64,000 bases of DNA from Burkholderiales bacterium (GTDB taxonomy: Bacteria; Pseudomonadota; Gammaproteobacteria; Burkholderiales; Burkholderiaceae_C): positions 1 to 64,000 of the forward strand of contig JAPLPK010000067.1 of NCBI GenBank assembly GCA_026400275.1, in the 5' to 3' direction. The notes beneath the pieces were generated by a model. The model was not told where the DNA came from, did no database searches, and saw nothing but the letters and a program-made list of their open reading frames with translations. Made by a program: the position numbers and the translations under genes. Positions 1 through 64,000 of this stretch are shown in pieces (position 1 is the stretch's first letter; each line of letters begins with the position of its first letter).

Positions 1-3000
1 CGGGACAGCAGCGGCGGCGCCAGGGGGTAGTGCAGGCGAAAGTCACCTTCGAATTGTTCGCCAATCCGGGCCAGGAAGGCCGGGTCGGTCTGCAGCCGCG
101 CCACCTCGTACTCGTCCTTGTAGGCCATGAGCTTGAATAGGTAGCGGGCTACGGCTTCTGTCAGTGGCAGGCGCGAGTCCAGCGGCTGCTCGGCTTGGCG
201 CACTTGCTTCACAAAGCCACGGTAGCTGTCGGCATAGGCGGCATTCTGGTAGCCCGTCAGGAACTCCACCCGGCGCTGGACTATCGCATCAAGCGATTCG
301 CGCTTATGCCAGGTAATGGGCTGAGCAGGCGTCGCCACGCCAGCCGGGTCCAGCGCGGCTCGGCGACCCCAGGCGAAGGCTGTCTTGTTGGCCTCCACCG
401 CCATATTGTTGAGCTCGATGGCGCGCAGCAGCGAGTCCAGCTGCAGCGGTACCCAGCCCTTTTGCCAGGCGTAGCCCAGCTGCATGGGGTTGGCGTAGAG
501 GCTGTCGCCCATCAGGCGGTTGGCGGCGGCGTCAAAGTCGAAACTGCTCACCCCGCCAGCCCCCGCGGCCTGCAGGATGTCGGCCCCGCAGGCCTCGCCG
601 GGGTTGGTCCAATCGGCGTTGTGCACAAAGGCTGCCGTGGGTGCGCTGTGCGTGTTCAACACCACCTGGGTACGGCCCGGGCGCATGCGCAGCAAGGTTT
701 CCGCCCCGGCGGTGACCACCGGGTCGCAGCCCAGAATCACATCGGCCGCAGCCTGGCCCACGCGGGTGGTGCGGATAGCGTCCTGCGCATCGGCGATCAA
801 CACATGGCTCCAGGTGGCGCCGCCTTTTTGCGCCAGGCCGGCTGCGTCCTGGGTGACGATGCCCTTGCCCTCCAGGTGCGCGGCCACACCCAGCAGCTGG
901 CCTATGGTGATGACACCGGTGCCGCCCACGCCGGCCACCACAATGCCCCAGACCGTGGCGGTGCTGGGCAGCTGCGGCTCGGGCAGCAGCCCACCGTTAA
1001 ACGGGGACGCGGCCCGGTCGCCGCGCTGCTTGCGCAGCTGGCCGCCTTCCACCGTGACGAAGCTGGGGCAAAAGCCCTTCACACAGCTCAAATCCTTGTT
1101 GCAGCTGGACTGGTTGATCTGGCGCTTGCGGCCAAACGGGGTTTCCAGCGGCTCCACGCTGAGGCAGTTGCTCTGGTCGCCGCAGTCGCCGCAGCCCTCG
1201 CAAACCAGCTCGTTGATGACTACGCGCACAGCCGGGTCCACCAGGCTGCCACGCTTGCGGCGGCGGCGCTTTTCGGTGGCGCAGGTCTGGTCGTAGATGA
1301 TGATGGTCGTGCCTTGGATCTCGCGGAATTCGCGCTGGATGTCGTCCAGCAGGTCGCGGTGCTTGACCTCGACACCAGGCGCCAGTGCCACGCCTGCATA
1401 CTTCTCGGGTTCGTCCGTCACCACTACGGTTTTGATAGCGCCCTCCGCAAACACAGACTGCGCTATCTGCACAACCGAGTGACCTTCCGGGCGCTCGCCC
1501 ACGCGCTGGCCGCCGGTCATGGCCACGGCGTCGTTGTAGAGAATCTTGTAGGTGATGTTGACCCCCGCAGCAATCGCCTGGCGGATCGCCAGCAGGCCGC
1601 TGTGGAAGTAGGTGCCGTCGCCCAGGTTGGCAAAAATGTGCTGGTCGGTGGTGAAGGGCTGCTGGCCCACCCAGGGCACACCCTCGCCACCCATCTGGGT
1701 GAAGGCAATCGTGCTGCGGTCCATCCAGGTGGCCATGAAGTGGCAGCCTATGCCGCCCATGGCGCGCGAGCCCTCCGGCACCACGGTGCTGGTGTTGTGC
1801 GGGCAGCCTGAGCAGTACCAGGGCGGGCGCGCCACCGGCGCATGGCGCTGGCTGAGCGCGCGCAAGGCGCTGTCTTGCGCGTCCAGCACGGCCAGGTGGG
1901 CGTCGATACGGGCCGTCACGTCGGCATCGACGCCCAGCTTCTTCAGGCGCTGGGCCAGGGCGCGGGCGATCAGTGCGGGCGACAGGTCGGCATTGGCGCG
2001 CAGCAGCGTGTTGGCCGTGGGGTTGGCCATGGACCATTCGCCGCCGCTGAGGTCGCCCTCGGGCTCGTTGAACTTGCCCAGCACATTCGGCCGCACATCG
2101 GCGCGCCAGTTGTACAGCTCTTCCTTCAGCTGGTATTCGATGACCTGGCGCTTTTCTTCGACCACCAGAATCTCTTGCAGGCCGGTGGCGAACTCGCGCG
2201 TCAGCTGCGCCTCCAGCGGCCAGACCACGGCGACCTTGTGCAGGCGCAGGCCGATGCGGCGGCACGTTGCGTCATCTAACCCTAAATCAAGCAGCGCCTG
2301 GCGCGTGTCGTTGTAGGCCTTGCCGCTAGCGATCACGCCGAATCTATCGTGGGGGCCCTCGATCACGTTGTAGTTCAGGCGGTTGGCGCGGATGTAGGCC
2401 AGGGCGGCGTACCACTTGTAGTGCATGAGGCGCGCCTCCTGCTCCAGCGCGTGGTCGGGCCAGCGGATGTGCAGGCCACCGGGGGGCATCTGGAAGTCGG
2501 TGGGGATTTTTATGTCCACTCGCCCCGGGTCCACCCACACGGTGGCGCTGGACTCAACGATTTCCTGGATGGTCTTCATGCCGGCCCATACGCCGGAGAA
2601 GCGGCTCATGGCAAACGCGTGCAGGCCCAGGTCCAGGATCTCCTGCACATTGGTGGGGAAGAACACCGGCAGCCCACAGGCCTTGAAGATGTGGTCGCTC
2701 TGGTGGGCGGCGGTGGAGCTTTTGGAAATATGGTCGTCGCCCGCCACCGCGATCACGCCGCCCAAGGCTGTGGTGCCGGCCATGTTGGCGTGCTTGAACA
2801 CATCCGAACAGCGGTCTGCGCCCGGCCCCTTGCCGTACCAGATGCCGAACACGCCGTCAAACTTGTTGGTGCCCGGGGGGGAGAAGCCCAGCTGCTGTGT
2901 GCCCCATACGGCCGTGGCGGCTAGGTGCCCAGCGGGGAGCCCCGGTAGCCGCTGATGAAGCCCGCCGTGTGGTGCCCGGCCTGCACATCGCGCAACTGCT

Positions 3001-3130
3001 GCAGCATGGGCAGCTTGACCAAGGCCTGCACCCCGCTCATGAAGGCGCGCCCGTGTTCCAGGCGGTATTTGTCGTCGAGCGTGACCGTTTCCAGGGCCTG
3101 GAGAATGTGTTCAGGTAGCGGGGCGTTCAT
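1..3130 (-). pseudogene. Indolepyruvate ferredoxin oxidoreductase (IorAB-type fusion), broken near N-terminus and cut by window edge
   Basis: This family oxidatively decarboxylates indolepyruvate or other aryl/branched 2-oxo acids with TPP, iron-sulfur clusters and CoA in the cytoplasm. The start ATG at 3130 follows a strong AGGAGG site and encodes MNAPLPEHILQALETV to SGYRGSPLGT, then a TAG at 2921-2923. The other minus frame resumes at once with LAATAVWGTQQLGFS and stays open to base 1. Family members have about 25-30 residues between GSPLG and the ATAVWGTQQ segment, so an out-of-frame internal deletion best fits. The rest looks normal: a ferredoxin-like Cys cluster (CEGCGDCGDQSNC) near 1200 and a C-terminal PLAPPLLS segment running off the window. 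It is divergent from an Lrp regulator, the usual partner. An assembly error is the main alternative. Confidence 0.85.
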
Positions 3131-3282
3131 GCCGTTCCTCCTGGCTCGACGCCAAATACCGTGCGTCCGGCTACGCCGCCCGCGCTGTATTTGTGCCTTC
3201 GGCGCAAGCCGCTATGCGGCTTGTCGTCCAGAGAGGCACTTTCCAGGGCCTTGCGGATGCTGTCGGGCAACGGTGCGTTCAT
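3127..3282 (-). CDS. 51-residue upstream ORF repeating the IorAB N-terminus
   Basis: The ORF starts at an ATG (3280-3282) behind GGAG spacing typical of a ribosome site. It encodes MNAPLPDSIRKALESASLDDK, which closely resembles the first 21 residues of the gene directly downstream (MNAPLPEHILQALETVTLDDK). It then diverges into 30 unrelated residues. Its TGA overlaps the next ATG as ATGA, so the two would be translationally coupled. It may be the scar of a tandem ior paralogue that lost nearly all of its body, or a genuine leader peptide. I cannot tell these apart from sequence; the N-terminal repeat itself is plain. Confidence 0.55.
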   Translation of the reverse strand: MNAPLPDSIRKALESASLDDKPHSGLRRRHKYSAGGVAGRTVFGVEPGGTA

Positions 3283-3412
3283 CGTGCTTGTCTCCAACGG
3301 AGTGGGCTCCGCTTTGGGAAAAAGTGTATGCCTGCAGGCCGGGTAAGTGTTTGCGTTCTTTGCCTCGTTTCCCCTACTGCGCGAAAGGATCTTGCGCAGA
3401 TACAGTGAATCC

Positions 3413-3883
3413 ATGCTGGATAAGTTTGACCTCACCATCCTCGATGCTTTGCAGGCCAACGCCCGCCTGACCAATGCCGAGCTGGCCCAGCGCGTGGGCT
3501 TGTCGGCCGCGCCCTGCTGGCGGCGCGTGCGGGCGCTGGAAGAGGCCGGCTATATCCGCGGCTACCGCGCCGAGATCGACCGCCACAAAATCGGCCTGGA
3601 CGTGCTGGCCTTTGTGCGGCTGGACGCGGTGCAAAACAGCGGCCCGGCGTTGCAGGGGCTGGAGGAGGCGATACGCAACATCCCCGAGGTGGTGTCCTGC
3701 CACTACATCAGCGGCACCGGCACCTTTGAGCTGCAGGTGGTTTCGCGCGACCTGAATAGCTTCAGCCAGTTTGCCCGGCAGGTGCTGGTGAACCTGCCGA
3801 ACGTGAAAGACCTGCACACCAGCTTCTCGCTGGGCGAGGTGAAGGGCCACGGCGTCTTGCCGCTGGCGCACTTGGCTAAATAA
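3413..3883 (+). CDS. Lrp/AsnC-family transcriptional regulator
   Basis: This 156-residue protein begins MLDKFDLTILDALQANARLTNAEL, the classic Lrp winged helix-turn-helix opening, with the recognition region SAAPCWRRVRALEEAGYIRGY. The C-terminal half (about 65-145) is a RAM/AsnC ligand-binding domain with the usual VVSCHYISGTGTFELQVV strand pattern. I prefer the ATG at 3413 over the upstream start at 3347, which adds 22 atypical residues. It is divergent from the broken ior gene. Lrp-type regulators commonly control neighbouring amino acid or 2-oxo acid catabolism, so local control of ior is inferred. Length is normal for the family. Confidence 0.9.
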   Translation: MLDKFDLTILDALQANARLTNAELAQRVGLSAAPCWRRVRALEEAGYIRGYRAEIDRHKIGLDVLAFVRLDAVQNSGPALQGLEEAIRNIPEVVSCHYISGTGTFELQVVSRDLNSFSQFARQVLVNLPNVKDLHTSFSLGEVKGHGVLPLAHLAK

Positions 3884-3888
3884 GCATC

Positions 3889-3936
3889 TTTTAGGGCTGC
3901 AGTGCAGATAAAACCTGCGCCAGCAGCTATGGATTT
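3889..3936. repeat. Degenerate copy of the dispersed GCGCAGGTA palindrome
   Basis: The stretch gctgcagtgcagataaaacctgcgccagcagctat keeps both arms of the dispersed element (AGCTGC..GCGCAGG / CCTGCGC..GCAGCT) in decayed form. It lies between the lrp stop and the BON gene, both on the + strand. Confidence 0.5.
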
Positions 3937-4077
3937 CGCAGCACCTGAGGTACCTAGGGTTTAACCCTAGATTGCAGATGTCATACGGCTAACGGGTCGC
4001 CGGAACACAAAAACCAGCCAGATTTGGGAAGATCACCCCATCGCACCGACAACGGTGCAACAACACAAGGATTTACC

Positions 4078-4386
4078 ATGACACGCACTTTCACCCGCTT
4101 CGCCTCTTCCGCCCTGTTTGCACTGACCGCCGGCGCCTTCCTGCCCGCCCACGCTGCCACCAACGATGCCGACTTGGCAGGAGCCGTGCAATCCGCCCTG
4201 GACAGCAGTATGGGCGACGCGGCCAAGAAGCTCACCGTAACCGCCGAAGGCAGCACCGTGACCCTACACGGCTGGGCACAAGGCCCACGTGAAGAATCCA
4301 AAGCCCGCTATGTCGCGAGCAAAGTGCCGGGTGTGGGCAATGCATACAGCACGGTCCGCACTTTCTCTCAAGCCAGCAACGATTGA
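4078..4386 (+). CDS. Periplasmic BON-domain protein
   Basis: The product is 102 residues. MTRTFTRFASSALFALTAGAFLPAHA is a Sec signal peptide with an AHA-A cleavage site at about residue 26. The mature part is one BON domain: VQSALDSSMGDAAKKLTVTAEGSTVTLHGWAQGPREESKARYVASKVPGVGNAYSTV. BON proteins such as OsmY or DolP associate with membranes and support envelope integrity, here probably in the periplasm. The start at 4078 is chosen over 4024 because it gives the signal peptide directly. It has its own strong terminator downstream. Its exact role cannot be read. Confidence 0.8.
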   Translation: MTRTFTRFASSALFALTAGAFLPAHAATNDADLAGAVQSALDSSMGDAAKKLTVTAEGSTVTLHGWAQGPREESKARYVASKVPGVGNAYSTVRTFSQASND

Positions 4387-4526
4387 TACCGTGGCGGCTC
4401 CTGCGGGAGCCGCGATGGGTGCGACCTGATGCGGTTTGCACCGCCGGCTTTAGGCCTGCCCTGCCCCCGGCAAGCCCAAGGCCAGCCAGACTGCATCGGG
4501 CCGCATCCATCGGCTGATTACATTGA

Positions 4527-4566
4527 CGGTGCATGCCACGCAAGCGTGGCATGCACCGCTTTTTTA
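4527..4566 (+). terminator. Strong rho-independent terminator after the BON gene
   Basis: A perfect 15-bp stem (CGGTGCATGCCACGC / GCGTGGCATGCACCG) closes on an AA loop and is followed by CTTTTTT. It lies about 140 bp after the BON stop. A weaker hairpin, GCGGCTCC-TGC-GGGAGCCGC, lies near 4394-4413. Nothing codes convincingly between the two. Confidence 0.85.
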
Positions 4567-4571
4567 TGGAT

Positions 4572-4632
4572 GCTTTGCTATACATTAAATAGCTGCTAGC
4601 ACAGCTAGTACCTGCGCTAGCCGATGATTTTT
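4572..4632. repeat. Dispersed GCGCAGGTA palindrome copy
   Basis: The sequence aaatagctgctagcacagctagtacctgcgctagccgatgattttt matches the element's arms (AGCTGCTAGC / GCTAGC) with some decay at the centre. It lies between BON and gmhA. Confidence 0.65.
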
Positions 4633-4750
4633 CTTGTGGCTCGCAAGCCTGTCACCAACCGCGTTCACCACGCCTGCGACGCGGACGCCGGCCCTGGGCT
4701 ATAGTCGCCAGCCCGCCAAACGCCCCGGCGCACACACCACAGGAGAGCCC

Positions 4751-5350
4751 ATGCAAAACCACATCACAGCCAGCCTGAACGAGGCCCAGGCAGCACTGAC
4801 TGCTCTGCTGAGCAACCCTGTGGCGCTGGCCACCATCGAAGATGCGGCCCAGTTGCTGATACGCGTGTTCGAAAACAAGGGCCGCGTGTATTCCTGCGGC
4901 AATGGCGGATCGATGTGCGATGCCATGCATTTCGCCGAGGAGCTGACCGGCCGCTACCGCCTGGACCGCCCCGGCCTGGCCGCCACCGCCATCAGCGATG
5001 CCGGCCACATGACCTGCGTGGGCAATGACCTGGGCTACGAGCAGGTGTTTTCGCGCTATGTCGAGTCCCATGGCCGACCCGGCGACTGCCTGGTGGCGCT
5101 GAGCACCAGCGGCACCAGCAAGAACGTGGTGCGTGCGGCCGCCGCCGCCCGCGCAGTGGGTATGGAAGTCATCATCCTCAGTGGCAAGCGTAGTCAGGCA
5201 CTGGAAGCTTTGAGCACGGTCTACATCTGCACGCCTGGCGGCCAGTTCGCTGACCGGGTGCAGGAGCTGCATATCAAGGTGCTGCACATCCTGATTGAGC
5301 TAATTGAGCGCAAGCTGTTTCCACAGAACTACGCCAGCGCTGCAGTCTAA
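4751..5350 (+). CDS. gmhA: Phosphoheptose isomerase (sedoheptulose 7-phosphate isomerase)
   Basis: The 199-residue SIS-domain protein is collinear with E. coli GmhA. It shares SCGNGGSMCDAMHFAEELTGRYR, AISDAGHMTCVGNDLGYEQVFSRYVE, STSGTSKNVV and the C-terminal RVQELHIKVLHILIELIE. GmhA converts sedoheptulose 7-phosphate to D-glycero-D-manno-heptose 7-phosphate, the first step to the ADP-heptose of the LPS inner core, in the cytosol. The start at 4751 has AGGAGA seven bases upstream; the 39 residues added by the longer ORF are not family-like. A DiaA-type SIS paralogue is possible, but the ELTGRYR segment favours GmhA. It is convergent with the MFS gene. Confidence 0.88.
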   Translation: MQNHITASLNEAQAALTALLSNPVALATIEDAAQLLIRVFENKGRVYSCGNGGSMCDAMHFAEELTGRYRLDRPGLAATAISDAGHMTCVGNDLGYEQVFSRYVESHGRPGDCLVALSTSGTSKNVVRAAAAARAVGMEVIILSGKRSQALEALSTVYICTPGGQFADRVQELHIKVLHILIELIERKLFPQNYASAAV

Positions 5351-5358
5351 TTTTTAGA

Positions 5359-5414
5359 GCTACAAAAAATATAGCTGCTAGTGCCGGTAATTCCTGCGCT
5401 AGCAGCTATTTTTA
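5359..5414. repeat. Dispersed GCGCAGGTA palindrome between convergent genes
   Basis: This reads gctacaaaaaatatagctgctagtgccggtaattcctgcgctagcagctattttta: A/T-rich ends and arms tagctgctag / ctagcagcta around a GGTAATTCC centre. Folded RNA would end in T-rich sequence on either strand, so it may serve as a bidirectional terminator for gmhA and the MFS gene. Confidence 0.8.
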
Positions 5415-5457
5415 TGCCTTAGCCTAGCGCCGCAAGGGCGCCCGTGTCGCGTACGCT

Positions 5458-6801
5458 TTAGTCGCGGTCGGCCAGTACCCGGTTGACGCGCAAGGCGGCC
5501 AGGGTGCAGATCGCGCCCGACAGCAGATAAATACTCACATAGGCCAGGCCAAAGCGGGCAGATAAGCCCAGTGCAACCAGAGGGGCAAAGGCGGCGCCAA
5601 TCAGCCAGGCCATGTCGGTGGTGAACGCCGCGCCCGTATAGCGGTACTTGGCGCTGAAGTTGCTGGTCATGGCGCCAGCTGCCTGGCCATACGACAAGCC
5701 CAGCAGTGCAAAGCCGATCAAGATGAAGGCATCCTGCATGGCCGGGCCGCCGTCCAGCAAAATGGGCGCAAACACGCTGAACACCGCAATCAGGCAGGCC
5801 AGCAGGCCCAGGGTGCTGCGCCGGCCGATGCGGTCGGCTATCAGACCCGAGGCAATCACGCCAACGATGCCGATGGCGCCACCGAAGATCTGCACCACCA
5901 ACACGCTGTTCACCGGCTGGGAGGCATGTAGATTGATCCAGGACAGCGGGAACACCGTCACCAGGTGGAACAGCGCGTAGCTAGCCAGCGCAGCAAACGC
6001 ACCCAGAAACACGTTGTAGCCTTCTGCACGCAACAGCTCGATGGTCCCGGCAGGCTCCAGCTCGCGCTCTTCCAGCAGACGGGTGAATTCATCGGTCACC
6101 ACCAGCTGCAAGCGCGCAAACAAGGCCACCACGTTGATGGCAAAGGCTACATAGAAGGGAAAGCGCCAGCCCCAATCCAGGAAGTCCACCGAGGACAGGC
6201 TGGAGTGCAGATACAAATACAGGCCGCTGGCCGCCATGAAGCCGATCGGCGCGCCCAGCTGGCCCAGCATGGCGTACCAGCCACGGCGGTTTGGTGGTGC
6301 GTTCAGCGCCAGCAGCGAAGGCAGGCCGTCCCAGGAGCCGCCCAGTGCAATCCCTTGCAGGAAACGCAGCACCGACAGCATCACGATGGCGGTAAAGCCC
6401 AGGCTGGCATAGCCCGGCAAAAACGCCATGCCCGCCGTAGAGATGCCCAGCAGGAATAGCGCCGTGGTCAACTTGACGCCGCGCCCCCAGCGCCGCTGGA
6501 TGGCCATGAACAGGGCCGAGCCGATGGGGCGTGCAATGAATGCGAAGGAAAAGATGATGAAGGAATACAGCGTGCCTTCCAGCCGTCCATCGAACGGAAA
6601 AAACACCGAAGGGAACACCAGCACCGAGGCCAGGCCGTACACAAAGAAGTCGAAATACTCGGAGGTGCGTCCTATCACCACTCCCACAGCGATGTCGCTG
6701 GGGGCTACGTGACCCTGGTCTTCGGGGCCATCTGAATGGGCCGCGGGCGCCGAAGTACGTATTGGCGTGGAGGGATATTCTTGCGCGATGCTTGGCACCA
6801 T
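5458..6801 (-). CDS. MFS transporter, metabolite:H+ symporter (MHS) type
   Basis: The protein has 447 residues. After a roughly 35-residue hydrophilic lead come about 12 membrane segments. Family marks include IGRTSEYFDFFVYGLASVLVFPSVFFP near TM1, FIARPIGSALFMAIQRRWGRGVKL in the TM2-3 loop, RFLQGIALGGSWDGLPSLL and a second-half GLIADRIGRRSTL loop. MHS proteins import small carboxylates or osmolytes with protons through the inner membrane; the substrate is not readable. The ATG is preceded by AAGGAG. It is divergent from cyoA. Confidence 0.85.
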   Translation of the reverse strand: MVPSIAQEYPSTPIRTSAPAAHSDGPEDQGHVAPSDIAVGVVIGRTSEYFDFFVYGLASVLVFPSVFFPFDGRLEGTLYSFIIFSFAFIARPIGSALFMAIQRRWGRGVKLTTALFLLGISTAGMAFLPGYASLGFTAIVMLSVLRFLQGIALGGSWDGLPSLLALNAPPNRRGWYAMLGQLGAPIGFMAASGLYLYLHSSLSSVDFLDWGWRFPFYVAFAINVVALFARLQLVVTDEFTRLLEERELEPAGTIELLRAEGYNVFLGAFAALASYALFHLVTVFPLSWINLHASQPVNSVLVVQIFGGAIGIVGVIASGLIADRIGRRSTLGLLACLIAVFSVFAPILLDGGPAMQDAFILIGFALLGLSYGQAAGAMTSNFSAKYRYTGAAFTTDMAWLIGAAFAPLVALGLSARFGLAYVSIYLLSGAICTLAALRVNRVLADRD

Positions 6802-6828
6802 ACTTTCTCCTTGCTATATTGAAACTGT

Positions 6829-6897
6829 GCGGCGGACGGGTGTCGCGAGATCGCACTGTTAGGGACATGTTGCCACATGCATAGGACAAAATGTCCC
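6829..6897. promoter_or_regulatory. Inverted repeats in the MFS/cyoA divergent region
   Basis: Two inverted repeats are visible between the divergent starts: GCGGC-N8-GTCGC at 6829-6846 and GGGACAT-N22-ATGTCCC at 6862-6897. The first resembles the GCGNC/GNCGC half-sites reported for RegA/PrrA-type regulators, and a RegA homologue is encoded at the end of this operon. That link is inference. Confidence 0.35.
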
Positions 6898-6966
6898 AGT
6901 TTTTTGGCGCATATATCAGGGAAAATACGTAACCCATTGTGTTTCCGCTCTTTCTAACTGACTGGC

Positions 6967-8040
6967 ATGCCCTCCTTCAAAAAACTCCGCGGATTGCTTC
7001 TGTTGCCGGCCATCGCCTTGTTGGGTGGCTGCAAAGCCGTACTCATGAGCCCGTCCGGCGACATCGCTGTTCAGCAACGTGACCTGATCATTGTTTCCAC
7101 TTTGCTGATGTTGTTGATCATCATTCCGGTGATCATTCTGACGTTGGTGTTCGCTTGGCGTTACCGCAAAAGCAATACCGCAGCTACCTACGACCCCGAG
7201 TGGCACCACTCCACCAAGCTGGAGCTGATGATCTGGGGCGCACCGCTGCTGATCATCATTGCCCTGGGCGCCATTACCTGGATCAGCACCCACACGCTGG
7301 ACCCCTACCGTCCGCTGCAACGCCTGGACGCGGACCGCGTGGTTCCCGCCGACACCAAGCCGCTGGTGGTGGAAGTCGTGGCGCTGGACTGGAAGTGGCT
7401 GTTCATCTACCCCGAGCAAGGCATTGCCGTGGTAAACGAGCTGGTGGCACCGGTAGACCGCCCGATCAGCTTCAAGATCACCGCCTCCTCGGTGATGAAT
7501 TCCTTCTTTGTGCCCGCGCTGGCCGGCCAGATCTACGCCATGCCAGGCATGGAAACCAAGCTGCACGCCGTGATCAACAAGGCGGGTGAATACGAAGGCT
7601 TCTCGGCCAACTACAGCGGCGCCGGCTTTTCGGGCATGCGCTTCAAGTTCCATGGCGTGAACGAAGCCGATTTCGACCAGTGGGTCAAGACCGCCAAAGC
7701 CGGTGACGGCGGCGCGTTGGGCCGCGACGCCTACCTGAAGCTGGAACAACCCAGCAACCGTGACCCGGTGCACCGCTATGCCTCCGTGTCCGAAGACCTG
7801 TACGACGCCATCCTGAACCGCTGTGTGGAAAGCAACCGCATGTGTATGAAGGACATGATGGCCATCGATGCCCAGGGTGGCGTGGCCGGCCCGGAAGGCA
7901 AGTACAACATTGCCTCGATGGATGCAGCGACCCGCAGCCGTATTGGTGTGGACGCCACCAACCGCAAATATGTGGGCGCCATGTGCACGGTCAATGATCC
8001 TCTGGGTTCAGCGGCTAGCGCCGCGACCCAGCCGATCTGA
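6967..8040 (+). CDS. cyoA: Cytochrome bo ubiquinol oxidase subunit II
   Basis: The protein has 357 residues. It has a lipoprotein signal ending LLGGC (Cys22), two N-terminal membrane segments (about 42-62 and 86-106) and a periplasmic cupredoxin-like domain with ALDWKWLFIYPEQGIA and SVMNSFFVPALAGQIYAMPGMETKL. The CuA ligands of cytochrome c oxidases are absent, so it is a quinol oxidase subunit. It supports assembly and proton pumping of the aerobic terminal oxidase. The long C-terminal tail (about 260-357) with two Cys is typical of proteobacterial CyoA. It heads a seven-gene operon. Confidence 0.93.
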   Translation: MPSFKKLRGLLLLPAIALLGGCKAVLMSPSGDIAVQQRDLIIVSTLLMLLIIIPVIILTLVFAWRYRKSNTAATYDPEWHHSTKLELMIWGAPLLIIIALGAITWISTHTLDPYRPLQRLDADRVVPADTKPLVVEVVALDWKWLFIYPEQGIAVVNELVAPVDRPISFKITASSVMNSFFVPALAGQIYAMPGMETKLHAVINKAGEYEGFSANYSGAGFSGMRFKFHGVNEADFDQWVKTAKAGDGGALGRDAYLKLEQPSNRDPVHRYASVSEDLYDAILNRCVESNRMCMKDMMAIDAQGGVAGPEGKYNIASMDAATRSRIGVDATNRKYVGAMCTVNDPLGSAASAATQPI

Positions 8041-8127
8041 GGCTTAGCCCAGCCAGTTCTTTCTCCCCGCGCCGCTCATACCGGCATTTCGGCCTGAGCC
8101 GTTTATTTTTTGGCATCCGGAATCACG

Positions 8128-10131
8128 ATGTTCGACAACCTCGACCTAACAAAGCTCATATTCGGCCGTCTCACCTGGGACGCCATTCCATTCCACGAGC
8201 CGATTCTGCTGGCCACCTTCATCGCTGTGGCGATCGGTGGCGTGGCAGTGCTGGGCGCGCTGACCTATTTCCGCCTCTGGGGTTACCTCTGGCGCGAATG
8301 GTTCACCAGCATCGACCACAAACGCATCGGCATCATGTATGTCATCCTGGGTCTGGTGATGCTGCTGCGCGGCTTTGCCGACGCGGTGATGATGCGTGCA
8401 CAGCAGGCTTTGTCGTTCGGTGACAACGCCGGCTTTCTGCCGCCGCACCACTATGACCAGGTGTTCACCGCCCATGGCGTGATCATGATCTTCTTCGTGG
8501 CCATGCCCTTGGTGACCGGACTGATGAACTTTGTGGTGCCGCTGCAAATCGGCGCACGCGACGTGGCATTCCCGTTCCTGAACAACTTCAGCTTCTGGAT
8601 GACGGCCAGCGGTGCCGTGCTGGTGATGATGTCGCTGTTCGTGGGTGAATTCGCCCGCACCGGCTGGTTGGCCTACCCGCCGCTGTCCGGCCTGCTGTAC
8701 AGCCCTGACGTGGGGGTGGACTACTACATCTGGTCGCTGCAGATTGCCGGTGTCGGTACGCTGCTATCGGGTATCAACCTGTTGGCCACCATCGTGAAGA
8801 TGCGCGCACCCGGCATGAAGATGATGAACATGCCCGTGTTCACCTGGACCGCACTGTGCACCAACGTGCTGATCGTGGCTGCCTTCCCCATCCTGACCGC
8901 TGTGCTGGCACTGCTGTCGCTGGATCGCTATGTCGGCACCAACTTCTTCACCAACGACTTCGGCGGCAACGCCATGATGTACGTGAACCTGATCTGGATC
9001 TGGGGTCACCCCGAGGTCTACATCCTGGTGCTGCCGGTGTTTGGCGTGTTCTCCGAAGTGGTTGCCACCTTCTGCAGCAAGCGTCTGTTTGGCTACGCCT
9101 CCATGGTGTACGCCACGGTGGTGATCACCATCTTGTCCTACCTGGTGTGGCTGCACCACTTCTTCACCATGGGTTCAGGTGCCAGCGTCAACTCGTTCTT
9201 CGGCATCACGACGATGATCATCTCCATCCCCACCGGGGCGAAGATCTTCAACTGGTTGTTCACCATGTACCGTGGCCGCATCCGTTTTGAAGTGCCCATG
9301 CTGTGGACCATTGGTTTCATGATCACCTTCGTGATCGGCGGCATGACTGGTGTGCTGCTGGCTGTGCCACCAGCCGACTTCGTGCTGCACAACAGCCTGT
9401 TCCTGATTGCCCACTTCCACAACGTGATCATCGGTGGCGTGCTGTTCGGCTTGATGGCCGGCATCACCTACTGGTTCCCCAAGGCCTTCGGCTACAAGCT
9501 GGACTCGTTCTGGGGCAAGTGCTCGTTCTGGTTCTGGTTCGTCGGCTTCTACTTCGCCTTCATGCCGCTGTATGTGCTGGGCCTGATGGGCGTGACCCGC
9601 CGCATGAGCCACTTTGAAGACCCCTCGTTGCAGATCTGGTTCCAGATCGCAGCCTTCGGTGCTGCACTGATCGCCATCGGTATTGGCTGCTTCCTGATCC
9701 AGCTGGTCGTCAGCTACATCCGCCGTGAATCGTTGCGCGACCACACCGGTGACCCATGGCAAGGCCGTACCCTGGAATGGGCGACCTCTTCGCCACCGCC
9801 CGCCTACAACTTCGCCTTCACCCCCGTGGTGCATGACAACGACGCCTGGTGGGACATGAAGAAGAACGGCTATGTTCGCCCCACGGACGGCTTCATCGCC
9901 ATCCACATGCCCAAGAACACCGGCGCTGGCGCCATCCTGGCAGGCCTGAGCACGGTATTTGGCTTCGCAGCGATCTGGCATATGTGGCCCCTGGCCATCC
10001 TGGCCTTCCTCGCCCTGGTGGTCGCCACGATCGTGCATACCTTCAACTACAAACGTGACTACCACATCAGCGCGGACGAAGTCGTCCGTACCGAAGCCGT
10101 CCGTACCCGTCTGCTTGCCCAACATGTCTAA
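8128..10131 (+). CDS. cyoB: Cytochrome bo ubiquinol oxidase subunit I
   Basis: The 667-residue catalytic subunit has about 15 membrane helices. The heme and CuB ligands are visible: [11 protein letters not shown] (low-spin heme His), [17 protein letters not shown] (CuB His and cross-linked Tyr), LHHFFTMG (two CuB His) and [12 protein letters not shown] (heme o3 and heme b His). The quinone-site residues of the CyoB family, [14 protein letters not shown] and [11 protein letters not shown], are present, confirming a quinol substrate. It reduces O2 to water while pumping protons. The start at 8128 gives [15 protein letters not shown], like other CyoB proteins. It overlaps cyoC by 8 bases. Confidence 0.96.
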
Positions 10132-10759
10132 CACCACCGCCCACACCTCCGCCGCAGGCGCGTCGGACAAATACCGCTACTACCTGCCCAACGAGCACCA
10201 CGTCGAAAACAGCACGGCGCTGGGCTTCTGGATCTACCTGATGAGCGACTGTCTCATCTTCGCCTGCCTGTTCGCGGTGCATGCGGTGGTGGGGCGCAGC
10301 TACGCGGCCGGCCCTTCGGGCGCCGAGTTGTTCGACCTGCCCCTGGTGGCGGTCAATACCTCCATGCTGTTGCTGTCTTCCATCACCTATGGCTTTGCCA
10401 TGCTGGAGATGCAGAAGAACAAGGTCAGCGCCACCCTGGGCTGGCTGGCCATCACCGGCGTGTTCGGTGCGGTCTTCATCAGCCTGGAGCTGTATGAGTT
10501 CATCCACCTGATCCACGAAGGCGCGGGCCCGCAACGCAGTGCGTTCCTGTCATCGTTCTTCACGCTGGTGGGCACCCATGGGCTGCACGTCAGCTTCGGC
10601 ATCATCTGGCTGATCACGCTGATGGTGCAGGTGAGCAAGCACGGCTTCACCGCTGCCAACCGCCGCCGCCTGATGTGCCTGTCCATGTTCTGGCATTTCT
10701 TGGACGTGGTCTGGATCGGCGTATTTACCTTTGTCTACCTGATGGGAGTGCTGGCATGA
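10124..10759 (+). CDS. cyoC: Cytochrome bo ubiquinol oxidase subunit III
   Basis: The protein has 211 residues and five predicted membrane helices, typical of CyoC. Family marks include [38 protein letters not shown] and [21 protein letters not shown] chose the ATG at 10124, inside the cyoB end, because upstream residues in this frame are a shadow of cyoB. It assists proton supply and stability of subunit I. Its TGA overlaps the cyoD ATG as ATGA. Confidence 0.94.
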
Positions 10760-11154
10760 GCGCACACAACGATACCCATGCGCATGGCGCAGACGACCAT
10801 GGCCACGGCCATGACGACGGCGCTGCCCACAGCACCTTTGGCGGCTATATGACGGGCTTCGTGCTGTCCATCATCCTGACGGCGATTCCGTTCTGGCTGG
10901 TGATGGCCAAGGTCTTCGACAAGCCCTCGACCACCGCCTTTGTGGTGCTGGGTTTTGCCGCCGTGCAGATCGTGGTGCACATGGTGTACTTCCTGCACAT
11001 GAACACCAAGTCTGAAGGCGGCTGGACGCTGCTGGCGCTGATCTTCACCGTCATGGTCGTGGTCATCATGCTGGCTGGCTCGCTGTGGGTGATGTACCAC
11101 CTCAACCACAACATGATGCCGGTCTCCGCGCATGAAATGAAGAACATGCCTTGA
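10756..11154 (+). CDS. cyoD: Cytochrome bo ubiquinol oxidase subunit IV
   Basis: The protein has 132 residues. An unusually His/Asp-rich N-terminus ([18 protein letters not shown]) precedes three membrane helices with the CyoD marks [25 protein letters not shown] and [12 protein letters not shown]. Subunit IV helps assemble the CuB site in E. coli. The His-rich tail could bind metal, which would fit that role, but this is inference. It is coupled to cyoC by ATGA and to the next gene by TGATG. Confidence 0.92.
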
Positions 11155-11945
11155 TGGCAAAAGACTCCACTGCAGCGCCCGGACGTGGTCCGCGCCCTGC
11201 CGGGGCCCTGGCCGCGCTCGCACTGTGCGCGGCCTTTTTGTTTGTCGGCTTCCTGGCACTGGGTACCTGGCAGGTTGAACGCCGAGTCTGGAAGCTGGAC
11301 CTGATTGCCCGTGTGGAACAGCGCGTGCATGCCACGCCCACGCCAGCCCCCGGCCAGGCGCAATGGCCGCAGATCAACGCCACGGCAGATGAATACCGCC
11401 ACGTGACCCTGAGCGGTAGCTACCTGCACGACAAGGAAACCCTGGTACAGGCCAGCACGGTGCAAGGTACCGGCTTCTGGGTGCTGACCCCTTTGCAACT
11501 GGCGGACGGCAGCCTGGTTCTGGTGAACCGAGGTTTTGTGCCGCCCGAGGCACGCGAACGAGCCACCCGGCGCGACGCCGAGCCGCAGGGCAACACCACC
11601 GTCACTGGACTGCTGCGTTTGACCGAGCCCGACGGTGGCTTTCTGCGCCGCAACGATGCCACTGACGGCCGCTGGTACTCGCGCGACGTGCAGGCGATTG
11701 CAGCCTCCCGTGGCCTGGCGCAGGTAGCCCCGTACTTTGTAGATGCGGACACCCAGCCTAGCGACACAGCCAGCGCTACGGCCCTGCCGGTGGCGGGGCT
11801 GACGGTCATCAACTTCCACAACAGCCATCTGGTGTACGCGCTCACCTGGTACACCCTGGCCTTGATGGTGGCGGGTGCCAGCTGGTTTGTGGCAAGGGTC
11901 GAATGGAGGCTGCGGCGCGCAGCAAAGGGTGTTGCGCTATCCTGA
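11154..11945 (+). CDS. SURF1-family oxidase assembly protein
   Basis: The 263-residue protein has the SURF1 layout: a first membrane helix (about 18-38) ending in LGTWQVERRVWKLDLI, a periplasmic domain with VTLSGSYLHDKETLV, GFWVLTPLQLADGSLVLVNRGFVP and GLLRLTEP, then a conserved NFHNSHLVYALTWYTLALMV before and in the second helix. SURF1 proteins help insert heme a or stabilise the heme-copper centre. The ATG overlaps the cyoD stop. SURF1 is better known with aa3 oxidases, so its place inside a cyo operon is notable. Confidence 0.88.
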   Translation: MAKDSTAAPGRGPRPAGALAALALCAAFLFVGFLALGTWQVERRVWKLDLIARVEQRVHATPTPAPGQAQWPQINATADEYRHVTLSGSYLHDKETLVQASTVQGTGFWVLTPLQLADGSLVLVNRGFVPPEARERATRRDAEPQGNTTVTGLLRLTEPDGGFLRRNDATDGRWYSRDVQAIAASRGLAQVAPYFVDADTQPSDTASATALPVAGLTVINFHNSHLVYALTWYTLALMVAGASWFVARVEWRLRRAAKGVALS

Positions 11946-11953
11946 CTCTCGCC

Positions 11954-13285
11954 ATGAAGCCAGCCCCCACCAGCACCAGTCCAGACACTGTCAGCAGCGC
12001 TGAACGGGACGACACTGCGGACATCATGAACATGCAGCAGCTGATACAGCTGCGCTGGTTTGCCGCGTTCGGCCAAGTGGCCACCATCTTCATCGTGCAC
12101 TACGGCTTCGGCATCCACCTGCCGCTGCAGCCCATGCTGGCCGTGCTGGGCTGCCTGTTGCTGTTCAACCTGACCAGCCTGCTGTACTGGCGCACCCACC
12201 GCGATGTGTCCAACGGCGAGCTGTTCATTGCCCTGTTGGTCGATGTGGGTACGCTGACGGCCCAGCTCTACCTCAGTGGTGGCGTCAGTAACCCGTTCAC
12301 CTTTCTGTACCTGCTGCAGGTCACACTGGGTGCCGTGCTGCTGCGCACCTGGGCCACCTGGACCATGGTGGCGATTACCGCAGCCTGCTTTGCCGGCCTG
12401 GCTGTCTTCGCCCAGCCCCTGCCGCTCCCCATGGCCCACGACCTGGGTCTGTACAGCCCCTACGTGGAAGGCATGCTGGTCTGCTTTGCGCTGAACGCCA
12501 TCTTGCTGGTGATCTTCATCACCCGCATCGAGCGCAATCTGCGCCAGCGCGACGCGCGCCTGGCCAGCCTGCGCCAACGCGCCGCCGAGGAAGAGCACAT
12601 CGTGCGCATGGGCCTGCTGGCTTCGGGGGCCGCGCACGAGCTGGGCACGCCACTGGCCACGCTGGCGGTCATTCTGGGCGACTGGAAGCGCATGCCCACC
12701 TTCACCAGCGACCCAGAACTGCTGCAAGAGGTCGGCGAAATGCAGGCACAGGTGAAACGCTGCAAAAGCATCGTCAGTGGCATCCTGCTGTCAGCCGGTG
12801 AGACGCGCGGCGAGGCGCCCGCGAAGACCTCCATCTGCACCTTTCTGGACGAGCTGGTAAGGGAATGGCGGGCTACCCGCTCGGCCACGGCCCTGGTCTA
12901 CGACAATCAGCTGGTGCAAGACTTACCCATGGTTTCCGACTCCACCATCCAGCAAATGGTTTGCAATGTGCTGGACAACGCCTTCGAGGCCTCGCCCCGG
13001 TTGGTGCGTCTGGAAGCCTCGTGCGATGAAGAGATATTGACCCTGCGCGTCACCGACGCCGGGCCCGGCTTCCCGCCGGCCATGCTTGAGCATGTGGGCA
13101 AGCCCTACCAGTCCACCAAGGGCCGCGCTGGCAGCGGCCTGGGCCTGTTCCTGGTGGTCAACGTGGCGCGCACCCTGGGCGGCACGGTGTCGGCCAGCAA
13201 CCCCGCCGTAGGGGGTGCTGAAGTCCGCATACGCCTGCCGCTCTCGTCCATTGTGTTGCAAGGCGGCGCCGCGTATGTCCACTGA
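11954..13285 (+). CDS. regB: RegB/PrrB-type redox-sensing histidine kinase
   Basis: The 443-residue inner-membrane kinase has six predicted helices (about 30-190), including the RegB ubiquinone-site motif GGVSNPF. The H-box is the RegB form AAHELGTPLATL, with the phosphorylated His at about 228. A Cys in KRCKSI about 42 residues later matches the redox-active Cys265 of Rhodobacter capsulatus RegB in context. The ATPase domain has NVLDNAFEAS, DAGPGFP and GSGLGLFLV. The start at 11954 is preferred to 11903, which runs inside the SURF1 gene. It shares an operon with the oxidase and overlaps its response regulator. Confidence 0.88.
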   Translation: MKPAPTSTSPDTVSSAERDDTADIMNMQQLIQLRWFAAFGQVATIFIVHYGFGIHLPLQPMLAVLGCLLLFNLTSLLYWRTHRDVSNGELFIALLVDVGTLTAQLYLSGGVSNPFTFLYLLQVTLGAVLLRTWATWTMVAITAACFAGLAVFAQPLPLPMAHDLGLYSPYVEGMLVCFALNAILLVIFITRIERNLRQRDARLASLRQRAAEEEHIVRMGLLASGAAHELGTPLATLAVILGDWKRMPTFTSDPELLQEVGEMQAQVKRCKSIVSGILLSAGETRGEAPAKTSICTFLDELVREWRATRSATALVYDNQLVQDLPMVSDSTIQQMVCNVLDNAFEASPRLVRLEASCDEEILTLRVTDAGPGFPPAMLEHVGKPYQSTKGRAGSGLGLFLVVNVARTLGGTVSASNPAVGGAEVRIRLPLSSIVLQGGAAYVH

Positions 13286-13811
13286 GCGCCAGTTGCTGAT
13301 CGTGGAAGATGACGCTGCTTTTGCCCGCACGCTCAGCAGATCCTTTGAGCGCCGGGGCTACCAGGTGCAGCAGGCCAGCAGCCTGGAAGAGGTCAGCACC
13401 CTGCTGCAAACCCATACCCCCGGTTATGCGGTGGTGGACCTGAAACTGAATGGCGATGCCTCCGGCCTGGCCTGCGTGCAGATGCTGGCCACGCACGCCC
13501 CGGCCATGCTGATCGTGGTGCTGACCGGCTTTGCCAGCATCGCCACCGCAGTGGAGGCCATCAAGCTAGGCGCCTGCCACTACCTGGCCAAGCCGTCCAA
13601 TACCGACGACATTGAAGCCGCGTTTGAGTCCACCGCCGGCAATGCCGAGGTGCAGCTGACCAACCGTGCCAGCACCCTGAAAACCCTGGAATGGGAGCGT
13701 ATCCACCAGACCCTGGCGGAAACCGGCTTCAACATTTCCGAGGCCGCGCGGCGCCTGGGCATGCACCGCCGCACCCTGGCACGCAAGCTGGAAAAGCAGC
13801 AGGTCAAATAA
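13275..13811 (+). CDS. regA: RegA/PrrA/ActR-type response regulator
   Basis: The 178-residue protein has a receiver domain (about 5-120) with the acidic pair VEDD, phospho-acceptor Asp55 in YAVVDLKLNG, LTGFAS and the Lys in YLAKPSN. The C-terminus is the short Fis-type helix-turn-helix of this family, ETGFNISEAARRLGMHRRTLARKL. RegA proteins switch respiration, photosynthesis and carbon fixation genes with redox state. The start at 13275 overlaps regB by 11 bases. Control of the upstream cyo promoter is inferred from the operon. Confidence 0.9.
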   Translation: MSTERQLLIVEDDAAFARTLSRSFERRGYQVQQASSLEEVSTLLQTHTPGYAVVDLKLNGDASGLACVQMLATHAPAMLIVVLTGFASIATAVEAIKLGACHYLAKPSNTDDIEAAFESTAGNAEVQLTNRASTLKTLEWERIHQTLAETGFNISEAARRLGMHRRTLARKLEKQQVK

Positions 13812-13815
13812 GGCT

Positions 13816-13872
13816 TGCTACTAAATAAATAGCTGTCTGTGCAGGTGCTACCTGCGCCAGAGGCATTATTTC
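13816..13872. repeat. Dispersed GCGCAGGTA palindrome between convergent genes
   Basis: The sequence ctaaataaatagctgtctgtgcaggtgctacctgcgccagaggcattattt holds a GCAGGT-GCT-ACCTGC core. It lies between regA and the convergent DUF2252 gene and may act as a terminator for both. Confidence 0.7.
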
Positions 13873-15082
13873 CATATACGGAAAAGCCCATCCGCATAGG
13901 CCTGGGCATAGAGGTGATAGTCCCGTTCCACCTGCTGGCCACAGTCCGCAGCGGCCTCCAGCAGCTTGGACTGCCACTTGCGGCCCTGGGCAAAGTTTAT
14001 GAGTTCGTCTGCCGTGGCCGAACCCTGCCGTCCGCCACTGCGCAGCTGGCCCCAGGCCACGATCTGGCCCATGGTGGCCATCACCTTCTGGATATCCGCC
14101 AGCGACTGCCGGGCGCGGTCCAGGCTGACCCTGTCTTCGGTCGGCTGCAGCCCGCGCAGCACATAGGAGGTGCGCCCGCGCACCACGGGCTGCAAAAACG
14201 CCATGGACACCGCCTGCACGCGCCGCTGCAGCTCCACAATGCGCACCGCCTGTGACGGCCAGGCCGGCTGTGTACACGGTACATAGGCCTGCAGCGCCGA
14301 GGGCAGGGCCTGCTTCAGGTCCAGCAGGTAGTTGCCGTCTGGCGAGCCCTTACCCTGCACCAGCACCGCGTAACGCTCCACCCCCAGACTGCCGGTGCCG
14401 GCCACGCGGCGTGCCACGTCCAGTACCTTGTAGAAACGGGGCTCGGCCTGGGTCGCTGCGAAGGCGGCCATCTGCTCGATAACCTGCGCCCGCTGCTCCC
14501 GGCTGGCGGGCAGGGTCTTTTTGCGGCGCCCTTGAATGCGCGCTTCTTGCCGGCCATGGGGGCATAGGCATCCAGCAATGCCGGGCGCAGGCGATTGCGC
14601 AGCCCGTCTAGCAAGTCACCCACCAGACCGCGCGCGGTTTGCGTCTCGACCCAATAGGCCTTGCCCTGCGACAGGGTGCTGGCGTAGCTTTGCAGAAAGC
14701 CCTCGCACAGCTGCTGTACCTCATCGGCGCGCAGGCCCAGGCTGTGCGCCCCCACCTGCAGGCTGGTCAGCATGCGGACCAGGTCCCAGCTGGCTGGCGC
14801 CAGAATGGCTTCGTCGAAGTCATTCATGTCGAAATACGCCAGTCGGTTGTCGCCCTTGTAGCTGCCGAAGTTTTCGAAATGCAGGTCGCCGCAAGACCAG
14901 ACCGGCGGCGCCGACTTGAACACGCCTTTGCACGCCAGCTGCTGGTAGAACAGATGGCAGCTACCGCGCAGGAAGACAAATGCATCGGCCTGCATCTTGT
15001 CGTACTTGAGCTGCAGGCGCTCGGGCTCGCGGCCTGCGTTGAAGTCCAAAATCTGCCGCACCACGTCCATGCTGCCTCCCAT
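13866..15082 (-). pseudogene. DUF2252-family protein with a single-base frameshift
   Basis: The first frame (start 15082) encodes MGGSMDVVRQILDFNAGREPERLQLKYDKM, then the family core VWSCGDLHFENFGSYKG and YFDMNDFDEA, a kinase-like fold pattern. At about 14530 the frame shifts. The second frame continues as RRKKTLPASREQRAQVIEQMAAFAATQAEPRFYKVLDVARRVAGTGSLGVERY to the stop at 13866. One missing base in AAGGGCGCCGC restores a roughly 400-residue protein of normal length. DUF2252 proteins have no settled function. Either the gene is recently broken or one base was lost in sequencing; the absence of any other damage favours a recent or artificial event. Confidence 0.8.
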
Positions 15083-15095
15083 CGATCCACACAGG

Positions 15096-15152
15096 CGCTA
15101 CAAAAATATGAGCTACCAGCGCAGGTAATACCTGCGCTAGAGCCTTATTTTT
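15096..15152. repeat. Dispersed GCGCAGGTA palindrome, near-consensus copy
   Basis: This reads gcgctacaaaaatatgagctaccagcgcaggtaatacctgcgctagagccttatttttta. The core GCGCAGGTAATACCTGCGC is a perfect 9+9 palindrome around a single base. It lies between the H-NS-like gene and DUF2252, both on the minus strand. Confidence 0.85.
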
Positions 15153-15195
15153 TATAAATTATTGCGCCGAAACACTGCAGGTGCAGATAGCAGGC

Positions 15196-15549
15196 TCAGG
15201 ACTTCACCAGCAGGTCTTCGGCCGTCTTGCCGCTTTCCAGCGCGGCCTTGAACCAGCCGGGGCGCTTGCCGTGCCCAGTCCAGCTGTTACCCGCTTCGTC
15301 CCGGTACTTGATGACGCGCTCGGCCTTGGGCTTGGCAGCCGCTTTTGCCGCCGGGTCCGCGGCCTTGCGCCGGCCCCGGGTTTTGGCTGCAGGCTTGGCA
15401 CCAAAGAGATCGTCCACGGTCAGGCCGTAAAAGCTGATGGCACTTTGTATGCGCTCAATCACGCCGCCGACTTCTTTTGCACGGATCGCAGTGGCTTCTT
15501 TTTGAAGTTTGTCAATTTGACGCTGAATGCTTGCCAAAGTTTTTGCCAT
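15196..15549 (-). CDS. H-NS-family nucleoid-associated DNA-binding protein
   Basis: The 117-residue protein has an N-terminal coiled coil (ASIQRQIDKLQKEATAIRAKEVGGVIERIQSAI), a basic linker rich in Lys/Ala/Arg (KTRGRRKAADPAAKAAAKPKAE) and the H-NS C-terminal domain KYRDEAGNSWTGHGKRPGWFKAAL. H-NS proteins bind AT-rich DNA in the minor groove, silence foreign genes and compact the nucleoid. I start at 15549 (MAKTLAS), since the upstream MEIF is not family-like. The linker is longer than in enterobacterial H-NS, as in other betaproteobacterial copies. Confidence 0.88.
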   Translation of the reverse strand: MAKTLASIQRQIDKLQKEATAIRAKEVGGVIERIQSAISFYGLTVDDLFGAKPAAKTRGRRKAADPAAKAAAKPKAERVIKYRDEAGNSWTGHGKRPGWFKAALESGKTAEDLLVKS

Positions 15550-15692
15550 GAAGATTTCCAAGGTAACGTCGTTATCGGGCTGGAACCACCGCTGCGGTGG
15601 CGTGGCAACAATCTAATCTGTTTTGCTCCACCGTCCGTATTTTCGCGCTAACTTGGTAGCCATGGCCAGAAAACCGGAAAACGCAAGCCCGG

Positions 15693-16607
15693 TTAGCCGT
15701 GCCGCCGCCGCCATGTGCCCGGCGGCGTGCCTATGTGTTGGGTGAAGACCCGGCTGAAATGGCTCTGGTCGGCAAAGCCGCAGCCTGCCGCAATATCGGC
15801 CAGTGACTGAGCACCTTGCACAAGCAGGCCGCAAGCCATGTCCACCCGCTGCTTCATCAGCCACTGGTGCGGCGTCTGGCCCAAAGTGTCGTGGAATGCG
15901 CGGATGAAATAGCTGCGCGACAAGCCGCAGGCCTGGGCGATGTCGCTGACCGACAGCCTGCCGTCCAGGCTACCCAACAGCATCTCCTTGGCGCGCGCCT
16001 CGTGCTGCCGCGACAGGCGCCGCTTCGGGCGCTGCGGCCGCGCAGCCGCACCGCCGTACTGTTCAATCAGGTAGGTGCCTATGGCCACACTCATCTGGTC
16101 CACAAACAGCGTGCTGGCTTCATGCGGCCGCGCCAGCGTGGGGGCCATGGCGCGGGCCAGGTTGGCCAGCACCGGGTCGTGCATGCCGGTCACACATTCC
16201 AGGCCGGTGATACGCCGGCCGTCGCGCTCATCGGTGGCGTTATCGAAAAATGCACGCGAAATTTCCACCAGCAAAAAGTCGAATGGTCCTTGCAGATCGG
16301 CCCGGTAATCGTCGGCAAAATTCCGCACATACACCGTGCTGGCGTCGAACTCGTGCGAGGAAGCGTGGTGCTCGTGGAAGATGCGGCGCCGGTGGCCCCC
16401 GTTGAGTGAAATGCCCACCAGGTAGCCCCGGTCGCTGGCCGGGGTGAAGACCGGGCTCAGGTCGGGGCTTTCGACGCGTTTACGGTAGAAGCGCGCACCC
16501 GCGCCGGCCAGCTCCTGGTCCTGGTGGAGCCCACTGGCCAGGCAACCCAGGGAGTCCTTGGCCTGCACCATCTGCGGCTGCACAGTAGGCATGTGCTCAA
16601 GCCGCAT
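15693..16607 (-). CDS. AraC-family transcriptional regulator
   Basis: The protein has 304 residues. The C-terminal 100 residues carry both AraC helix-turn-helix units: GRLSVSDIAQACGLSRSYFIRAFHDTLGQTPHQWLMKQRV and QSLADIAAGCGFADQSHFSRVFTQHIGTPPGTWRR. The N-terminal part (about 40-180) has no clear sequence signature and is presumably the effector or dimer domain. The start at 16607 (MRLEHMPTV) is chosen; an upstream ATG at 16682 would add 25 residues. The effector is unknown. It follows the detoxification-like operon in the same direction. Confidence 0.88.
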   Translation of the reverse strand: MRLEHMPTVQPQMVQAKDSLGCLASGLHQDQELAGAGARFYRKRVESPDLSPVFTPASDRGYLVGISLNGGHRRRIFHEHHASSHEFDASTVYVRNFADDYRADLQGPFDFLLVEISRAFFDNATDERDGRRITGLECVTGMHDPVLANLARAMAPTLARPHEASTLFVDQMSVAIGTYLIEQYGGAAARPQRPKRRLSRQHEARAKEMLLGSLDGRLSVSDIAQACGLSRSYFIRAFHDTLGQTPHQWLMKQRVDMACGLLVQGAQSLADIAAGCGFADQSHFSRVFTQHIGTPPGTWRRRHG

Positions 16608-16731
16608 GGCGCGCCTTTGCGTCCCAGCGTACGGGCAGACCGGAAGAGCGTTGAAGAAGCATAAGTTTTTGTACGGTAGCACTTTTTAGTGGCAAGTGGC
16701 GACACAAGCAGTCGCAGCTGACGGGTACCGT

Positions 16732-17094
16732 TTACCTTGGCGGAATGCCCATCACACGGCGGAAGCTGCGCGAGAAATGGCGCACATCCTTGAAGCCGCA
16801 TGCGGCGGCAATATCGGCCAGAGGCATATCGCTCTGCAGCAGCACCACCGACAACGCAAGCCTGTAGTGCAGAGACCGTTGCTGCGGCACCAAGCGGCCC
16901 AGATAGGCGGCGCCCACCTGCGCCAGCACATGGGTTTGCAGTGCGCGCAGCAATTGCCCAACGAAGGGGCTGTCGATGGGATACGGGGCTTCCAGCGCCG
17001 CCAACAAGGCCTCCACCAGCGCCTGCAGAATCGCCTCGTGCTCCTGCTCCGGCAATGCGGGCGCCCCCGGTGGCAGGGGCGCCTGGGCTGTCAC
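16732..17094 (-). CDS. Small AraC-type HTH protein, single intact HTH
   Basis: The 120-residue product ends LALSVVLLQSDMPLADIAAACGFKDVRHFSRSFRRVMGIPPR, a clear second AraC helix-turn-helix. The segment before it (THVLAQVGAAYLGRLVPQQRSLHYRL) aligns poorly with a normal first HTH. There is no effector domain. A GTG at 17092-17094 overlaps the stop of the upstream hydrolase (GTGA), so the two genes are coupled. It may be a minimal regulator of the operon or a decayed larger AraC gene. Confidence 0.65.
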   Translation of the reverse strand: MTAQAPLPPGAPALPEQEHEAILQALVEALLAALEAPYPIDSPFVGQLLRALQTHVLAQVGAAYLGRLVPQQRSLHYRLALSVVLLQSDMPLADIAAACGFKDVRHFSRSFRRVMGIPPR

Positions 17095-17927
17095 GACCGC
17101 ACGAAGGCCAGCAAGTCTGGATTGATCACGTCGGCCTGGGTGGTCAGCATGCCGTGGGGGTAGCCCGTGTAGACCTTGAGTGAGCCGTTCTTCAAGAGCT
17201 TCACGGCCTTCAGGGCGGAGTCCGCAATCGGCACGATCTGGTCGTCATCACCGTGCATCACCAGCGTTGGCAGGGTGATCGCCTTCAAGTCTTCGGTTTG
17301 GTCGGTTTCCGAGAAAGCCTTCACACCGTCGTAGTGCGCCTTGGCGCTGCCCATCATGCCTTGGCGCCACCAGTTCTGGACCACGCCCGGATAGACCTTG
17401 GCCCCTGGGCGGTTAAAGCCGTAGAACGGGCCTGCTGGCACATCCATGAACATCTGCGCGCGGTTCTCGGCCACGCCCTTGCGGAAGCCGTCGAACACTT
17501 CCATGGGCAAGCCCTCGGGATTGCTGGCCGTCTTGAGCATCAATGGCGGGACCGCGCTCACCAGCACAGCCTTGGCCGTGCGGCCACTGGGCTGGCCGTG
17601 CTTGGCGACATAGCGCGCGACTTCGCCACCGCCAGTGGAGTGACCAATGTGGACCACGTTCCTCAGGTCCAGCGCCTCCACCACCGCAAAGGCATCGGCA
17701 GCATAGTGGTCCATGTCGTGGCCCTCGCTTACCTGCGCCGAGCGCCCGTGGCCGCGCCGGTCGTGTGCAACCACGCGGTAGCCATGCTGTAGGAAGAACA
17801 GCATTTGCGCATCCCAGTCGTCGCTGGACAGTGGCCAGCCATGGTGGAACATGATCGGCTGTGCGCTCTTGGACCCCCAATCTTTGTAGAAGATCTGGAC
17901 GCCGTCTTGGGTAGTAACTGTGGACAT
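17091..17927 (-). CDS. Alpha/beta hydrolase of the non-heme haloperoxidase / arylesterase group
   Basis: The protein has 278 residues, the usual length. The nucleophile elbow is GHSTGG (Ser97), with the oxyanion region MFHHGWPLSSDDW, the acid in VMHGDDDQIVP and the His in YPHGM. This matches cofactor-free haloperoxidases (non-heme chloroperoxidase), which act as esterases or perhydrolases; the physiological substrate is unknown. No signal peptide is seen. It is the fourth gene of the minus-strand run after the cysteine hydrolase, 60 bases after the TehA-like gene. Confidence 0.88.
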   Translation of the reverse strand: MSTVTTQDGVQIFYKDWGSKSAQPIMFHHGWPLSSDDWDAQMLFFLQHGYRVVAHDRRGHGRSAQVSEGHDMDHYAADAFAVVEALDLRNVVHIGHSTGGGEVARYVAKHGQPSGRTAKAVLVSAVPPLMLKTASNPEGLPMEVFDGFRKGVAENRAQMFMDVPAGPFYGFNRPGAKVYPGVVQNWWRQGMMGSAKAHYDGVKAFSETDQTEDLKAITLPTLVMHGDDDQIVPIADSALKAVKLLKNGSLKVYTGYPHGMLTTQADVINPDLLAFVRS

Positions 17928-17987
17928 GCTTGAAATATCTCCGAGGGTTGCTGCAGCGGCTTCTGCTGCGGTTGAGAAAAGAATGGA

Positions 17988-18983
17988 CTAGTCTTCACGA
18001 AATGCCGCGCCGCTGGCCATATGCAGAGCGGTGCGCACCACGACCCATGACACGATCAAGGTGGCGGCCGTCAGCGCCACGGCCGCAATCACCAGGGTGT
18101 AGGTCGTGGGGCGCGCAAGGTAGTAGCCCAGGGTGGCACCGGCCCAGCCATCGGCCGGAAATGTCATCGCCCACCAGCTCATGAAGAACGCGCCATGCGC
18201 CAGATGCCGACCCAAGCTGGCTAACAAAATGGCGATGAACAAGGCCAGGCAGTACAGCATGTCGCCCAGCGGCCCGGGCTGTCCACCCGTGAAGGCGAGA
18301 TAGGCCGACAAACCAATCGACGGCGGCGCCAGCAAGATGAATAGCGTGGGCATGCTGCGCTGGCTCATCGTGGGCACAAACAGCACGCGGTGCAGCACGA
18401 TGGTGAAGAACGACAGCCACAGAATCAGACCGATGGAGAAAAAGAACCAGCTGATCTCCACATGGCCCAGCGGCACGCCACCTACCGGCACCAGGATATT
18501 GCCCACCACCGGGATGAACCAGGCCGGCGTCAGCACGCCTTCGTCCTGCGGATGCAGTATCCAGCGGCGAATCAATGTCACGGCGAATGTGAAATGCATG
18601 GTCGCGCCGATCCACCACAGCGCATCTGCCAATGCCCAGGAATAGGCCCGCAGACCGATGGACAGCACCACGGTAGCTACCGACACCGCCGGGAAGAAGC
18701 TGGACCGCACAGGGTGCGCAAACTCCTCCACCACCTCGGCAAAACAAAACTTCAGCTTGGCCAGGTGTAGCAGCACCAGCACCACGAAACTGAGCACGGC
18801 GATGAACAACAAGATCTGGCTGATGACCAAGGGCAGGCCAAAAACCCGGTGCGCGCCCGCCCAGGCATTGGCCAGGCCGCCTATGCCCATCACCATGGAA
18901 AACATGGAGATGGACAAGCGCGCCAACAACGGTTTCTCCGCTGCGGGTGCCAGCGTAGGGACGGGGCTTGCTTCAGATACCAC
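17988..18983 (-). CDS. TehA/SLAC1 (TDT) family anion channel or transporter
   Basis: The product has about 331 residues if it starts at the GTG at 18981-18983, inside the end of the DoxX gene. It has about ten membrane segments, beginning LARLSISMFSMVMGIGGLANAW. It ends in a short basic/acidic tail. TDT members include TehA (tellurite resistance) and plant SLAC1 anion channels, so a role in passing an inorganic or organic anion is plausible. The start is uncertain because no in-frame ATG precedes TM1. The overlap with doxX supports co-translation. Confidence 0.8.
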   Translation of the reverse strand: MVSEASPVPTLAPAAEKPLLARLSISMFSMVMGIGGLANAWAGAHRVFGLPLVISQILLFIAVLSFVVLVLLHLAKLKFCFAEVVEEFAHPVRSSFFPAVSVATVVLSIGLRAYSWALADALWWIGATMHFTFAVTLIRRWILHPQDEGVLTPAWFIPVVGNILVPVGGVPLGHVEISWFFFSIGLILWLSFFTIVLHRVLFVPTMSQRSMPTLFILLAPPSIGLSAYLAFTGGQPGPLGDMLYCLALFIAILLASLGRHLAHGAFFMSWWAMTFPADGWAGATLGYYLARPTTYTLVIAAVALTAATLIVSWVVVRTALHMASGAAFRED

Positions 18984-19380
18984 TGTGACCTCCCAGGTCG
19001 TACCAGGCAACCACGATGAAGCCCCCGACCAAACCCCAATGTTCGAAAAATGCATTCGCCACCACGCGCTTTTGCGCACCGTCTGTGGACCAGAAGCGGT
19101 CCGCCAGGCAATTCGCAAGCGCCGTGAAGGCCGCCAACATCACAGCCCCCAGCCAGCGGTAATAGCCGGTCAGCACCATGGCCGAAGCTCCGAATTCAAA
19201 AGCGATGGTGAGGGCCGCCAAGGGTGCCGCCGGCGCCAAGCCAAAGCGCCGCATTTCTGCCACTGCAGACTGGAAGTCACGCGCCTTGTCGAACGCGCCC
19301 TGCAGATAGGCAGCGCACAGACACAGCAGCGCCAGGCCGTGCACCCAGGGCGCTGTGAAAACCTGCCGCAGCGCGTCCAT
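18973..19380 (-). CDS. DoxX-family membrane protein
   Basis: The 135-residue protein has four predicted helices and the DoxX pattern: ALLCLCAAYLQGAFDKARDF, FGLAPAAPLAALTIAFEFGASAMVLTG and a C-terminal EHWGLVGGFIVVAWYDL. DoxX-like proteins are often linked to thiol and oxidant resistance. I start at MDALRQV (19378-19380), which overlaps the amidohydrolase stop as ATGA; the 60 upstream residues in the ORF track are a frame shadow. It lies in the middle of the overlapping operon. Confidence 0.82.
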   Translation of the reverse strand: MDALRQVFTAPWVHGLALLCLCAAYLQGAFDKARDFQSAVAEMRRFGLAPAAPLAALTIAFEFGASAMVLTGYYRWLGAVMLAAFTALANCLADRFWSTDGAQKRVVANAFFEHWGLVGGFIVVAWYDLGGHSGI

Positions 19381-21263
19381 CAGACCGCCCAGCAGGCGCA
19401 ACCCAGCGCGCCCCAGAAGCTCTTCAGGTCGGCGATGGGCAGCTTGCTGCTCCAGGCCGTGGCGTGCTGGTGGCCGTGCACGTTGCAGTCGTTGGCGCAG
19501 GCACAGGCCGCTGCGGCCTGGCGCATCACGGCTTGCATGGGCGCACCCTGCTCGCCCCAACCCGCGTAGCCACCAAAGCGGCGCACCGGCGACCAGTCGG
19601 GCATCGCCGGTGGCAGTGGGCTGTCGTCATGCGCGGCGAAATCACCCGCGCCATAGACCACCTTGCCGCCGACGATGGTCAGCAGCGCCGTGGTGTCGGC
19701 AATCTCGGATTCGGCACAGGCGAAGAAGTCGCGGTCGGGCACCACCAGGTCGGCGAACTGGCCCACTTCGATGCGGCCCTTCTTGCCGACTTCATTGCTG
19801 AACCAGGTCACGTTCTCGGTCCACATGCGCAGGGCGGCTTCGCGGTCCAGGCAGTTGCGTTGTGGGTACAGCTGCATGCCACCCACGGTCTTGCCGGTGA
19901 CTAGCCAGGACAGCGATACCCAGGGGTTGTAGGAAGCGACACGGGTGGCGTCGGTACCGGCAGAGACCTTCACGCCCTTCTCCAGAATTTTCTTCACCGG
20001 CGGCGTAGCCTCGGCCGCGCCATGGCCGTAGCGCTCGACAAAGTATTCGCCCTGGTAGGCCATGCGGTGCTGCACGGCGATGCCACCGCCCAGTGCGGCG
20101 ATGCGGTCGATGGACTGGTCGGAGATGGTTTCGCAGTGGTCAAAGAACCAGTTCAGGCCTTGCAACGGTACATCCTGGTTGACACGCTCGAACACGTCCA
20201 GCGCGCGGCTGATGGTTTCGTCGTAGGTGGCATGCAGGCGCCAGGGCCAGCGGTTCTGCGCCAGCAGGCGCACCACTTCTTCAAGCTCGCCTTCCATCTC
20301 GGGCGCCATGTCGGGGCGCGGCTGGCGGAAGTCTTCAAAGTCGGCGGCAGAGAACACCAGCATCTCACCCGCACCGTTGTGGCGGAAGTAGTCTGTGCCC
20401 TGCTTGTACTGAGACGTGGCCGTCCAGTTCAGGAAATCGGCCTTCTCCTGCTTGGGCTTTTGGGTGAACAGGTTGTAGGCCAGGCGAATGGTCAGTTGGT
20501 CGGCCTTGGCCAGTTCTGCTATGACCTGGTAGTCGTCCGGGTAGTTCTGGAAACCGCCGCCGGCGTCGATGGCGCCAGTTACGCCCAGGCGGTTCAGTTC
20601 ACGCATGAAATGGCGTGTGGAATTCAGTTGGTACTCATACGGCAGCTTGGGCCCCTTGGCCAGCGTGGCGTAGAGGATGGACGCGTTGGGCTTGGCCAGC
20701 AGCAAGCCGCTGGGGTTGCCCGCGCTGTCGCGCACGATTTCGCCACCGGGTGGCGCGGGCGTGTCCTTGGTGTAGCCCACGGCGCGCAGCGCGGCGCCGT
20801 TGAGCAAGGCGCGGTCGTACAGGTGCAGCAGGAACACGGGCGTGTCGGGCGCCACCGCATTCAGTTCGGCGATGGTGGGCAAGCGCTTCTCGGCAAACTG
20901 GTGTTCGGTAAAGCCGCCCACCACCCGCACCCATTGCGGCGCGGGCGTGATGTCCACCTGGCGCTTGAGCATGCCCATGGCATCGGCCAGGCTGCGCACG
21001 CCGTCCCAGCGCAGCTCCAGGTTGAAGTTGAGCCCACCCCGGATGATGTGCAGGTGGTTGTCGATCAGACCTGGCAACACGCGCTTGCCACGCATGTCGA
21101 TGCGCTTGGTGTTCGGCCCCGCCAGCGGCATGACTTCTTGGTCGCTGCCAACATGGGTGAAGCGCCCGTCCCGGATCGCCACCGCACTGGCCGTTGGGTT
21201 GGCGCGGTCGAGTGTGGTGAACAGCCCGCGGTGCAGGATCAGGTCGGGATATACATCAGCCAT
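19380..21263 (-). CDS. YtcJ-like metal-dependent amidohydrolase
   Basis: The protein has 627 residues. Amidohydrolase-3 marks run from KRVLPGLIDNHLHIIRGG (the first metal His pair, D-x-H-x-H type) to WRLHATYDETISRA, WFFDHCETISDQSIDRIAALG and KVSAGTDATRVASYNPW. The C-terminus returns to the small beta domain (IEVGQFADLVVPDRDFF). An extra C-terminal tail holds CACANDCNVHGH, a Cys/His-rich motif that may bind metal; this is unusual for YtcJ. The substrate is unknown. Start at 21263 (MADVYPDL); it is 166 bases after the cysteine hydrolase gene. Confidence 0.85.
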   Translation of the reverse strand: MADVYPDLILHRGLFTTLDRANPTASAVAIRDGRFTHVGSDQEVMPLAGPNTKRIDMRGKRVLPGLIDNHLHIIRGGLNFNLELRWDGVRSLADAMGMLKRQVDITPAPQWVRVVGGFTEHQFAEKRLPTIAELNAVAPDTPVFLLHLYDRALLNGAALRAVGYTKDTPAPPGGEIVRDSAGNPSGLLLAKPNASILYATLAKGPKLPYEYQLNSTRHFMRELNRLGVTGAIDAGGGFQNYPDDYQVIAELAKADQLTIRLAYNLFTQKPKQEKADFLNWTATSQYKQGTDYFRHNGAGEMLVFSAADFEDFRQPRPDMAPEMEGELEEVVRLLAQNRWPWRLHATYDETISRALDVFERVNQDVPLQGLNWFFDHCETISDQSIDRIAALGGGIAVQHRMAYQGEYFVERYGHGAAEATPPVKKILEKGVKVSAGTDATRVASYNPWVSLSWLVTGKTVGGMQLYPQRNCLDREAALRMWTENVTWFSNEVGKKGRIEVGQFADLVVPDRDFFACAESEIADTTALLTIVGGKVVYGAGDFAAHDDSPLPPAMPDWSPVRRFGGYAGWGEQGAPMQAVMRQAAAACACANDCNVHGHQHATAWSSKLPIADLKSFWGALGCACWAV

Positions 21264-21429
21264 AGGACAGTCTTTCAGTGAAGCAATCGAAACAATCTGG
21301 CGGCGAGAGACTGGGTCAGATGCCGTAGCGAGCGGGCCGAGGTCGCGTTGAGGACCAGAGCCGTACTCCCGTACGGCGAGGACCGCAGACACGAGATCGG
21401 GCCGCGCAGTAGGCAGATGGCCTAGCCTC
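21264..21429. other. Gap between cysteine hydrolase and amidohydrolase genes
   Basis: These 166 bases contain no convincing gene. A hairpin GCCGTAC..GTACGGC sits near 21360-21378 and may be an attenuator or processing site inside the operon transcript. Confidence 0.35.
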
Positions 21430-22083
21430 TCAGCCTTCGTGTGCACCAAACATGGCGCGGGCGTAGTTGATGCCGATACCGTAGCCGCCGCCAAACCTCT
21501 TCGCCACACCGGTGGTCATGTCGTAGGTGTCGCTACGCGCCCAGTCGCGTTGCATTTCCAGCAGGTATTGCAGCGAGGTCATGGGCTGTGCGCCGGCCTG
21601 CACCATGCGCTCCATGGCGCGGTTGTGCGCCTCATTGGAAATATCGCCGCAGGCATCGGCAATCACATACACCTCGAAGCCCTGGGCTATGGCAGACAGG
21701 GCCGGGCCCACGATGCACACGCTGGTCCACAGACCGGCCAGCACGATGCGGCTCTTGCCGATCTCGTTGATGCGCTGGATCACAGCCGCGTCTTCCCAGG
21801 TGTTCATGGACGTGCGGTCCAGTAAGCCCTGGCCGGGGAAGGGGGCTGTGACTTCTTCAAACATCGGGCCCGAGAAGCTTTTCTCGGCCACGGTGGTGAG
21901 GATGGTCGATACACCGAAGCCGGCCGCAGCGCTAGCCACCAGGCCCGCATTGGAGCGCAGCAGCACCGGGTCGATGGAGTTGGTGGCAAACGCCATTTGC
22001 GACTGGAAATCGATCATGACCAGGGTGTGGTCATGGGGGGTGAGCAACTTGGCGCCGGCGGTGGGGGTAGCGGTGATGGCCAT
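21430..22083 (-). CDS. Isochorismatase-like cysteine hydrolase (YcaC type)
   Basis: The 217-residue protein shows the cysteine hydrolase triad: Asp25 in MIDFQSQM, a Lys in the central region and Cys123 in LAGLWTSVCIVGPALSA. The C-terminus RSDTYDMTTGVAKRFGGGYGIGINYARAMFG is typical of the YcaC group. These enzymes cleave amide or ether bonds of small molecules, but YcaC substrates are unknown. Cytoplasmic, no signal. It lies 171 bases downstream of pirin and leads the overlapping genes. Confidence 0.88.
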   Translation of the reverse strand: MAITATPTAGAKLLTPHDHTLVMIDFQSQMAFATNSIDPVLLRSNAGLVASAAAGFGVSTILTTVAEKSFSGPMFEEVTAPFPGQGLLDRTSMNTWEDAAVIQRINEIGKSRIVLAGLWTSVCIVGPALSAIAQGFEVYVIADACGDISNEAHNRAMERMVQAGAQPMTSLQYLLEMQRDWARSDTYDMTTGVAKRFGGGYGIGINYARAMFGAHEG

Positions 22084-22254
22084 GGTGAGAACTCCTGGGA
22101 TGTGAAAAATCGATGTTGCGAACGACTAAGTACTTACCCGGTGCACGTTAGATGCAGCGGCCCGCAACAGATAGACGGTTTGCGCGATTTTTTGGACAAA
22201 TGTGCGCTGGCAGTGCAAGAGCTTGTTACAAGCCCTTGCAGCAGCGCCCCCAAC

Positions 22255-22956
22255 TTACGGTGCGGTATCCACCAGCACCAGCTCAGCATCGGCGATGGCT
22301 GTGACACGGATCGTCTCCACGTCACTGATCGCTGCACCGTCGCGGGCCAGCAGGCGCACGCCGTCCACGTCAACTTCACCGATGGCGGGCACCAAGTAGG
22401 CGCGGCGGTTCTTGCCCAGGTGGTACTCCGCCGTTTCACCAGCCTTCAGCGTGGCGCCGGACACCCGTGCATTGGTACGGATGGGCAAGGCCCCTTCATC
22501 ACCCGGCAGGCCGCTGGCCAGTGCCACAAAGCTGCCGGAGCGGTCGCCCTTGGGGAAGGGCTTGGCGCCCCAGGAAGGTGGCAGGCCACGGCCGTCCGGC
22601 ATGATCCAGATTTGGAAGATCTTGGTCACACCGGGTTCCTGGTTGTATTCCGAGTGGCGGATGCCGGTGCCCGCGCTCATCACCTGCACGTCACCTGCTT
22701 CGGTGCGGCCCTTGTTGCCCAGGTTGTCCTGGTGGGTGATGGCACCTTCACGGACGTAGGTGATGATTTCCATATTGGCATGGGCATGCGGCGGGAAGCC
22801 GGTGCCGGCGGCAATCGTGTCGTCGTTCCAGACCCGCAGGGCACCCCAGCCCATGCGTGCCGGGTCGTGGTATTCGGCAAACGAAAAATGGTGCTTGGCA
22901 TTGAGCCAGCCGTGGTCTGCGCCGCCGAGTGAGTCGAAAGGTCTGCGTTCAATCAT
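22255..22956 (-). CDS. Pirin-family bicupin protein
   Basis: The protein has 233 residues with two cupin domains. The N-terminal metal site is visible in PPHAHANMEIITYVREGAITHQDNLGN and AGTGIRHSEYNQE (three His and one Glu). Start MIERRPFDSLGGADHGWLNAKHHFSFAEY at 22956 is the canonical pirin opening. Bacterial pirins such as YhaK and YhhW are Fe/Ni proteins linked to oxidant sensing or quercetin dioxygenation. It is the first gene of the minus-strand cluster and divergent from a LysR regulator. Confidence 0.9.
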   Translation of the reverse strand: MIERRPFDSLGGADHGWLNAKHHFSFAEYHDPARMGWGALRVWNDDTIAAGTGFPPHAHANMEIITYVREGAITHQDNLGNKGRTEAGDVQVMSAGTGIRHSEYNQEPGVTKIFQIWIMPDGRGLPPSWGAKPFPKGDRSGSFVALASGLPGDEGALPIRTNARVSGATLKAGETAEYHLGKNRRAYLVPAIGEVDVDGVRLLARDGAAISDVETIRVTAIADAELVLVDTAP

Positions 22957-23139
22957 GGTGTTTCTCCGAGAAGTTATGTTGCGATGGAGAGACTTTATGA
23001 TTCGGCGATCAATAAGAGAATAGAAAAGATGGAAAACAATCCATTCCAAAATCTACATGCCCCCACGCTCATCGCTGCGCGTATCGCTGCCCCCCGAGGG
23101 GGCGCTCAGTGGCTTCGGGCGGCCGGGCGCCACTGACAC
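22957..23139. promoter_or_regulatory. Divergent pirin/LysR control region
   Basis: The 183-base spacer has an AT-rich half next to pirin with TGAT-N6-ATCA at 22998-23011, compatible with a LysR-type site. The half next to lysR is GC-rich with CCCCCCGAGGGGGCGCTCAGTGG...CCACTGA, an inverted CAGTGG/CCACTG pair resembling another dispersed Comamonadaceae hairpin. The assignment to LysR is inference. Confidence 0.4.
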
Positions 23140-24075
23140 ATGACCAGACTGCCTGACCTCGAAGCCTGGGCCATCTTTGCCAAGGTGGCCGAAACCGGCT
23201 CTTTCGCCAAGGCGGCGGCCGAGCTGGGCATCTCGCAACCCACCGTGTCCAAGGCGCTGACGCGTCTGGAGGGCCGGCTCAAAACCACCTTGTTCCACCG
23301 CACCTCGCGGCGCATGTCGCTCACCGCCAGCGGCCAGGCCTCGCTGGAGCGCGCGGCCCGCATCCTCAGCGAAGGTGAAGCCGTGGAGGCAGAAGTTACC
23401 GAGCAGTCCAAAAACCTGCGTGGCCCTATCCGCATTGCAGCGCCCATGTCGTTTGGTGTGTCGCACCTGGCGCCTGCTCTGCCTGCGTTCATGGCCCTGC
23501 ACCCCGACGTGGCCCCGGACCTGCATTTCAGCGACGAGCTGATCGACATGGTGGCCGACGGGTTTGACGTGGCGCTGCGCATCTCGAACCTGCCCGACTC
23601 CAGCCTGCTGGCGCGCCGCCTGTGCACCGTGCGCCTGCTGCTGGTGGGCGCGCCTGCGTACTTCGCGCAACATGGCCGCCCCAGCCATCCGCGCGATCTG
23701 GCCACACACCGGGCGCTGCGCTATGTGCACACCCGCACCGGCGAGGCCTGGCGCTTTCAGCACGCGCGGTTGGGCGAGTTTTCACAGGTGGTCCCAGCCA
23801 CGCTGCGCGCCAACAACGCCGAAGGCCTGATCCCCGCGCTGCACGCCGGCTTGGGCCTGGCACTGCAGCCCGAGTTCCTGGCCTGGCACGACCTGCAGTC
23901 GGGGCTGCTAGAGACGGCACTGGACGACTGGCAGGTGCCCCCGATCGCCCTGCACATCGTCACCCCCCCGGGCCGGGCACGGCCCGCGCGGGTGCAGGCG
24001 CTCATCGAGTTCCTGGCCCACCATTTTGCGCAGGCGCCGTGGGCCCAGGAGCCGGAAGCAAGAGCAGGGCGCTAG
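23140..24075 (+). CDS. LysR-family transcriptional regulator
   Basis: The protein has 311 residues. The N-terminal winged HTH is ETGSFAKAAAELGISQPTVSKALTRLEGRLKTTLFHRTSRRMSLT. The substrate-binding half starts LRGPIRIAAPMSFGVSHLAPALPAF, typical of the CrgA/AaeR-like subgroup. LysR proteins usually control the divergent gene, here pirin and the operon behind it. The effector is not readable. It starts at ATG 23140, 184 bases from the pirin start. Confidence 0.93.
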   Translation: MTRLPDLEAWAIFAKVAETGSFAKAAAELGISQPTVSKALTRLEGRLKTTLFHRTSRRMSLTASGQASLERAARILSEGEAVEAEVTEQSKNLRGPIRIAAPMSFGVSHLAPALPAFMALHPDVAPDLHFSDELIDMVADGFDVALRISNLPDSSLLARRLCTVRLLLVGAPAYFAQHGRPSHPRDLATHRALRYVHTRTGEAWRFQHARLGEFSQVVPATLRANNAEGLIPALHAGLGLALQPEFLAWHDLQSGLLETALDDWQVPPIALHIVTPPGRARPARVQALIEFLAHHFAQAPWAQEPEARAGR

Positions 24076-24200
24076 CCTCTCATGCACGCGACCGATGCCC
24101 GCTACAGGAATGGAAAAATCAAACTTCATGCATTGAACACGGGATTGCCGTGCGCTTAGGGCGACGCTGAATGGGGCGGCGCACAAAAGGCAGCCTGCAT

Positions 24201-24240
24201 CACCCCGATACACCCCGTCACACCCTGTCACACCCCGTCA
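24201..24240. repeat. Four tandem 10-bp repeats (CACCCCGTCA) upstream of the DJ-1 gene
   Basis: Four consecutive copies read caccccgata, caccccgtca, caccctgtca, caccccgtca. The 10-base period places each copy on nearly the same helix face. They lie 80 bases upstream of the DJ-1 start and could be a binding array for the LysR protein or another regulator, or a simple slippage repeat. Confidence 0.7.
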
Positions 24241-24320
24241 CCCATGTAGTAGCCGGCTAACACCCGCCGCCGCGCGCATCGCCCAACAATGGACTCCCAA
24301 CCACCCTTGAGGAGACATCC

Positions 24321-24902
24321 ATGGCAGCGAAAAAGATTCTGATGATTTGCGGCGACTACTGCGAAGACTACGAAACCATGGTGCCGTTCCAGGCGCTGCT
24401 GGCCGTCGGCCACACGGTCCATGCGGTGTGCCCAGACAAGAAGGCCGGCGACGCGATCAAGACGGCGATCCACGACTTTGAAGGCGCGCAGACCTATAGC
24501 GAAAAGCCCGGCCACAACTTCACTCTGAACGCCACCTTCGCCGGCCTGGACGTGGCCAGCTACGACGCATTGGTGATCCCCGGCGGCCGTGGCCCCGAGT
24601 ACCTGCGCACCTACCCGGCGGTGATCTCGGCGGTGAAGCATTTCTTTGAAGCCAACAAGCCCGTGGCAGCGGTGTGCCACGGCGCGCAGTTGCTGGCCGG
24701 TGCCGGCGTGCTCAAGGGCCGCACCTGCTCGGCCTACCCGGCCTGCCGGGCCGAGGTGGAGATTGCGGGCGGCACCTATGCCGAGATTGCGATTGACGCG
24801 GCGGTGACGGACGGCAACCTGGTGTCCGCCCCCGCCTGGCCGGCGCACCCGGCCTGGATTGCGCAGTTTCTGGCCCTGCTGGGCACGCGCATCAGCTTGT
24901 AA
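24321..24902 (+). CDS. DJ-1/PfpI-family protein
   Basis: The 193-residue protein has the DJ-1 fold marks: start [36 protein letters not shown] and nucleophile Cys119 in [27 protein letters not shown]. Family members act as glyoxalases, deglycases, chaperones or proteases; this subgroup is usually called type 1 glutamine amidotransferase-like. Two further Cys near the N-terminus (Cys10, Cys14) are unusual for the active site but common in this subgroup. A well-placed GAGGAG site supports the start. It fits an oxidant or electrophile stress context with the neighbouring operon. Confidence 0.88.
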
Positions 24903-24963
24903 TCCGCCATTGACCGCAGCCCTGCGGCCTCCGATGATGGAGGCCGTTCCAGGGGTAATCACC

Positions 24964-25329
24964 ATGTGCCAAGTTTTCATCAGCGCCGATCCGCATCTGT
25001 ACGACAGCCGCGCCCGCTCCGTGCGCCTGCATGGCGTGGCGACCAGCATCAAGCTGGAAAATCTGTTCTGGCAGGTGCTGGCCGAGATCGCCCAGCGCGA
25101 CGGCATGGGCGTGCCCCAGCTCTGCGCCAAGCTGTATGACGAGCTGGTGGCCGAGCGCGGCGCGGTGGACAACTTTGCGTCCTTCTTGCGCGTCTGCTGT
25201 GGCCGTTACATGGCGCTGCAGCTGTCGGGCGGCATCCCGCAGGACACCTCGATTTCCATCCGCAGCCTGAATGCGCCACAAGTGCTGGCGACCGAAGGGC
25301 ACCGCAGCCTATTGGCGCGGGCTGCATAA
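24964..25329 (+). CDS. Ribbon-helix-helix domain protein
   Basis: The 121-residue protein starts MCQVFISADPHLYDSRARSVRLHGVATSIKLENLFWQVLAEIAQRDGMGVPQL, matching the RHH_4 family, in which a short beta strand followed by two helices binds DNA. The middle AVDNFASFLRVCCGRYMALQL is also conserved in this group. It lies 61 bases after the DJ-1 gene. Whether it regulates DJ-1 or something else is unknown. The upstream 35 residues in the ORF track run inside a hairpin-rich spacer and are not used. Confidence 0.75.
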   Translation: MCQVFISADPHLYDSRARSVRLHGVATSIKLENLFWQVLAEIAQRDGMGVPQLCAKLYDELVAERGAVDNFASFLRVCCGRYMALQLSGGIPQDTSISIRSLNAPQVLATEGHRSLLARAA

Positions 25330-25362
25330 GCCTGTTGGCGGTCCGCGTTGGCCGCAAGGCGT

Positions 25363-25420
25363 TTGCTACAAAATCAATAGCTTCTAGCGCAGTTCATGCC
25401 TGCGATGCAGGCACTTTTCC
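25363..25420. repeat. Dispersed GCGCAGGTA palindrome, decayed copy
   Basis: The sequence gctacaaaatcaatagcttctagcgcagttcatgcctgcgatgcaggcactttt keeps the gctacaaaat leader and GCGCAG / CTGCG arms. It follows the RHH gene. Confidence 0.6.
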
Positions 25421-25696
25421 TTTGTAACTACAGCGTGGCGTTACGCCTTTGGCTTGCAGTCGCCTGCGCAGTGCTGCGTGGCTAATTTTCTTCCAATCTC
25501 GCGATTGCCAAGTGTGCGCTGGCTGCTAATTTTTATTTTCTGGATTAATCGACATCTTGATTGGATGGCGACGGTTAGGTTTAAGTGTCAATTAACTAAC
25601 TTTTGATAATTTTTATTATCTACAGGCGTCCGGATAATGTATGCGGTGCGCCGAGGAGTAGGTCGATTTTCCTCGCTGAAATAAGGTGTTTCACCA

Positions 25697-25768
25697 ATGA
25701 AATTGGAGGTTTTGAATGCCTGTGCAGGTCGCCAGGTAACTAACTTTGGCGGCATTTTTTATTGTTGA
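25697..25768 (+). CDS. Possible 23-residue small ORF
   Basis: ATG at 25697 opens MKLEVLNACAGRQVTNFGGIFYC, with AAGGTG nearby upstream. It lies about 115 bases before the sugar-binding protein start and spans one copy of the TAACTAACTTT repeat. It may be a leader peptide or chance; no family is recognised. Confidence 0.2.
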   Translation: MKLEVLNACAGRQVTNFGGIFYC

Positions 25769-25884
25769 ATAAATCAAAGAAATTAATTTCTCTAGGAGTA
25801 ACTACTTAGAAAATTTATTCAAATTGGTGTTTAAAGTAGCGGCGTTCCGATAAACCCTATACCCACCACTAGGAAATTTTCAAA

Positions 25885-26808
25885 ATGAAAAAGCTCTTTA
25901 TCGCCGCCGCCGTCACCGCCTCTGTGTTGACCCCTTTTGCCGCGCATGCCCAGAAGATCGGCCTGGCCATGGCTAACCAGGAAACCTTCCTGGCCTACAT
26001 GTCCGACGCCCTGCTGGCGCAGGCGAAAACCGTCGGGGCCAATGTGCAGATGGAGTCGGCGGAGAACGACGTGAGCAAGCAGCTCAACCAGATCCAGAAC
26101 TTCATCACCCAGAAGGTAGAGGCCATCATCGTCAACCCGGTGGATACCGATGCCACCACCAAGATCACCAAGATGGTGACCGAGGCCGGCATCCCTCTGG
26201 TCTATGTGAACCGTAAGCCGGTGGACTTCGAGAAGCTGCCGAAGAACGTGGCCTTTGTGGCCTCGGACGAAAAAGTCTCGGGCACACTGCAAACCCAGGA
26301 AGTCTGCCGCGTGATGAAGGGCAAGGGCAATATCGTGGTGCTGATGGGCGAGCTGTCCAACGAAGCTGCACGCACCCGCACCAAGGACATCGAGGAAGTG
26401 CTGGCCACGAAGGAATGCGCGGGCATCAAGATTCTGGACAAACGCGAAGGCACCTGGCTGCGCACCAAGGGCACGGACATCGTGTCGAACTGGATCACCG
26501 CCGGACTGAAGTTTGACGCCATCATCGCCAACAACGACGAAATGGCGATCGGTGCGGTGCAGGCCCTGAAAGCCGCCAAGCGCTGGACCCCCGACTTCAT
26601 GGTGGCCGGTATCGACGCTACGCCCGATGCCCTGGCTTCGATGAAGGCCGGCGACCTGAAAGTCACCGTGTTCCAGAACGCCGCAGGCCAGGGCCGGGGC
26701 TCGCTTGAAGCCGCCATCAAGCTGATCAAGAAGCAGCCGGTGGACCGCTTTGTGAACATCCCGTTTGAGCTGGTTACGCCTGCCAACCTGGCCAAATACG
26801 CCAAGTAA
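25885..26808 (+). CDS. Periplasmic sugar-binding protein (RbsB-like, ABC import)
   Basis: The 307-residue protein has signal peptide MKKLFIAAAVTASVLTPFAAHA and a Peripla_BP_4 fold: KIGLAMANQETFLAYMSDALLAQAKTVGA, FITQKVEAIIVNPVDTDATT, IPLVYVNRKPVDF, NNDEMAIGAVQALKAA and VAGIDATPDALASMKAGDLKVTVFQNA. It should capture a sugar or cyclitol for an ABC importer. No ATPase or permease for it is in the window; the next genes are an aldo-keto reductase and a creatininase-like hydrolase. AGGA lies near the start. Confidence 0.9.
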   Translation: MKKLFIAAAVTASVLTPFAAHAQKIGLAMANQETFLAYMSDALLAQAKTVGANVQMESAENDVSKQLNQIQNFITQKVEAIIVNPVDTDATTKITKMVTEAGIPLVYVNRKPVDFEKLPKNVAFVASDEKVSGTLQTQEVCRVMKGKGNIVVLMGELSNEAARTRTKDIEEVLATKECAGIKILDKREGTWLRTKGTDIVSNWITAGLKFDAIIANNDEMAIGAVQALKAAKRWTPDFMVAGIDATPDALASMKAGDLKVTVFQNAAGQGRGSLEAAIKLIKKQPVDRFVNIPFELVTPANLAKYAK

Positions 26809-26820
26809 AGCAGGGCCTGT

Positions 26821-27795
26821 ATGCGATACCGCGACTTTGGCCGCACCGGCTGGAAGGTGAGTGAGGTGGCCTTTGGGGCCTGGCAGATCGGTGGCGACTG
26901 GGGCGCGGTAGACGATATGCGCTCTATCGACACCTTGTTGTACGCCTTTGACAAAGGCATCAACTTCGTCGATACCGCCGAGCTGTACGGCAAAGGCCAT
27001 AGCGAGGAGGTGATTGGCCGGGCGCTGCGGGCCTGGCAGGGCGACAAAATCTATGTTGCCACCAAGGTGCAACCCATCCAGTGGCCTAACGCAAACGACG
27101 ACCACCCGGCCATGCGCGGCCGCTACCCCGACTGGTATCTGCGCGACAGCGTCGAAAAGTCGCTGGAGCGCCTGGGCGTGGAGCGGCTGGACCTGCTGCA
27201 GCTGCACAGCTGGATGGGCGACGGCCTGTACGCGCTGGACTGGCTGGAGACCCTGAACCGCCTGCGCGCCGAGGGCAAGATCGACAAAATCGGCGTCTCC
27301 CTGCGCGACTTCCGGCCCGACGAGGGCATAGACCTGGCCCGTTTTGGCCTGGTGGACTCCATCCAGGTGGTCTACAACCTGTTCGAGCAGCGCCCGCGCC
27401 ACGGCCTGTTTCCGGCAGGCGAGCAGACATCGACGGCGTTCATCGCCCGGGTGCCGCTGGATTCCGGCGCATTGGTAGGCCATTGGACGGCCGACACCTA
27501 CGCCCGCTGGGCCCCCGGCTCGGTGCCGCACACCATGTTCCGCGAGGGCCGGTTTGCCGAGACCTTGGAGCGGGTGAAGCGACTCAAAAAGTTGTGCGCC
27601 CCCTACTACCCCACGCTGGCCGAGGCGGCCATGCGCTACGTGCTGGATTCCCGGCAGGTGTCCACGCTCATCCCGGGCATGCAAACCCGTGCCGAGGTGG
27701 ATATGAACCTGGTGTATTCCGATGGCCAGGCCTTCCCTGCCGAGCTGTTGGAAAAGCTGGGTGAACACCTTTGGATTCGGAACTACTACCAATGA
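26821..27795 (+). CDS. Aldo-keto reductase
   Basis: The protein has 324 residues in a TIM barrel. The catalytic tetrad is visible as Asp and Tyr in NFVDTAELYGKGHSEEVIG, Lys in YVATKVQ and His in LLQLHSWMG. The opening MRYRDFGRTGWKVSEVAFGAWQIGGDW is common to YdbC/IolS-like reductases that oxidise or reduce sugars and cyclitols with NADP(H). It lies 12 bases after the sugar-binding protein, and its stop overlaps the next ATG. Confidence 0.9.
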   Translation: MRYRDFGRTGWKVSEVAFGAWQIGGDWGAVDDMRSIDTLLYAFDKGINFVDTAELYGKGHSEEVIGRALRAWQGDKIYVATKVQPIQWPNANDDHPAMRGRYPDWYLRDSVEKSLERLGVERLDLLQLHSWMGDGLYALDWLETLNRLRAEGKIDKIGVSLRDFRPDEGIDLARFGLVDSIQVVYNLFEQRPRHGLFPAGEQTSTAFIARVPLDSGALVGHWTADTYARWAPGSVPHTMFREGRFAETLERVKRLKKLCAPYYPTLAEAAMRYVLDSRQVSTLIPGMQTRAEVDMNLVYSDGQAFPAELLEKLGEHLWIRNYYQ

Positions 27796-28514
27796 GCACC
27801 TTGCTACAAGCGCACCAACTGGAGCTGTTGCGGCCGCATGAAATCCGCGCCGAGCTGGCCCGCGCCTCCCGCGTCTACCTGCCGCTGGGCACCATCGAAT
27901 GGCACTGCGAGCATTTGCCGGTGGGGCTGGACGCGCTGACCGCCCACGGCGTGTGCCTGCGCGCCGCCCAGCGCAGCGGCGGCCTGGTCTACCCCACGCT
28001 GCACTACGGCACCGGCGGCGGCCACGGCATCTACCCGTGGACGGTGATGATGGAAACCGGCTCCGAGATCGTCGCCCAGCTGCGTAAAACCCTGGCCCGG
28101 CTGGAGGTGTTTGGCGTGGCCCAGGCGGTGCTGTTCACCGGGCACTTTGCCGACGAGCAGATCGCCATGGTGCGCCAGCTGGCCCAAGACTGGCAGGCCG
28201 AAGGCCACACGCTGCAGGTGCAGGCGCTGTCCATCAATATGCTGCCCCAGCCACCCATCGCCCCCGACCACGCCGGCCCGTTCGAGACCACGCTGCTGCA
28301 CGCCCTGTGGCCAGAGCGGGTGGACATAGCCCAGCTGCCGCCCAAGCCCGTGCGCACCGGCAACATCGAAGAAGACGGCTGGGGCCCGCAGCGCCATGTG
28401 CAAGGCCACCCCCTGTGGGGCGTGGTGGGCCCGGACCCGCGCGACTTCGACCCGGCGCGTGGGCCAGAGCTGCTGGAGGCGGTGGTGGCCTGGCTGGTGG
28501 CGGAGGTGGCCTGA
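27792..28514 (+). CDS. Creatininase-family hydrolase
   Basis: The 240-residue protein shows the creatininase metal site: Glu and His in LGTIEWHCEHLPVGLDALTAH, TGHFADEQ and the late Glu in APDHAGPFETTLLH. Members open cyclic amides, and some (diketo-inositol hydrolases) cleave carbocyclic rings of oxidised inositols. The adjoining aldo-keto reductase and sugar-binding protein make a sugar or inositol substrate more likely than creatinine; this is inference. The ATGA overlap with the reductase marks an operon. Confidence 0.85.
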   Translation: MSTLLQAHQLELLRPHEIRAELARASRVYLPLGTIEWHCEHLPVGLDALTAHGVCLRAAQRSGGLVYPTLHYGTGGGHGIYPWTVMMETGSEIVAQLRKTLARLEVFGVAQAVLFTGHFADEQIAMVRQLAQDWQAEGHTLQVQALSINMLPQPPIAPDHAGPFETTLLHALWPERVDIAQLPPKPVRTGNIEEDGWGPQRHVQGHPLWGVVGPDPRDFDPARGPELLEAVVAWLVAEVA

Positions 28515-28524
28515 ATTTGAATTT

Positions 28525-28592
28525 TCAGGCTATTTTTCAGGCATTAAATTGGCCGATAGCGCAGTAAACACGAGCGCCAGCAGCTATCAAAA
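28525..28592. repeat. Decayed dispersed palindrome between convergent genes
   Basis: The sequence aaattggccgatagcgcagtaaacacgagcgccagcagctatcaaaaag keeps the AGCGCAGTAAACACGAGCGC core and AGCAGCTAT end. It lies between the creatininase-like gene and lacI, which are convergent. Confidence 0.5.
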
Positions 28593-28625
28593 AGAGAGTT
28601 AAATACGATAGCAAAGCCCGCTGGC

Positions 28626-29681
28626 TCACACGCTTTCGGGCAGGTGGATGTCCATCGGCACCAGCACCTGCCGTATGCCTGCTGTCGGTTGCACCACCGC
28701 CTCGGCCATCTGGGCCACCAGTTCGCGGCAGAGCTGGGGCAGGGGGTGCGACAGCACGGCGGCGAAGTGCCGGTGGATCAGCCCGGCGCGTGTCACGGGC
28801 GTGAGCTCGGTGCCTATGCCCACCAGCCGCTGGCCAGCTCGGTTGCGCTGGCGGCGCTGTTCCAGCGCTTTGAGCACGCCTTCAATGCCGCTGCCGCCCA
28901 TGTAGAAACCCACCAGGTCGGGGTGGCTGTCCAGCAGCTCGTGGGTGCGTTCCTCGCCATAGGCATCGCTTTCCAGCGTGGAAATGGTCTCCAGCAGGTC
29001 AAAGTCGGGCGCGTGCTCGCGCATGTACGAGCGCAGGCTGATCTCGCTCAGCTCCTGGCACTGGAAGCGGTGGCTGCCCACAAAAATCGCCACCGGGCCG
29101 GGTGCGTGCGCCAGCTCCGAAATCAGCCAGGCCGCCGTGCGCCCCACCCGGCGGTTGTCCAGCCCGGCGTAGCCTGCGCGCAAGGGCGAGCTCAAATCAG
29201 AAATCAGCCCGAACACCGGCACCTGGCGCTGGTGCAAGGCCTCGATGGCGTTGTTGACCAGCGCGTGGTCGGCTGTGACCACCGCGATGGCATCCACCCG
29301 CTGGCCCAGGTCGGCCAGGTGCTCGGCCACACATTCGGGGGTTTGGTCCTTCAGGTACTCCACCACCGCGCGGCCGCGCAGCGTGGGGCAGTCTTGCGTG
29401 GCCTGGGTGAGCGCGGCGGCCAGGCCCCGGTAAAACACCGCGTTGGGCAGCTGCAGCAAAAACCCCAGCGTGAGGCGCGGGCGCACATCGCGCAGGCGCT
29501 CGGTGATGACACCCGCCGCGTAAAAGCCCAGGGCTTCGGCGGAGGCGCGGATGCGCTGGGCCGTGTCTTCGCGCACATTGCTGCGGCCATTCAGCACCCG
29601 GTCCACGGTGGAACGGCTGTGCCCGCAGTGGCGGGCCACGTCGTCCATGGTGGGGCGGCGGGAAGGATTTTTGCTTGACAT
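28626..29681 (-). CDS. LacI-family transcriptional regulator
   Basis: The 351-residue protein has the LacI HTH and hinge: PTMDDVARHCGHSRSTVDRVLNGRSNVREDTAQRIRASAEALGF. A periplasmic-binding-protein-like effector domain follows (LTLGFLLQLPNAVFYRGLAAALTQ, DAIAVVTADHALVNNAIEAL, GFYMGGSGIEGVLKAL). The binding domain resembles the sugar-binding protein two genes away, so a shared ligand is plausible. It is convergent with that operon and divergent from the desaturase, with an inverted repeat in the shared promoter. Confidence 0.92.
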   Translation of the reverse strand: MSSKNPSRRPTMDDVARHCGHSRSTVDRVLNGRSNVREDTAQRIRASAEALGFYAAGVITERLRDVRPRLTLGFLLQLPNAVFYRGLAAALTQATQDCPTLRGRAVVEYLKDQTPECVAEHLADLGQRVDAIAVVTADHALVNNAIEALHQRQVPVFGLISDLSSPLRAGYAGLDNRRVGRTAAWLISELAHAPGPVAIFVGSHRFQCQELSEISLRSYMREHAPDFDLLETISTLESDAYGEERTHELLDSHPDLVGFYMGGSGIEGVLKALEQRRQRNRAGQRLVGIGTELTPVTRAGLIHRHFAAVLSHPLPQLCRELVAQMAEAVVQPTAGIRQVLVPMDIHLPESV

Positions 29682-29684
29682 GTT

Positions 29685-29714
29685 TGTGTCAAAAATGGGT
29701 GTTGGTTTGACACA
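29685..29714. promoter_or_regulatory. Perfect inverted repeat TGTGTCAAA-N12-TTTGACACA
   Basis: Two 9-base arms are perfectly complementary with a 12-base spacer. They lie just upstream of lacI and 86 bases from the desaturase start. Each arm contains TTGACA or its complement, so it overlaps likely -35 elements. It is a good candidate operator for the LacI protein, though LacI sites are usually more compact. Confidence 0.55.
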
Positions 29715-29799
29715 TTATGGGGCAGAAACGGCGCCAGTAGTACCCAAAAAGAGTGTGGCCTCGTAGCATCCAGTCACGCCAAAACGGAGACAAAAAACC

Positions 29800-30849
29800 A
29801 TGCCAAAACCCACTTATTCCCGCTACGCCCTGCGGGACGACCAGGCCCCCACCGGCGACTTGCGCCGGGAGGAATTCGAGTCCGAAGTCAGCGCCCGCTG
29901 GTTTACGCCGCAAATCGACCGCAAGCTTTTGAAACAGCTCATGAAACGCTCTGACACAGAGTCGCTGTGGAACTACGGCCTGTGGATCGCACTGCTGGTG
30001 GCCAGCGGCGTGGCGGGCTTCTTTACCTGGGGCACCTGGTGGGCCGTGCCCTGCTTCCTGGTCTACGGCGTGCTGTATTCCACCAGCGACCACCGGGCGC
30101 ATGAGTTGTCGCACGGCACGCCCTTCAAAACCCGCTGGCTGAACGAGGCGCTCTACCACCTCAACGCCTTCATGACCCTGCACGAGGGCCACTACTGGCG
30201 CTGGAGCCACACGCGCCACCACACGCACACCATCATCGTGGGCAAGGACCCGGAAATCGCTTTTCCGCGCCCGGCCAACCGGCTGTATGCGCTGCTGGAT
30301 TTCTTCTTCTTGAAGTCCGGCGTGCTGCTGCTGCGCGACATTGCCTTGCAGTCGGTAGGCCGCATCAGCCCGGACGGCGAGCATTTCATCCCGAGCAGTG
30401 AGCGCAGCAAGGTCATCCGCTCGGCGCGCATCTTCATGCTGGTGTTTGCCGCCGTGATCGCCGCCTGCATTTACAGCCAGAGCATCCTGCCGGCGATGTA
30501 TGTCGTGTTGCCGCGCTTTTACGGCGGCTTCTTTGCCCAGTTTTTCAACGCCACCCAGCACACCGGCCTGGCCGAAGACGTGTACGACCACCGGCTGAAC
30601 ACCCGCACCTTTGTGACGAACCCGGTGTTCCAGTGGCTGTACTGCAATATGAACTTCCACATCGAGCACCACAGCCTGCCCATGGTGCCCTGGCACCAGC
30701 TGCCCAAGCTGCACGCGGCCATCAAGACCCAGTGCCCGCCGGTCTACCCCAGCGTGTGGGCCGCCTGGGCCGAGATCCTGCCCGCCTTGCAGCGCCAGGC
30801 CCATGACGCCAGCTTCCAGGTCACCCGGCCTGTACCCGGAGCCGTGTAA
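29800..30849 (+). CDS. Membrane fatty acid desaturase / alkane hydroxylase-like di-iron protein
   Basis: The 349-residue protein has the three His boxes of membrane di-iron enzymes: DHRAHELSHGTPF, WSHTRHHTHT and NMNFHIEHHSLPM. Hydrophobic stretches near 57-95 and 205-240 give four or so helices. These enzymes desaturate or hydroxylate lipid chains or aromatics using O2. The substrate is not readable. It is divergent from lacI. The last few residues (RPVPGAV) may come from the abutting IS remnant, since the transposase ATG overlaps its TAA. Confidence 0.85.
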   Translation: MPKPTYSRYALRDDQAPTGDLRREEFESEVSARWFTPQIDRKLLKQLMKRSDTESLWNYGLWIALLVASGVAGFFTWGTWWAVPCFLVYGVLYSTSDHRAHELSHGTPFKTRWLNEALYHLNAFMTLHEGHYWRWSHTRHHTHTIIVGKDPEIAFPRPANRLYALLDFFFLKSGVLLLRDIALQSVGRISPDGEHFIPSSERSKVIRSARIFMLVFAAVIAACIYSQSILPAMYVVLPRFYGGFFAQFFNATQHTGLAEDVYDHRLNTRTFVTNPVFQWLYCNMNFHIEHHSLPMVPWHQLPKLHAAIKTQCPPVYPSVWAAWAEILPALQRQAHDASFQVTRPVPGAV

Positions 30850-31282
30850 TGGCCACGCCCGGGCCCCAGAAAGTGCACCGCTACGGCGCTGAATTTAAGC
30901 TGCAGGCGGTGCAGATGAGCCAGCAAAGCGGTGTGCGCATCAAGGACGTGGCGGCCACGTTAGGTATTCACCCGTTTATGCTGTCCAAATGGCGCAAGCA
31001 GGTGCGCGACGGCGAGCTGGTCGGCCCGCCTGCTGCCGTGGATGCGAATACGGTGGTGGAGCTGCAGCGCCTGTGCGCCGTGGAGCAGCAGTTCAAACGC
31101 CTGCAACAGGAGCATGAACTGCTAAAAAAAGCCATCCGGTTTGCTTTCGATCCAAAGCCGAAGTTTTCCGTTTTATCGGGGCAAACCGGGACACCTATTC
31201 CGTGCAACTGATGTGCCAGTACTACCAGGTGACACGGGCAGGCTATTACGCCTGGTGTAAGCGGGGGGCTGCGGAAGCCTAG
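30849..31282 (+). mobile_element. Truncated IS3-family insertion sequence (orfA plus start of orfB)
   Basis: OrfA (30849-31211) encodes HRYGAEFKLQAVQMSQQSGVRIKDVAATLGIHPFMLSKWRKQV, the IS3-type HTH, and a leucine-zipper-like VVELQRLCAVEQQFKRLQQEHELLKKA. The -1 frame then carries orfB start: AEVFRFIGANRDTYSVQLMCQYYQVTRAGYYAWCKRGAAEA, ending in a TAG at 31280-31282. An A7 run (CTAAAAAAAGCC) near 31122 is a possible slippery site. Most of orfB, with the DDE active site, is missing. The remnant stops exactly at the trx stop codon. It cannot move by itself. Confidence 0.85.
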
Positions 31283-32238
31283 TTCAGCATCATGCTGAGG
31301 CGACGACGGTAGGTGGATACCAGTTGGGCCTGGGGGTCTTGCTCGGTGACGGACTTGCCCGAGATCTCGATGCCACCGGCGCTCTTGGTGCCCGCATCGG
31401 CGCTGGCCTTGGGCTTGGGCGGGGTCAGCAGCTCCAGGATGGCGACGAAGAGCTTGCGGGGGGCTTCGTCGTTCCATTTCTTGTCGCGCATGATGATCTC
31501 CAGCAGCTCGTCCATGGCAGCGGTCCAGTCGCCCAGGGCCATCAGGACCTGGGACTTGGCGAAGCGGGCATCAAAGTCGCGTTTGTTGGCGGTGATTTGG
31601 GCGTCAAAACCGGCTATGCCGCTTGCCTGTGCTGCGTCACTAGCTGCGAAATTGAGAGCGGCTATCCATTGCGCCAAGGCTTCAAAGCGCAGCTGCAGCG
31701 GTATGTATTTCAGCGTGGGCTGCAGTGCGGCCTCGGCTTCTTCCAGGTTGCCGGTTTCAACCAGCAGGCGCACGTAGTCATAGCGGGCGTCGTCGTTGGC
31801 CGGGTCAAGGGCCAGGGCTTCATGTAACTTGTGCAGGGCGGCGTCGGTGTCGCCGGATTCGAGCAGGGCCTGGGCTTGCTCCGCTTCCGTGGGTTCGGCG
31901 TCCAGCGGCTCGCCTTCGGGCACGTGTTTGTCCAGGAATTCCTTGAGCTGGCCTTCGGGAATTGCGCCCTGGAAGCCGTCCACCGGCTGGCCGTTGATCA
32001 CCAGGATGCAGGTTGGGATGCTGCGGATGCCAAAGGCGGCGGCCAGTTGTTGCTCTTGGTCGGAGTCGATCTTGGCCAGCTTGAAGCGACCGCCGTATTC
32101 AGCTTCGACCTTTTCCAGTAGCGGGCCGATGACCTTGCAGGGGCCGCACCAGGGCGCCCAAAAGTCCACCAGTACCGGCGTGGTCATGGAGGCGGCAATG
32201 ACCTCGGTTTCAAAGTTTTCGACGGTAACGTTGATCAT
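31279..32238 (-). CDS. Thioredoxin-domain protein with TPR-like tail (CnoX/YbbN family)
   Basis: The 319-residue protein has a thioredoxin domain (1-110) with active-site WCGPC (Cys31, Cys34), unlike E. coli CnoX, which lacks the full CxxC motif. TPR-like repeats follow (AQALLESGDTDAALHKLHEALALDPANDDARYDYVRLLVETGNLEEAE) and a DUF-type tetratricopeptide domain to residue 290. CnoX proteins hold unfolding clients during oxidative stress and hand them to GroEL. The gene ends at the IS remnant. A phrase in the tail (NFAASDAAQASG) corresponds to DNA slightly like the dispersed palindrome. Confidence 0.88.
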   Translation of the reverse strand: MINVTVENFETEVIAASMTTPVLVDFWAPWCGPCKVIGPLLEKVEAEYGGRFKLAKIDSDQEQQLAAAFGIRSIPTCILVINGQPVDGFQGAIPEGQLKEFLDKHVPEGEPLDAEPTEAEQAQALLESGDTDAALHKLHEALALDPANDDARYDYVRLLVETGNLEEAEAALQPTLKYIPLQLRFEALAQWIAALNFAASDAAQASGIAGFDAQITANKRDFDARFAKSQVLMALGDWTAAMDELLEIIMRDKKWNDEAPRKLFVAILELLTPPKPKASADAGTKSAGGIEISGKSVTEQDPQAQLVSTYRRRLSMMLN

Positions 32239-32435
32239 TTGTGGGGGTGCTCGAAGGCAAAAAGTAAAATTAAGGGCTAATCAACACGGCAACAACCCAC
32301 CACCCAACATCCAGTCAGAACGCATCCCGTCCAGAAACACCGCAGAACTGGCTCAGCCAGGCTGCAGGTGTTGCCCCCTGCAAGGGGGGTGGCGGAAAGT
32401 GCAAAGCACTGGAGCCTGGGGGTGTGTAACAACTT
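32239..32435. other. Divergent trx/purE spacer
   Basis: The 197 bases hold no gene. A GC-rich segment CCCCCTGCAAGGGGGG and the following GTGGCGGAAAGTGCAAAGCACTGG form hairpins just before purE and could take part in purE leader control. No purine riboswitch signature was recognised. Confidence 0.35.
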
Positions 32436-32939
32436 ATGAACTCTATTCAAATTGGTGTGGTGATGGGGTCCAGCTCCGACTGGGACACCATGCAGCACGC
32501 GGTGCAGATTCTCCAACAGTTTGGTATCACCTTCGAGGCGAAAGTGGTTTCCGCCCACCGCATGCCCGATGATATGTTTGCTTACGCCGAGGCCGCCGCT
32601 GGCCGGGGCATGAAAGCCATCATCGCAGGCGCCGGCGGCGCCGCCCACTTGCCCGGCATGCTGGCCGCCAAGACCACGGTGCCGGTGCTGGGTGTGCCGG
32701 TGGCCAGCCGCCATCTGCAGGGCGTGGATTCGCTGCACAGCATCGTGCAGATGCCCAAGGGCATCCCCGTGGCTACGTTCGCTATTGGCACGGCCGGTGC
32801 AGCCAACGCGGCGCTGTTCGCCGTAGCCCTGTTGGCTAACGAGAACCCCGCGCTGCGCACCCAGCTGGAGGCCTTCCGTGCCGCCCAGACCGAAGTGGCG
32901 CGCAATATGACCCTGCCACCCGCGCCCCACGCCCTATGA
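32436..32939 (+). CDS. purE: N5-carboxyaminoimidazole ribonucleotide mutase
   Basis: The 167-residue class I PurE shows [56 protein letters not shown] and the [20 protein letters not shown] loop. It moves the carboxyl of N5-CAIR to C4 to give CAIR in de novo purine synthesis. Its stop overlaps the purK start (ATGA), the usual purEK operon. No truncation is seen. Confidence 0.97.
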
Positions 32940-34096
32940 GCCAGGTCTTACTACCCGGTGCCACGCTGGGCGTGATGGGCGGCGGCCAGCTGGGCCGCAT
33001 GTTCATCCACGCGGCCCAACGCATGGGTTATTTCACCGCCGTGCTGGACCCCGATGCCAACAGCCCCGCTGGCCGCGTGAGCCACCACCACATCGCCACC
33101 GACTACATGGACGCCCCCGGCCTGGGCCAGTTGGCCGAGACCTGCGACGCCATCACCACCGAGTTCGAGAACGTGCCGGCGCCGGCCCTGGCCCGCCTGG
33201 CGGTGTACACCACCGTGTCGCCCGCAGCCGCGTCCGTCGCCATTGCCCAGGACCGTGCGCAGGAGAAAGCCCACTTTGTGGCCTGCGGCGTGCCCTGCGC
33301 ACCCTATGCGGTGATTGAAACTGCGGCGCAACTGGCCGCCGTGACAGACGACCTGCTGCCCGGCATATTGAAGACCGCCCGCATGGGCTACGACGGCAAA
33401 GGCCAGGTCCGCGTGGCGACCTATGCCGAGTTGGCCCAGGCCTGGCTGGACCTGAAGGGCGTGCCCTGCGTGCTGGAGAAGATGCTGCCGCTGGCCGCCG
33501 AGTGCTCGGTCATCGTCGCGCGTGGTGCCGACGGCCAGATGGTCCACCTGCCGGTGCAGCGCAATCTGCACCGTGACGGCATTCTGGCCGTCACCGAGGT
33601 TTATGAGGGAAATATGCCTGCAGCGCAGGAAGAACATGCGCTGGCAGCTGCGAAATCAATAGCAAACGAGCTGAATTACGTGGGCGTGCTGTGCGTGGAG
33701 TTCTTCGTGCTGGACGACGGCAGCCTGGTGGTCAACGAGATCGCGCCGCGCCCGCACAACAGCGGCCACGCCAGCATGGACTGCTGCGATGTGTCGCAGT
33801 TCGAGCTCCAAGTGCGCACGCTTGCCGGCCTGCCCCTGGTGCAGCCGCGCCAGCACAGCCCGGCGCTGATGCTGAACCTGCTGGGCGACCTGTGGTTTGT
33901 GCGCTCTGAAAGAGCTGCCACGCCGCCTTGGGCCGACGTGCTGGCCCTGCCCGGTGCACATCTGCACCTGTACGGCAAGTCTGGCGCCAAGCCCGGCCGC
34001 AAGATGGGCCACCTGACGATTACCGGCGCTTCGGTGGAGGCTGTGCGCGCCACCGCCTTGCAGGCAGCGGCGCTGCTGGGCATAGAGGCATTTTGA
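32936..34096 (+). CDS. purK: N5-carboxyaminoimidazole ribonucleotide synthase
   Basis: The 386-residue ATP-grasp enzyme starts [28 protein letters not shown] and has [38 protein letters not shown] and [36 protein letters not shown]. It makes N5-CAIR from AIR, ATP and bicarbonate, feeding PurE. The phrase at 33640-33670 weakly resembles the dispersed palindrome but lacks its core. The next gene starts 3 bases after its stop. Confidence 0.96.
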
Positions 34097-34098
34097 GC

Positions 34099-35103
34099 AT
34101 GCTGTTGGACGGTCGTGACCCGGCAGCGGTCCAGCAAGCCGCGCAGGCGCTGGCTGGAGGCGAGCTACTGGGCCTGCCCACTGAAACGGTGTACGGGCTG
34201 GCTGCGGACGCATCCAATGACGCTGCGGTAGCCAAGATATTCGCTGCCAAGGGCCGGCCCAGCGACCACCCGCTGATCGTGCACATAGCGCCCGACGGCC
34301 CTGGCGTGGCGCATTTCGCCAGCCAGGTGCCAGCATTCGCCCAGCAGTTGATGGAGGCGTTCTGGCCTGGCCCGCTGACGCTGATCCTGCCGCGCCGGGA
34401 TGGCGTGGGTGCGGCAGCGGCGGGCGGGCAGGATTCGATCGGCCTGCGTTGCCCTTCGCACCCGGTGGCGCAAGCAGTGTTGCGCGCCGCTGCGGCCCTG
34501 GGTGTGGCCGGTGTGGCGGCACCTAGCGCCAACAAGTTTGGCCGCGTGAGCCCGACCACGGCAGCCCATGTGCAGTCCGAGTTTGATGATGGCCTGCTGG
34601 TGCTGGACGGCGGGCCCTGCACCATGGGGATCGAGTCCACCATCGTGGACTGCACCCGTGGCGTGCCGGTACTGCTGCGCCCCGGCAGCATCAGCCGCGA
34701 CCAGATCGAGCAGGCTTGCGGCCAGCCGCTGCGTTCCAAGGAAGACCTGGCCGCGCCCGATCCGCGCGCGTCGGGCACGCTGGAGGCCCATTACGCGCCC
34801 AGCGCCAAGGTGCGGCTGATGGACACCAAGGTGCTGCAAACCGCGCTGGACCTGCTGGGCCAGGTGCAGGACGGCGTGCCCGGCTCAATTGGCGTGTATG
34901 CACGCAGCGCACTGCACAACCATTCGCGCCAGGCCCTGCTGCGCGCCATGCCGGACGACGCGGCTGCGGCAGCCCAGGAGCTGTTCGCAGCGCTGCGCAA
35001 TTTCGATGGCCAAGGCGTGCGGCTGATCTGGATAGAAACCCCGCCGGACACCCCGGAATGGGAAGGTGTACGCGATCGTTTGCAGCGCGCATCTGCGGCT
35101 TGA
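34099..35103 (+). CDS. Threonylcarbamoyl-AMP synthase (Sua5 type)
   Basis: The 334-residue protein has the YrdC domain (about 1-205): GLPTETVYGLAADASNDAAVAKIFAAKGRPSDHPLIVHI, WPGPLTLILPRRD, APSANKFGRVSPTTAAHV and STIVDCTRGVPVLLRPGSIS. The linker with RASGTLEAHYAPSAKVRL and a C-terminal Sua5 domain follow. It makes threonylcarbamoyl-adenylate for t6A37 tRNA modification; TsaB, its pathway partner, is also in this window. It lies directly after purK, a common betaproteobacterial order. Start at 34099 chosen. Confidence 0.93.
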   Translation: MLLDGRDPAAVQQAAQALAGGELLGLPTETVYGLAADASNDAAVAKIFAAKGRPSDHPLIVHIAPDGPGVAHFASQVPAFAQQLMEAFWPGPLTLILPRRDGVGAAAAGGQDSIGLRCPSHPVAQAVLRAAAALGVAGVAAPSANKFGRVSPTTAAHVQSEFDDGLLVLDGGPCTMGIESTIVDCTRGVPVLLRPGSISRDQIEQACGQPLRSKEDLAAPDPRASGTLEAHYAPSAKVRLMDTKVLQTALDLLGQVQDGVPGSIGVYARSALHNHSRQALLRAMPDDAAAAAQELFAALRNFDGQGVRLIWIETPPDTPEWEGVRDRLQRASAA

Positions 35104-35165
35104 CATGTCTTTACGCTCCGTTACCCGTGCCTCGTTAAACTACCTGATTGATTTTTGGAGTCCTC

Positions 35166-36122
35166 ATGGCTATTTCTAGTTTGCGCCGGGCCTTTGTGTG
35201 GCTGGCATGTGCCTCAGCAACCCTGCTGACCGCCTGCGGTTCCAGCACGGTGGAGTCGCAACTCACGCCGTCGCGCATCATTGGCTTTGGTGACGCGTTC
35301 AGCGTGGTCAAGTCGGGTGCCAGCTATACGGTGAACGACTCGGCCATCAATACCTGGTTGGCGCAATTCGCCTCCAGCTATGGCCAGACTTTGAATACAT
35401 CGTTGGTATATGCACAGGGCAATGCCCGCATCAGCGCTACGACGGACGCAGCGGGCAGCACCAGCACTTTGACGGTGACGCAGCAGATCGACAGCTTTCT
35501 GGCCAGCAACACCCTCAGCGCTAACGATGTGGTGGTAGTCAATGGAGGCATCAGCGACCTGGTGGTGGAGATGGCGGCTGTGACAGCCAATACCGAAACC
35601 TCCGACACGATGCTGGCCAATGCCAAACAGTACGGCAAAGACCTGGGCGCGCAAGTGCGGCGATTGGTGAACGCTGGCGGCAAGCACGTGGTGGTGGTCG
35701 GCCCTTACAACCTGGGCGTCAGCCCCTGGGCCACGGCGATTGGTCAGAACAGCTTGTTGAAGAGCGCCAGCAGTGCCTTCAACGAGGCCATGCTGGTGTC
35801 CATCGTGGACCTGGGTGACACCGTGTTGTACGTGGATGCTGCCTATTACTTCAACCTGGTGCAGGCTACCCCTTCCTCGTATGGTCTGACCAATAGCACC
35901 GATCTGGCGTGTACTTCGACAGATTCGGGTGCGGGCATCGGCACCGGCACGGGCCAGGTTAATTCGTCTTTGTGCACAACCTCCACGATTGCAGCTATCA
36001 CGGCCAATTCGTCTGGCACGACCTACGATTTGTACATGTTCGCCGACCGCCTTTACGTGACCCCTGCGGTGCAGCGCCTGTTCGGCGTGTACGCGTACGG
36101 CAAGGTACACGCGCGCTGGTAA
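35166..36122 (+). CDS. SGNH-fold lipoprotein with lost catalytic residues
   Basis: The 318-residue protein has a lipobox LLTAC (Cys24). The SGNH block I reads IIGFGDAFSVV, so the nucleophile Ser is Ala44. Block III is NGGISDL instead of G-N-D, and block V is FADRLYVTPAVQRLFG where the paralogue has FADDVHPTVAGYRLL, so Asp and His are also gone. The fold otherwise parallels the GDSL lipoprotein at 36884-38086. It looks like a non-catalytic relative, probably outer-membrane anchored, with a binding or structural role. Start at 35166 follows a GGAG site. Confidence 0.8.
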   Translation: MAISSLRRAFVWLACASATLLTACGSSTVESQLTPSRIIGFGDAFSVVKSGASYTVNDSAINTWLAQFASSYGQTLNTSLVYAQGNARISATTDAAGSTSTLTVTQQIDSFLASNTLSANDVVVVNGGISDLVVEMAAVTANTETSDTMLANAKQYGKDLGAQVRRLVNAGGKHVVVVGPYNLGVSPWATAIGQNSLLKSASSAFNEAMLVSIVDLGDTVLYVDAAYYFNLVQATPSSYGLTNSTDLACTSTDSGAGIGTGTGQVNSSLCTTSTIAAITANSSGTTYDLYMFADRLYVTPAVQRLFGVYAYGKVHARW

Positions 36123-36144
36123 GGCTGCAGCAATATCCAGACGT

Positions 36145-36173
36145 AAAAAAGCCGACCCTTGGGTCGGCTTTTT
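36145..36173. terminator. Bidirectional rho-independent terminator
   Basis: AAAAAAGCCGACCC-TT-GGGTCGGCTTTTT forms a stem with A-tract and T-tract, so it can end transcription on both strands. It lies between the convergent SGNH gene and ompW. Confidence 0.93.
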
Positions 36174-36189
36174 GTTGGGCCGAAGCTAT

Positions 36190-36858
36190 TTAGAACTTGT
36201 AGCCGACGGCGACTGCAACGGTCACCGGGTTCAGCGTAACGTCGATGGTCTGGCCGGTAGACAGCGTGCCACGGGTCTTCACGAAGGTCTTGGCAATCAT
36301 TCCGTCGATGAACCAGCGTTCATTCAACGTTACCGTGCCGCCCACCTGTACGGTCAGTCCCAGCCTGGACTCCAGCGACAAGGTCGTGGGGGTGCTGGAT
36401 GAGCCACCGGTGATGGCGGTCAGCACGGCCGTACCCTTTTCCTTGTAGAACTTGGCATAGGTGGGGCCGGCGCCCACATAGGGACGGAACTGTGCGTTGG
36501 CTTCGCCAAAGTGGTACTGGCCAAACAAAGATATGGGCAGAGCCTTGGTTTCAGCGATCTTGCCGGCGCCGGAAATGGCGCCAGCGCCATACAGGTTGTG
36601 TGTGAACGGTGTCGCCAGAGGCAGATCCACGGCCCAGTGGTCGTCCACCATGTAGGTAATGCCGCCACCCAGCTGGGTATTGCCATTCGAATCGATCTTG
36701 GTATGGGGCAGGCTAGAAGCCGACAGATCACCGCTGTCCACGGCCGGCGTGATGTTGGTAATGCCGCCGCGCACCATCCAGGTACCTGCGGTTTGGGCTT
36801 GGGCTGCGCCGGCCATCAGCAACAGGGTCGCAGCCAGGCAGGTGGTTTGGAATTTCAT
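36190..36858 (-). CDS. OmpW-family outer membrane protein
   Basis: The 222-residue protein has signal peptide MKFQTTCLAATLLLMAGAAQA and eight-strand barrel features: TWMVRGGITNITPAVDSG, GGITYMVDDHWAVDLPLATPF, LPISLFGQYHFGEANAQFRPYVGAGPTYAKFY and the terminal VAVAVGYKF ending in Phe, as outer-membrane proteins do. OmpW forms a narrow hydrophobic channel in the outer membrane. It is flanked by two SGNH lipoproteins, with the intact one upstream on the same strand. Confidence 0.92.
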   Translation of the reverse strand: MKFQTTCLAATLLLMAGAAQAQTAGTWMVRGGITNITPAVDSGDLSASSLPHTKIDSNGNTQLGGGITYMVDDHWAVDLPLATPFTHNLYGAGAISGAGKIAETKALPISLFGQYHFGEANAQFRPYVGAGPTYAKFYKEKGTAVLTAITGGSSSTPTTLSLESRLGLTVQVGGTVTLNERWFIDGMIAKTFVKTRGTLSTGQTIDVTLNPVTVAVAVGYKF

Positions 36859-36883
36859 GGGGGTGTCCTTGTGTCTAGACGGA

Positions 36884-38086
36884 TTACAGCCAGCCAGCGG
36901 CGGCCAATTTCAGGGCGACGAAACGGTTCAACAGCCTGTAGCCAGCGACCGTGGGGTGCACGTCGTCGGCAAACTGGTAGGTGTTGAAATCTGTACCCGA
37001 AACCAGGTTGCTGGAGTTGCAGACCAGGGACAAACCAGCCAGGATGTTGCCCGTTGCGGAGCAGACCGAGGTGGTCACATTGGTCAAGCCGTATTGCGCA
37101 GGGTTGGCGTACTGGTCCATACCTTGTGCATAGGCGTCCGCCTGCACCACGCTGGTGGGCAAAGCGGCTGTGAGCGTGCTGTTATAGGTCGTGACCATGG
37201 TGCCCAACAGGGTTTGGGCCGAGGCGCTCAGGCTTTGGCCTCTGGGGGTTTGCACGATGTTGGGCACAGTGACGACGACGACGTACTTGGCACCCTTGCC
37301 GACTATCGAGTTCTTGACATAACCCGCCAGCTCCGTTGCCGCAGTGGCCATGCCGGTGACAGCGGCTGCAGGGGCTGCTGCTGCCAGGGTCGCGGCGGGC
37401 GTGCCACCGATGATCTGGCCTTGGAGGGTGGGAGACCAGCCCGCAGCGACAGCTGCTCCATAGGCGGCGGTGCGGGTGGTCGTGGTGTCGGTGGTCAGCA
37501 AGGTGGTGACGGCCGAGACCGCATTCAGGTGCATGAAGGCATCATTGGCGCCGGCCAGCACGGTGACAAGCTCAGTGCCAGAGAACTGTGTGACGCGCGA
37601 CAAATGGTTGGCGATCTGGGTCTTGACCGGTACTGCCATCAGGCCCAGATTTTCCGCAGTGCTCAGGCTTTGCAATGCCACGCTGCCGGGGGCAAACGTC
37701 GATGTCACGCGGGCGCTGCCCTGGGCGTAGTTGGTGCAGCTGGTGTGTTCGGTAACGGCGACCGAGACAATGCCTGCGGACACCATGGCTGCGTTGGGCA
37801 ATATGCCGGTTTCTGCTGCGCACGGCGCGCTCAGGTTCAGTTGGCCAGCCAGGAATTCGGTCCAGTTCTGGGGCGAGGTGGAGGTACTGTTGTTGACCGT
37901 GAACTTGCCGCCGCCTACGGCTGCAATCGTGCCCACCTTGTAGGTGCCCACATCGCTCAGACTGTCGCCAAATGACACCAAAGATGTGAACGTGACTTTG
38001 GTGCTGGTTTCACTGCCGCCGCCGCCGCAAGCGGACAAGAGCAAGGCCGCGGTCAGGGCGGCGAGTTTTGTGGAATTCCAATGCAT
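36884..38086 (-). CDS. GDSL/SGNH-family esterase lipoprotein
   Basis: The 400-residue protein has lipobox LLSAC (Cys20) and a full catalytic set: FGDSLSDVG (Ser42), GANDAF and FADDVHPTVAGYRLL (Asp and His). The long central insertion is rich in Ala/Thr, with several Cys. Such enzymes act as lipases or acylesterases at the cell envelope. It lies 25 bases upstream of ompW on the same strand, so the two may be co-transcribed. No autotransporter barrel is attached. Confidence 0.87.
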   Translation of the reverse strand: MHWNSTKLAALTAALLLSACGGGGSETSTKVTFTSLVSFGDSLSDVGTYKVGTIAAVGGGKFTVNNSTSTSPQNWTEFLAGQLNLSAPCAAETGILPNAAMVSAGIVSVAVTEHTSCTNYAQGSARVTSTFAPGSVALQSLSTAENLGLMAVPVKTQIANHLSRVTQFSGTELVTVLAGANDAFMHLNAVSAVTTLLTTDTTTTRTAAYGAAVAAGWSPTLQGQIIGGTPAATLAAAAPAAAVTGMATAATELAGYVKNSIVGKGAKYVVVVTVPNIVQTPRGQSLSASAQTLLGTMVTTYNSTLTAALPTSVVQADAYAQGMDQYANPAQYGLTNVTTSVCSATGNILAGLSLVCNSSNLVSGTDFNTYQFADDVHPTVAGYRLLNRFVALKLAAAGWL

Positions 38087-38199
38087 TGGGGGGCTCCTGT
38101 AGTAAAAAAGAACGGTCGTTCGTTTGTGCTGAATGTTACGCGGGTCGCTTCAAACATCGCAAAGGGTTAGTACGGATAAGTCGGGTGCCCATGTGTGAT

Positions 38200-39639
38200 T
38201 TATTCCTCCTTTACCGCCCATTCGATAAGTGCATCCAGTGCCGGCCGGGCGGCAGCTGCGTTGGCGTGGTTGACGATGCCCACCACCACATAGCGCTTGC
38301 CGCTGCGCCCGGTGGCATAGCCGGCCACCGAGGCGACGCCGTCCAGCGTGCCGGTTTTCAGCTGGGCGCGGCCCATGGCTTCGGGGGCCAGGCCGCGATC
38401 GCGCATGCGCAGCGTGGTGCCGTCCACCCCGGCGATGGACAGGGACTGGGCCAGCACCGCGCCATTCGGGTGGCTGGCCGCGCGGCGCAGCAGCTGGCCC
38501 AGCGCGCGGGCGCTGGTGCGTTCGTCGCGGCTCAGGCCGGAGCCGTTTTCCAACGTGGGCACGGACACCTCGCTGCCGATGGCGCGTGGCCACCAGGCCG
38601 CGATGACGGCGCGGGAGGCCGCAAAGCTGCCGGGCTGGCCGTCGTGCGCGCCCAGGGTCAGAAAGACCTGCTGCGCCATCACGTTATTGCTGAATTTGTT
38701 GACGTCGGCGATCAGCTCACCCAGCGGCTGAGACGGTGCGTCCATCAGCCACTCGGCGGTGGCCGGTGTGCGGCCGTCGCGCACCATGCCGTCCAGTGCG
38801 CCGCCCGCACCCAGGTACATCGCCTGCAGCACCCGGCGGGCAAAGCTGGCCGGGTCGCTATAGGCCACGGGCCAGCTGCGTTCGCCGCAGCGCACCGGGT
38901 AACTGCCCAGAAAGCGCACCTGGTTGGGGTCGGAAAAGTCCGCCTGCAGCCCGCCTCGCCAGTCGCCGCAGGCCTGGCTGTCCAGCGGCACCTGCGCGTC
39001 TATGGCCACGCCGGCCATCGGGGGCTCGCTGCGCACCTGGGCGGTGCGGCTGCCGGGTTCGGGCGTGAAGCCCAGGATCAGCGACTTGAAGTTGACCAGC
39101 AGGCCGTCCGGCGTGGCGTTGTAGGGGCTGAGGGCCTGGCCGTCAAAGGCCGCCGGGTCGCGCGCCACCGGCTCAAAGAAGCCGTGGTCCAGCACGATGT
39201 CGCCGCGCACCTTTTGCACGCCGCGTGCTTGCAGGGCCTGGAACATGGCGGTGATGCGCTCCAGCACCAGCTTGGGGTCGCCACCGCCACGGATGTAGAG
39301 GTTGCCGTACAGCACGCCGTCGCGCACCGGGCCATCGGCGTAGAAGCGGGTCTTCCAGGTGTAGTCGGGGCCCAGCAGGTCCAGCGCGGCAAAGGTGGTG
39401 ACCAGCTTCATCACCGACGCCGGGTTCACAGACACCTCGGCCCGGTGGCTCAGGCGCGGCCGGGCATTGCCGTCGGCGGCCTGCACCAGCAGGCTGACGG
39501 CATCCGCCGGCACCTTGGCGCGTGCCAGGGCTGTGGCGATGTCGGGCGGCAGGCGCTGCGCCTGGCTGGGCAAGGCCAGTAGCAGCGTGCTGCAGGCCAG
39601 GGCCGTCAGCGCTGCTTTAATAGGGGTGAAAATAGCCAT
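38200..39639 (-). CDS. dacB: D-alanyl-D-alanine carboxypeptidase/endopeptidase (PBP4)
   Basis: The 479-residue protein has a signal peptide (about 1-28). The penicillin-binding motifs are present: SxxK as Ser75-VMK, SxN as KFSNNVMAQ and KTG as LKTGTLDGV. The long insert between SxxK and SxN is characteristic of class C PBPs. It trims or cleaves peptide cross-links in the periplasm during wall remodelling. It is divergent from tsaB, with a palindrome copy between the two. Confidence 0.94.
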   Translation of the reverse strand: MAIFTPIKAALTALACSTLLLALPSQAQRLPPDIATALARAKVPADAVSLLVQAADGNARPRLSHRAEVSVNPASVMKLVTTFAALDLLGPDYTWKTRFYADGPVRDGVLYGNLYIRGGGDPKLVLERITAMFQALQARGVQKVRGDIVLDHGFFEPVARDPAAFDGQALSPYNATPDGLLVNFKSLILGFTPEPGSRTAQVRSEPPMAGVAIDAQVPLDSQACGDWRGGLQADFSDPNQVRFLGSYPVRCGERSWPVAYSDPASFARRVLQAMYLGAGGALDGMVRDGRTPATAEWLMDAPSQPLGELIADVNKFSNNVMAQQVFLTLGAHDGQPGSFAASRAVIAAWWPRAIGSEVSVPTLENGSGLSRDERTSARALGQLLRRAASHPNGAVLAQSLSIAGVDGTTLRMRDRGLAPEAMGRAQLKTGTLDGVASVAGYATGRSGKRYVVVGIVNHANAAAARPALDALIEWAVKEE

Positions 39640-39660
39640 GGTTCCGATCTGCAGACATTT

Positions 39661-39712
39661 ATCAAATAGCTATAGAAATAGTAGCAGCTTGCGCAGGATA
39701 ATCCTGCGCCAC
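39661..39712. repeat. Dispersed GCGCAGGTA palindrome in a divergent promoter region
   Basis: The sequence aaatagctatagaaatagtagcagcttgcgcaggataatcctgcgccac has the core GCGCAGGATAATCCTGCGC, a changed but still self-complementary centre. It sits between divergent dacB and tsaB, so it is not simply a terminator. Confidence 0.75.
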
Positions 39713-39741
39713 ACCCCCATTTCTTGTGTAACTTATTGCCC

Positions 39742-40440
39742 ATGCCGCTTCTTGCCTTTGACACCAGCACCGACACCCTTTCCATCGCCGTGGGCGATGG
39801 CGCAGAGGTGTGGCTGCACAGCGGCGCGGGCGGCGCCCAGGCATCGACCACGCTGATCCCGGCCATCCTGGCGCTGCTGGCCCAGGCCGGGCTGCGGCTG
39901 GACCAGCTGGACGCCATCGCGTTTGGCAGCGGCCCGGGCTCGTTCACCGGTCTGCGTACCGCCTGCTCGGTGGCGCAAGGCCTGGCGTTTGGCGCCGGCA
40001 AGCCGGTGCTGCCCATCGACACGCTGATGGCCGTGGCCGAAGAGGCCCGCATACAGCACGGCGTGCAGCAGGTGCAGGCCCTGCTGGACGCGCGCATGGA
40101 CGAGATCTACACCGGCTTCTATGCCTACGCGCAAGGCCGCTGGCAGCAGCGCGCCGACTTCCAGCTGCTGCGGCCCGAGTCCGTGCTGCAGGAAGAGGGC
40201 TGGGCGCTGGCTGGCAATGCACTGGCTGTGTATGCCGACCGCATTCCTCCTTCCAGTGGCCCGCGTTACGCGGTGCTGCCTGCCGCAGCCGCCATGCTGC
40301 GCCTGGCCCCGGCCTTGCTGGCCGCCGGCCAGGCGGTGCCAGCCGACCAGGCCCTGCCGCGCTATATCCGTGACAAAGTGGCCCAGACCACCGACGAACG
40401 CATGGCCGCCAAGGCGGCCGCCGGGGCAGCAACGCCATGA
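39742..40440 (+). CDS. tsaB: tRNA threonylcarbamoyladenosine biosynthesis protein TsaB
   Basis: The 232-residue protein has the ASKHA-fold opening LLAFDTSTDTLSIAVGDG and the TsaB marks GSGPGSFTGLRTACSVAQGLAFG, LPIDTLMAVAEEA and ALLDARMDEIYTGFY. TsaB scaffolds the TsaD-TsaE complex that transfers the threonylcarbamoyl group to tRNA A37. It works with the Sua5-type enzyme in this window. Start at MPLLAFD (39742). Its TGA overlaps the rimI ATG. Confidence 0.94.
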   Translation: MPLLAFDTSTDTLSIAVGDGAEVWLHSGAGGAQASTTLIPAILALLAQAGLRLDQLDAIAFGSGPGSFTGLRTACSVAQGLAFGAGKPVLPIDTLMAVAEEARIQHGVQQVQALLDARMDEIYTGFYAYAQGRWQQRADFQLLRPESVLQEEGWALAGNALAVYADRIPPSSGPRYAVLPAAAAMLRLAPALLAAGQAVPADQALPRYIRDKVAQTTDERMAAKAAAGAATP

Positions 40441-40922
40441 GCGCCCAGCTGCAATCGCCACAAGCGCCGGAGCCAGCGGAGGTCCGCTTCGAGCCGCTGA
40501 CCGCGCTGTGGCTGGACGAGATCGTCCGCATAGAGCAGACCGCCTATGCCCACCCCTGGTCGCTCGCCAATTTCAAAGACACGCTGGCCGCTGGCTATGA
40601 ATGCCAAATTTTGCTGGCCGGCACCACCGTGCTGGGTTACTTCGTGGCCATGAAGGGCGTTGACGAGGTGCATCTGCTGAACATCACCGTGACCCCGGCT
40701 TACCTGCGCCAGGGCTGGTCGCATTTGATGCTGGACGCGCTGGCCCTGTGGTCGCGCGGCCAGGGCGCACAGTGGCTGTGGCTGGAAGCGCGCGCCAGCA
40801 ATCTGCGGGCACTGCATGTGTACACCCAGTTCGGCTTCAGCCGCGTCGGCCTGCGCAAGGACTACTACCCCAACGGGCCGGGTCAGCGCGAGCATGCGGT
40901 GGTGATGAGTCTGCCGCTATGA
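40437..40922 (+). CDS. rimI: Ribosomal protein S18-alanine N-acetyltransferase
   Basis: The 161-residue GNAT protein shows VRFEPLTALWLDEIVRIEQTAYAHPWSLANFKDTL, DEVHLLNITVTPAYLRQGWSHLMLDAL and LEARASNLRALHVYTQFGFSRVGLRKDYYPN. The acetyl-CoA loop RQGWSH has Ser where most family members have Gly or Ala. RimI acetylates the N-terminus of S18. The tsaB-rimI order is widely conserved. It is coupled to both neighbours by ATGA. Confidence 0.9.
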   Translation: MSAQLQSPQAPEPAEVRFEPLTALWLDEIVRIEQTAYAHPWSLANFKDTLAAGYECQILLAGTTVLGYFVAMKGVDEVHLLNITVTPAYLRQGWSHLMLDALALWSRGQGAQWLWLEARASNLRALHVYTQFGFSRVGLRKDYYPNGPGQREHAVVMSLPL

Positions 40923-41737
40923 GCCTGGACCTGGACGCCCGCCAGCGCGCCATGCTGGCCGAAATGCAGGTGCCGGTCTGGTGGCCGGCTGCAGAAGTGT
41001 CGGTTGCCACGGCACCGGCGCGGGCAGCACCGCCCGTAGCAGTGGCCGCCCCTGCCCCCGCTCCTGAGGCACCGGCACCCGCCCGCAGCGGCATGCACAG
41101 CCTGGCAGAGGCCATGCAAAATGCTCCTGAATTAATAGCTGCTCGCGCAGGTAATACAAGCGCCGAAGCCAAAAATGGCTTGGATTTGTCTGGCGCCGAT
41201 ATGGGTGATGCCGACATGGCGGCCCTGCGTGCCGGCTGGAGCGCGTGCCAGGCCAGCCGCGCGCTGGGTGCGGCTGCCGGCGCGTCGCCCGACTGGTTGG
41301 TGCTGGGCGAGGCGCTGGCCATCAGCGACGACCCCGCCAGCGCGCCCTTTGTGGGCGATGCCGGCGTGCTACTCGACAACATGCTGCGTGCGGTAGGTAT
41401 CCGTGCCCAGGCGCCGCTGCGCTCGGCCCAACTGACCAGCGTGCTGAAAACACGGCTTGCGGACCAGCCCGATGCCGACCCGCTGGTCTTCAACGCGCCC
41501 CATCTGGAGCGCCATGTGCGCCTGCTGCAGCCCCGGCTTATCCTGGCCTTGGGCCCGTTTGCCGCCCAGTTGCTGCTGCGCGACGCCACGCCTTTGGGGC
41601 AGCTGCGCGGCCGGGTGCACCGCTACCAGGGGGTGCCGGTGGTGGTGTCTTATGCGCCGGCCACCTTGTTGCGCAACCCCGCTGAAAAGGCCAAGGCCTG
41701 GGCCGACCTGTGCCTGGCGATGTCGGCTTCAGCGTAA
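40919..41737 (+). CDS. Degenerate family-4-type uracil-DNA glycosylase fold protein; possible HolD-like psi subunit
   Basis: The 272-residue protein has a UDG-like C-terminal half: WLVLGEALAISDDPASAPFVGDAGVLLDNMLRAVGI, LILALGPFAAQLLL and VVVSYAPATLLRNP. Family-4 residues are missing: GEAPG is GEALA, the HPxxLLR His is Tyr (YAPATLLR), and of the four [4Fe-4S] Cys only one (SACQAS) seems present. Residues 8-23 (RQRAMLAEMQVPVWWP) match the spacing L-x-x-(L/M)-x-(I/V)-x-x-W of the N-terminus of E. coli HolD, whose gene also adjoins rimI. A dispersed-palindrome copy forms the linker (about 71-95). Activity as a glycosylase is doubtful. Confidence 0.75.
   Translation: MSLDLDARQRAMLAEMQVPVWWPAAEVSVATAPARAAPPVAVAAPAPAPEAPAPARSGMHSLAEAMQNAPELIAARAGNTSAEAKNGLDLSGADMGDADMAALRAGWSACQASRALGAAAGASPDWLVLGEALAISDDPASAPFVGDAGVLLDNMLRAVGIRAQAPLRSAQLTSVLKTRLADQPDADPLVFNAPHLERHVRLLQPRLILALGPFAAQLLLRDATPLGQLRGRVHRYQGVPVVVSYAPATLLRNPAEKAKAWADLCLAMSASA
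41128..41188 (+). repeat. Dispersed palindrome copy inside the UDG-like coding region
   Basis: The bases gaattaatagctgctcgcgcaggtaatacaagcgccgaagccaaaaatggcttgga match the element (AATAGCTGCT-GCGCAGGTAATACAAGCGC). They are in frame and encode ELIAARAGNTSAEAKNG in the linker before the UDG fold. Confidence 0.75.
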
Positions 41738-41770
41738 ATACGTTCTAGCGCCGGCCCGTAAAATCGGGGC

Positions 41771-42598
41771 ATGACCTTTCTAGACATGCTCCAAAACGCC
41801 GGGCAGCGCAATGCCTCCATGCTCTGCGTGGGGCTCGACCCCGATCCGGCCCGCTTTCCGGGCGCATTGCGCGGTGATGCCAGCAAGATTGCCGACTTTT
41901 GCAACCGCATCGTGGACGCCACGGCCGACCTGGCCATCGCCTTCAAACCCCAGATCGCCTACTTTGCCGCGCACCGCGCCGAAGACCAGCTGGAGCGCGT
42001 GGTGGCGCACATCCGCCGCGTCGCGCCGCATGTGCCCATCATCCTGGACGCCAAGCGCGGCGACATCGGCTCCACTGCCGAGCAGTACGCTGTCGAAGCA
42101 TTTGAGCGCTACCAGGCCGACGCCGTCACCCTGTCGCCCTTCATGGGTTTCGACTCGGTCCAGCCCTACCTGAAGTACCCCGGCAAGGGCGCTTTCCTGC
42201 TGTGCCGCACCTCCAACCCCGGCGGTGACGACCTGCAAAACCAGCGCCTGGCCAGCGTGCCCGGCCAGCCCCTGCTGTACGAGCACATCGCCCAATTGGC
42301 CCAAGGCCCGTGGAACCTGAACGGCCAGCTCGGCCTGGTGGTGGGCGCGACCTACCCGGCGGAAATCGCCCGTGTGCGCGCCTTGGCACCCACCGTGCCG
42401 CTGCTGGTGCCCGGCGTGGGCGCGCAGGGCGGAGATGCCCATGCCACGGTGCGGGCCGGCTGGACCGCCAACGGCCCGCTCATCGTCAACTCTTCGCGTG
42501 CCGTGCTGTACGCATCGTCCGGCGACGACTTCGCCGATGCCGCACGCAGTGCTGCCCAGCAGACGCGCGACCAGTTGCAGGCCGCACTGCCACTATAA
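41771..42598 (+). CDS. pyrF: Orotidine 5'-phosphate decarboxylase
   Basis: The 275-residue enzyme is the long (type 2) form. The catalytic Asp-Lys-Asp cluster is [11 protein letters not shown] (Asp93, Lys95, Asp98), with [26 protein letters not shown] and [15 protein letters not shown] as other marks. It makes UMP from OMP, the last step of pyrimidine synthesis. It follows the UDG-like gene by 33 bases. A palindrome copy ends the transcript region. Confidence 0.95.
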
Positions 42599-42645
42599 AA
42601 AGAATAGCTTCTTGCGCAGGTATCTCCTGCGCTGGAGGCGGTTTT
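42596..42645. repeat. Dispersed GCGCAGGTA palindrome after pyrF
   Basis: The sequence aaaaagaatagcttcttgcgcaggtatctcctgcgctggaggcggttttgc has core GCGCAGGTATCTCCTGCGC. It abuts the nested inverted repeat that follows. Confidence 0.75.
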
Positions 42646-42863
42646 GCCTGATTAGTTACTTGCCTCAGACACACCACCACAACCGTTCGCCCTGAGCCTG
42701 TCGAAGGAGCCTGTCCTGAGCTTGTCGAAGGGCCTGTCCTGAGCTTGTCGAAGGGCCTGTCCTGAGCTTGTCGAAGGGCTCAGTCTGCAAGCCCTTCGAC
42801 CAGCTCAGGGCGAACGGGGGGGCATGGGCGTGCTTGCGTTCTGAGGCAAGTAGCTAATCAGGC
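42646..42863. repeat. Nested inverted repeat with a triple 23-bp tandem core
   Basis: Outer arms at 42646-42669 (GCCTGATTAGTTACTTGCCTCAGA) and 42840-42863 are complementary with one mismatch. Inner arms CCGTTCGCCCTGAGC-CTGTCGAAGG (from 42684) and its complement (to about 42817) pair nearly fully. In between, cctgtcctgagcttgtcgaaggg is repeated exactly three times (42710-42778). The inner element is the TTCGCCCTGAGC..GTCGAAGG hairpin often scattered in proteobacterial genomes; the tandem expansion is notable. Confidence 0.9.
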
Positions 42864-42879
42864 AGTTTGGGTACCCAGC

Positions 42880-43071
42880 TCAGGGCGTGGCTTGGAAGCT
42901 GATGTCGTTGGCCAGCATGAACCACAAAATCAGCGTGGGTATGACTACGGGCAGTGACAGAGCGCAAAACATCAGCGTGGTCATGGCGAACGCGGCAATG
43001 TCATTCCACCACTGCAGCAGCACTACGCGCAGGTCAACTTCCCAAAATCGTTGCGGCGGTCTATTTGGCAT
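42880..43071 (-). CDS. Small hypothetical membrane protein
   Basis: The ORF gives 63 residues from MPNRPPQRFWEVDLRVVLLQWWNDIAAFAMTTLMFCALSLPVVIPTLILWFMLANDISFQ. One or two membrane helices span about 27-53, after a basic/aromatic lead. AGAGG lies upstream. It is the only ORF in this gap. I do not recognise a family. A longer start at 43113 is possible. It may be real, but its small size leaves doubt. Confidence 0.45.
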   Translation of the reverse strand: MPNRPPQRFWEVDLRVVLLQWWNDIAAFAMTTLMFCALSLPVVIPTLILWFMLANDISFQATP

Positions 43072-43277
43072 AGGGGGCCTCTTCTTTTGCGAAGTGTAGT
43101 GCGCTGCTGGCAATTTTCCAGCGGTCTGTGCTGCGCTGTTTTATCCCCAAAGCAGTTGAAAGCAACAATCTGCGTAGGGTGAATTTGCATGCAATAAATT
43201 TACAAAAGCTTACGATCGTCACTCCATAGGCCAAAGTGGCTGTGGCTTTCCTGTTGAATCACCCCAAGGAGCCTTGC

Positions 43278-44906
43278 ATGCAGTTGTCCCAATTGAAAAT
43301 CAGCACCCGTCTGACCTTTGGTTTTGGTTTGCTTGTCCTCTTGTCGCTGCTGTCGGCGGGCCTGTCTTTGAACAAGCTCGCCAGCGTACAGGCCAGTCTG
43401 GAAGACGTGGTGAAGGACAACAACTACAAGATTCGCTTGAACAATGACATGTCTCAGGCGATACATGTGGTGGCCCGGGTGATCCGCACTTTGATCATCC
43501 TGGAAGACGAGGGCCAGATGGCCGTCGAAAAAGAAAAAATTACCCAGGCGCGTGCCAGCTACGATAAAAGCTGGGCTGCGTTGCAGAGTCTTCCCGACAC
43601 CGATGCCGCCAAGGCCATGAGCGCCAAGATTGAGGAGCAGGCTGCCAAGGGCCGCCCCCTGAACACCCGGTTGATGGAGCTCGGCCTGGCCAACAAGGCC
43701 GATGAAGCCAAGGAACTGCTCTTGAAAGAAGCCAACCCCGCCATCACGAAGTGGCAGGATGCGATTCTCGAAAACATCAACTACCAAGAGGCACAGAACA
43801 ACAGCCAGTACGAAGAAGCCTTGGCGGACTATGTTCATGCGCGCAACCTGCTGTGGGCGGCGTGCTTGATCAGCGTTGCTTTGGCGGCGGGGTGCGGCTG
43901 GTTGATCACCCGTTCCATCCTGCGCCAGTTGGGTGCTGAGCCTAGCGAGGCCGCCGCCCTGGCCCAGGGCGTGGCGTCGGGCGATCTCAGCATCCATATC
44001 CAGCTGCAGCAGGGCGACAACAGCAGCCTGATGGCCCAGCTGAAGACCATGCAGGAGAGTTTGGTCCGCTTGGTGGCCGGCGTGCGCCAGAGTTCTGAGA
44101 GCGTGGCGGCTGCCAGCGCCCAGATTTCCCAGGGCAACCAGGACCTGAGCTCCCGCACGGAACAGCAGGCCAGCGCGCTGGAGGAAACTGCCGCCTCCAT
44201 GGAACAGCTGGGCGCCACTGTGAAACAGAATGCCGACAGCGCCCGCCAGGCCAACCAGCTGGCGGTGAGCGCCAGCAAGGTTGCGATGCAAGGCGGCGAT
44301 GTGGTGGCCGAGGTAGTGACGACCATGCAGGGCATTAACGAGTCTTCGCGCAAGATCAGCGACATCATTGGTGTGATCGATGGCATTGCGTTTCAGACCA
44401 ACATCCTGGCGCTGAATGCGGCGGTTGAAGCGGCGCGCGCCGGCGAGCAAGGCCGAGGCTTTGCCGTGGTGGCCAGTGAGGTACGTAGCCTGGCCGGACG
44501 CAGTGCCGAGGCCGCCAAGGAAATCAAGCAATTGATCTCGACCAGCGTGGAGCGGGTCGAGCAAGGTACGGCGCTGGTGGATAAAGCCGGTGCCACCATG
44601 AGCGAGGTGGTCAGCTCCATCCGCCGGGTGACCGACCTGGTGGGGGAAATCAGCGCCGCGAATAACGAGCAGAGTTCCGGTGTGTCCCAAATCGGTGAAG
44701 CGGTGACCCAGATGGACAATGCCACCCAGCAGAACGCCGCGCTGGTCGAGGAGATGGCTGCGGCTGCCAACAGCATGAAGGGCCAGGCGGACGACCTGGT
44801 GGCGGCCGTGTCTGTCTTCAAGTTAGGGCAAGGCGTGCATGCGCGGCATGCAGCTGTGCCTGCCGCGATGGTTGCGGGAGGCGGCAGGCCGCTGCGTATC
44901 GCCTGA
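43278..44906 (+). CDS. Methyl-accepting chemotaxis protein
   Basis: The 542-residue receptor has TM1 (about 12-32), a periplasmic four-helix-bundle sensor (35-195), TM2 (about 193-213), a short HAMP-like part and a long cytoplasmic coiled coil. The hairpin tip is [54 protein letters not shown]. Glu/Gln pairs for methylation lie in [16 protein letters not shown]. No C-terminal CheR-binding pentapeptide is seen. It should signal to CheA/CheW, which are not in the window. Start at 43278 has AAGGAG upstream. Confidence 0.93.
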
Positions 44907-45024
44907 GGCCTGAGGGCTCAGGTGGGTAAAGTGTTTCAAAATGTCATAGGGTGCTTGTGATTGCTGAATTTGCCCTTACCAATCTGATAACCTTTATTCG
45001 TACAACCTACTTGAAAGAACCGCC

Positions 45025-45336
45025 ATGGCTAAAACCAGCATCGAATCCCAAGAACAACTGGTCAGTGATATCAAGTCGGTCATCTCAGACGCGGAAGACA
45101 TGCTCAGCGCAACCGCCGACCAGACTGGTGAGAAGCTTGCCAGCCTGCGCGCCCGCGTCAAGGCCCGCCTGAGCGACGCCCGTGAACGCCTGATCGACGC
45201 CGAAGCCGCCTTGCGCCACAACACCAAGGTTGCCGCCCGTGCTGCCGACGACTACGTGCACGAGTCCCCCTGGACCGCCGTGGGCGTGGCCGCTGGCGTA
45301 GGCCTGCTGGTTGGTCTCATCATTGGCCGCCGCTGA
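45025..45336 (+). CDS. DUF883 family protein (ElaB/YqjD-like), ribosome-associated membrane anchor
   Basis: The 103-residue protein has an amphipathic coiled-coil body (SIESQEQLVSDIKSVISDAEDMLSATADQTGEKLASLRARVKARLSDARERLIDAE) and a C-terminal tail anchor VAAGVGLLVGLIIGRR. Homologues YqjD and ElaB in E. coli bind ribosomes at the inner membrane in stationary phase. It is followed by yqjE- and yqjK-like genes, the usual trio. It starts at ATG 45025. Confidence 0.87.
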   Translation: MAKTSIESQEQLVSDIKSVISDAEDMLSATADQTGEKLASLRARVKARLSDARERLIDAEAALRHNTKVAARAADDYVHESPWTAVGVAAGVGLLVGLIIGRR

Positions 45337-45365
45337 ATCCTGGCCCGCTGCGGGCCTGGGTTTCT

Positions 45366-45767
45366 ATGCGTAACTTGTTCGGCGGCGGGCTGTACGCCGC
45401 TTTGACAGGCATCCCGGTCACTTTGCTGACCGTGGTGCGCACGCGTCTGCAGCTATTCGGCAACGAGCTGCAGACCGCCAAACTCCATGTATTGCGTGAG
45501 CTCAGTCTGGTGCTGGCCATGGTGGCCTTCGCCGGGCTGGGTGTCGTGCTGGCCGTGGTGTTGGTACTGAGCTTGTTGTGGGACCAGCGGGTGGCCGTGT
45601 TGTCCTGCCTGTCTGTGCTGTTTGTGGGGCTGGCTGTGATTTGTTATGCCCTGCTGCGCCGCTCTGCCGTGGCGTCCGACAATATGTTTGCCGCCAGCCT
45701 GGCCGAACTGCAGGAAGACCTGCGCCAACTCAAAGCCGAAGCGGGCCATGGGCAAGACCCACACTGA
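45366..45767 (+). CDS. YqjE-like phage-holin-family membrane protein
   Basis: The 133-residue protein starts RNLFGGGLYAALTGIPVTLLTVVRTRLQLFGNELQTAKLHVLRELSLVLAMVAFAGLGVVLAVVLVLSLLWDQRVAVLSCLSVLFVGLAVICYALLRRSA, with two membrane hairpins. The tail is acidic/basic (ASLAELQEDLRQLKAEA). The function of YqjE is not known. It is 29 bases after the DUF883 gene and overlaps the next ORF by 20 bases. Confidence 0.85.
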   Translation: MRNLFGGGLYAALTGIPVTLLTVVRTRLQLFGNELQTAKLHVLRELSLVLAMVAFAGLGVVLAVVLVLSLLWDQRVAVLSCLSVLFVGLAVICYALLRRSAVASDNMFAASLAELQEDLRQLKAEAGHGQDPH

Positions 45768-46077
45768 GCTGGCTTACGAGCGTGGGCGCTTGCTGGAACG
45801 CATCCAGTACCAGCGCAGCTTGCTGGCGCGCGAATGTGCACCGTTGCAGCGCGTGGCCCAAAAGGGTGATCACCTGGCGGGGCTGGCAGCCGAGCTGCTG
45901 GCTTTTGCGCGGCAGAACCCATTGACGCTGGGGGCCGTCGCTGCTGTCGTGCTGGTGTTCAAGCCACGCATGGCCTGGCGCATGGCAAAGCGCGGCTTCT
46001 TTCTATGGCGCGGCTGGCGCATGGTGCAGCAGTGGCAGCCCGGCACTTTGATGCAGCTGCTGCGCCGCTTCATTTAA
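45748..46077 (+). CDS. YqjK-like small protein
   Basis: The 109-residue product starts MGKTHTELAYERGRLLERIQYQRSLLARECAPLQ, a basic amphipathic helix, then one membrane segment (NPLTLGAVAAVVLVFKPRM) and a Trp/Arg-rich end (GFFLWRGWRMVQQWQPGTLMQLLRRFI). It overlaps yqjE by 20 bases. It is the third member of the yqjDEK-type group by position; sequence similarity to YqjK is modest. Confidence 0.72.
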   Translation: MGKTHTELAYERGRLLERIQYQRSLLARECAPLQRVAQKGDHLAGLAAELLAFARQNPLTLGAVAAVVLVFKPRMAWRMAKRGFFLWRGWRMVQQWQPGTLMQLLRRFI

Positions 46078-46085
46078 TCTACGAT

Positions 46086-46143
46086 TGCTATTAAATAAGT
46101 AGCTGCTAGCGCAGGTAATACATGCGCTAGCAGCCTATTTTAT

Positions 46144-46146
<3 letters not shown>
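46086..46146. repeat. Dispersed GCGCAGGTA palindrome, near-consensus, between convergent genes
   Basis: The sequence gctattaaataagtagctgctagcgcaggtaatacatgcgctagcagcctattttattt shows arms TAGCTGCTAGCGCA / TGCGCTAGCAGC around GGTAATACA. It touches the uvrA stop and lies between convergent yqjK-like and uvrA. Confidence 0.85.
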
Positions 46147-49077
<2,931 letters not shown>

Positions 49078-49205
49078 TGTGGGCCGGCCTTGGGAGAAAT
49101 CGGCTTCAGGCCAGGGCAGGCGCCCACAGAGCCCAAAAGCAAGAGTAAACCCGCCATGATAGTGAAGATCAAGGAGAATCGCACAATTCGTGCTTGCTTT
49201 CGTCC

Positions 49206-50456
49206 ATGGTGTCTTGCGTGCCCCAGTCTTCTGCTTCTTCCTCTGCGTCCATCCCCCCCGCTGTTGCTATGCCGGTTGTGTCACTCGCCATGACTGCGCT
49301 GGAGCGGCGCGCCAGCCTGTCGCTGGCGGGTATTTTTGCCCTGCGTATGTTGGGCTTGTTTTTGGTATTGCCCGTATTTGCTCTGGAGGCGGCCAAATTC
49401 CCAGGCGGTGACGACCCCGCCCGCGTGGGTTTGGCGATGGGCATATATGGGCTGACGCAGGGCTTTTTGCAGCTGCCGTTTGGCATGGCGTCAGACCGGT
49501 TTGGCCGCAAGCGGGCGATTGTGCTGGGCTTGTTGTTGTTTGCGGCGGGTAGCTTTGTGGCCGCCTGGGCTGACAGCTTGACCGCGCTGACCCTGGGGCG
49601 TGCGCTGCAAGGCGCGGGCGCCGTGTCGGCCGCTGTGACCGCCTTGCTGGCCGACCAGACGCGCGATGCCGTCCGTACCAAGGCCATGGCTTTGGTGGGC
49701 GGCAGCATCGCGTTGATGTTTGCCTTGTCGTTGGTGCTGGCGCCGGCGTTGGCGGCAGTCGTAGGGCTGGGCGGTCTGTTCGCGCTGACTGGCAGTCTCG
49801 CGTTGGCCGGTATTGCCGTTGTACTGTGGGTGGTGCCGCCCGAGCCGTTGCTGCACACGCAGCAGCCCCGTGGCAAGCTGTCCGAGGTGTTGTCACATGC
49901 AGGGCTGCTGCGGCTGGATGCGGGCGTGTTTATTCTGCATGCGGTTCAGTTGGCGATGTGGATGGCCGTACCGGCGCTGTTGGTGCAGGCCGGGCTGGAC
50001 AAGGCGCACCATTGGTGGGTGTATTTGCCTGCGGTGCTGGGTTCGTTCGTGGTGATGGGTGGCGGGCTGTTTCCGCTGGAGCGCCGCGGCTACCTGCGTG
50101 CGGTGTTCCTGGTGGCCATTTCTTTGATTGCGCTGGTGCAGTTGGGGCTCTTCTGGGTGGCAGATGCACCGCATATCAGTAGCTTGGCCACTTTGTTGTT
50201 TTTGTTTTTTTGCGGCTTCAATGTACTGGAGGCCAGCCAGCCCAGCCTGGCGTCGCGATTGGCTCCGGCCCATGTGCGGGGTACGGCATTGGGGGTGTAC
50301 AACACGCTGCAGTCCTTGGGTTTCTTTGCCGGGGGGCTGGCCGGAGGGGCCTTGTTGAAGCATCTTGGCCCCCAGGGCTTGTTTGCGGTCTGCGGTGGGG
50401 CTATGCTGGTCTGGCTAATGGTTGCTTGGCCAATGCGGGCCCCCGGCAAAGCATAA
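49206..50456 (+). CDS. MFS transporter (drug-efflux-like)
   Basis: The protein has about 416 residues and 12 membrane segments. The marks are [29 protein letters not shown] (TM1), [28 protein letters not shown] (motif A) and [24 protein letters not shown]. It belongs to the exporter type often found between uvrA and ssb in betaproteobacteria. The start is unsure: the ATG at 49206 gives a Ser/Pro-rich lead, while ATG at 49290 ([12 protein letters not shown]) looks more like homologues. The substrate is unknown. Confidence 0.87.
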
Positions 50457-50481
50457 TCTACCCCCTCTAGAGGAATTCACC

Positions 50482-51024
50482 ATGGCATCCGTCAACAAAG
50501 TCATCATCGTCGGCAACCTGGGCCGCGACCCTGAAGTGCGCACTTTCCCCAGCGGCGATCGGGTCGCCAATGTCACCATTGCTACCACCGAAACCTGGAA
50601 AGACAAGCAGACCGGCGAGCGTCGCGAAGCTACCGAATGGCACCGTGTGGTGTTTCGCGGTGGTTTGGCCGGCATCGTCGAGCAGTACCTGCGCAAGGGT
50701 TCGCAGGTCTATGTGGAAGGCTCTATCCGTAGCCGCAAGTACAACGACGCGACCGGCATGGAAAAGTCGATTACCGAAATCATTGCCAGTGAAATGACCA
50801 TGCTGGGCAGCCGCCAGGGCATGGGCGGCCCGCAAGGTGGTGGCAATGACGGCGGCTATGACGACGGTGGCTACGACAACAGCCCACCGCCTGCGCCGGC
50901 CCGCCGCCCAATGGCACCCGCCGCCCGCCCGGCGATGGCGCCCCCGTCGCGCCCGCCAGCACCCGCGCCTGCAGCACGCTCTTCGAGCGGATTCGATGAT
51001 ATGGACGACGATATCCCGTTTTGA
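50482..51024 (+). CDS. ssb: Single-stranded DNA-binding protein
   Basis: The 180-residue protein starts [58 protein letters not shown], the OB fold. A Gly/Asp/Pro/Ala-rich linker (about 115-170) leads to the acidic tip DDMDDDIPF, which docks repair and replication partners such as the chi subunit. The start at 50482 follows AGAGGA. Its partner clamp-loader candidate (see UDG-like gene) lies 9 kb away. A terminator follows. Confidence 0.97.
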
Positions 51025-51057
51025 CCTGCACTTTCGCAGCGTTTAAGCTCAACTTCT

Positions 51058-51096
51058 AACCGTCCGTGTGCATATAGCGCACGGGCGGTTTTTTTG
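51058..51096 (+). terminator. Rho-independent terminator after ssb
   Basis: AACCGTCCGTGTGC-ATATA-GCGCACGGGCGGTTTTTTT forms a stem with one or two G-T pairs and a seven-base T tract. It lies 35 bases after the ssb stop. Confidence 0.88.
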
Positions 51097-51193
51097 TGCC
51101 CGTCCTACAAATGGGGGATGTTTAAACACAGGGCAGAGTACGGTATTACAACCCTGGTTGTGCGGGTGTGGTCGAGTCGATAGCATGAAGTGA

Positions 51194-54100
51194 ATGGCTC
51201 CTACTACACCCCACTTGCTTCCCCGACGTGTTTCCTTCGAGTGGCGCTCCCTGGTCGTGGTGCTGGGCTTGGTAGGCATTTTCATTGCCTATATCTACAC
51301 CGCCGAAGTGGACCGCGTCAACGCGACAGAGCGTGAGCGCCTACGCACCCAGGCCAACGTGGTCGCCAATGACATCCAGGGAAATTTGACGGTAGCTAGC
51401 CTTGCCCTGCAAGAGGTCATCAAAGACTATATGGTGGGGCCTGAACCGGTACGTAGCCAGGAGCTTGCAATGCGTTTGCGGGCCTTGGTTGACGCCATGC
51501 CGGGCGTTCGGTCCATGGTGGTGTTGGATGCCAACGGTATGTCCATTGCAGCTCACCGACCTGAATACGTGGGCATGGACCTTAGCCACCGGGAGTATTT
51601 CAAGACGGTGCGCGACCACCCCAGTGTGTCGACGCTGTATGTTTCTGAACCGTTTGTGTCCGTCCAGAAAGAGGTGGTGATCACCTTGTCTCGCATGGTG
51701 CCGAATGCCGAAGGGCAGTTTATGGGCCTGGCTTTTGCAACGCTGGACCCGGCTTACTTTGCGGGCATATTTCGGCCCATCATGTATGCCCCGGATGTGT
51801 TGTCTTTTGTGATCCACGGTAGTGGCTTGCCCCTGCTCAGCTATCCGCCTGTGACGAGCTTTCAAAGCGCGAACTTCAGCCAGGCCGGCAGCCTGTTCAA
51901 CCAGCACATGCAGAGTGCTCGTACCCGCAGTGAATTGACTGGCGCTTTGTTTCCAGGGGGTGAGGAGCGACAGGTCGCCACCTATACCGTACAGCCGGCG
52001 GTGCTGGATATGGACAAGCCTTTGATCGTTGGTGTCAGTCGCGAGTTGGCCGTGATTGCACAACCGCTAAGGCGTCAGGCCATCACCTATGGTGTGTTTT
52101 ATGCCGTCCTGGCTTTTTTGTGCAGCATGGCGCTGTATTGGACCCAATTGCGCCGAGCGCGTATGGAGACGATGGAGGCAGAGCGCGACCGTGAGCGCCT
52201 GGAGGCCGCCGATAGGTTGAAGCTGGCCTTGCGTGGGGCAAACCTGGGGCTGTGGAGTTTCCATGTGCCCACCTCTGCACGGACGTTTGATGCGAACTCC
52301 TTTGCCATGCTGGGGCACTCTCCACACGACATGGAGAAGGAACCGGACTTCTGGAACGGCCGCATTTGTGAGGAGGATTTGCCGGTCTACACAGCGGCGA
52401 AGGAGCAGTGTATTGACGGCAGCGTGCCCTTTTTTGAGGCGACTTACCGCATACGGCACAAGCTGGGCCACTGGGTCTGGGTCATGTGCCGTGCACAGGC
52501 GATTGCGCGGGATGGTGATGGCCGGGCCATCACCATCATGGGCACGCATATGGATGTCACGGCTGCCAAGCTTGCCGAGCAGGAGGTTGTTCGGGGCCGT
52601 AACGAGCTTCTGAATGTTTTTGACAGTCTGGCAGATGCTGTCTTTGTGTTTGACCAAAACCATCAATTGGTCCGCGTCAACCGTGCTGGGCGGTCCATGC
52701 ACGGCTTGTTCGATGCCGATACCCCGTTTGAGAATGTGGTGAACAACATTGAGCTTGTGCAAATGGACGGCAATTTGTTGCAAGCAGACCAATGGCCTAG
52801 CCAGCAGGGCGTGCGCGGTCAATTCATGCGGGACTTACAGTTCGAAGTCCGCCGCAAAGACCGTGGCACGTCCGTTTTTGTAGAGCACAGCACATCCGCC
52901 ATTTATGACGTATCAGGAGAGATGGCGCTACTGATCGTTGCCTGCAAAGACGTTTCAGAGCGTCGGCTGACCAATGCCTTGCGTGAGAGCGAGGCGAGGT
53001 TTCGTACCCTGATTGAAGATGCGCCACTGGCGATTGCGATTCTTCGGGCGGGTCGCTTTGTCTACGTGAATCCGCGTTACCGTCGTTTGCACGGCTACGA
53101 AGATTCGGACAATCTCGTTGGATGCATGTGGAGCAGCATGATCGCTCCAAAATCACGGGCTGGCTTGTTGGTCGAGGAAGCCCGCGTCAACGAAGACTCG
53201 CCCATAGAGCAGATGTTTGAGGCAATCAGTCTGGCTACGGACGGGCAGTTGGTGTCGATCTTCAATACCACAACCCGCGTTGACCTCGCCGATGGGCCTG
53301 CCACGCTGGTATTCGCCCAGGATATTTCGGCCCAGAAACAGGCGGAGGCAGCATTACTCCAGGCCCGCGATGTGGCAGAGGCGGCGAACCGCAGCAAGGC
53401 TGAATTCCTGGCAAATATGAGCCACGAAATACGGTCGCCATTGAATGCCATCCTGGGCTTGGCCTACCTGCTGGAACAGGGGAGGCTGGAGCGAGACGCG
53501 CTGGATATGGTGCGCAAGATACGCGGCTCCGGCCGTTCGCTGCTGGGCATCATCAACGATATCCTGGACGTCTCCAAGATCGATGCTGGCCATATGGTGA
53601 TTGAGCAAACGCCGTTCCGCTTGGGTGATGTGATGGACAACCTGGCCGGCACCATGGGCATCAACGCAGGGGACAAAAATATTGAGTTGGTGATTCAGCC
53701 GCTGCCTCCTGGTGTTTCCGTGGTCAAAGGCGACGCTTTGCGGCTGGAGCAGGTGCTCACCAACCTGACCAGCAACGCCATCAAATTCACCCATGTGGGC
53801 CGGGTTGAGGTGCGTACCGAGCTGTTGTCCATGTATGACAACAAGCTTGTTCTGCATTTCTGCGTCAAGGACACCGGCATAGGCATTGCTCCGGCCTTGC
53901 AAAAGGACGTTTTCTCTGCTTTCACCCAGGCCGATAGCTCCACCACGCGCCGCTATGGTGGCACGGGGCTGGGGTTGACCATCTGCCGCCAACTGGTGGG
54001 TTTGATGGGCGGCGAGATTGGGCTGACCAGCACGCCAGGCGAAGGCAGTGAATTCTGGTTCACGCTGCCCATGCAGCAGGTGCCCCACACCGACTTTTCG

Positions 54101-55597
54101 TCACCCGACATGGTGCGCATTGATGCCCTGGTGGCCGATGACAGCGAGATCGCCTTGCAGGCCGTGGTGGCGATTGCCCAGGGCCTTGGCTGGCAGGTGG
54201 ATGCGATGGACTCTGGCGAGGCCGTGCTGTCGCAGGTGCAGGAGCGCAAGAGCGGCAAGCTGCCCCACGTAGTGGTTTTGGACTGGAAGATGCCGGGTTT
54301 GGATGGGCTGGCTACGGCGCGTGCCATACGGGCCAGCGTGCCGCCCGATGAATGCCCTATCGTGATCATGGCCACCGCCTATTCACTGTCCAGTCTATCC
54401 AGCCAACCCGGTGCAGAGCTGGTGGATGCGATCCTGAACAAGCCGGTGACTACATCGACCCTCTACAACGCGGTCATCGAAGCGCAGCGGCGTCGTGCTG
54501 CCACGGTGGGCATACCGCATGCGATGCAGCAGGCGGAGGGGCGCAGTCTGGTAGATGTGCGGGTGCTGGTGGTGGACGATAGCGACATCAACCGCGAGGT
54601 CGCGCAGCGCATCCTGGCGGATCAGGGGGCCATCGTGGCACTGGCGGAAGACGGCGAAGACGCGTTGAAGTGGCTCATGGCACACCCCGAAGAGGTGGAC
54701 CTTGTGTTGATGGATGTGCAAATGCCGGTGATGGATGGCATCGAGGCGACACGCAGGTTGCGCCGAGTTCCCCATTTCAAGGACCTGCCGGTGGTGGCAT
54801 TGACCGCAGGCGCCTTTAAATCGCAGCAGGAAGCGGCATTTGCAGCGGGCATGACCGAGTTCATCAGCAAGCCTTTTGACGTGCCGTCCACCATTGCCTT
54901 GATCCAGCGGCTGCGTCGCCGCCCAAGGCCACGCGCGCCTGAGAATTCGGACGTCACCGCAGTACCTCCGCTTGCGCATGCCGAGGCACCCGCGCCGGCG
55001 ATCCTGAGTGTGATGGATGTTGCCCAGGGGCTGCAGCTTTGGTCGGACGTCAATATTTACCGAGGCTATCTGAGGCGCTTTGCGGACAGCTATGGCGGCG
55101 CCGTGGCCGTCATGAATGCCAGTTTGGCCATTGCAGACCGCCCGGCCGCCGCCGCTCTGGCGCACAAGCTGATGGGGGCTGCGGCGAACATGGCGCTGCC
55201 CGAGACCGCCCGCCTGGCGGGGGAGGCCGAGCGCGTCTTGTCCGCAGGCTACGACCCCACCCATGTGCTGGCCCGCCTGGACGAGGCAATCAAAGATGCG
55301 GTGTCTGCGATTGGCCGCTTTGTACCGCCCGTGGTGGTGGCCAAGAACGCGCCGCAAGCCGCAGCATCGACGACGGCGGGGGCGTTCAATCTGAAGGATT
55401 TGTTCCGGCAAATATTGGGGGCTTTGGACGCGGACGACCCCACGCCGGTCGAGCCGCTGCTGGCGCAATTGGCGCACCATATGCCCGCCCATGCATTGGA
55501 AGAGATCCAGGCCTGCGTGCACGGTTTCGATTTTCGGGGCGCCGAGGCCGCCGTTCATGCTTTAGCCCGGGTACGGGGTATTCCTTTGCAGGAGTAG
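51194..55597 (+). CDS. Large hybrid sensor histidine kinase (Cache, three PAS, HisKA, HATPase, two REC, HPt)
   Basis: The 1467-residue protein has TM1 (about 19-37), a periplasmic double-Cache-like sensor (40-290, with YVGMDLSHREYFKTVRDHPSVSTLYVSEPF), TM2 (about 297-317) and three PAS domains (about 335-465, 470-600, 605-735). HisKA follows with phospho-His744 in NMSHEIRSPLNAIL, then HATPase (NLTSNAIKF, DTGIGI, GTGLGLTIC). REC1 has Asp1030 (LDWKMPGLDG) and REC2 Asp1174 (LMDVQMPVMDG). An HPt-type segment has His1324 (LAHKLMGAAANM). It probably relays phosphate to the next gene's HD-GYP regulator. The ligand is unknown. Confidence 0.93.
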   Translation: MAPTTPHLLPRRVSFEWRSLVVVLGLVGIFIAYIYTAEVDRVNATERERLRTQANVVANDIQGNLTVASLALQEVIKDYMVGPEPVRSQELAMRLRALVDAMPGVRSMVVLDANGMSIAAHRPEYVGMDLSHREYFKTVRDHPSVSTLYVSEPFVSVQKEVVITLSRMVPNAEGQFMGLAFATLDPAYFAGIFRPIMYAPDVLSFVIHGSGLPLLSYPPVTSFQSANFSQAGSLFNQHMQSARTRSELTGALFPGGEERQVATYTVQPAVLDMDKPLIVGVSRELAVIAQPLRRQAITYGVFYAVLAFLCSMALYWTQLRRARMETMEAERDRERLEAADRLKLALRGANLGLWSFHVPTSARTFDANSFAMLGHSPHDMEKEPDFWNGRICEEDLPVYTAAKEQCIDGSVPFFEATYRIRHKLGHWVWVMCRAQAIARDGDGRAITIMGTHMDVTAAKLAEQEVVRGRNELLNVFDSLADAVFVFDQNHQLVRVNRAGRSMHGLFDADTPFENVVNNIELVQMDGNLLQADQWPSQQGVRGQFMRDLQFEVRRKDRGTSVFVEHSTSAIYDVSGEMALLIVACKDVSERRLTNALRESEARFRTLIEDAPLAIAILRAGRFVYVNPRYRRLHGYEDSDNLVGCMWSSMIAPKSRAGLLVEEARVNEDSPIEQMFEAISLATDGQLVSIFNTTTRVDLADGPATLVFAQDISAQKQAEAALLQARDVAEAANRSKAEFLANMSHEIRSPLNAILGLAYLLEQGRLERDALDMVRKIRGSGRSLLGIINDILDVSKIDAGHMVIEQTPFRLGDVMDNLAGTMGINAGDKNIELVIQPLPPGVSVVKGDALRLEQVLTNLTSNAIKFTHVGRVEVRTELLSMYDNKLVLHFCVKDTGIGIAPALQKDVFSAFTQADSSTTRRYGGTGLGLTICRQLVGLMGGEIGLTSTPGEGSEFWFTLPMQQVPHTDFSSPDMVRIDALVADDSEIALQAVVAIAQGLGWQVDAMDSGEAVLSQVQERKSGKLPHVVVLDWKMPGLDGLATARAIRASVPPDECPIVIMATAYSLSSLSSQPGAELVDAILNKPVTTSTLYNAVIEAQRRRAATVGIPHAMQQAEGRSLVDVRVLVVDDSDINREVAQRILADQGAIVALAEDGEDALKWLMAHPEEVDLVLMDVQMPVMDGIEATRRLRRVPHFKDLPVVALTAGAFKSQQEAAFAAGMTEFISKPFDVPSTIALIQRLRRRPRPRAPENSDVTAVPPLAHAEAPAPAILSVMDVAQGLQLWSDVNIYRGYLRRFADSYGGAVAVMNASLAIADRPAAAALAHKLMGAAANMALPETARLAGEAERVLSAGYDPTHVLARLDEAIKDAVSAIGRFVPPVVVAKNAPQAAASTTAGAFNLKDLFRQILGALDADDPTPVEPLLAQLAHHMPAHALEEIQACVHGFDFRGAEAAVHALARVRGIPLQE

Positions 55598-55599
55598 GC

Positions 55600-56589
55600 A
55601 TGCTTTCACCCACCATTCTGGTTGTGGATGATGAGCCCGGCAATTTGGCCGTGATGCGCGATATTCTGGCCAGCAGCTACAAGCTGGTGTTCGCACGCAA
55701 TGGAATGGAGACCCTGGCGGCCGTGCAAAAGCATCAGCCCGCCATGGTGCTGTTGGACGTAGGTTTGCCGGACACCAACGGCTACGACCTGTGCCGGCAG
55801 ATCAAGCAAGCCGACCCCACCCACGCAGTGCAGGTGATCTTTGTCACAGGCTATACCGACGTTGCGCATGAAGCTGCAGGCTTCGACGCCGGTGGTGTGG
55901 ACTACATCGCGAAGCCGGTATCGCCGCCAATTGTGCGTGCCCGTGTGGCCGCGCATTTGTCTCTGGTGCGGGCTACCGCACTGGAAAAAAGCTACCGCGA
56001 AGCCGTTTTGATGCTGGGCCAGGCCGGGCATTACAACGACAACGACACCGGCTCGCACATCTGGCGTATGGCGGCCTACGCCCGTGCTTTGGCTCAGGCG
56101 GTAGGCTGGGATACCGAACGCAGCATGCAGCTTGAACTGGCCGCGCCCATGCACGACACGGGCAAGCTGGGCATACCCCATGCCATCCTGCGCAAGCCTG
56201 GGCCGCTGAACGACGAGGAATGGGAGGTGATGAAGACCCACCCCCAGATCGGTTATGACATCCTCAGCAAAAGCGATGCGCCGGTATTCCAGCTGGCCGC
56301 TGAAGTGGCATTGCGGCACCACGAAAAATGGGACGGCAGCGGCTACCCCGGTGGCTTGCGCGGGTGCGATATTCCAGAGTCTGCGCGTATCGTGGCCCTG
56401 GCCGACGTGTTCGATGCCTTGTGCATGCGCCGCCCCTACAAAGAAGCCTGGACGGTGGAGCAGATCCTGGACTACATCCATGCCGACGCCGAATGCCACT
56501 TTGACCCGGCGATGGTGCGGGCGTTCAAGAGCATTCTTCCGGAGCTGCTGGACATCCGGGCCCATTGGATGCGGGTAGAGGCCGGCTAA
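55600..56589 (+). CDS. HD-GYP response regulator (c-di-GMP phosphodiesterase)
   Basis: The 329-residue protein has a receiver domain (5-120; VVDDEPGN, VLLDVGLPDTNG, YIAKP) and an HD-GYP domain with all core marks: NDNDTGSHIWRMAAYA, MHDTGKLGIPHAIL, THPQIGYDIL, HHEKWDGSGYPGGL and ADVFDALCMRRPYKEAW. It should degrade c-di-GMP when phosphorylated. The ATG at 55600 lies two bases after the kinase stop, with GGAG upstream, so the pair is one operon resembling RpfC/RpfG. Confidence 0.94.
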   Translation: MLSPTILVVDDEPGNLAVMRDILASSYKLVFARNGMETLAAVQKHQPAMVLLDVGLPDTNGYDLCRQIKQADPTHAVQVIFVTGYTDVAHEAAGFDAGGVDYIAKPVSPPIVRARVAAHLSLVRATALEKSYREAVLMLGQAGHYNDNDTGSHIWRMAAYARALAQAVGWDTERSMQLELAAPMHDTGKLGIPHAILRKPGPLNDEEWEVMKTHPQIGYDILSKSDAPVFQLAAEVALRHHEKWDGSGYPGGLRGCDIPESARIVALADVFDALCMRRPYKEAWTVEQILDYIHADAECHFDPAMVRAFKSILPELLDIRAHWMRVEAG

Positions 56590-56657
56590 GAGCCTGTGCA
56601 CCCCTGCGGTGCAATCGACGGCCAGAAACTGGCACAAAACTAGCTTAAACCCCAAGA

Positions 56658-56677
56658 AGCTGACCGTTTGGTTAGCT
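56658..56677. promoter_or_regulatory. RutR-like operator upstream of the pyrimidine/pseudouridine cluster
   Basis: AGCTGACC-GTTT-GGTTAGCT is a near-perfect palindrome. It closely fits the E. coli RutR consensus TTGACCANNTGGTCAA (TGACC-N4-GGTYA core). A TATAGT -10-like box follows within a few bases, and the ABC gene starts 45 bases later. A RutR-type TetR protein is encoded in the same operon, so feedback control is likely. Confidence 0.7.
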
Positions 56678-56721
56678 TTATAGTGGGTTCCCATGTCCAT
56701 CCATCAGCTAGCCAGGTATCC

Positions 56722-57525
56722 ATGAAGCCATCTGATCCTTCCGCCGGCGTTGCCGTATTACCCGCCGTAGAGGTGCGCAAGGCGAACGTGGTGTACCCCG
56801 CTGCCGATGCGCCGGTGCATGCCTTGCAGGACATCGACCTGACGGTGCGCCAGGGGGAATTTGTCTCGCTGATCGGCCCGTCCGGCTGCGGCAAGACAAC
56901 CCTGTTGCGTGCCATTGCCGACCTAGAACCCATCAGCTCCGGCACCATGCTGGTGAACGGCGTCAGTCCGCATGATGCGCGCCTGGCCCGCTCCTACGGT
57001 TATGTGTTCCAGGCTCCCGCGCTGTTCCCCTGGCGCACGGTGCTGGCCAATGTAGTGCTGCCGCTGCAGATACAAGGGCGCGGCAAGGCCGAGAGCCAGC
57101 GCATCGCCCTGGAACAGCTGGAGCGTGTGGGCCTGAAAGGCTTTGAGAAGAAATACCCTTGGCAGCTTTCCGGCGGCATGCAGCAGCGCGTGTCGATTGC
57201 CCGTGCGCTGGCTTTCGAGCCTCGCATCCTGATGATGGACGAGCCCTTTGGAGCGCTGGATGAAATCACCCGCGACCGGCTCAACGAGCAGCTGCAACAG
57301 CTGTGGCAGCGCGAGCGCCGCACCGTGGTCTTCGTCACCCACTCGATTGCCGAGGCGGTGTACCTGTCCACCCGCATCGTGGTGATGTCGCCACGGCCTG
57401 GGCGCATCGTGAAGGTGATCGAATCCACCCTGCCCGACGCACGCCACCTGGGCCTGCGCGACACGCCGGAATTCATGGCCTTGGCGCACGCAGTACGGGA
57501 GTCATTAGCAGATGGCCACCATTAA
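56722..57525 (+). CDS. ABC transporter ATP-binding protein (nitrate/taurine/pyrimidine-precursor type)
   Basis: The 267-residue protein has Walker A GPSGCGKTTLLRAIADL, Q-loop FQAPALFPWRTV, signature LSGGMQQRVSIARAL, Walker B ILMMDEPFGALDEITR and switch His in FVTHSIAEAVYLSTRIVVMSPRPG. This is the SsuB/TauB/ThiZ class, which works with NMT1/THI5-type binding proteins. It powers uptake through the two permeases that follow. Start at 56722. It overlaps the next gene by 14 bases. Confidence 0.94.
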   Translation: MKPSDPSAGVAVLPAVEVRKANVVYPAADAPVHALQDIDLTVRQGEFVSLIGPSGCGKTTLLRAIADLEPISSGTMLVNGVSPHDARLARSYGYVFQAPALFPWRTVLANVVLPLQIQGRGKAESQRIALEQLERVGLKGFEKKYPWQLSGGMQQRVSIARALAFEPRILMMDEPFGALDEITRDRLNEQLQQLWQRERRTVVFVTHSIAEAVYLSTRIVVMSPRPGRIVKVIESTLPDARHLGLRDTPEFMALAHAVRESLADGHH

Positions 57526-58426
57526 AAACCGCTCTGCTTTCGATAGCGCTATGCCCATAGCCACCGTGCTACTGGCGGTTATTTTGCTTTGGTACGTGGG
57601 TGCCGTGTGGTTAAACGCACCTGGTGCCATCGAGCGCGTGATCACGCCCCGCCTGGCGCCCGGTGCCAGCTGGACCTGGGCCGATCTGGTGCAGACCACA
57701 CTGTCCATGCAGCGCCCGGTGCTGCCCGCGCCGCAGCAGGTAGCGCTGGACTTCTGGTCCAGCCTGGTCGATTGGCCGGTGGATTCGCCGCGCAATCTGC
57801 TGTACCACGTGGCCGTCACCGCCCAGTCCAGCCTGCTGGGCTTTGTGATGGGCACGCTGTTTGGCCTGCTGCTGTCGGCCGGCATCGTGCATTCGCGCAC
57901 CCTGGACAGGGCGCTGATGCCCTGGATCGTAGCCTCGCAAACCATTCCCGTGCTGGCGATTGCGCCCATCGTGCTGATCATTCTGGGCAGCCTGGGTTTC
58001 TCTGGCGTCTGGCCCAAGGCGGTGATTGCCATGTACTTGTGCTTCTTCCCGGTCACGGTGGCCATGGTGCAGGGCCTGCGCTCGCCGCAGAAGATCGATA
58101 CCGAGCTGCTCTACACCTACGCCGCCTCGCCCTGGCAAGCCTTCTGGCTGCTGCGTGTGCCTGCGGCTCTGCCGTTCTTGTTTCCCGCGCTGCGCGTGGG
58201 CATCGCTGCAGGTCTGGTGGGCGCCATGGTGGCCGAGCTGCCTACCGGCGCCCAGGCCGGCCTGGGCGCCAAGCTGCTGCTGGGCTCCTACTACGGCAAT
58301 ACGGTTGCTATCTGGTCGGCCCTGCTGATGTCGGCCTTGCTGGGCCTGGGTTTGACCGCCGCCGTGCTGGGCGTGGAGCGCCTGGTACTGCGCCGCCACG
58401 GTGTGCGGCCAGGGGCTGCAGCATGA
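57512..58426 (+). CDS. ABC transporter permease 1
   Basis: The 304-residue protein has about six helices and the BPD_transp_1 loop: AVTAQSSLLGFVMGTLFGLLLSAG, IVASQTIPVLAIAPIVLIILGSLGFSG, ELLYTYAASPWQAFWLLRVPAALPFLFPALRVGIAAGLVGAMVAEL. The EAA-like loop LLYTYAASPWQAFWLLRVPAALP contacts the ATPase. It pairs with the second permease as a heterodimer; its N-terminus has an extra soluble stretch (about 35-75). ATGA joins it to permease 2. Confidence 0.92.
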   Translation: MATIKNRSAFDSAMPIATVLLAVILLWYVGAVWLNAPGAIERVITPRLAPGASWTWADLVQTTLSMQRPVLPAPQQVALDFWSSLVDWPVDSPRNLLYHVAVTAQSSLLGFVMGTLFGLLLSAGIVHSRTLDRALMPWIVASQTIPVLAIAPIVLIILGSLGFSGVWPKAVIAMYLCFFPVTVAMVQGLRSPQKIDTELLYTYAASPWQAFWLLRVPAALPFLFPALRVGIAAGLVGAMVAELPTGAQAGLGAKLLLGSYYGNTVAIWSALLMSALLGLGLTAAVLGVERLVLRRHGVRPGAAA

Positions 58427-59370
58427 AGGCGCGCAGTCCGTTGGCCGTGGCTGGCCTGGTGCTCGCCAGTGCTGTTTTTGCTTCTATTTTTATAGCTACT
58501 GCCGCAGGTATTTCAAGCGCTAGCAGCCTTTTTTATCCTGGGCTTTTGTTGGTGCTGGCATTGGCCGTGTGGACAGTGCGGGCCTGCGCAGCGCTGGACG
58601 GTCGGGCCATTTACGGCATGCTGACGGCCGGCCTGTTCGGCCTGTGGCTGCTGTACTTCTGGCAGCTGCTGGTGACGGCGTTCGAGGTGCCGCGCGTGTT
58701 GCTGCCTGCGCCCTGGTTCATTGCCCAGGCCATGGCCGAGCAGTGGACGGTGCTGTGGACCGACTTTGTGCAGACCGTACTCAAGTCGGTGCTGACCGGC
58801 TGGCTGCTGGGTTGCGGCCTGGGGTTCGCCGTGGCGGTGGCGATTGACCGCATGCCGTTTCTGCAGCGCGGCCTGTTGCCTATCGCCTCGCTCACCAGCA
58901 CCGTGCCCTTGGTCGGTGTGGCGCCGATTGCGGTGATGTGGTTTGGCTTTGATTGGCCGTCCAAGGCGGCGGTGGTGGTCTTGATGACCTTCTTCCCCAT
59001 GCTGGTGTCCACGCTGGCCGGGCTGAAGGCCGCAGGCAAGCTGGAGCGCGAGCTGATGTACAGCTACGCGGCGGGCTATGGCCAAACCCTGTTGGCGTTG
59101 CGCCTGCCCAGCGCCATGCCGTTCATCTTTGGCGCGCTGAAGGTGAATGCCACGCTGGCCTTGATCGGCGCCATCGTGGCCGAGTTCTTCGGATCGCCAA
59201 CGGCGGGCCTGGGCTTTCGCATTTCCACCGAGGCGGCCAAGATGCACATGCCGCTGGTGTGGGGCGCAATTGTGGTGGCCGCCATCACCGGCTCGGCGGC
59301 CTATGCCCTGTTGGTTCAGCTGGAGCGGCGCTTTGCGTTCTGGCACCCGTCGGTCCGGTCCCAAAAATAG
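58423..59370 (+). CDS. ABC transporter permease 2
   Basis: The 315-residue protein shows FVQTVLKSVLTGWLLGCGLGFAVAVAIDRMPFLQRGLLPIASLTSTVPLVGVAPIAVMWFGF and the EAA loop ELMYSYAAGYGQTLLALRLPSAMPFIFGALKVNATLALIGAIVAEFFG. The first 50 residues include ASIFIATAAGISSASSLFYPG, encoded by a copy of the dispersed palindrome within the first membrane region. The rest is a normal BPD permease. It starts at ATG 58423, overlapping the previous stop. Confidence 0.92.
   Translation: MKARSPLAVAGLVLASAVFASIFIATAAGISSASSLFYPGLLLVLALAVWTVRACAALDGRAIYGMLTAGLFGLWLLYFWQLLVTAFEVPRVLLPAPWFIAQAMAEQWTVLWTDFVQTVLKSVLTGWLLGCGLGFAVAVAIDRMPFLQRGLLPIASLTSTVPLVGVAPIAVMWFGFDWPSKAAVVVLMTFFPMLVSTLAGLKAAGKLERELMYSYAAGYGQTLLALRLPSAMPFIFGALKVNATLALIGAIVAEFFGSPTAGLGFRISTEAAKMHMPLVWGAIVVAAITGSAAYALLVQLERRFAFWHPSVRSQK
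58472..58540 (+). repeat. Dispersed palindrome copy inside permease 2
   Basis: The DNA tgcttctatttttatagctactgccgcaggtatttcaagcgctagcagccttttttatcc carries the element's TATAGCTACT-GCCGCAGGTATTTCAAGCGCTAGCAGC. It is in frame and encodes part of the first hydrophobic segment. Confidence 0.75.
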
Positions 59371-59403
59371 ATTTCCCCACCTGTCCCTACCTAGGAGTAT
59401 TTG

Positions 59404-60411
59404 ATGCAAAAACTGTCCAAGTTGAGTCAATGCCTGCTGGCCGCCGCGTTTGCGGTTGGCAGCCTCGCCGCCCAGGCGCAAGAGAAGGTCACCGTGCAGC
59501 TGAAATGGGTGCCGCAAGCCCAGTTTGCCGGCTACTACGTGGCGGCCGCCAAGGGCTACTACAAGGCCGAGGGACTGGACGTGACCATCAAGCCCGGCGG
59601 CCCCGATATTTCTCCGGTGCAGGTGATCGCCGGCAACAACGCTGACGTGATCGTCAACTGGATGCCCGACGCGCTGGCCGCCCGCGAGGCTGGTGTGCCA
59701 CTGGTCAACATCGCCCAGGTGTTCAACCGCTCCGGCCTGATGCTGACCTGCAAAAAGGCCAGCGGCGTCAGCAGCCCGAAGGACCTGAAGGGCAAGACCC
59801 TGGGCGTCTGGTACGGCGGCAATGAATACCCGTTCCTGAATTGGATGGGCAAGCTGGGATTCAAGCCCGACACCGACATCAAAGTGCTGAAGCAAGGCTT
59901 CAACGTGGACCCGCTGCTGCAGAACCAGGCAGCGTGCGTATCCACCATGATCTACAACGAGTACTGGCAAATCATTGACGCCGGCGTCAAAGAGAGCGAC
60001 CTGGTCACCTTCTTCTATGAAGACCAGGGTGTGGCCTCGCTGGAAGACGGCCTGTACGTGCTCGAATCCAAGCTGAAAGACCCGGCCTTCGTGGCCCGCA
60101 TGGGCAAGTTTCTGAAGGCGACCTTCAAGGGCTGGAACGACGCGGTGAAGAACCCCGAAGAAGCCGCCAAGATTGTGGTCTCCAACGACATGTCCGGCAG
60201 CGCCACCCTGGCAGTGCAAAAGCGCCAGATGGAAAACGTGGCCAAGCTGATCACCACCGCCAGCACGCCGAAGATGGGCTACCTGGAACCCGCCGCCTAT
60301 GAGCGTACGGTGAAGGTGCTGATGTCTGGCGGCAGCGCACCTGTCATCAAGAAGGACCCAGGCGCCGCCGCCATGAGCCATGTGGTGTGGGACGCGGCCT
60401 CCAAAAAGTGA
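59404..60411 (+). CDS. NMT1/THI5-like ABC substrate-binding protein
   Basis: The 335-residue protein has signal peptide MQKLSKLSQCLLAAAFAVGSLAAQA and the family core VQLKWVPQAQFAGYYVAAAKGYYKAEGLDVTIKPGGPDISPVQVI, GVWYGGNEYPFLNWMGKLG and NVDPLLQNQAACVSTMIYNEYWQIIDAG. Such proteins bind pyrimidines, hydroxymethylpyrimidine or riboflavin precursors. With RutR-like TetR and psuKG next to it, a pyrimidine base or (pseudo)uridine ligand is likely, as inference. TAGGAG lies upstream of the ATG at 59404. Confidence 0.92.
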   Translation: MQKLSKLSQCLLAAAFAVGSLAAQAQEKVTVQLKWVPQAQFAGYYVAAAKGYYKAEGLDVTIKPGGPDISPVQVIAGNNADVIVNWMPDALAAREAGVPLVNIAQVFNRSGLMLTCKKASGVSSPKDLKGKTLGVWYGGNEYPFLNWMGKLGFKPDTDIKVLKQGFNVDPLLQNQAACVSTMIYNEYWQIIDAGVKESDLVTFFYEDQGVASLEDGLYVLESKLKDPAFVARMGKFLKATFKGWNDAVKNPEEAAKIVVSNDMSGSATLAVQKRQMENVAKLITTASTPKMGYLEPAAYERTVKVLMSGGSAPVIKKDPGAAAMSHVVWDAASKK

Positions 60412-60520
60412 TTGCCGGTCCGCTTCCATCGTTTTCATCCGTTATGGTGTCGGGTTTTCTTGTCGCAGGCCAGCACGGCCAGGGGCAGCACACCGAATTT
60501 CGTATGGAAGTGGACAGGGA

Positions 60521-61174
60521 ATGAGTCGATTGACAGCCAGCACGGCGGATACCAAGGGCCAGATCCGCCAGGCCAATGAAGAGCTGATACTCGCCGCGGC
60601 AGAACGCGTGTTTGCCGGGGCGGGTTTCAGTGGCGCCACCATGGCGCAGATTTCCGAAGAGTCCGGCCTGCCCAAGGCCAATCTGCACTATTACTTCGGC
60701 AACAAGGAGGCGCTGTACCGCGCGGTGCTGGCCCGCATTTTGGAGGACTGGCTGGCACCCACCCACGGCATCACCCCTGAGGCCGACCCGAGCCAGGCCA
60801 TAGGTGCTTACATCCGCAGCAAGATGGCCCTGTCTGCTGCGCGGCCGCATGCGTCCAAAGTCTGGGCCAACGAGCTGCTGCACGGCGCCACCGTGGTGCG
60901 GCAGCTGCTGGCCACCGAGCTGCGTGCCACCGTGCGCGCCAAGTCCGCCGTCATCGACCAATGGATTGCCGAGGGCAAGATGGCACCGGTAGACAGCACG
61001 CACCTGTTCTTCACCATCTGGGCCGCGACCCAGACCTATGCCGACTTCGACATCCAGGTCAGCGCCGTGCTGGGTAAGCCAGCCCTGACCCGCAACGACC
61101 ACAGCCGCGCTACCACCCATGTGCTGGCCTTGATACTGCGCGGCTGCGGCCTGAACCCAGACCCCGCGCCATGA
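60521..61174 (+). CDS. RutR-like TetR-family regulator
   Basis: The 217-residue protein has the TetR HTH (ILAAAERVFAGAGFSGATMAQISEESGLPKANLHYYFGNKEALY) and the RutR-type C-terminal domain: LEDWLAPTHGITPEADPSQAIGAYIRSKM, DSTHLFFTIWAATQTYADFDIQVSAVLG, collinear with E. coli RutR (FMIWASTQHYADFAPQVEAV). RutR releases DNA on binding uracil or thymine. It is coupled to psuK by ATGA, and a RutR-like site lies in front of the operon. Start at 60521 after AGGGA. Confidence 0.88.
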   Translation: MSRLTASTADTKGQIRQANEELILAAAERVFAGAGFSGATMAQISEESGLPKANLHYYFGNKEALYRAVLARILEDWLAPTHGITPEADPSQAIGAYIRSKMALSAARPHASKVWANELLHGATVVRQLLATELRATVRAKSAVIDQWIAEGKMAPVDSTHLFFTIWAATQTYADFDIQVSAVLGKPALTRNDHSRATTHVLALILRGCGLNPDPAP

Positions 61175-62091
61175 GTTACATGCTGGCCGTGGGCGCCTCG
61201 AATATGGACATTGCCGGCCACAGCAGCCAGGCCGTGGTGCTGGGCGACTCCAACCCCGGCCATATCGCTTTGGCCCCGGGTGGCGTGGCGCGCAATGTGG
61301 CAGAAAACCTGGCGCGCCTGGGTAACTGCACACGGCTGGTCAGCGCTGTGGGCGACGACACGCCAGGCCGCAGCCTGCTGGACGCCACAGCCGCAGCCGG
61401 AGTGGATCTGCGTGCCTGCTGGGTGCTGCCGAGCGAGGCTACCTCCAGCTATTTGTCGCTGCATGGACCGGACGGCGATATGGCCATGGCGGTGAACGAT
61501 ATGCGCATCGTGGCCCGCATTACGCCCGAACGGCTGGCGCCCTTGGCCGCCGATATCGCCGCCGCCCAGGCCCTGCTGCTGGACTGCAATTTGACCGATG
61601 CAGCCCTGGCCTGGCTGTGCACGCACAGCGGCGGCACGCCGATTTTTGTGGATACCGTCTCCACGCATAAGTGCCAGCGCATTGCCCCCTGGCTGCAGCA
61701 TGTGCACCTGCTCAAACCCAACCGGCTCGAAGCCCAGGCCCTGACAGGCTTGCCGCTGGACAGCCTGGCCGACGCGCCCGCCGTGGCGGCCTGGCTGCAC
61801 CGCAAGGGCGTGCGGCAGGTGGTGCTTAGTTTTGGCGCGCAAGGCGTGTTCTGGAGCGATGCGGATGGCAGCCAGGGCCTGCAGAGCGCCCCCCACGTCG
61901 CAGTAGTGAACGCCACAGGCGCGGGCGACGCACTCATGGCCGGGCTGATGCATGCGCATGCCCAGGGCCAGACCCTGTCGGAGGCGGCGGGTTTCGGCTC
62001 TGTATGTGCGGCCCTGACGCTGGGTGTGCAAGGTGCGAACCACCCCCAGCTGTCGCTGGCGCTGGTGCAACAATGGCTGCGCAGTACCTGA
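61171..62091 (+). CDS. psuK: Pseudouridine kinase
   Basis: The 306-residue PfkB kinase resembles E. coli PsuK: ASNMDIAGHSSQAVVLGDSNPGHIALAPGGVARNVAENLARLGN, SEATSSYLSLHGPDGDMAMAVNDM, VDTVSTHKCQRIAPWLQHVHLLKPNRLEAQALTG and NATGAGDALMAGLM with the catalytic Asp. It phosphorylates pseudouridine at the 5' position. It is translationally coupled to the TetR gene and is followed by psuG. Confidence 0.92.
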   Translation: MSYMLAVGASNMDIAGHSSQAVVLGDSNPGHIALAPGGVARNVAENLARLGNCTRLVSAVGDDTPGRSLLDATAAAGVDLRACWVLPSEATSSYLSLHGPDGDMAMAVNDMRIVARITPERLAPLAADIAAAQALLLDCNLTDAALAWLCTHSGGTPIFVDTVSTHKCQRIAPWLQHVHLLKPNRLEAQALTGLPLDSLADAPAVAAWLHRKGVRQVVLSFGAQGVFWSDADGSQGLQSAPHVAVVNATGAGDALMAGLMHAHAQGQTLSEAAGFGSVCAALTLGVQGANHPQLSLALVQQWLRST

Positions 62092-62114
62092 ATATGTGAC
62101 CTAGAAAGATTTTG

Positions 62115-63041
62115 ATGACGGCTAATCCTTTTCTCGACATCCATCCCGAAGTAGCGGCTGCCCTGGCCGCCAAGCGTCCCGTGGTGGCGCTGGAGTCCAC
62201 CATCATTGCCCATGGCATGCCCTACCCGAACAATGTGGCCACGGCGCTGCAGGTAGAGGCCGAGGTGCGCGCCCATGGCGCTGTGCCAGCCACCATCGCC
62301 ATCGTGCAGGGGCGTTTGAAAGTGGGCCTCAGCCCCGACGAAATTGAACAACTGGGGCGTGGCGGGCGCGACGTCGTCAAGGTCAGCCGTCGCGATATGG
62401 CGTTCATCGTGGCCGCAGGCCAGACCGGTGCCACCACCGTGGCCTCGACCATGCTGATTGCGGCCATGGCCGGCATCCGCGTATTCGCCACCGGCGGCAT
62501 TGGCGGCGTGCACCGGGGCGCGGCGCAGAGTTTTGATATTTCGGCCGACCTGCTTGAGCTGGCGCAAACCCCGGTGGCCGTGGTCTGTGCCGGCATCAAG
62601 TCGATTCTGGACCTGGGGCTGACGCTCGAATACCTGGAAACACACGGCGTGCCCGTGGTGGGCTACCAAACCAATAATCTGCCGGCTTTCTACACCCGTG
62701 AAAGTGGCTTCAAGGTGGACTACCGGCTGGATACGCCCGACGCCATCGCCGGCGCCATGCAGGCCCAGTGGGCCATGGGGCTGCAGGGTGGCATGGTGGT
62801 GTCCAACCCGATTCCTGAGGCCTATGCCATGCCGCGCGCGACCATTGACGCCGCTATCGAGCAGGCGCTGCAAGAGGCCCGCGCCCAGGGCGTGGCGGGC
62901 AAGCAGTCCACCCCATTTTTGCTGGCCCGCGTCAGCGAGATCACCGGTGGCAACAGCTTGGCTTCCAACATCCAGCTGGTGCTGAACAATGCCCGGCTGG
63001 CGGCAGGTATTGCCGTCGCCTACCAGCAGCGGGTGGCCTGA
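62115..63041 (+). CDS. psuG: Pseudouridine-5'-phosphate glycosidase
   Basis: The 308-residue protein shows PsuG hallmarks: PVVALESTIIAHGMPYPNN (Glu27), DVVKVSRRDMAF (Lys89), GATTVASTMLIAAMAGIRVFATGGIGGVHRGA, VVCAGIKSILDLGLTLEYLET (Schiff-base Lys162) and QTNNLPAFYTRESG. It splits the C-C bond of pseudouridine 5'-phosphate into uracil and ribose 5-phosphate. A metal site uses the conserved Asp near ISADLLEL. Start at the ATG 62115 rather than the TTG before it. Confidence 0.96.
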   Translation: MTANPFLDIHPEVAAALAAKRPVVALESTIIAHGMPYPNNVATALQVEAEVRAHGAVPATIAIVQGRLKVGLSPDEIEQLGRGGRDVVKVSRRDMAFIVAAGQTGATTVASTMLIAAMAGIRVFATGGIGGVHRGAAQSFDISADLLELAQTPVAVVCAGIKSILDLGLTLEYLETHGVPVVGYQTNNLPAFYTRESGFKVDYRLDTPDAIAGAMQAQWAMGLQGGMVVSNPIPEAYAMPRATIDAAIEQALQEARAQGVAGKQSTPFLLARVSEITGGNSLASNIQLVLNNARLAAGIAVAYQQRVA

Positions 63042-63046
63042 GCGCC

Positions 63047-63919
63047 ATGGTTTATCGCACGGTGCTGGACGACGCACAGGGCCTCTCGGCGGACGCCCGC
63101 GCCGCCTATGCGCGCGACGGCGTGCTGGTGCTGGAGGACTTTGTGTCTGTTGCCCAATGCCAGGCTTTGCAGGCACGCGCACTCGAACTGGTGGCCGAGC
63201 ATGCATCGCGTGCGCCCGGCACCGTTTTTTCTGCCCGCGACCAGCGCCATGCCAAGGACGCTTACTTTGCCGCTTCGGCCCGGGGCATAGGCGCGTTCTT
63301 TGAAGAGGGGGCGTTCGATGCGCAGGGCCAGCTGCAGGTGCCGCTGGAGCGCGCCATCAACAAGCTGGGCCATGCCATGCATGACCTGGACCCGGTGTTC
63401 CAGGCCTTCTCGCGCGGCCCGCGCTTGCAGGCGGTGGCGGATGGTCTCGGCCTGGCAGATGCCCGGCTCGTCCAGTCCATGTACATCTTCAAGCAGCCCG
63501 GCATTGGCGGCGAGGTGAACTGCCACCAGGACGCGACCTATCTGTACACCGAGCCGCAGTCGGTAGTGGGCTTCTGGTTTGCGATCGAGGATGCGCACCG
63601 CAGCAATGGTTGCCTGGGTGGCGTACCGGGCGGGCACCGCCATGGGCTGAAAGAGGTGTTCCGCCGCCAGGCCGATGGGACTTTACGGTTGGAGCAGCTG
63701 CAAGCCAGCGCGCCATGGGATATGGAGCAGCTAGAGTGGCTGGAGGTGCGCCAGGGCAGCTTGATTGTGTTCAACGGCCTGCTCCCCCATTTGTCAGAAC
63801 CCAACCGCTCGGCCCAGTCGCGCCACGCCTACACCTTGCATGCGGTGGACGGTCGGGCGCATTATCCGGACAGCAACTGGATACAACCCCACGGAGCGCC
63901 ATTTACCGGCTTTGCGTAA
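63047..63919 (+). CDS. PHYHD1-like Fe(II)/2-oxoglutarate dioxygenase (PhyH family)
   Basis: The 290-residue protein has the dioxygenase iron triad: His and Asp in NCHQDATYLYTEP and the distal His in GLLPHLSEPNRSAQSRHAYTLH, with the Arg (SRHAYTLH) likely binding 2-oxoglutarate. It starts TVLDDAQGLSADARAAYARDGVLVLEDFVS, typical of PhyH/PHYHD1. It lies 5 bases after psuG in the same operon. A role on a pyrimidine nucleoside or base is possible but not shown; the substrate is unknown. Confidence 0.85.
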   Translation: MVYRTVLDDAQGLSADARAAYARDGVLVLEDFVSVAQCQALQARALELVAEHASRAPGTVFSARDQRHAKDAYFAASARGIGAFFEEGAFDAQGQLQVPLERAINKLGHAMHDLDPVFQAFSRGPRLQAVADGLGLADARLVQSMYIFKQPGIGGEVNCHQDATYLYTEPQSVVGFWFAIEDAHRSNGCLGGVPGGHRHGLKEVFRRQADGTLRLEQLQASAPWDMEQLEWLEVRQGSLIVFNGLLPHLSEPNRSAQSRHAYTLHAVDGRAHYPDSNWIQPHGAPFTGFA

Positions 63920-64000
63920 GCACAGACCGTACGAACACGAGGAGGATTGCATCGGCTTTACACCGCATACCACTTTTCATATTTTGCCTATAACAGGCAC
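63920..64000. other. Window end after the dioxygenase gene
   Basis: The last 81 bases hold no ORF or terminator that I can support. Confidence 0.5.

Follow-up and report, generated by a model that had tools for sequence, protein, structure and literature searches.

Free 2'-O-methyl nucleosides were first shown to undergo demethylation in a Nucleic Acids Research paper of 17 December 2025, which reported 2-oxoglutarate (2OG)-dependent activity for the metagenomic protein FJS, for human PHYHD1 and for several PhyH proteins from bacteria, plants, fungi and viruses (PMC12709175). PHYHD1, FJS and other bacterial PhyH proteins carried out this reaction both in vitro and in Escherichia coli, formaldehyde release was demonstrated for FJS, and human PHYH was inactive. 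FJS and PHYHD1 accept many bases, the base specificity of FJS being broad, but 5'-mono- and triphosphates were substrates for neither. Docking placed the ribose against K102, H105, Q139 and W277 of PHYHD1 and stacked the base on F161, a position held by Tyr in the bacterial demethylases tested. No bacterial demethylase was set in an operon: FJS was described from an ORF of 858 bp on an insert of ~1200 bp, its neighbours unreported (PMC12709175). A second bacterial route for 2'-O-methyl nucleosides, the RK9NH 2'-O-methyluridine hydrolase with an aldolase (PMC6278475), differs in two ways: it hydrolyses the glycosidic bond of a nucleoside that is still methylated, and it works without an oxygenase.

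The locus considered here lies in a 64,000-nucleotide stretch of a Burkholderiales contig, the whole of which we call the window. The source is a soil-type bacterium, and pseudouridine is a common altered building block of RNA. As in psuK-psuG pseudouridine degradation of E. coli, the enzymes are a kinase and then a glycosidase; in the run considered here they are joined by a 2OG oxygenase, a regulator of the RutR type and two ABC transporters (Table 1). Literature on PsuG with a dioxygenase, or on PhyH with a nucleoside phosphorylase and a gene cluster, yielded no bacterial operon, and both the psuKG setting and the wider nucleoside-operon context reported below appear to be undescribed in the papers searched.

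Fold and pocket of the oxygenase

The PhyH ORF is intact, opens with ATG and is free of internal stops. It begins five bases behind psuG, as the initial annotation had it, and its product matches PF05721 over profile positions 1-213 of 213 (E 2.2e-40, 139.7 bits; gathering cut-off 22 bits). The "PHYHD1-like" label given there also held: the best PDB sequence match is human PHYHD1 (2opw/3obz, E 2e-57; 41% identity over 263 aligned columns), with PHYH second at 2e-8. An AlphaFold2 model (mean pLDDT 91.8) has 3obz and 2opw as its top fold matches (E ~1e-30, TM 0.86), the next family following at 3e-14. With an HxD...H iron triad (H160, D162, H248), a 2OG-binding Arg (R259) and the 3obz fold match, the protein has the features of a double-stranded beta-helix Fe(II)/2OG oxygenase, and all four residues are invariant across the 92 bacterial rows of our alignment. 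Judged by sequence and modelled fold, it is a member of the PHYHD1 subfamily, closer to this than to PHYH or other PhyH enzymes.

In the pocket, residues K106, H109, Q143 and W278 correspond to the human ribose contacts K102, H105, Q139 and W277, and these positions show no variation in 92 of 92 bacterial rows, their contact roles being docking-based (PMC12709175). The window protein differs from PHYHD1 at base-contact positions, with Y165 for the stacking F161 and N158 for S154, and in a shorter alignment of the region of the extra alpha-4 helix near the cavity opening (human Q56-L71), where model confidence is low (mean 55, residues 61-70); its gene also lies in a probable nucleoside-salvage operon. 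FJS, compared by description only, is likewise a bacterial PhyH protein of similar size (858 bp versus 290 aa), and differs in that its gene neighbours are unreported. The best reading is that the window PhyH is a bacterial counterpart of human PHYHD1 and FJS, a further enzyme of the kind described in 2025.

Gene run and putative regulation

The products of psuK and psuG are, from their sequence matches, a genuine pseudouridine kinase and pseudouridine-5'-phosphate glycosidase, in agreement with the pseudouridine setting first proposed for the locus. PsuG best matches the E. coli glycosidase 4gij (E 7e-127) and has the catalytic Lys, the residue replaced by alanine in 4gim; PsuK best matches pseudouridine kinase 7vkp (E 6e-80), and its best NCBIfam match is also pseudouridine kinase, at a score under the family cut-off. 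The psuK gene begins inside the 3' end of the regulator gene. Among PDB relatives of the upstream NMT1/THI5-type binding protein is the pyrimidine-precursor binding protein 3ix1, and the ABC transporter downstream of PhyH (contig 64090-68847) is of the BMP type, a nucleoside family.

Table 1. Features of the gene run, in window positions unless marked as contig positions
Feature	Position	Strand	Basis or remark
Operator-like palindrome AGCTGACCGTTTGGTTAGCT	56658..56677	.	Candidate RutR-type site; ~45 bases before first gene
ABC ATPase, first gene of run	56722..57525	+	PF00005; start predicted from sequence
ABC permease 1 (BPD_transp_1)	57512..58426	+	Pfam
ABC permease 2 (BPD_transp_1)	58423..59370	+	Pfam; start predicted via 4-base overlap with permease 1
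NMT1/THI5-type ABC substrate-binding protein	59404..60411	+	PF09084
RutR-type TetR regulator	60521..61174	+	PF08362 TetR_C_3, 175 bits; TIGR03613
psuK, pseudouridine kinase (PfkB family)	61171..62091	+	PF00294; PDB 7vkp
psuG, pseudouridine-5'-phosphate glycosidase	62115..63041	+	PF04227, 450 bits; PDB 4gij
PHYHD1-like Fe(II)/2-oxoglutarate oxygenase (PhyH), 290 aa	63047..63919	+	ATG start; Pfam; PDB sequence match; AlphaFold2 model
Gap after PhyH, up to window end (81 bases)	63920..64000	+	Run goes on past window
Bmp binding protein	contig 64090-65061	+	Past window edge
ABC ATPase of Bmp set	contig 65194-66759	+	Past window edge
Two BPD_transp_2 permeases	contig 66756-67886, 67879-68847	+	Past window edge

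In Rhodoferax sp. OV413 (L002), the gene order from the ABC ATPase to the BPD_transp_2 permeases is identical to that of the window contig. The next gene there encodes a Tsx nucleoside channel, where the window contig has two luciferase-like flavin monooxygenases (MsnO8 type and NtaA/DmoA type, the second with weak similarity to RutA) and an M20 amidohydrolase (L082:6059-9623, equal to contig 69058-72622).

The operon is probably under the control of its RutR-type regulator. RutR is a TetR-family regulator of pyrimidine catabolism, and the window protein resembles it in its TetR_C_3 domain and in the GACC-N4-GGT operator-like site upstream of the run. It differs in its neighbours, which are psuKG and ABC transport genes rather than rutABCDEFG, and its score of 190.8 bits against the TIGR03613 RutR model lies below the equivalog cut-off of 368 bits, so that it is classed by sequence as RutR-like only. 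In the promoter region, a pattern search returned no RutR box within three mismatches of the consensus; it is instead the palindrome AGCTGACCGTTTGGTTAGCT, at four mismatches, that sits inside a stretch of ~50 bases shared without change by Rhodoferax sp. OV413, the flanks of which differ, and that we infer as a candidate site for the regulator. Its core, CTRACCN4GGTYAG, has one further copy in the genome; being within a coding region, this copy looks fortuitous. Over the whole window, matches to the RutR consensus TTGACCANNTGGTCAA at up to three mismatches number 8 against 1.75 expected and are spread throughout, a count reached in 0 of 100 shuffles.

Linkage to psuKG

In a maximum-likelihood tree, the window PhyH falls in a clade of 11 Burkholderiales rows (support 100/97). 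Besides the window, PhyH adjoins psuKG in L002, L006 and L008, while no psuKG lies near it in the close relatives L003-L005 and L007. Both psuKG and Bmp genes are present in L008, the basal branch of the clade, and also in L002 and L006; the Bmp ABC genes come after PhyH in the window contig, L002 and L008, with one Bmp gene in L006. This pattern fits an old linkage that was lost in some members of the clade, although separate gains of the linkage are also compatible with it.

The adjacency is confined to four Burkholderiaceae genomes (the window genome, G223, G006 and G002), and in a sample of 30 psuG loci from across the phylum, PhyH was adjacent only at the window's own. The idea of a psuKG-PhyH module conserved across distant lineages was thus rejected. 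Co-occurrence with psuKG, the check suggested in the initial annotation, gave a divided answer. It was strong inside the family: of 400 Burkholderiaceae genomes, 45 had PhyH, 85 had PsuG and 39 had both, so that PsuG was present in 39/45 genomes with PhyH (87%) versus 46/355 without (13%; odds ratio 44, p 4e-24, uncorrected for shared ancestry). Collapsed to genera, the proportions were 18/21 versus 17/105 (p 1e-9, likewise uncorrected for shared ancestry), and RuBisCO, taken as a control for an unrelated accessory trait, was not associated with PhyH (odds ratio 1.2, p 0.64). Most of the 45 genomes, however, carry the more distant PhyH clade, which is physically unlinked to psuG, so that lifestyle or common descent may account for the co-occurrence. 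Beyond the family the association was non-significant (PhyH in 4/68 genomes with PsuG versus 3/140 without, p 0.22), and a general link between PhyH and PsuG across the phylum was dropped.

PhyH could be a dedicated demethylase of 2'-O-methylpseudouridine (Psi-m), catalyzing the first step of a path from Psi-m to pseudouridine, pseudouridine 5'-phosphate and uracil with psuKG as its sole partners. Psi-m is a natural nucleoside of human rRNA (PMC6182160, PMC7694415), and the spacing of five bases between psuG and PhyH in the window, together with the adjacency in L002, L006 and L008, is consistent with such dedication, as is the tolerance of FJS and PHYHD1 for many bases but not for 5'-phosphates, which would put demethylation before PsuK. 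We nevertheless regard this explanation as doubtful, given that relatives of PhyH adjoin general nucleoside genes, that FJS is broad in base specificity and that pseudouridine is absent from the text describing these enzymes (PMC12709175). Position 158 is also uncoupled from psuKG linkage, being N in both the window and the unlinked L007 and G in the linked L006; a pseudouridine-specific residue at the human S154 position was discarded for this lack of correlation. Psi-m would tie PhyH directly to psuKG and is a natural candidate substrate, though no sequence feature proves its use. The window genome also encodes elsewhere one member of the nucleoside hydrolase family and two of the PNP_UDP family, potential outlets for other nucleosides, which argues against assuming Psi-m alone.

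Nucleoside genes near related enzymes and the proposed salvage route

General nucleoside catabolism is a better-supported shared theme than the psuKG link. We surveyed 80 related loci, and because a simple gene caller gave shadow ORFs at some of them, family assignments rest on Pfam/NCBIfam and tblastn. At least one tested nucleoside gene lay within 5 kb of PhyH at 27/80 loci, versus 9 with one farther out; the remaining 53/80 had none within 5 kb, some contigs being short. Gene orders vary between lineages: Dongia and comparable genomes have Bmp ABC-cytidine deaminase (CDA)-PNP-DeoA-DeoB-PhyH, Acidimicrobiia have Bmp permeases-PhyH-adenosine deaminase (ADA), other Actinomycetota have CDA-PhyH and Burkholderiales have psuKG-PhyH-Bmp. 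Representatives of thymidine phosphorylase, PNP, phosphopentomutase (deoB), ADA and CDA scored above curated NCBIfam cut-offs, and UPRTase lies 1.1 to 6.1 kb from PhyH in several loci of different lineages. Two Dongia homologues are located in nucleoside operons, and Dongiaceae proteins have been called FJS-like (PMC12709175). At five Kiloniella loci (e.g. L024:7332-8312), a gene for the RNA-modification enzyme Dus (dihydrouridine synthase) precedes PhyH by two or three genes.

A second clade in Burkholderiaceae includes PhyH genes with URC1-type GTP_CH_N and URC4-type DUF1688 genes behind them. We take PF12471 and PF07958 to be URC1 and URC4, respectively. Both function in a uracil catabolic pathway (PMC3869809, PMC7530994), and these loci are a candidate nucleoside-to-uracil catabolic island. 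The arrangement, once with UPRTase, was seen at L154:4875-8289, L159:1139-8789, L088, L091 and L093, where a TonB receptor gene lies upstream in the opposite direction.

Neighbors of this kind, thymidine phosphorylase and URC uracil genes among them, could alternatively point to a pyrimidine deoxyribonucleoside 2'-hydroxylase (EC 1.14.11.3-like) that would hydroxylate deoxyuridine or thymidine at C2' and so feed ribonucleoside catabolism. Such activity is known from fungi, and it would bring the same sugar position near the iron. We consider it very unlikely for PhyH: the measured activity of its relatives is 2'-O-demethylation, and literature linking the two fungal hydroxylase activities was not found among the papers searched, which leaves EC 1.14.11.3 untied to the PhyH proteins here, although deoxynucleosides are missing from the substrate table of the PHYHD1 paper (PMC12709175).

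Other homologues sit in different surroundings. Those of Rudaea and Janthinobacterium have unrelated neighbors, with no tested nucleoside genes nearby; at L029-L079 (Janthinobacterium, Massilia and Duganella), where tested nucleoside genes were likewise not found near PhyH, it adjoins a divergent LysR gene and a gene for a 380-aa protein without a Pfam match. In Rhodoferax lacus (L061:8801-12088), a second-clade PhyH is flanked by a LigB-type ring-cleavage gene on one side and a gene for a class V aminotransferase (weak PhnW-like match) on the other, a setting in which that homologue may have another substrate. Since PF05721 is functionally diverse, the window enzyme might itself act on an unrelated small molecule, much as other enzymes of this family hydroxylate ectoine, proline or phytanoyl-CoA, and its adjacency to psuG, limited to a small clade, would then be incidental. 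The non-nucleoside neighbors of several homologues are in keeping with this, but sequence and fold put PhyH with PHYHD1 far ahead of other members, the pocket residues are invariant and nucleoside-gene neighbors recur in separate phyla, all of which makes an unrelated substrate very unlikely.

We therefore favor, with good though not full confidence, a role for PhyH in an operon for the salvage of modified nucleosides, where it would demethylate 2'-O-methyl nucleosides ahead of the PsuK step. By homology, 2'-O-demethylation is its most likely reaction; oxidation of the base is disfavored because ribose demethylation is the activity measured for close homologues. The claim that human PHYHD1 lacks a settled substrate is outdated, free 2'-O-methyl nucleosides being its substrate class (PMC12709175).

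The gene cluster probably recycles altered pieces of broken-down RNA. Nucleosides of degraded RNA, the predicted cargo, would enter via the NMT1-type and BMP-type ABC transporters. With Fe(II), O2 and 2OG, PhyH would hydroxylate the 2'-O-methyl group, whose carbon would leave as formaldehyde, restoring the 2'-OH. Freed pseudouridine could then pass through PsuK and PsuG to uracil and ribose 5-phosphate, and freed ordinary nucleosides could pass to the hydrolase and phosphorylases encoded elsewhere in the genome. Since FJS and PHYHD1 are inactive on 5'-phosphates, the PhyH step should precede PsuK rather than fall between PsuK and PsuG or after PsuG; of the two placements originally offered, a modified nucleoside processed upstream of PsuG is thus most likely, and processing after PsuG is not retained.

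As was anticipated for this operon, its nucleoside-gene setting bears on PHYHD1 itself. The contexts described here suggest that bacterial PHYHD1-type enzymes serve nucleoside salvage, which supports a metabolic over an RNA-editing role for the family. These nucleoside operons are genetic systems for probing the role of PHYHD1-type enzymes and the fate of Psi-m, and together with the psuKG pairing they open bacterial catabolism of 2'-O-methyl nucleosides and Psi-m to direct test.
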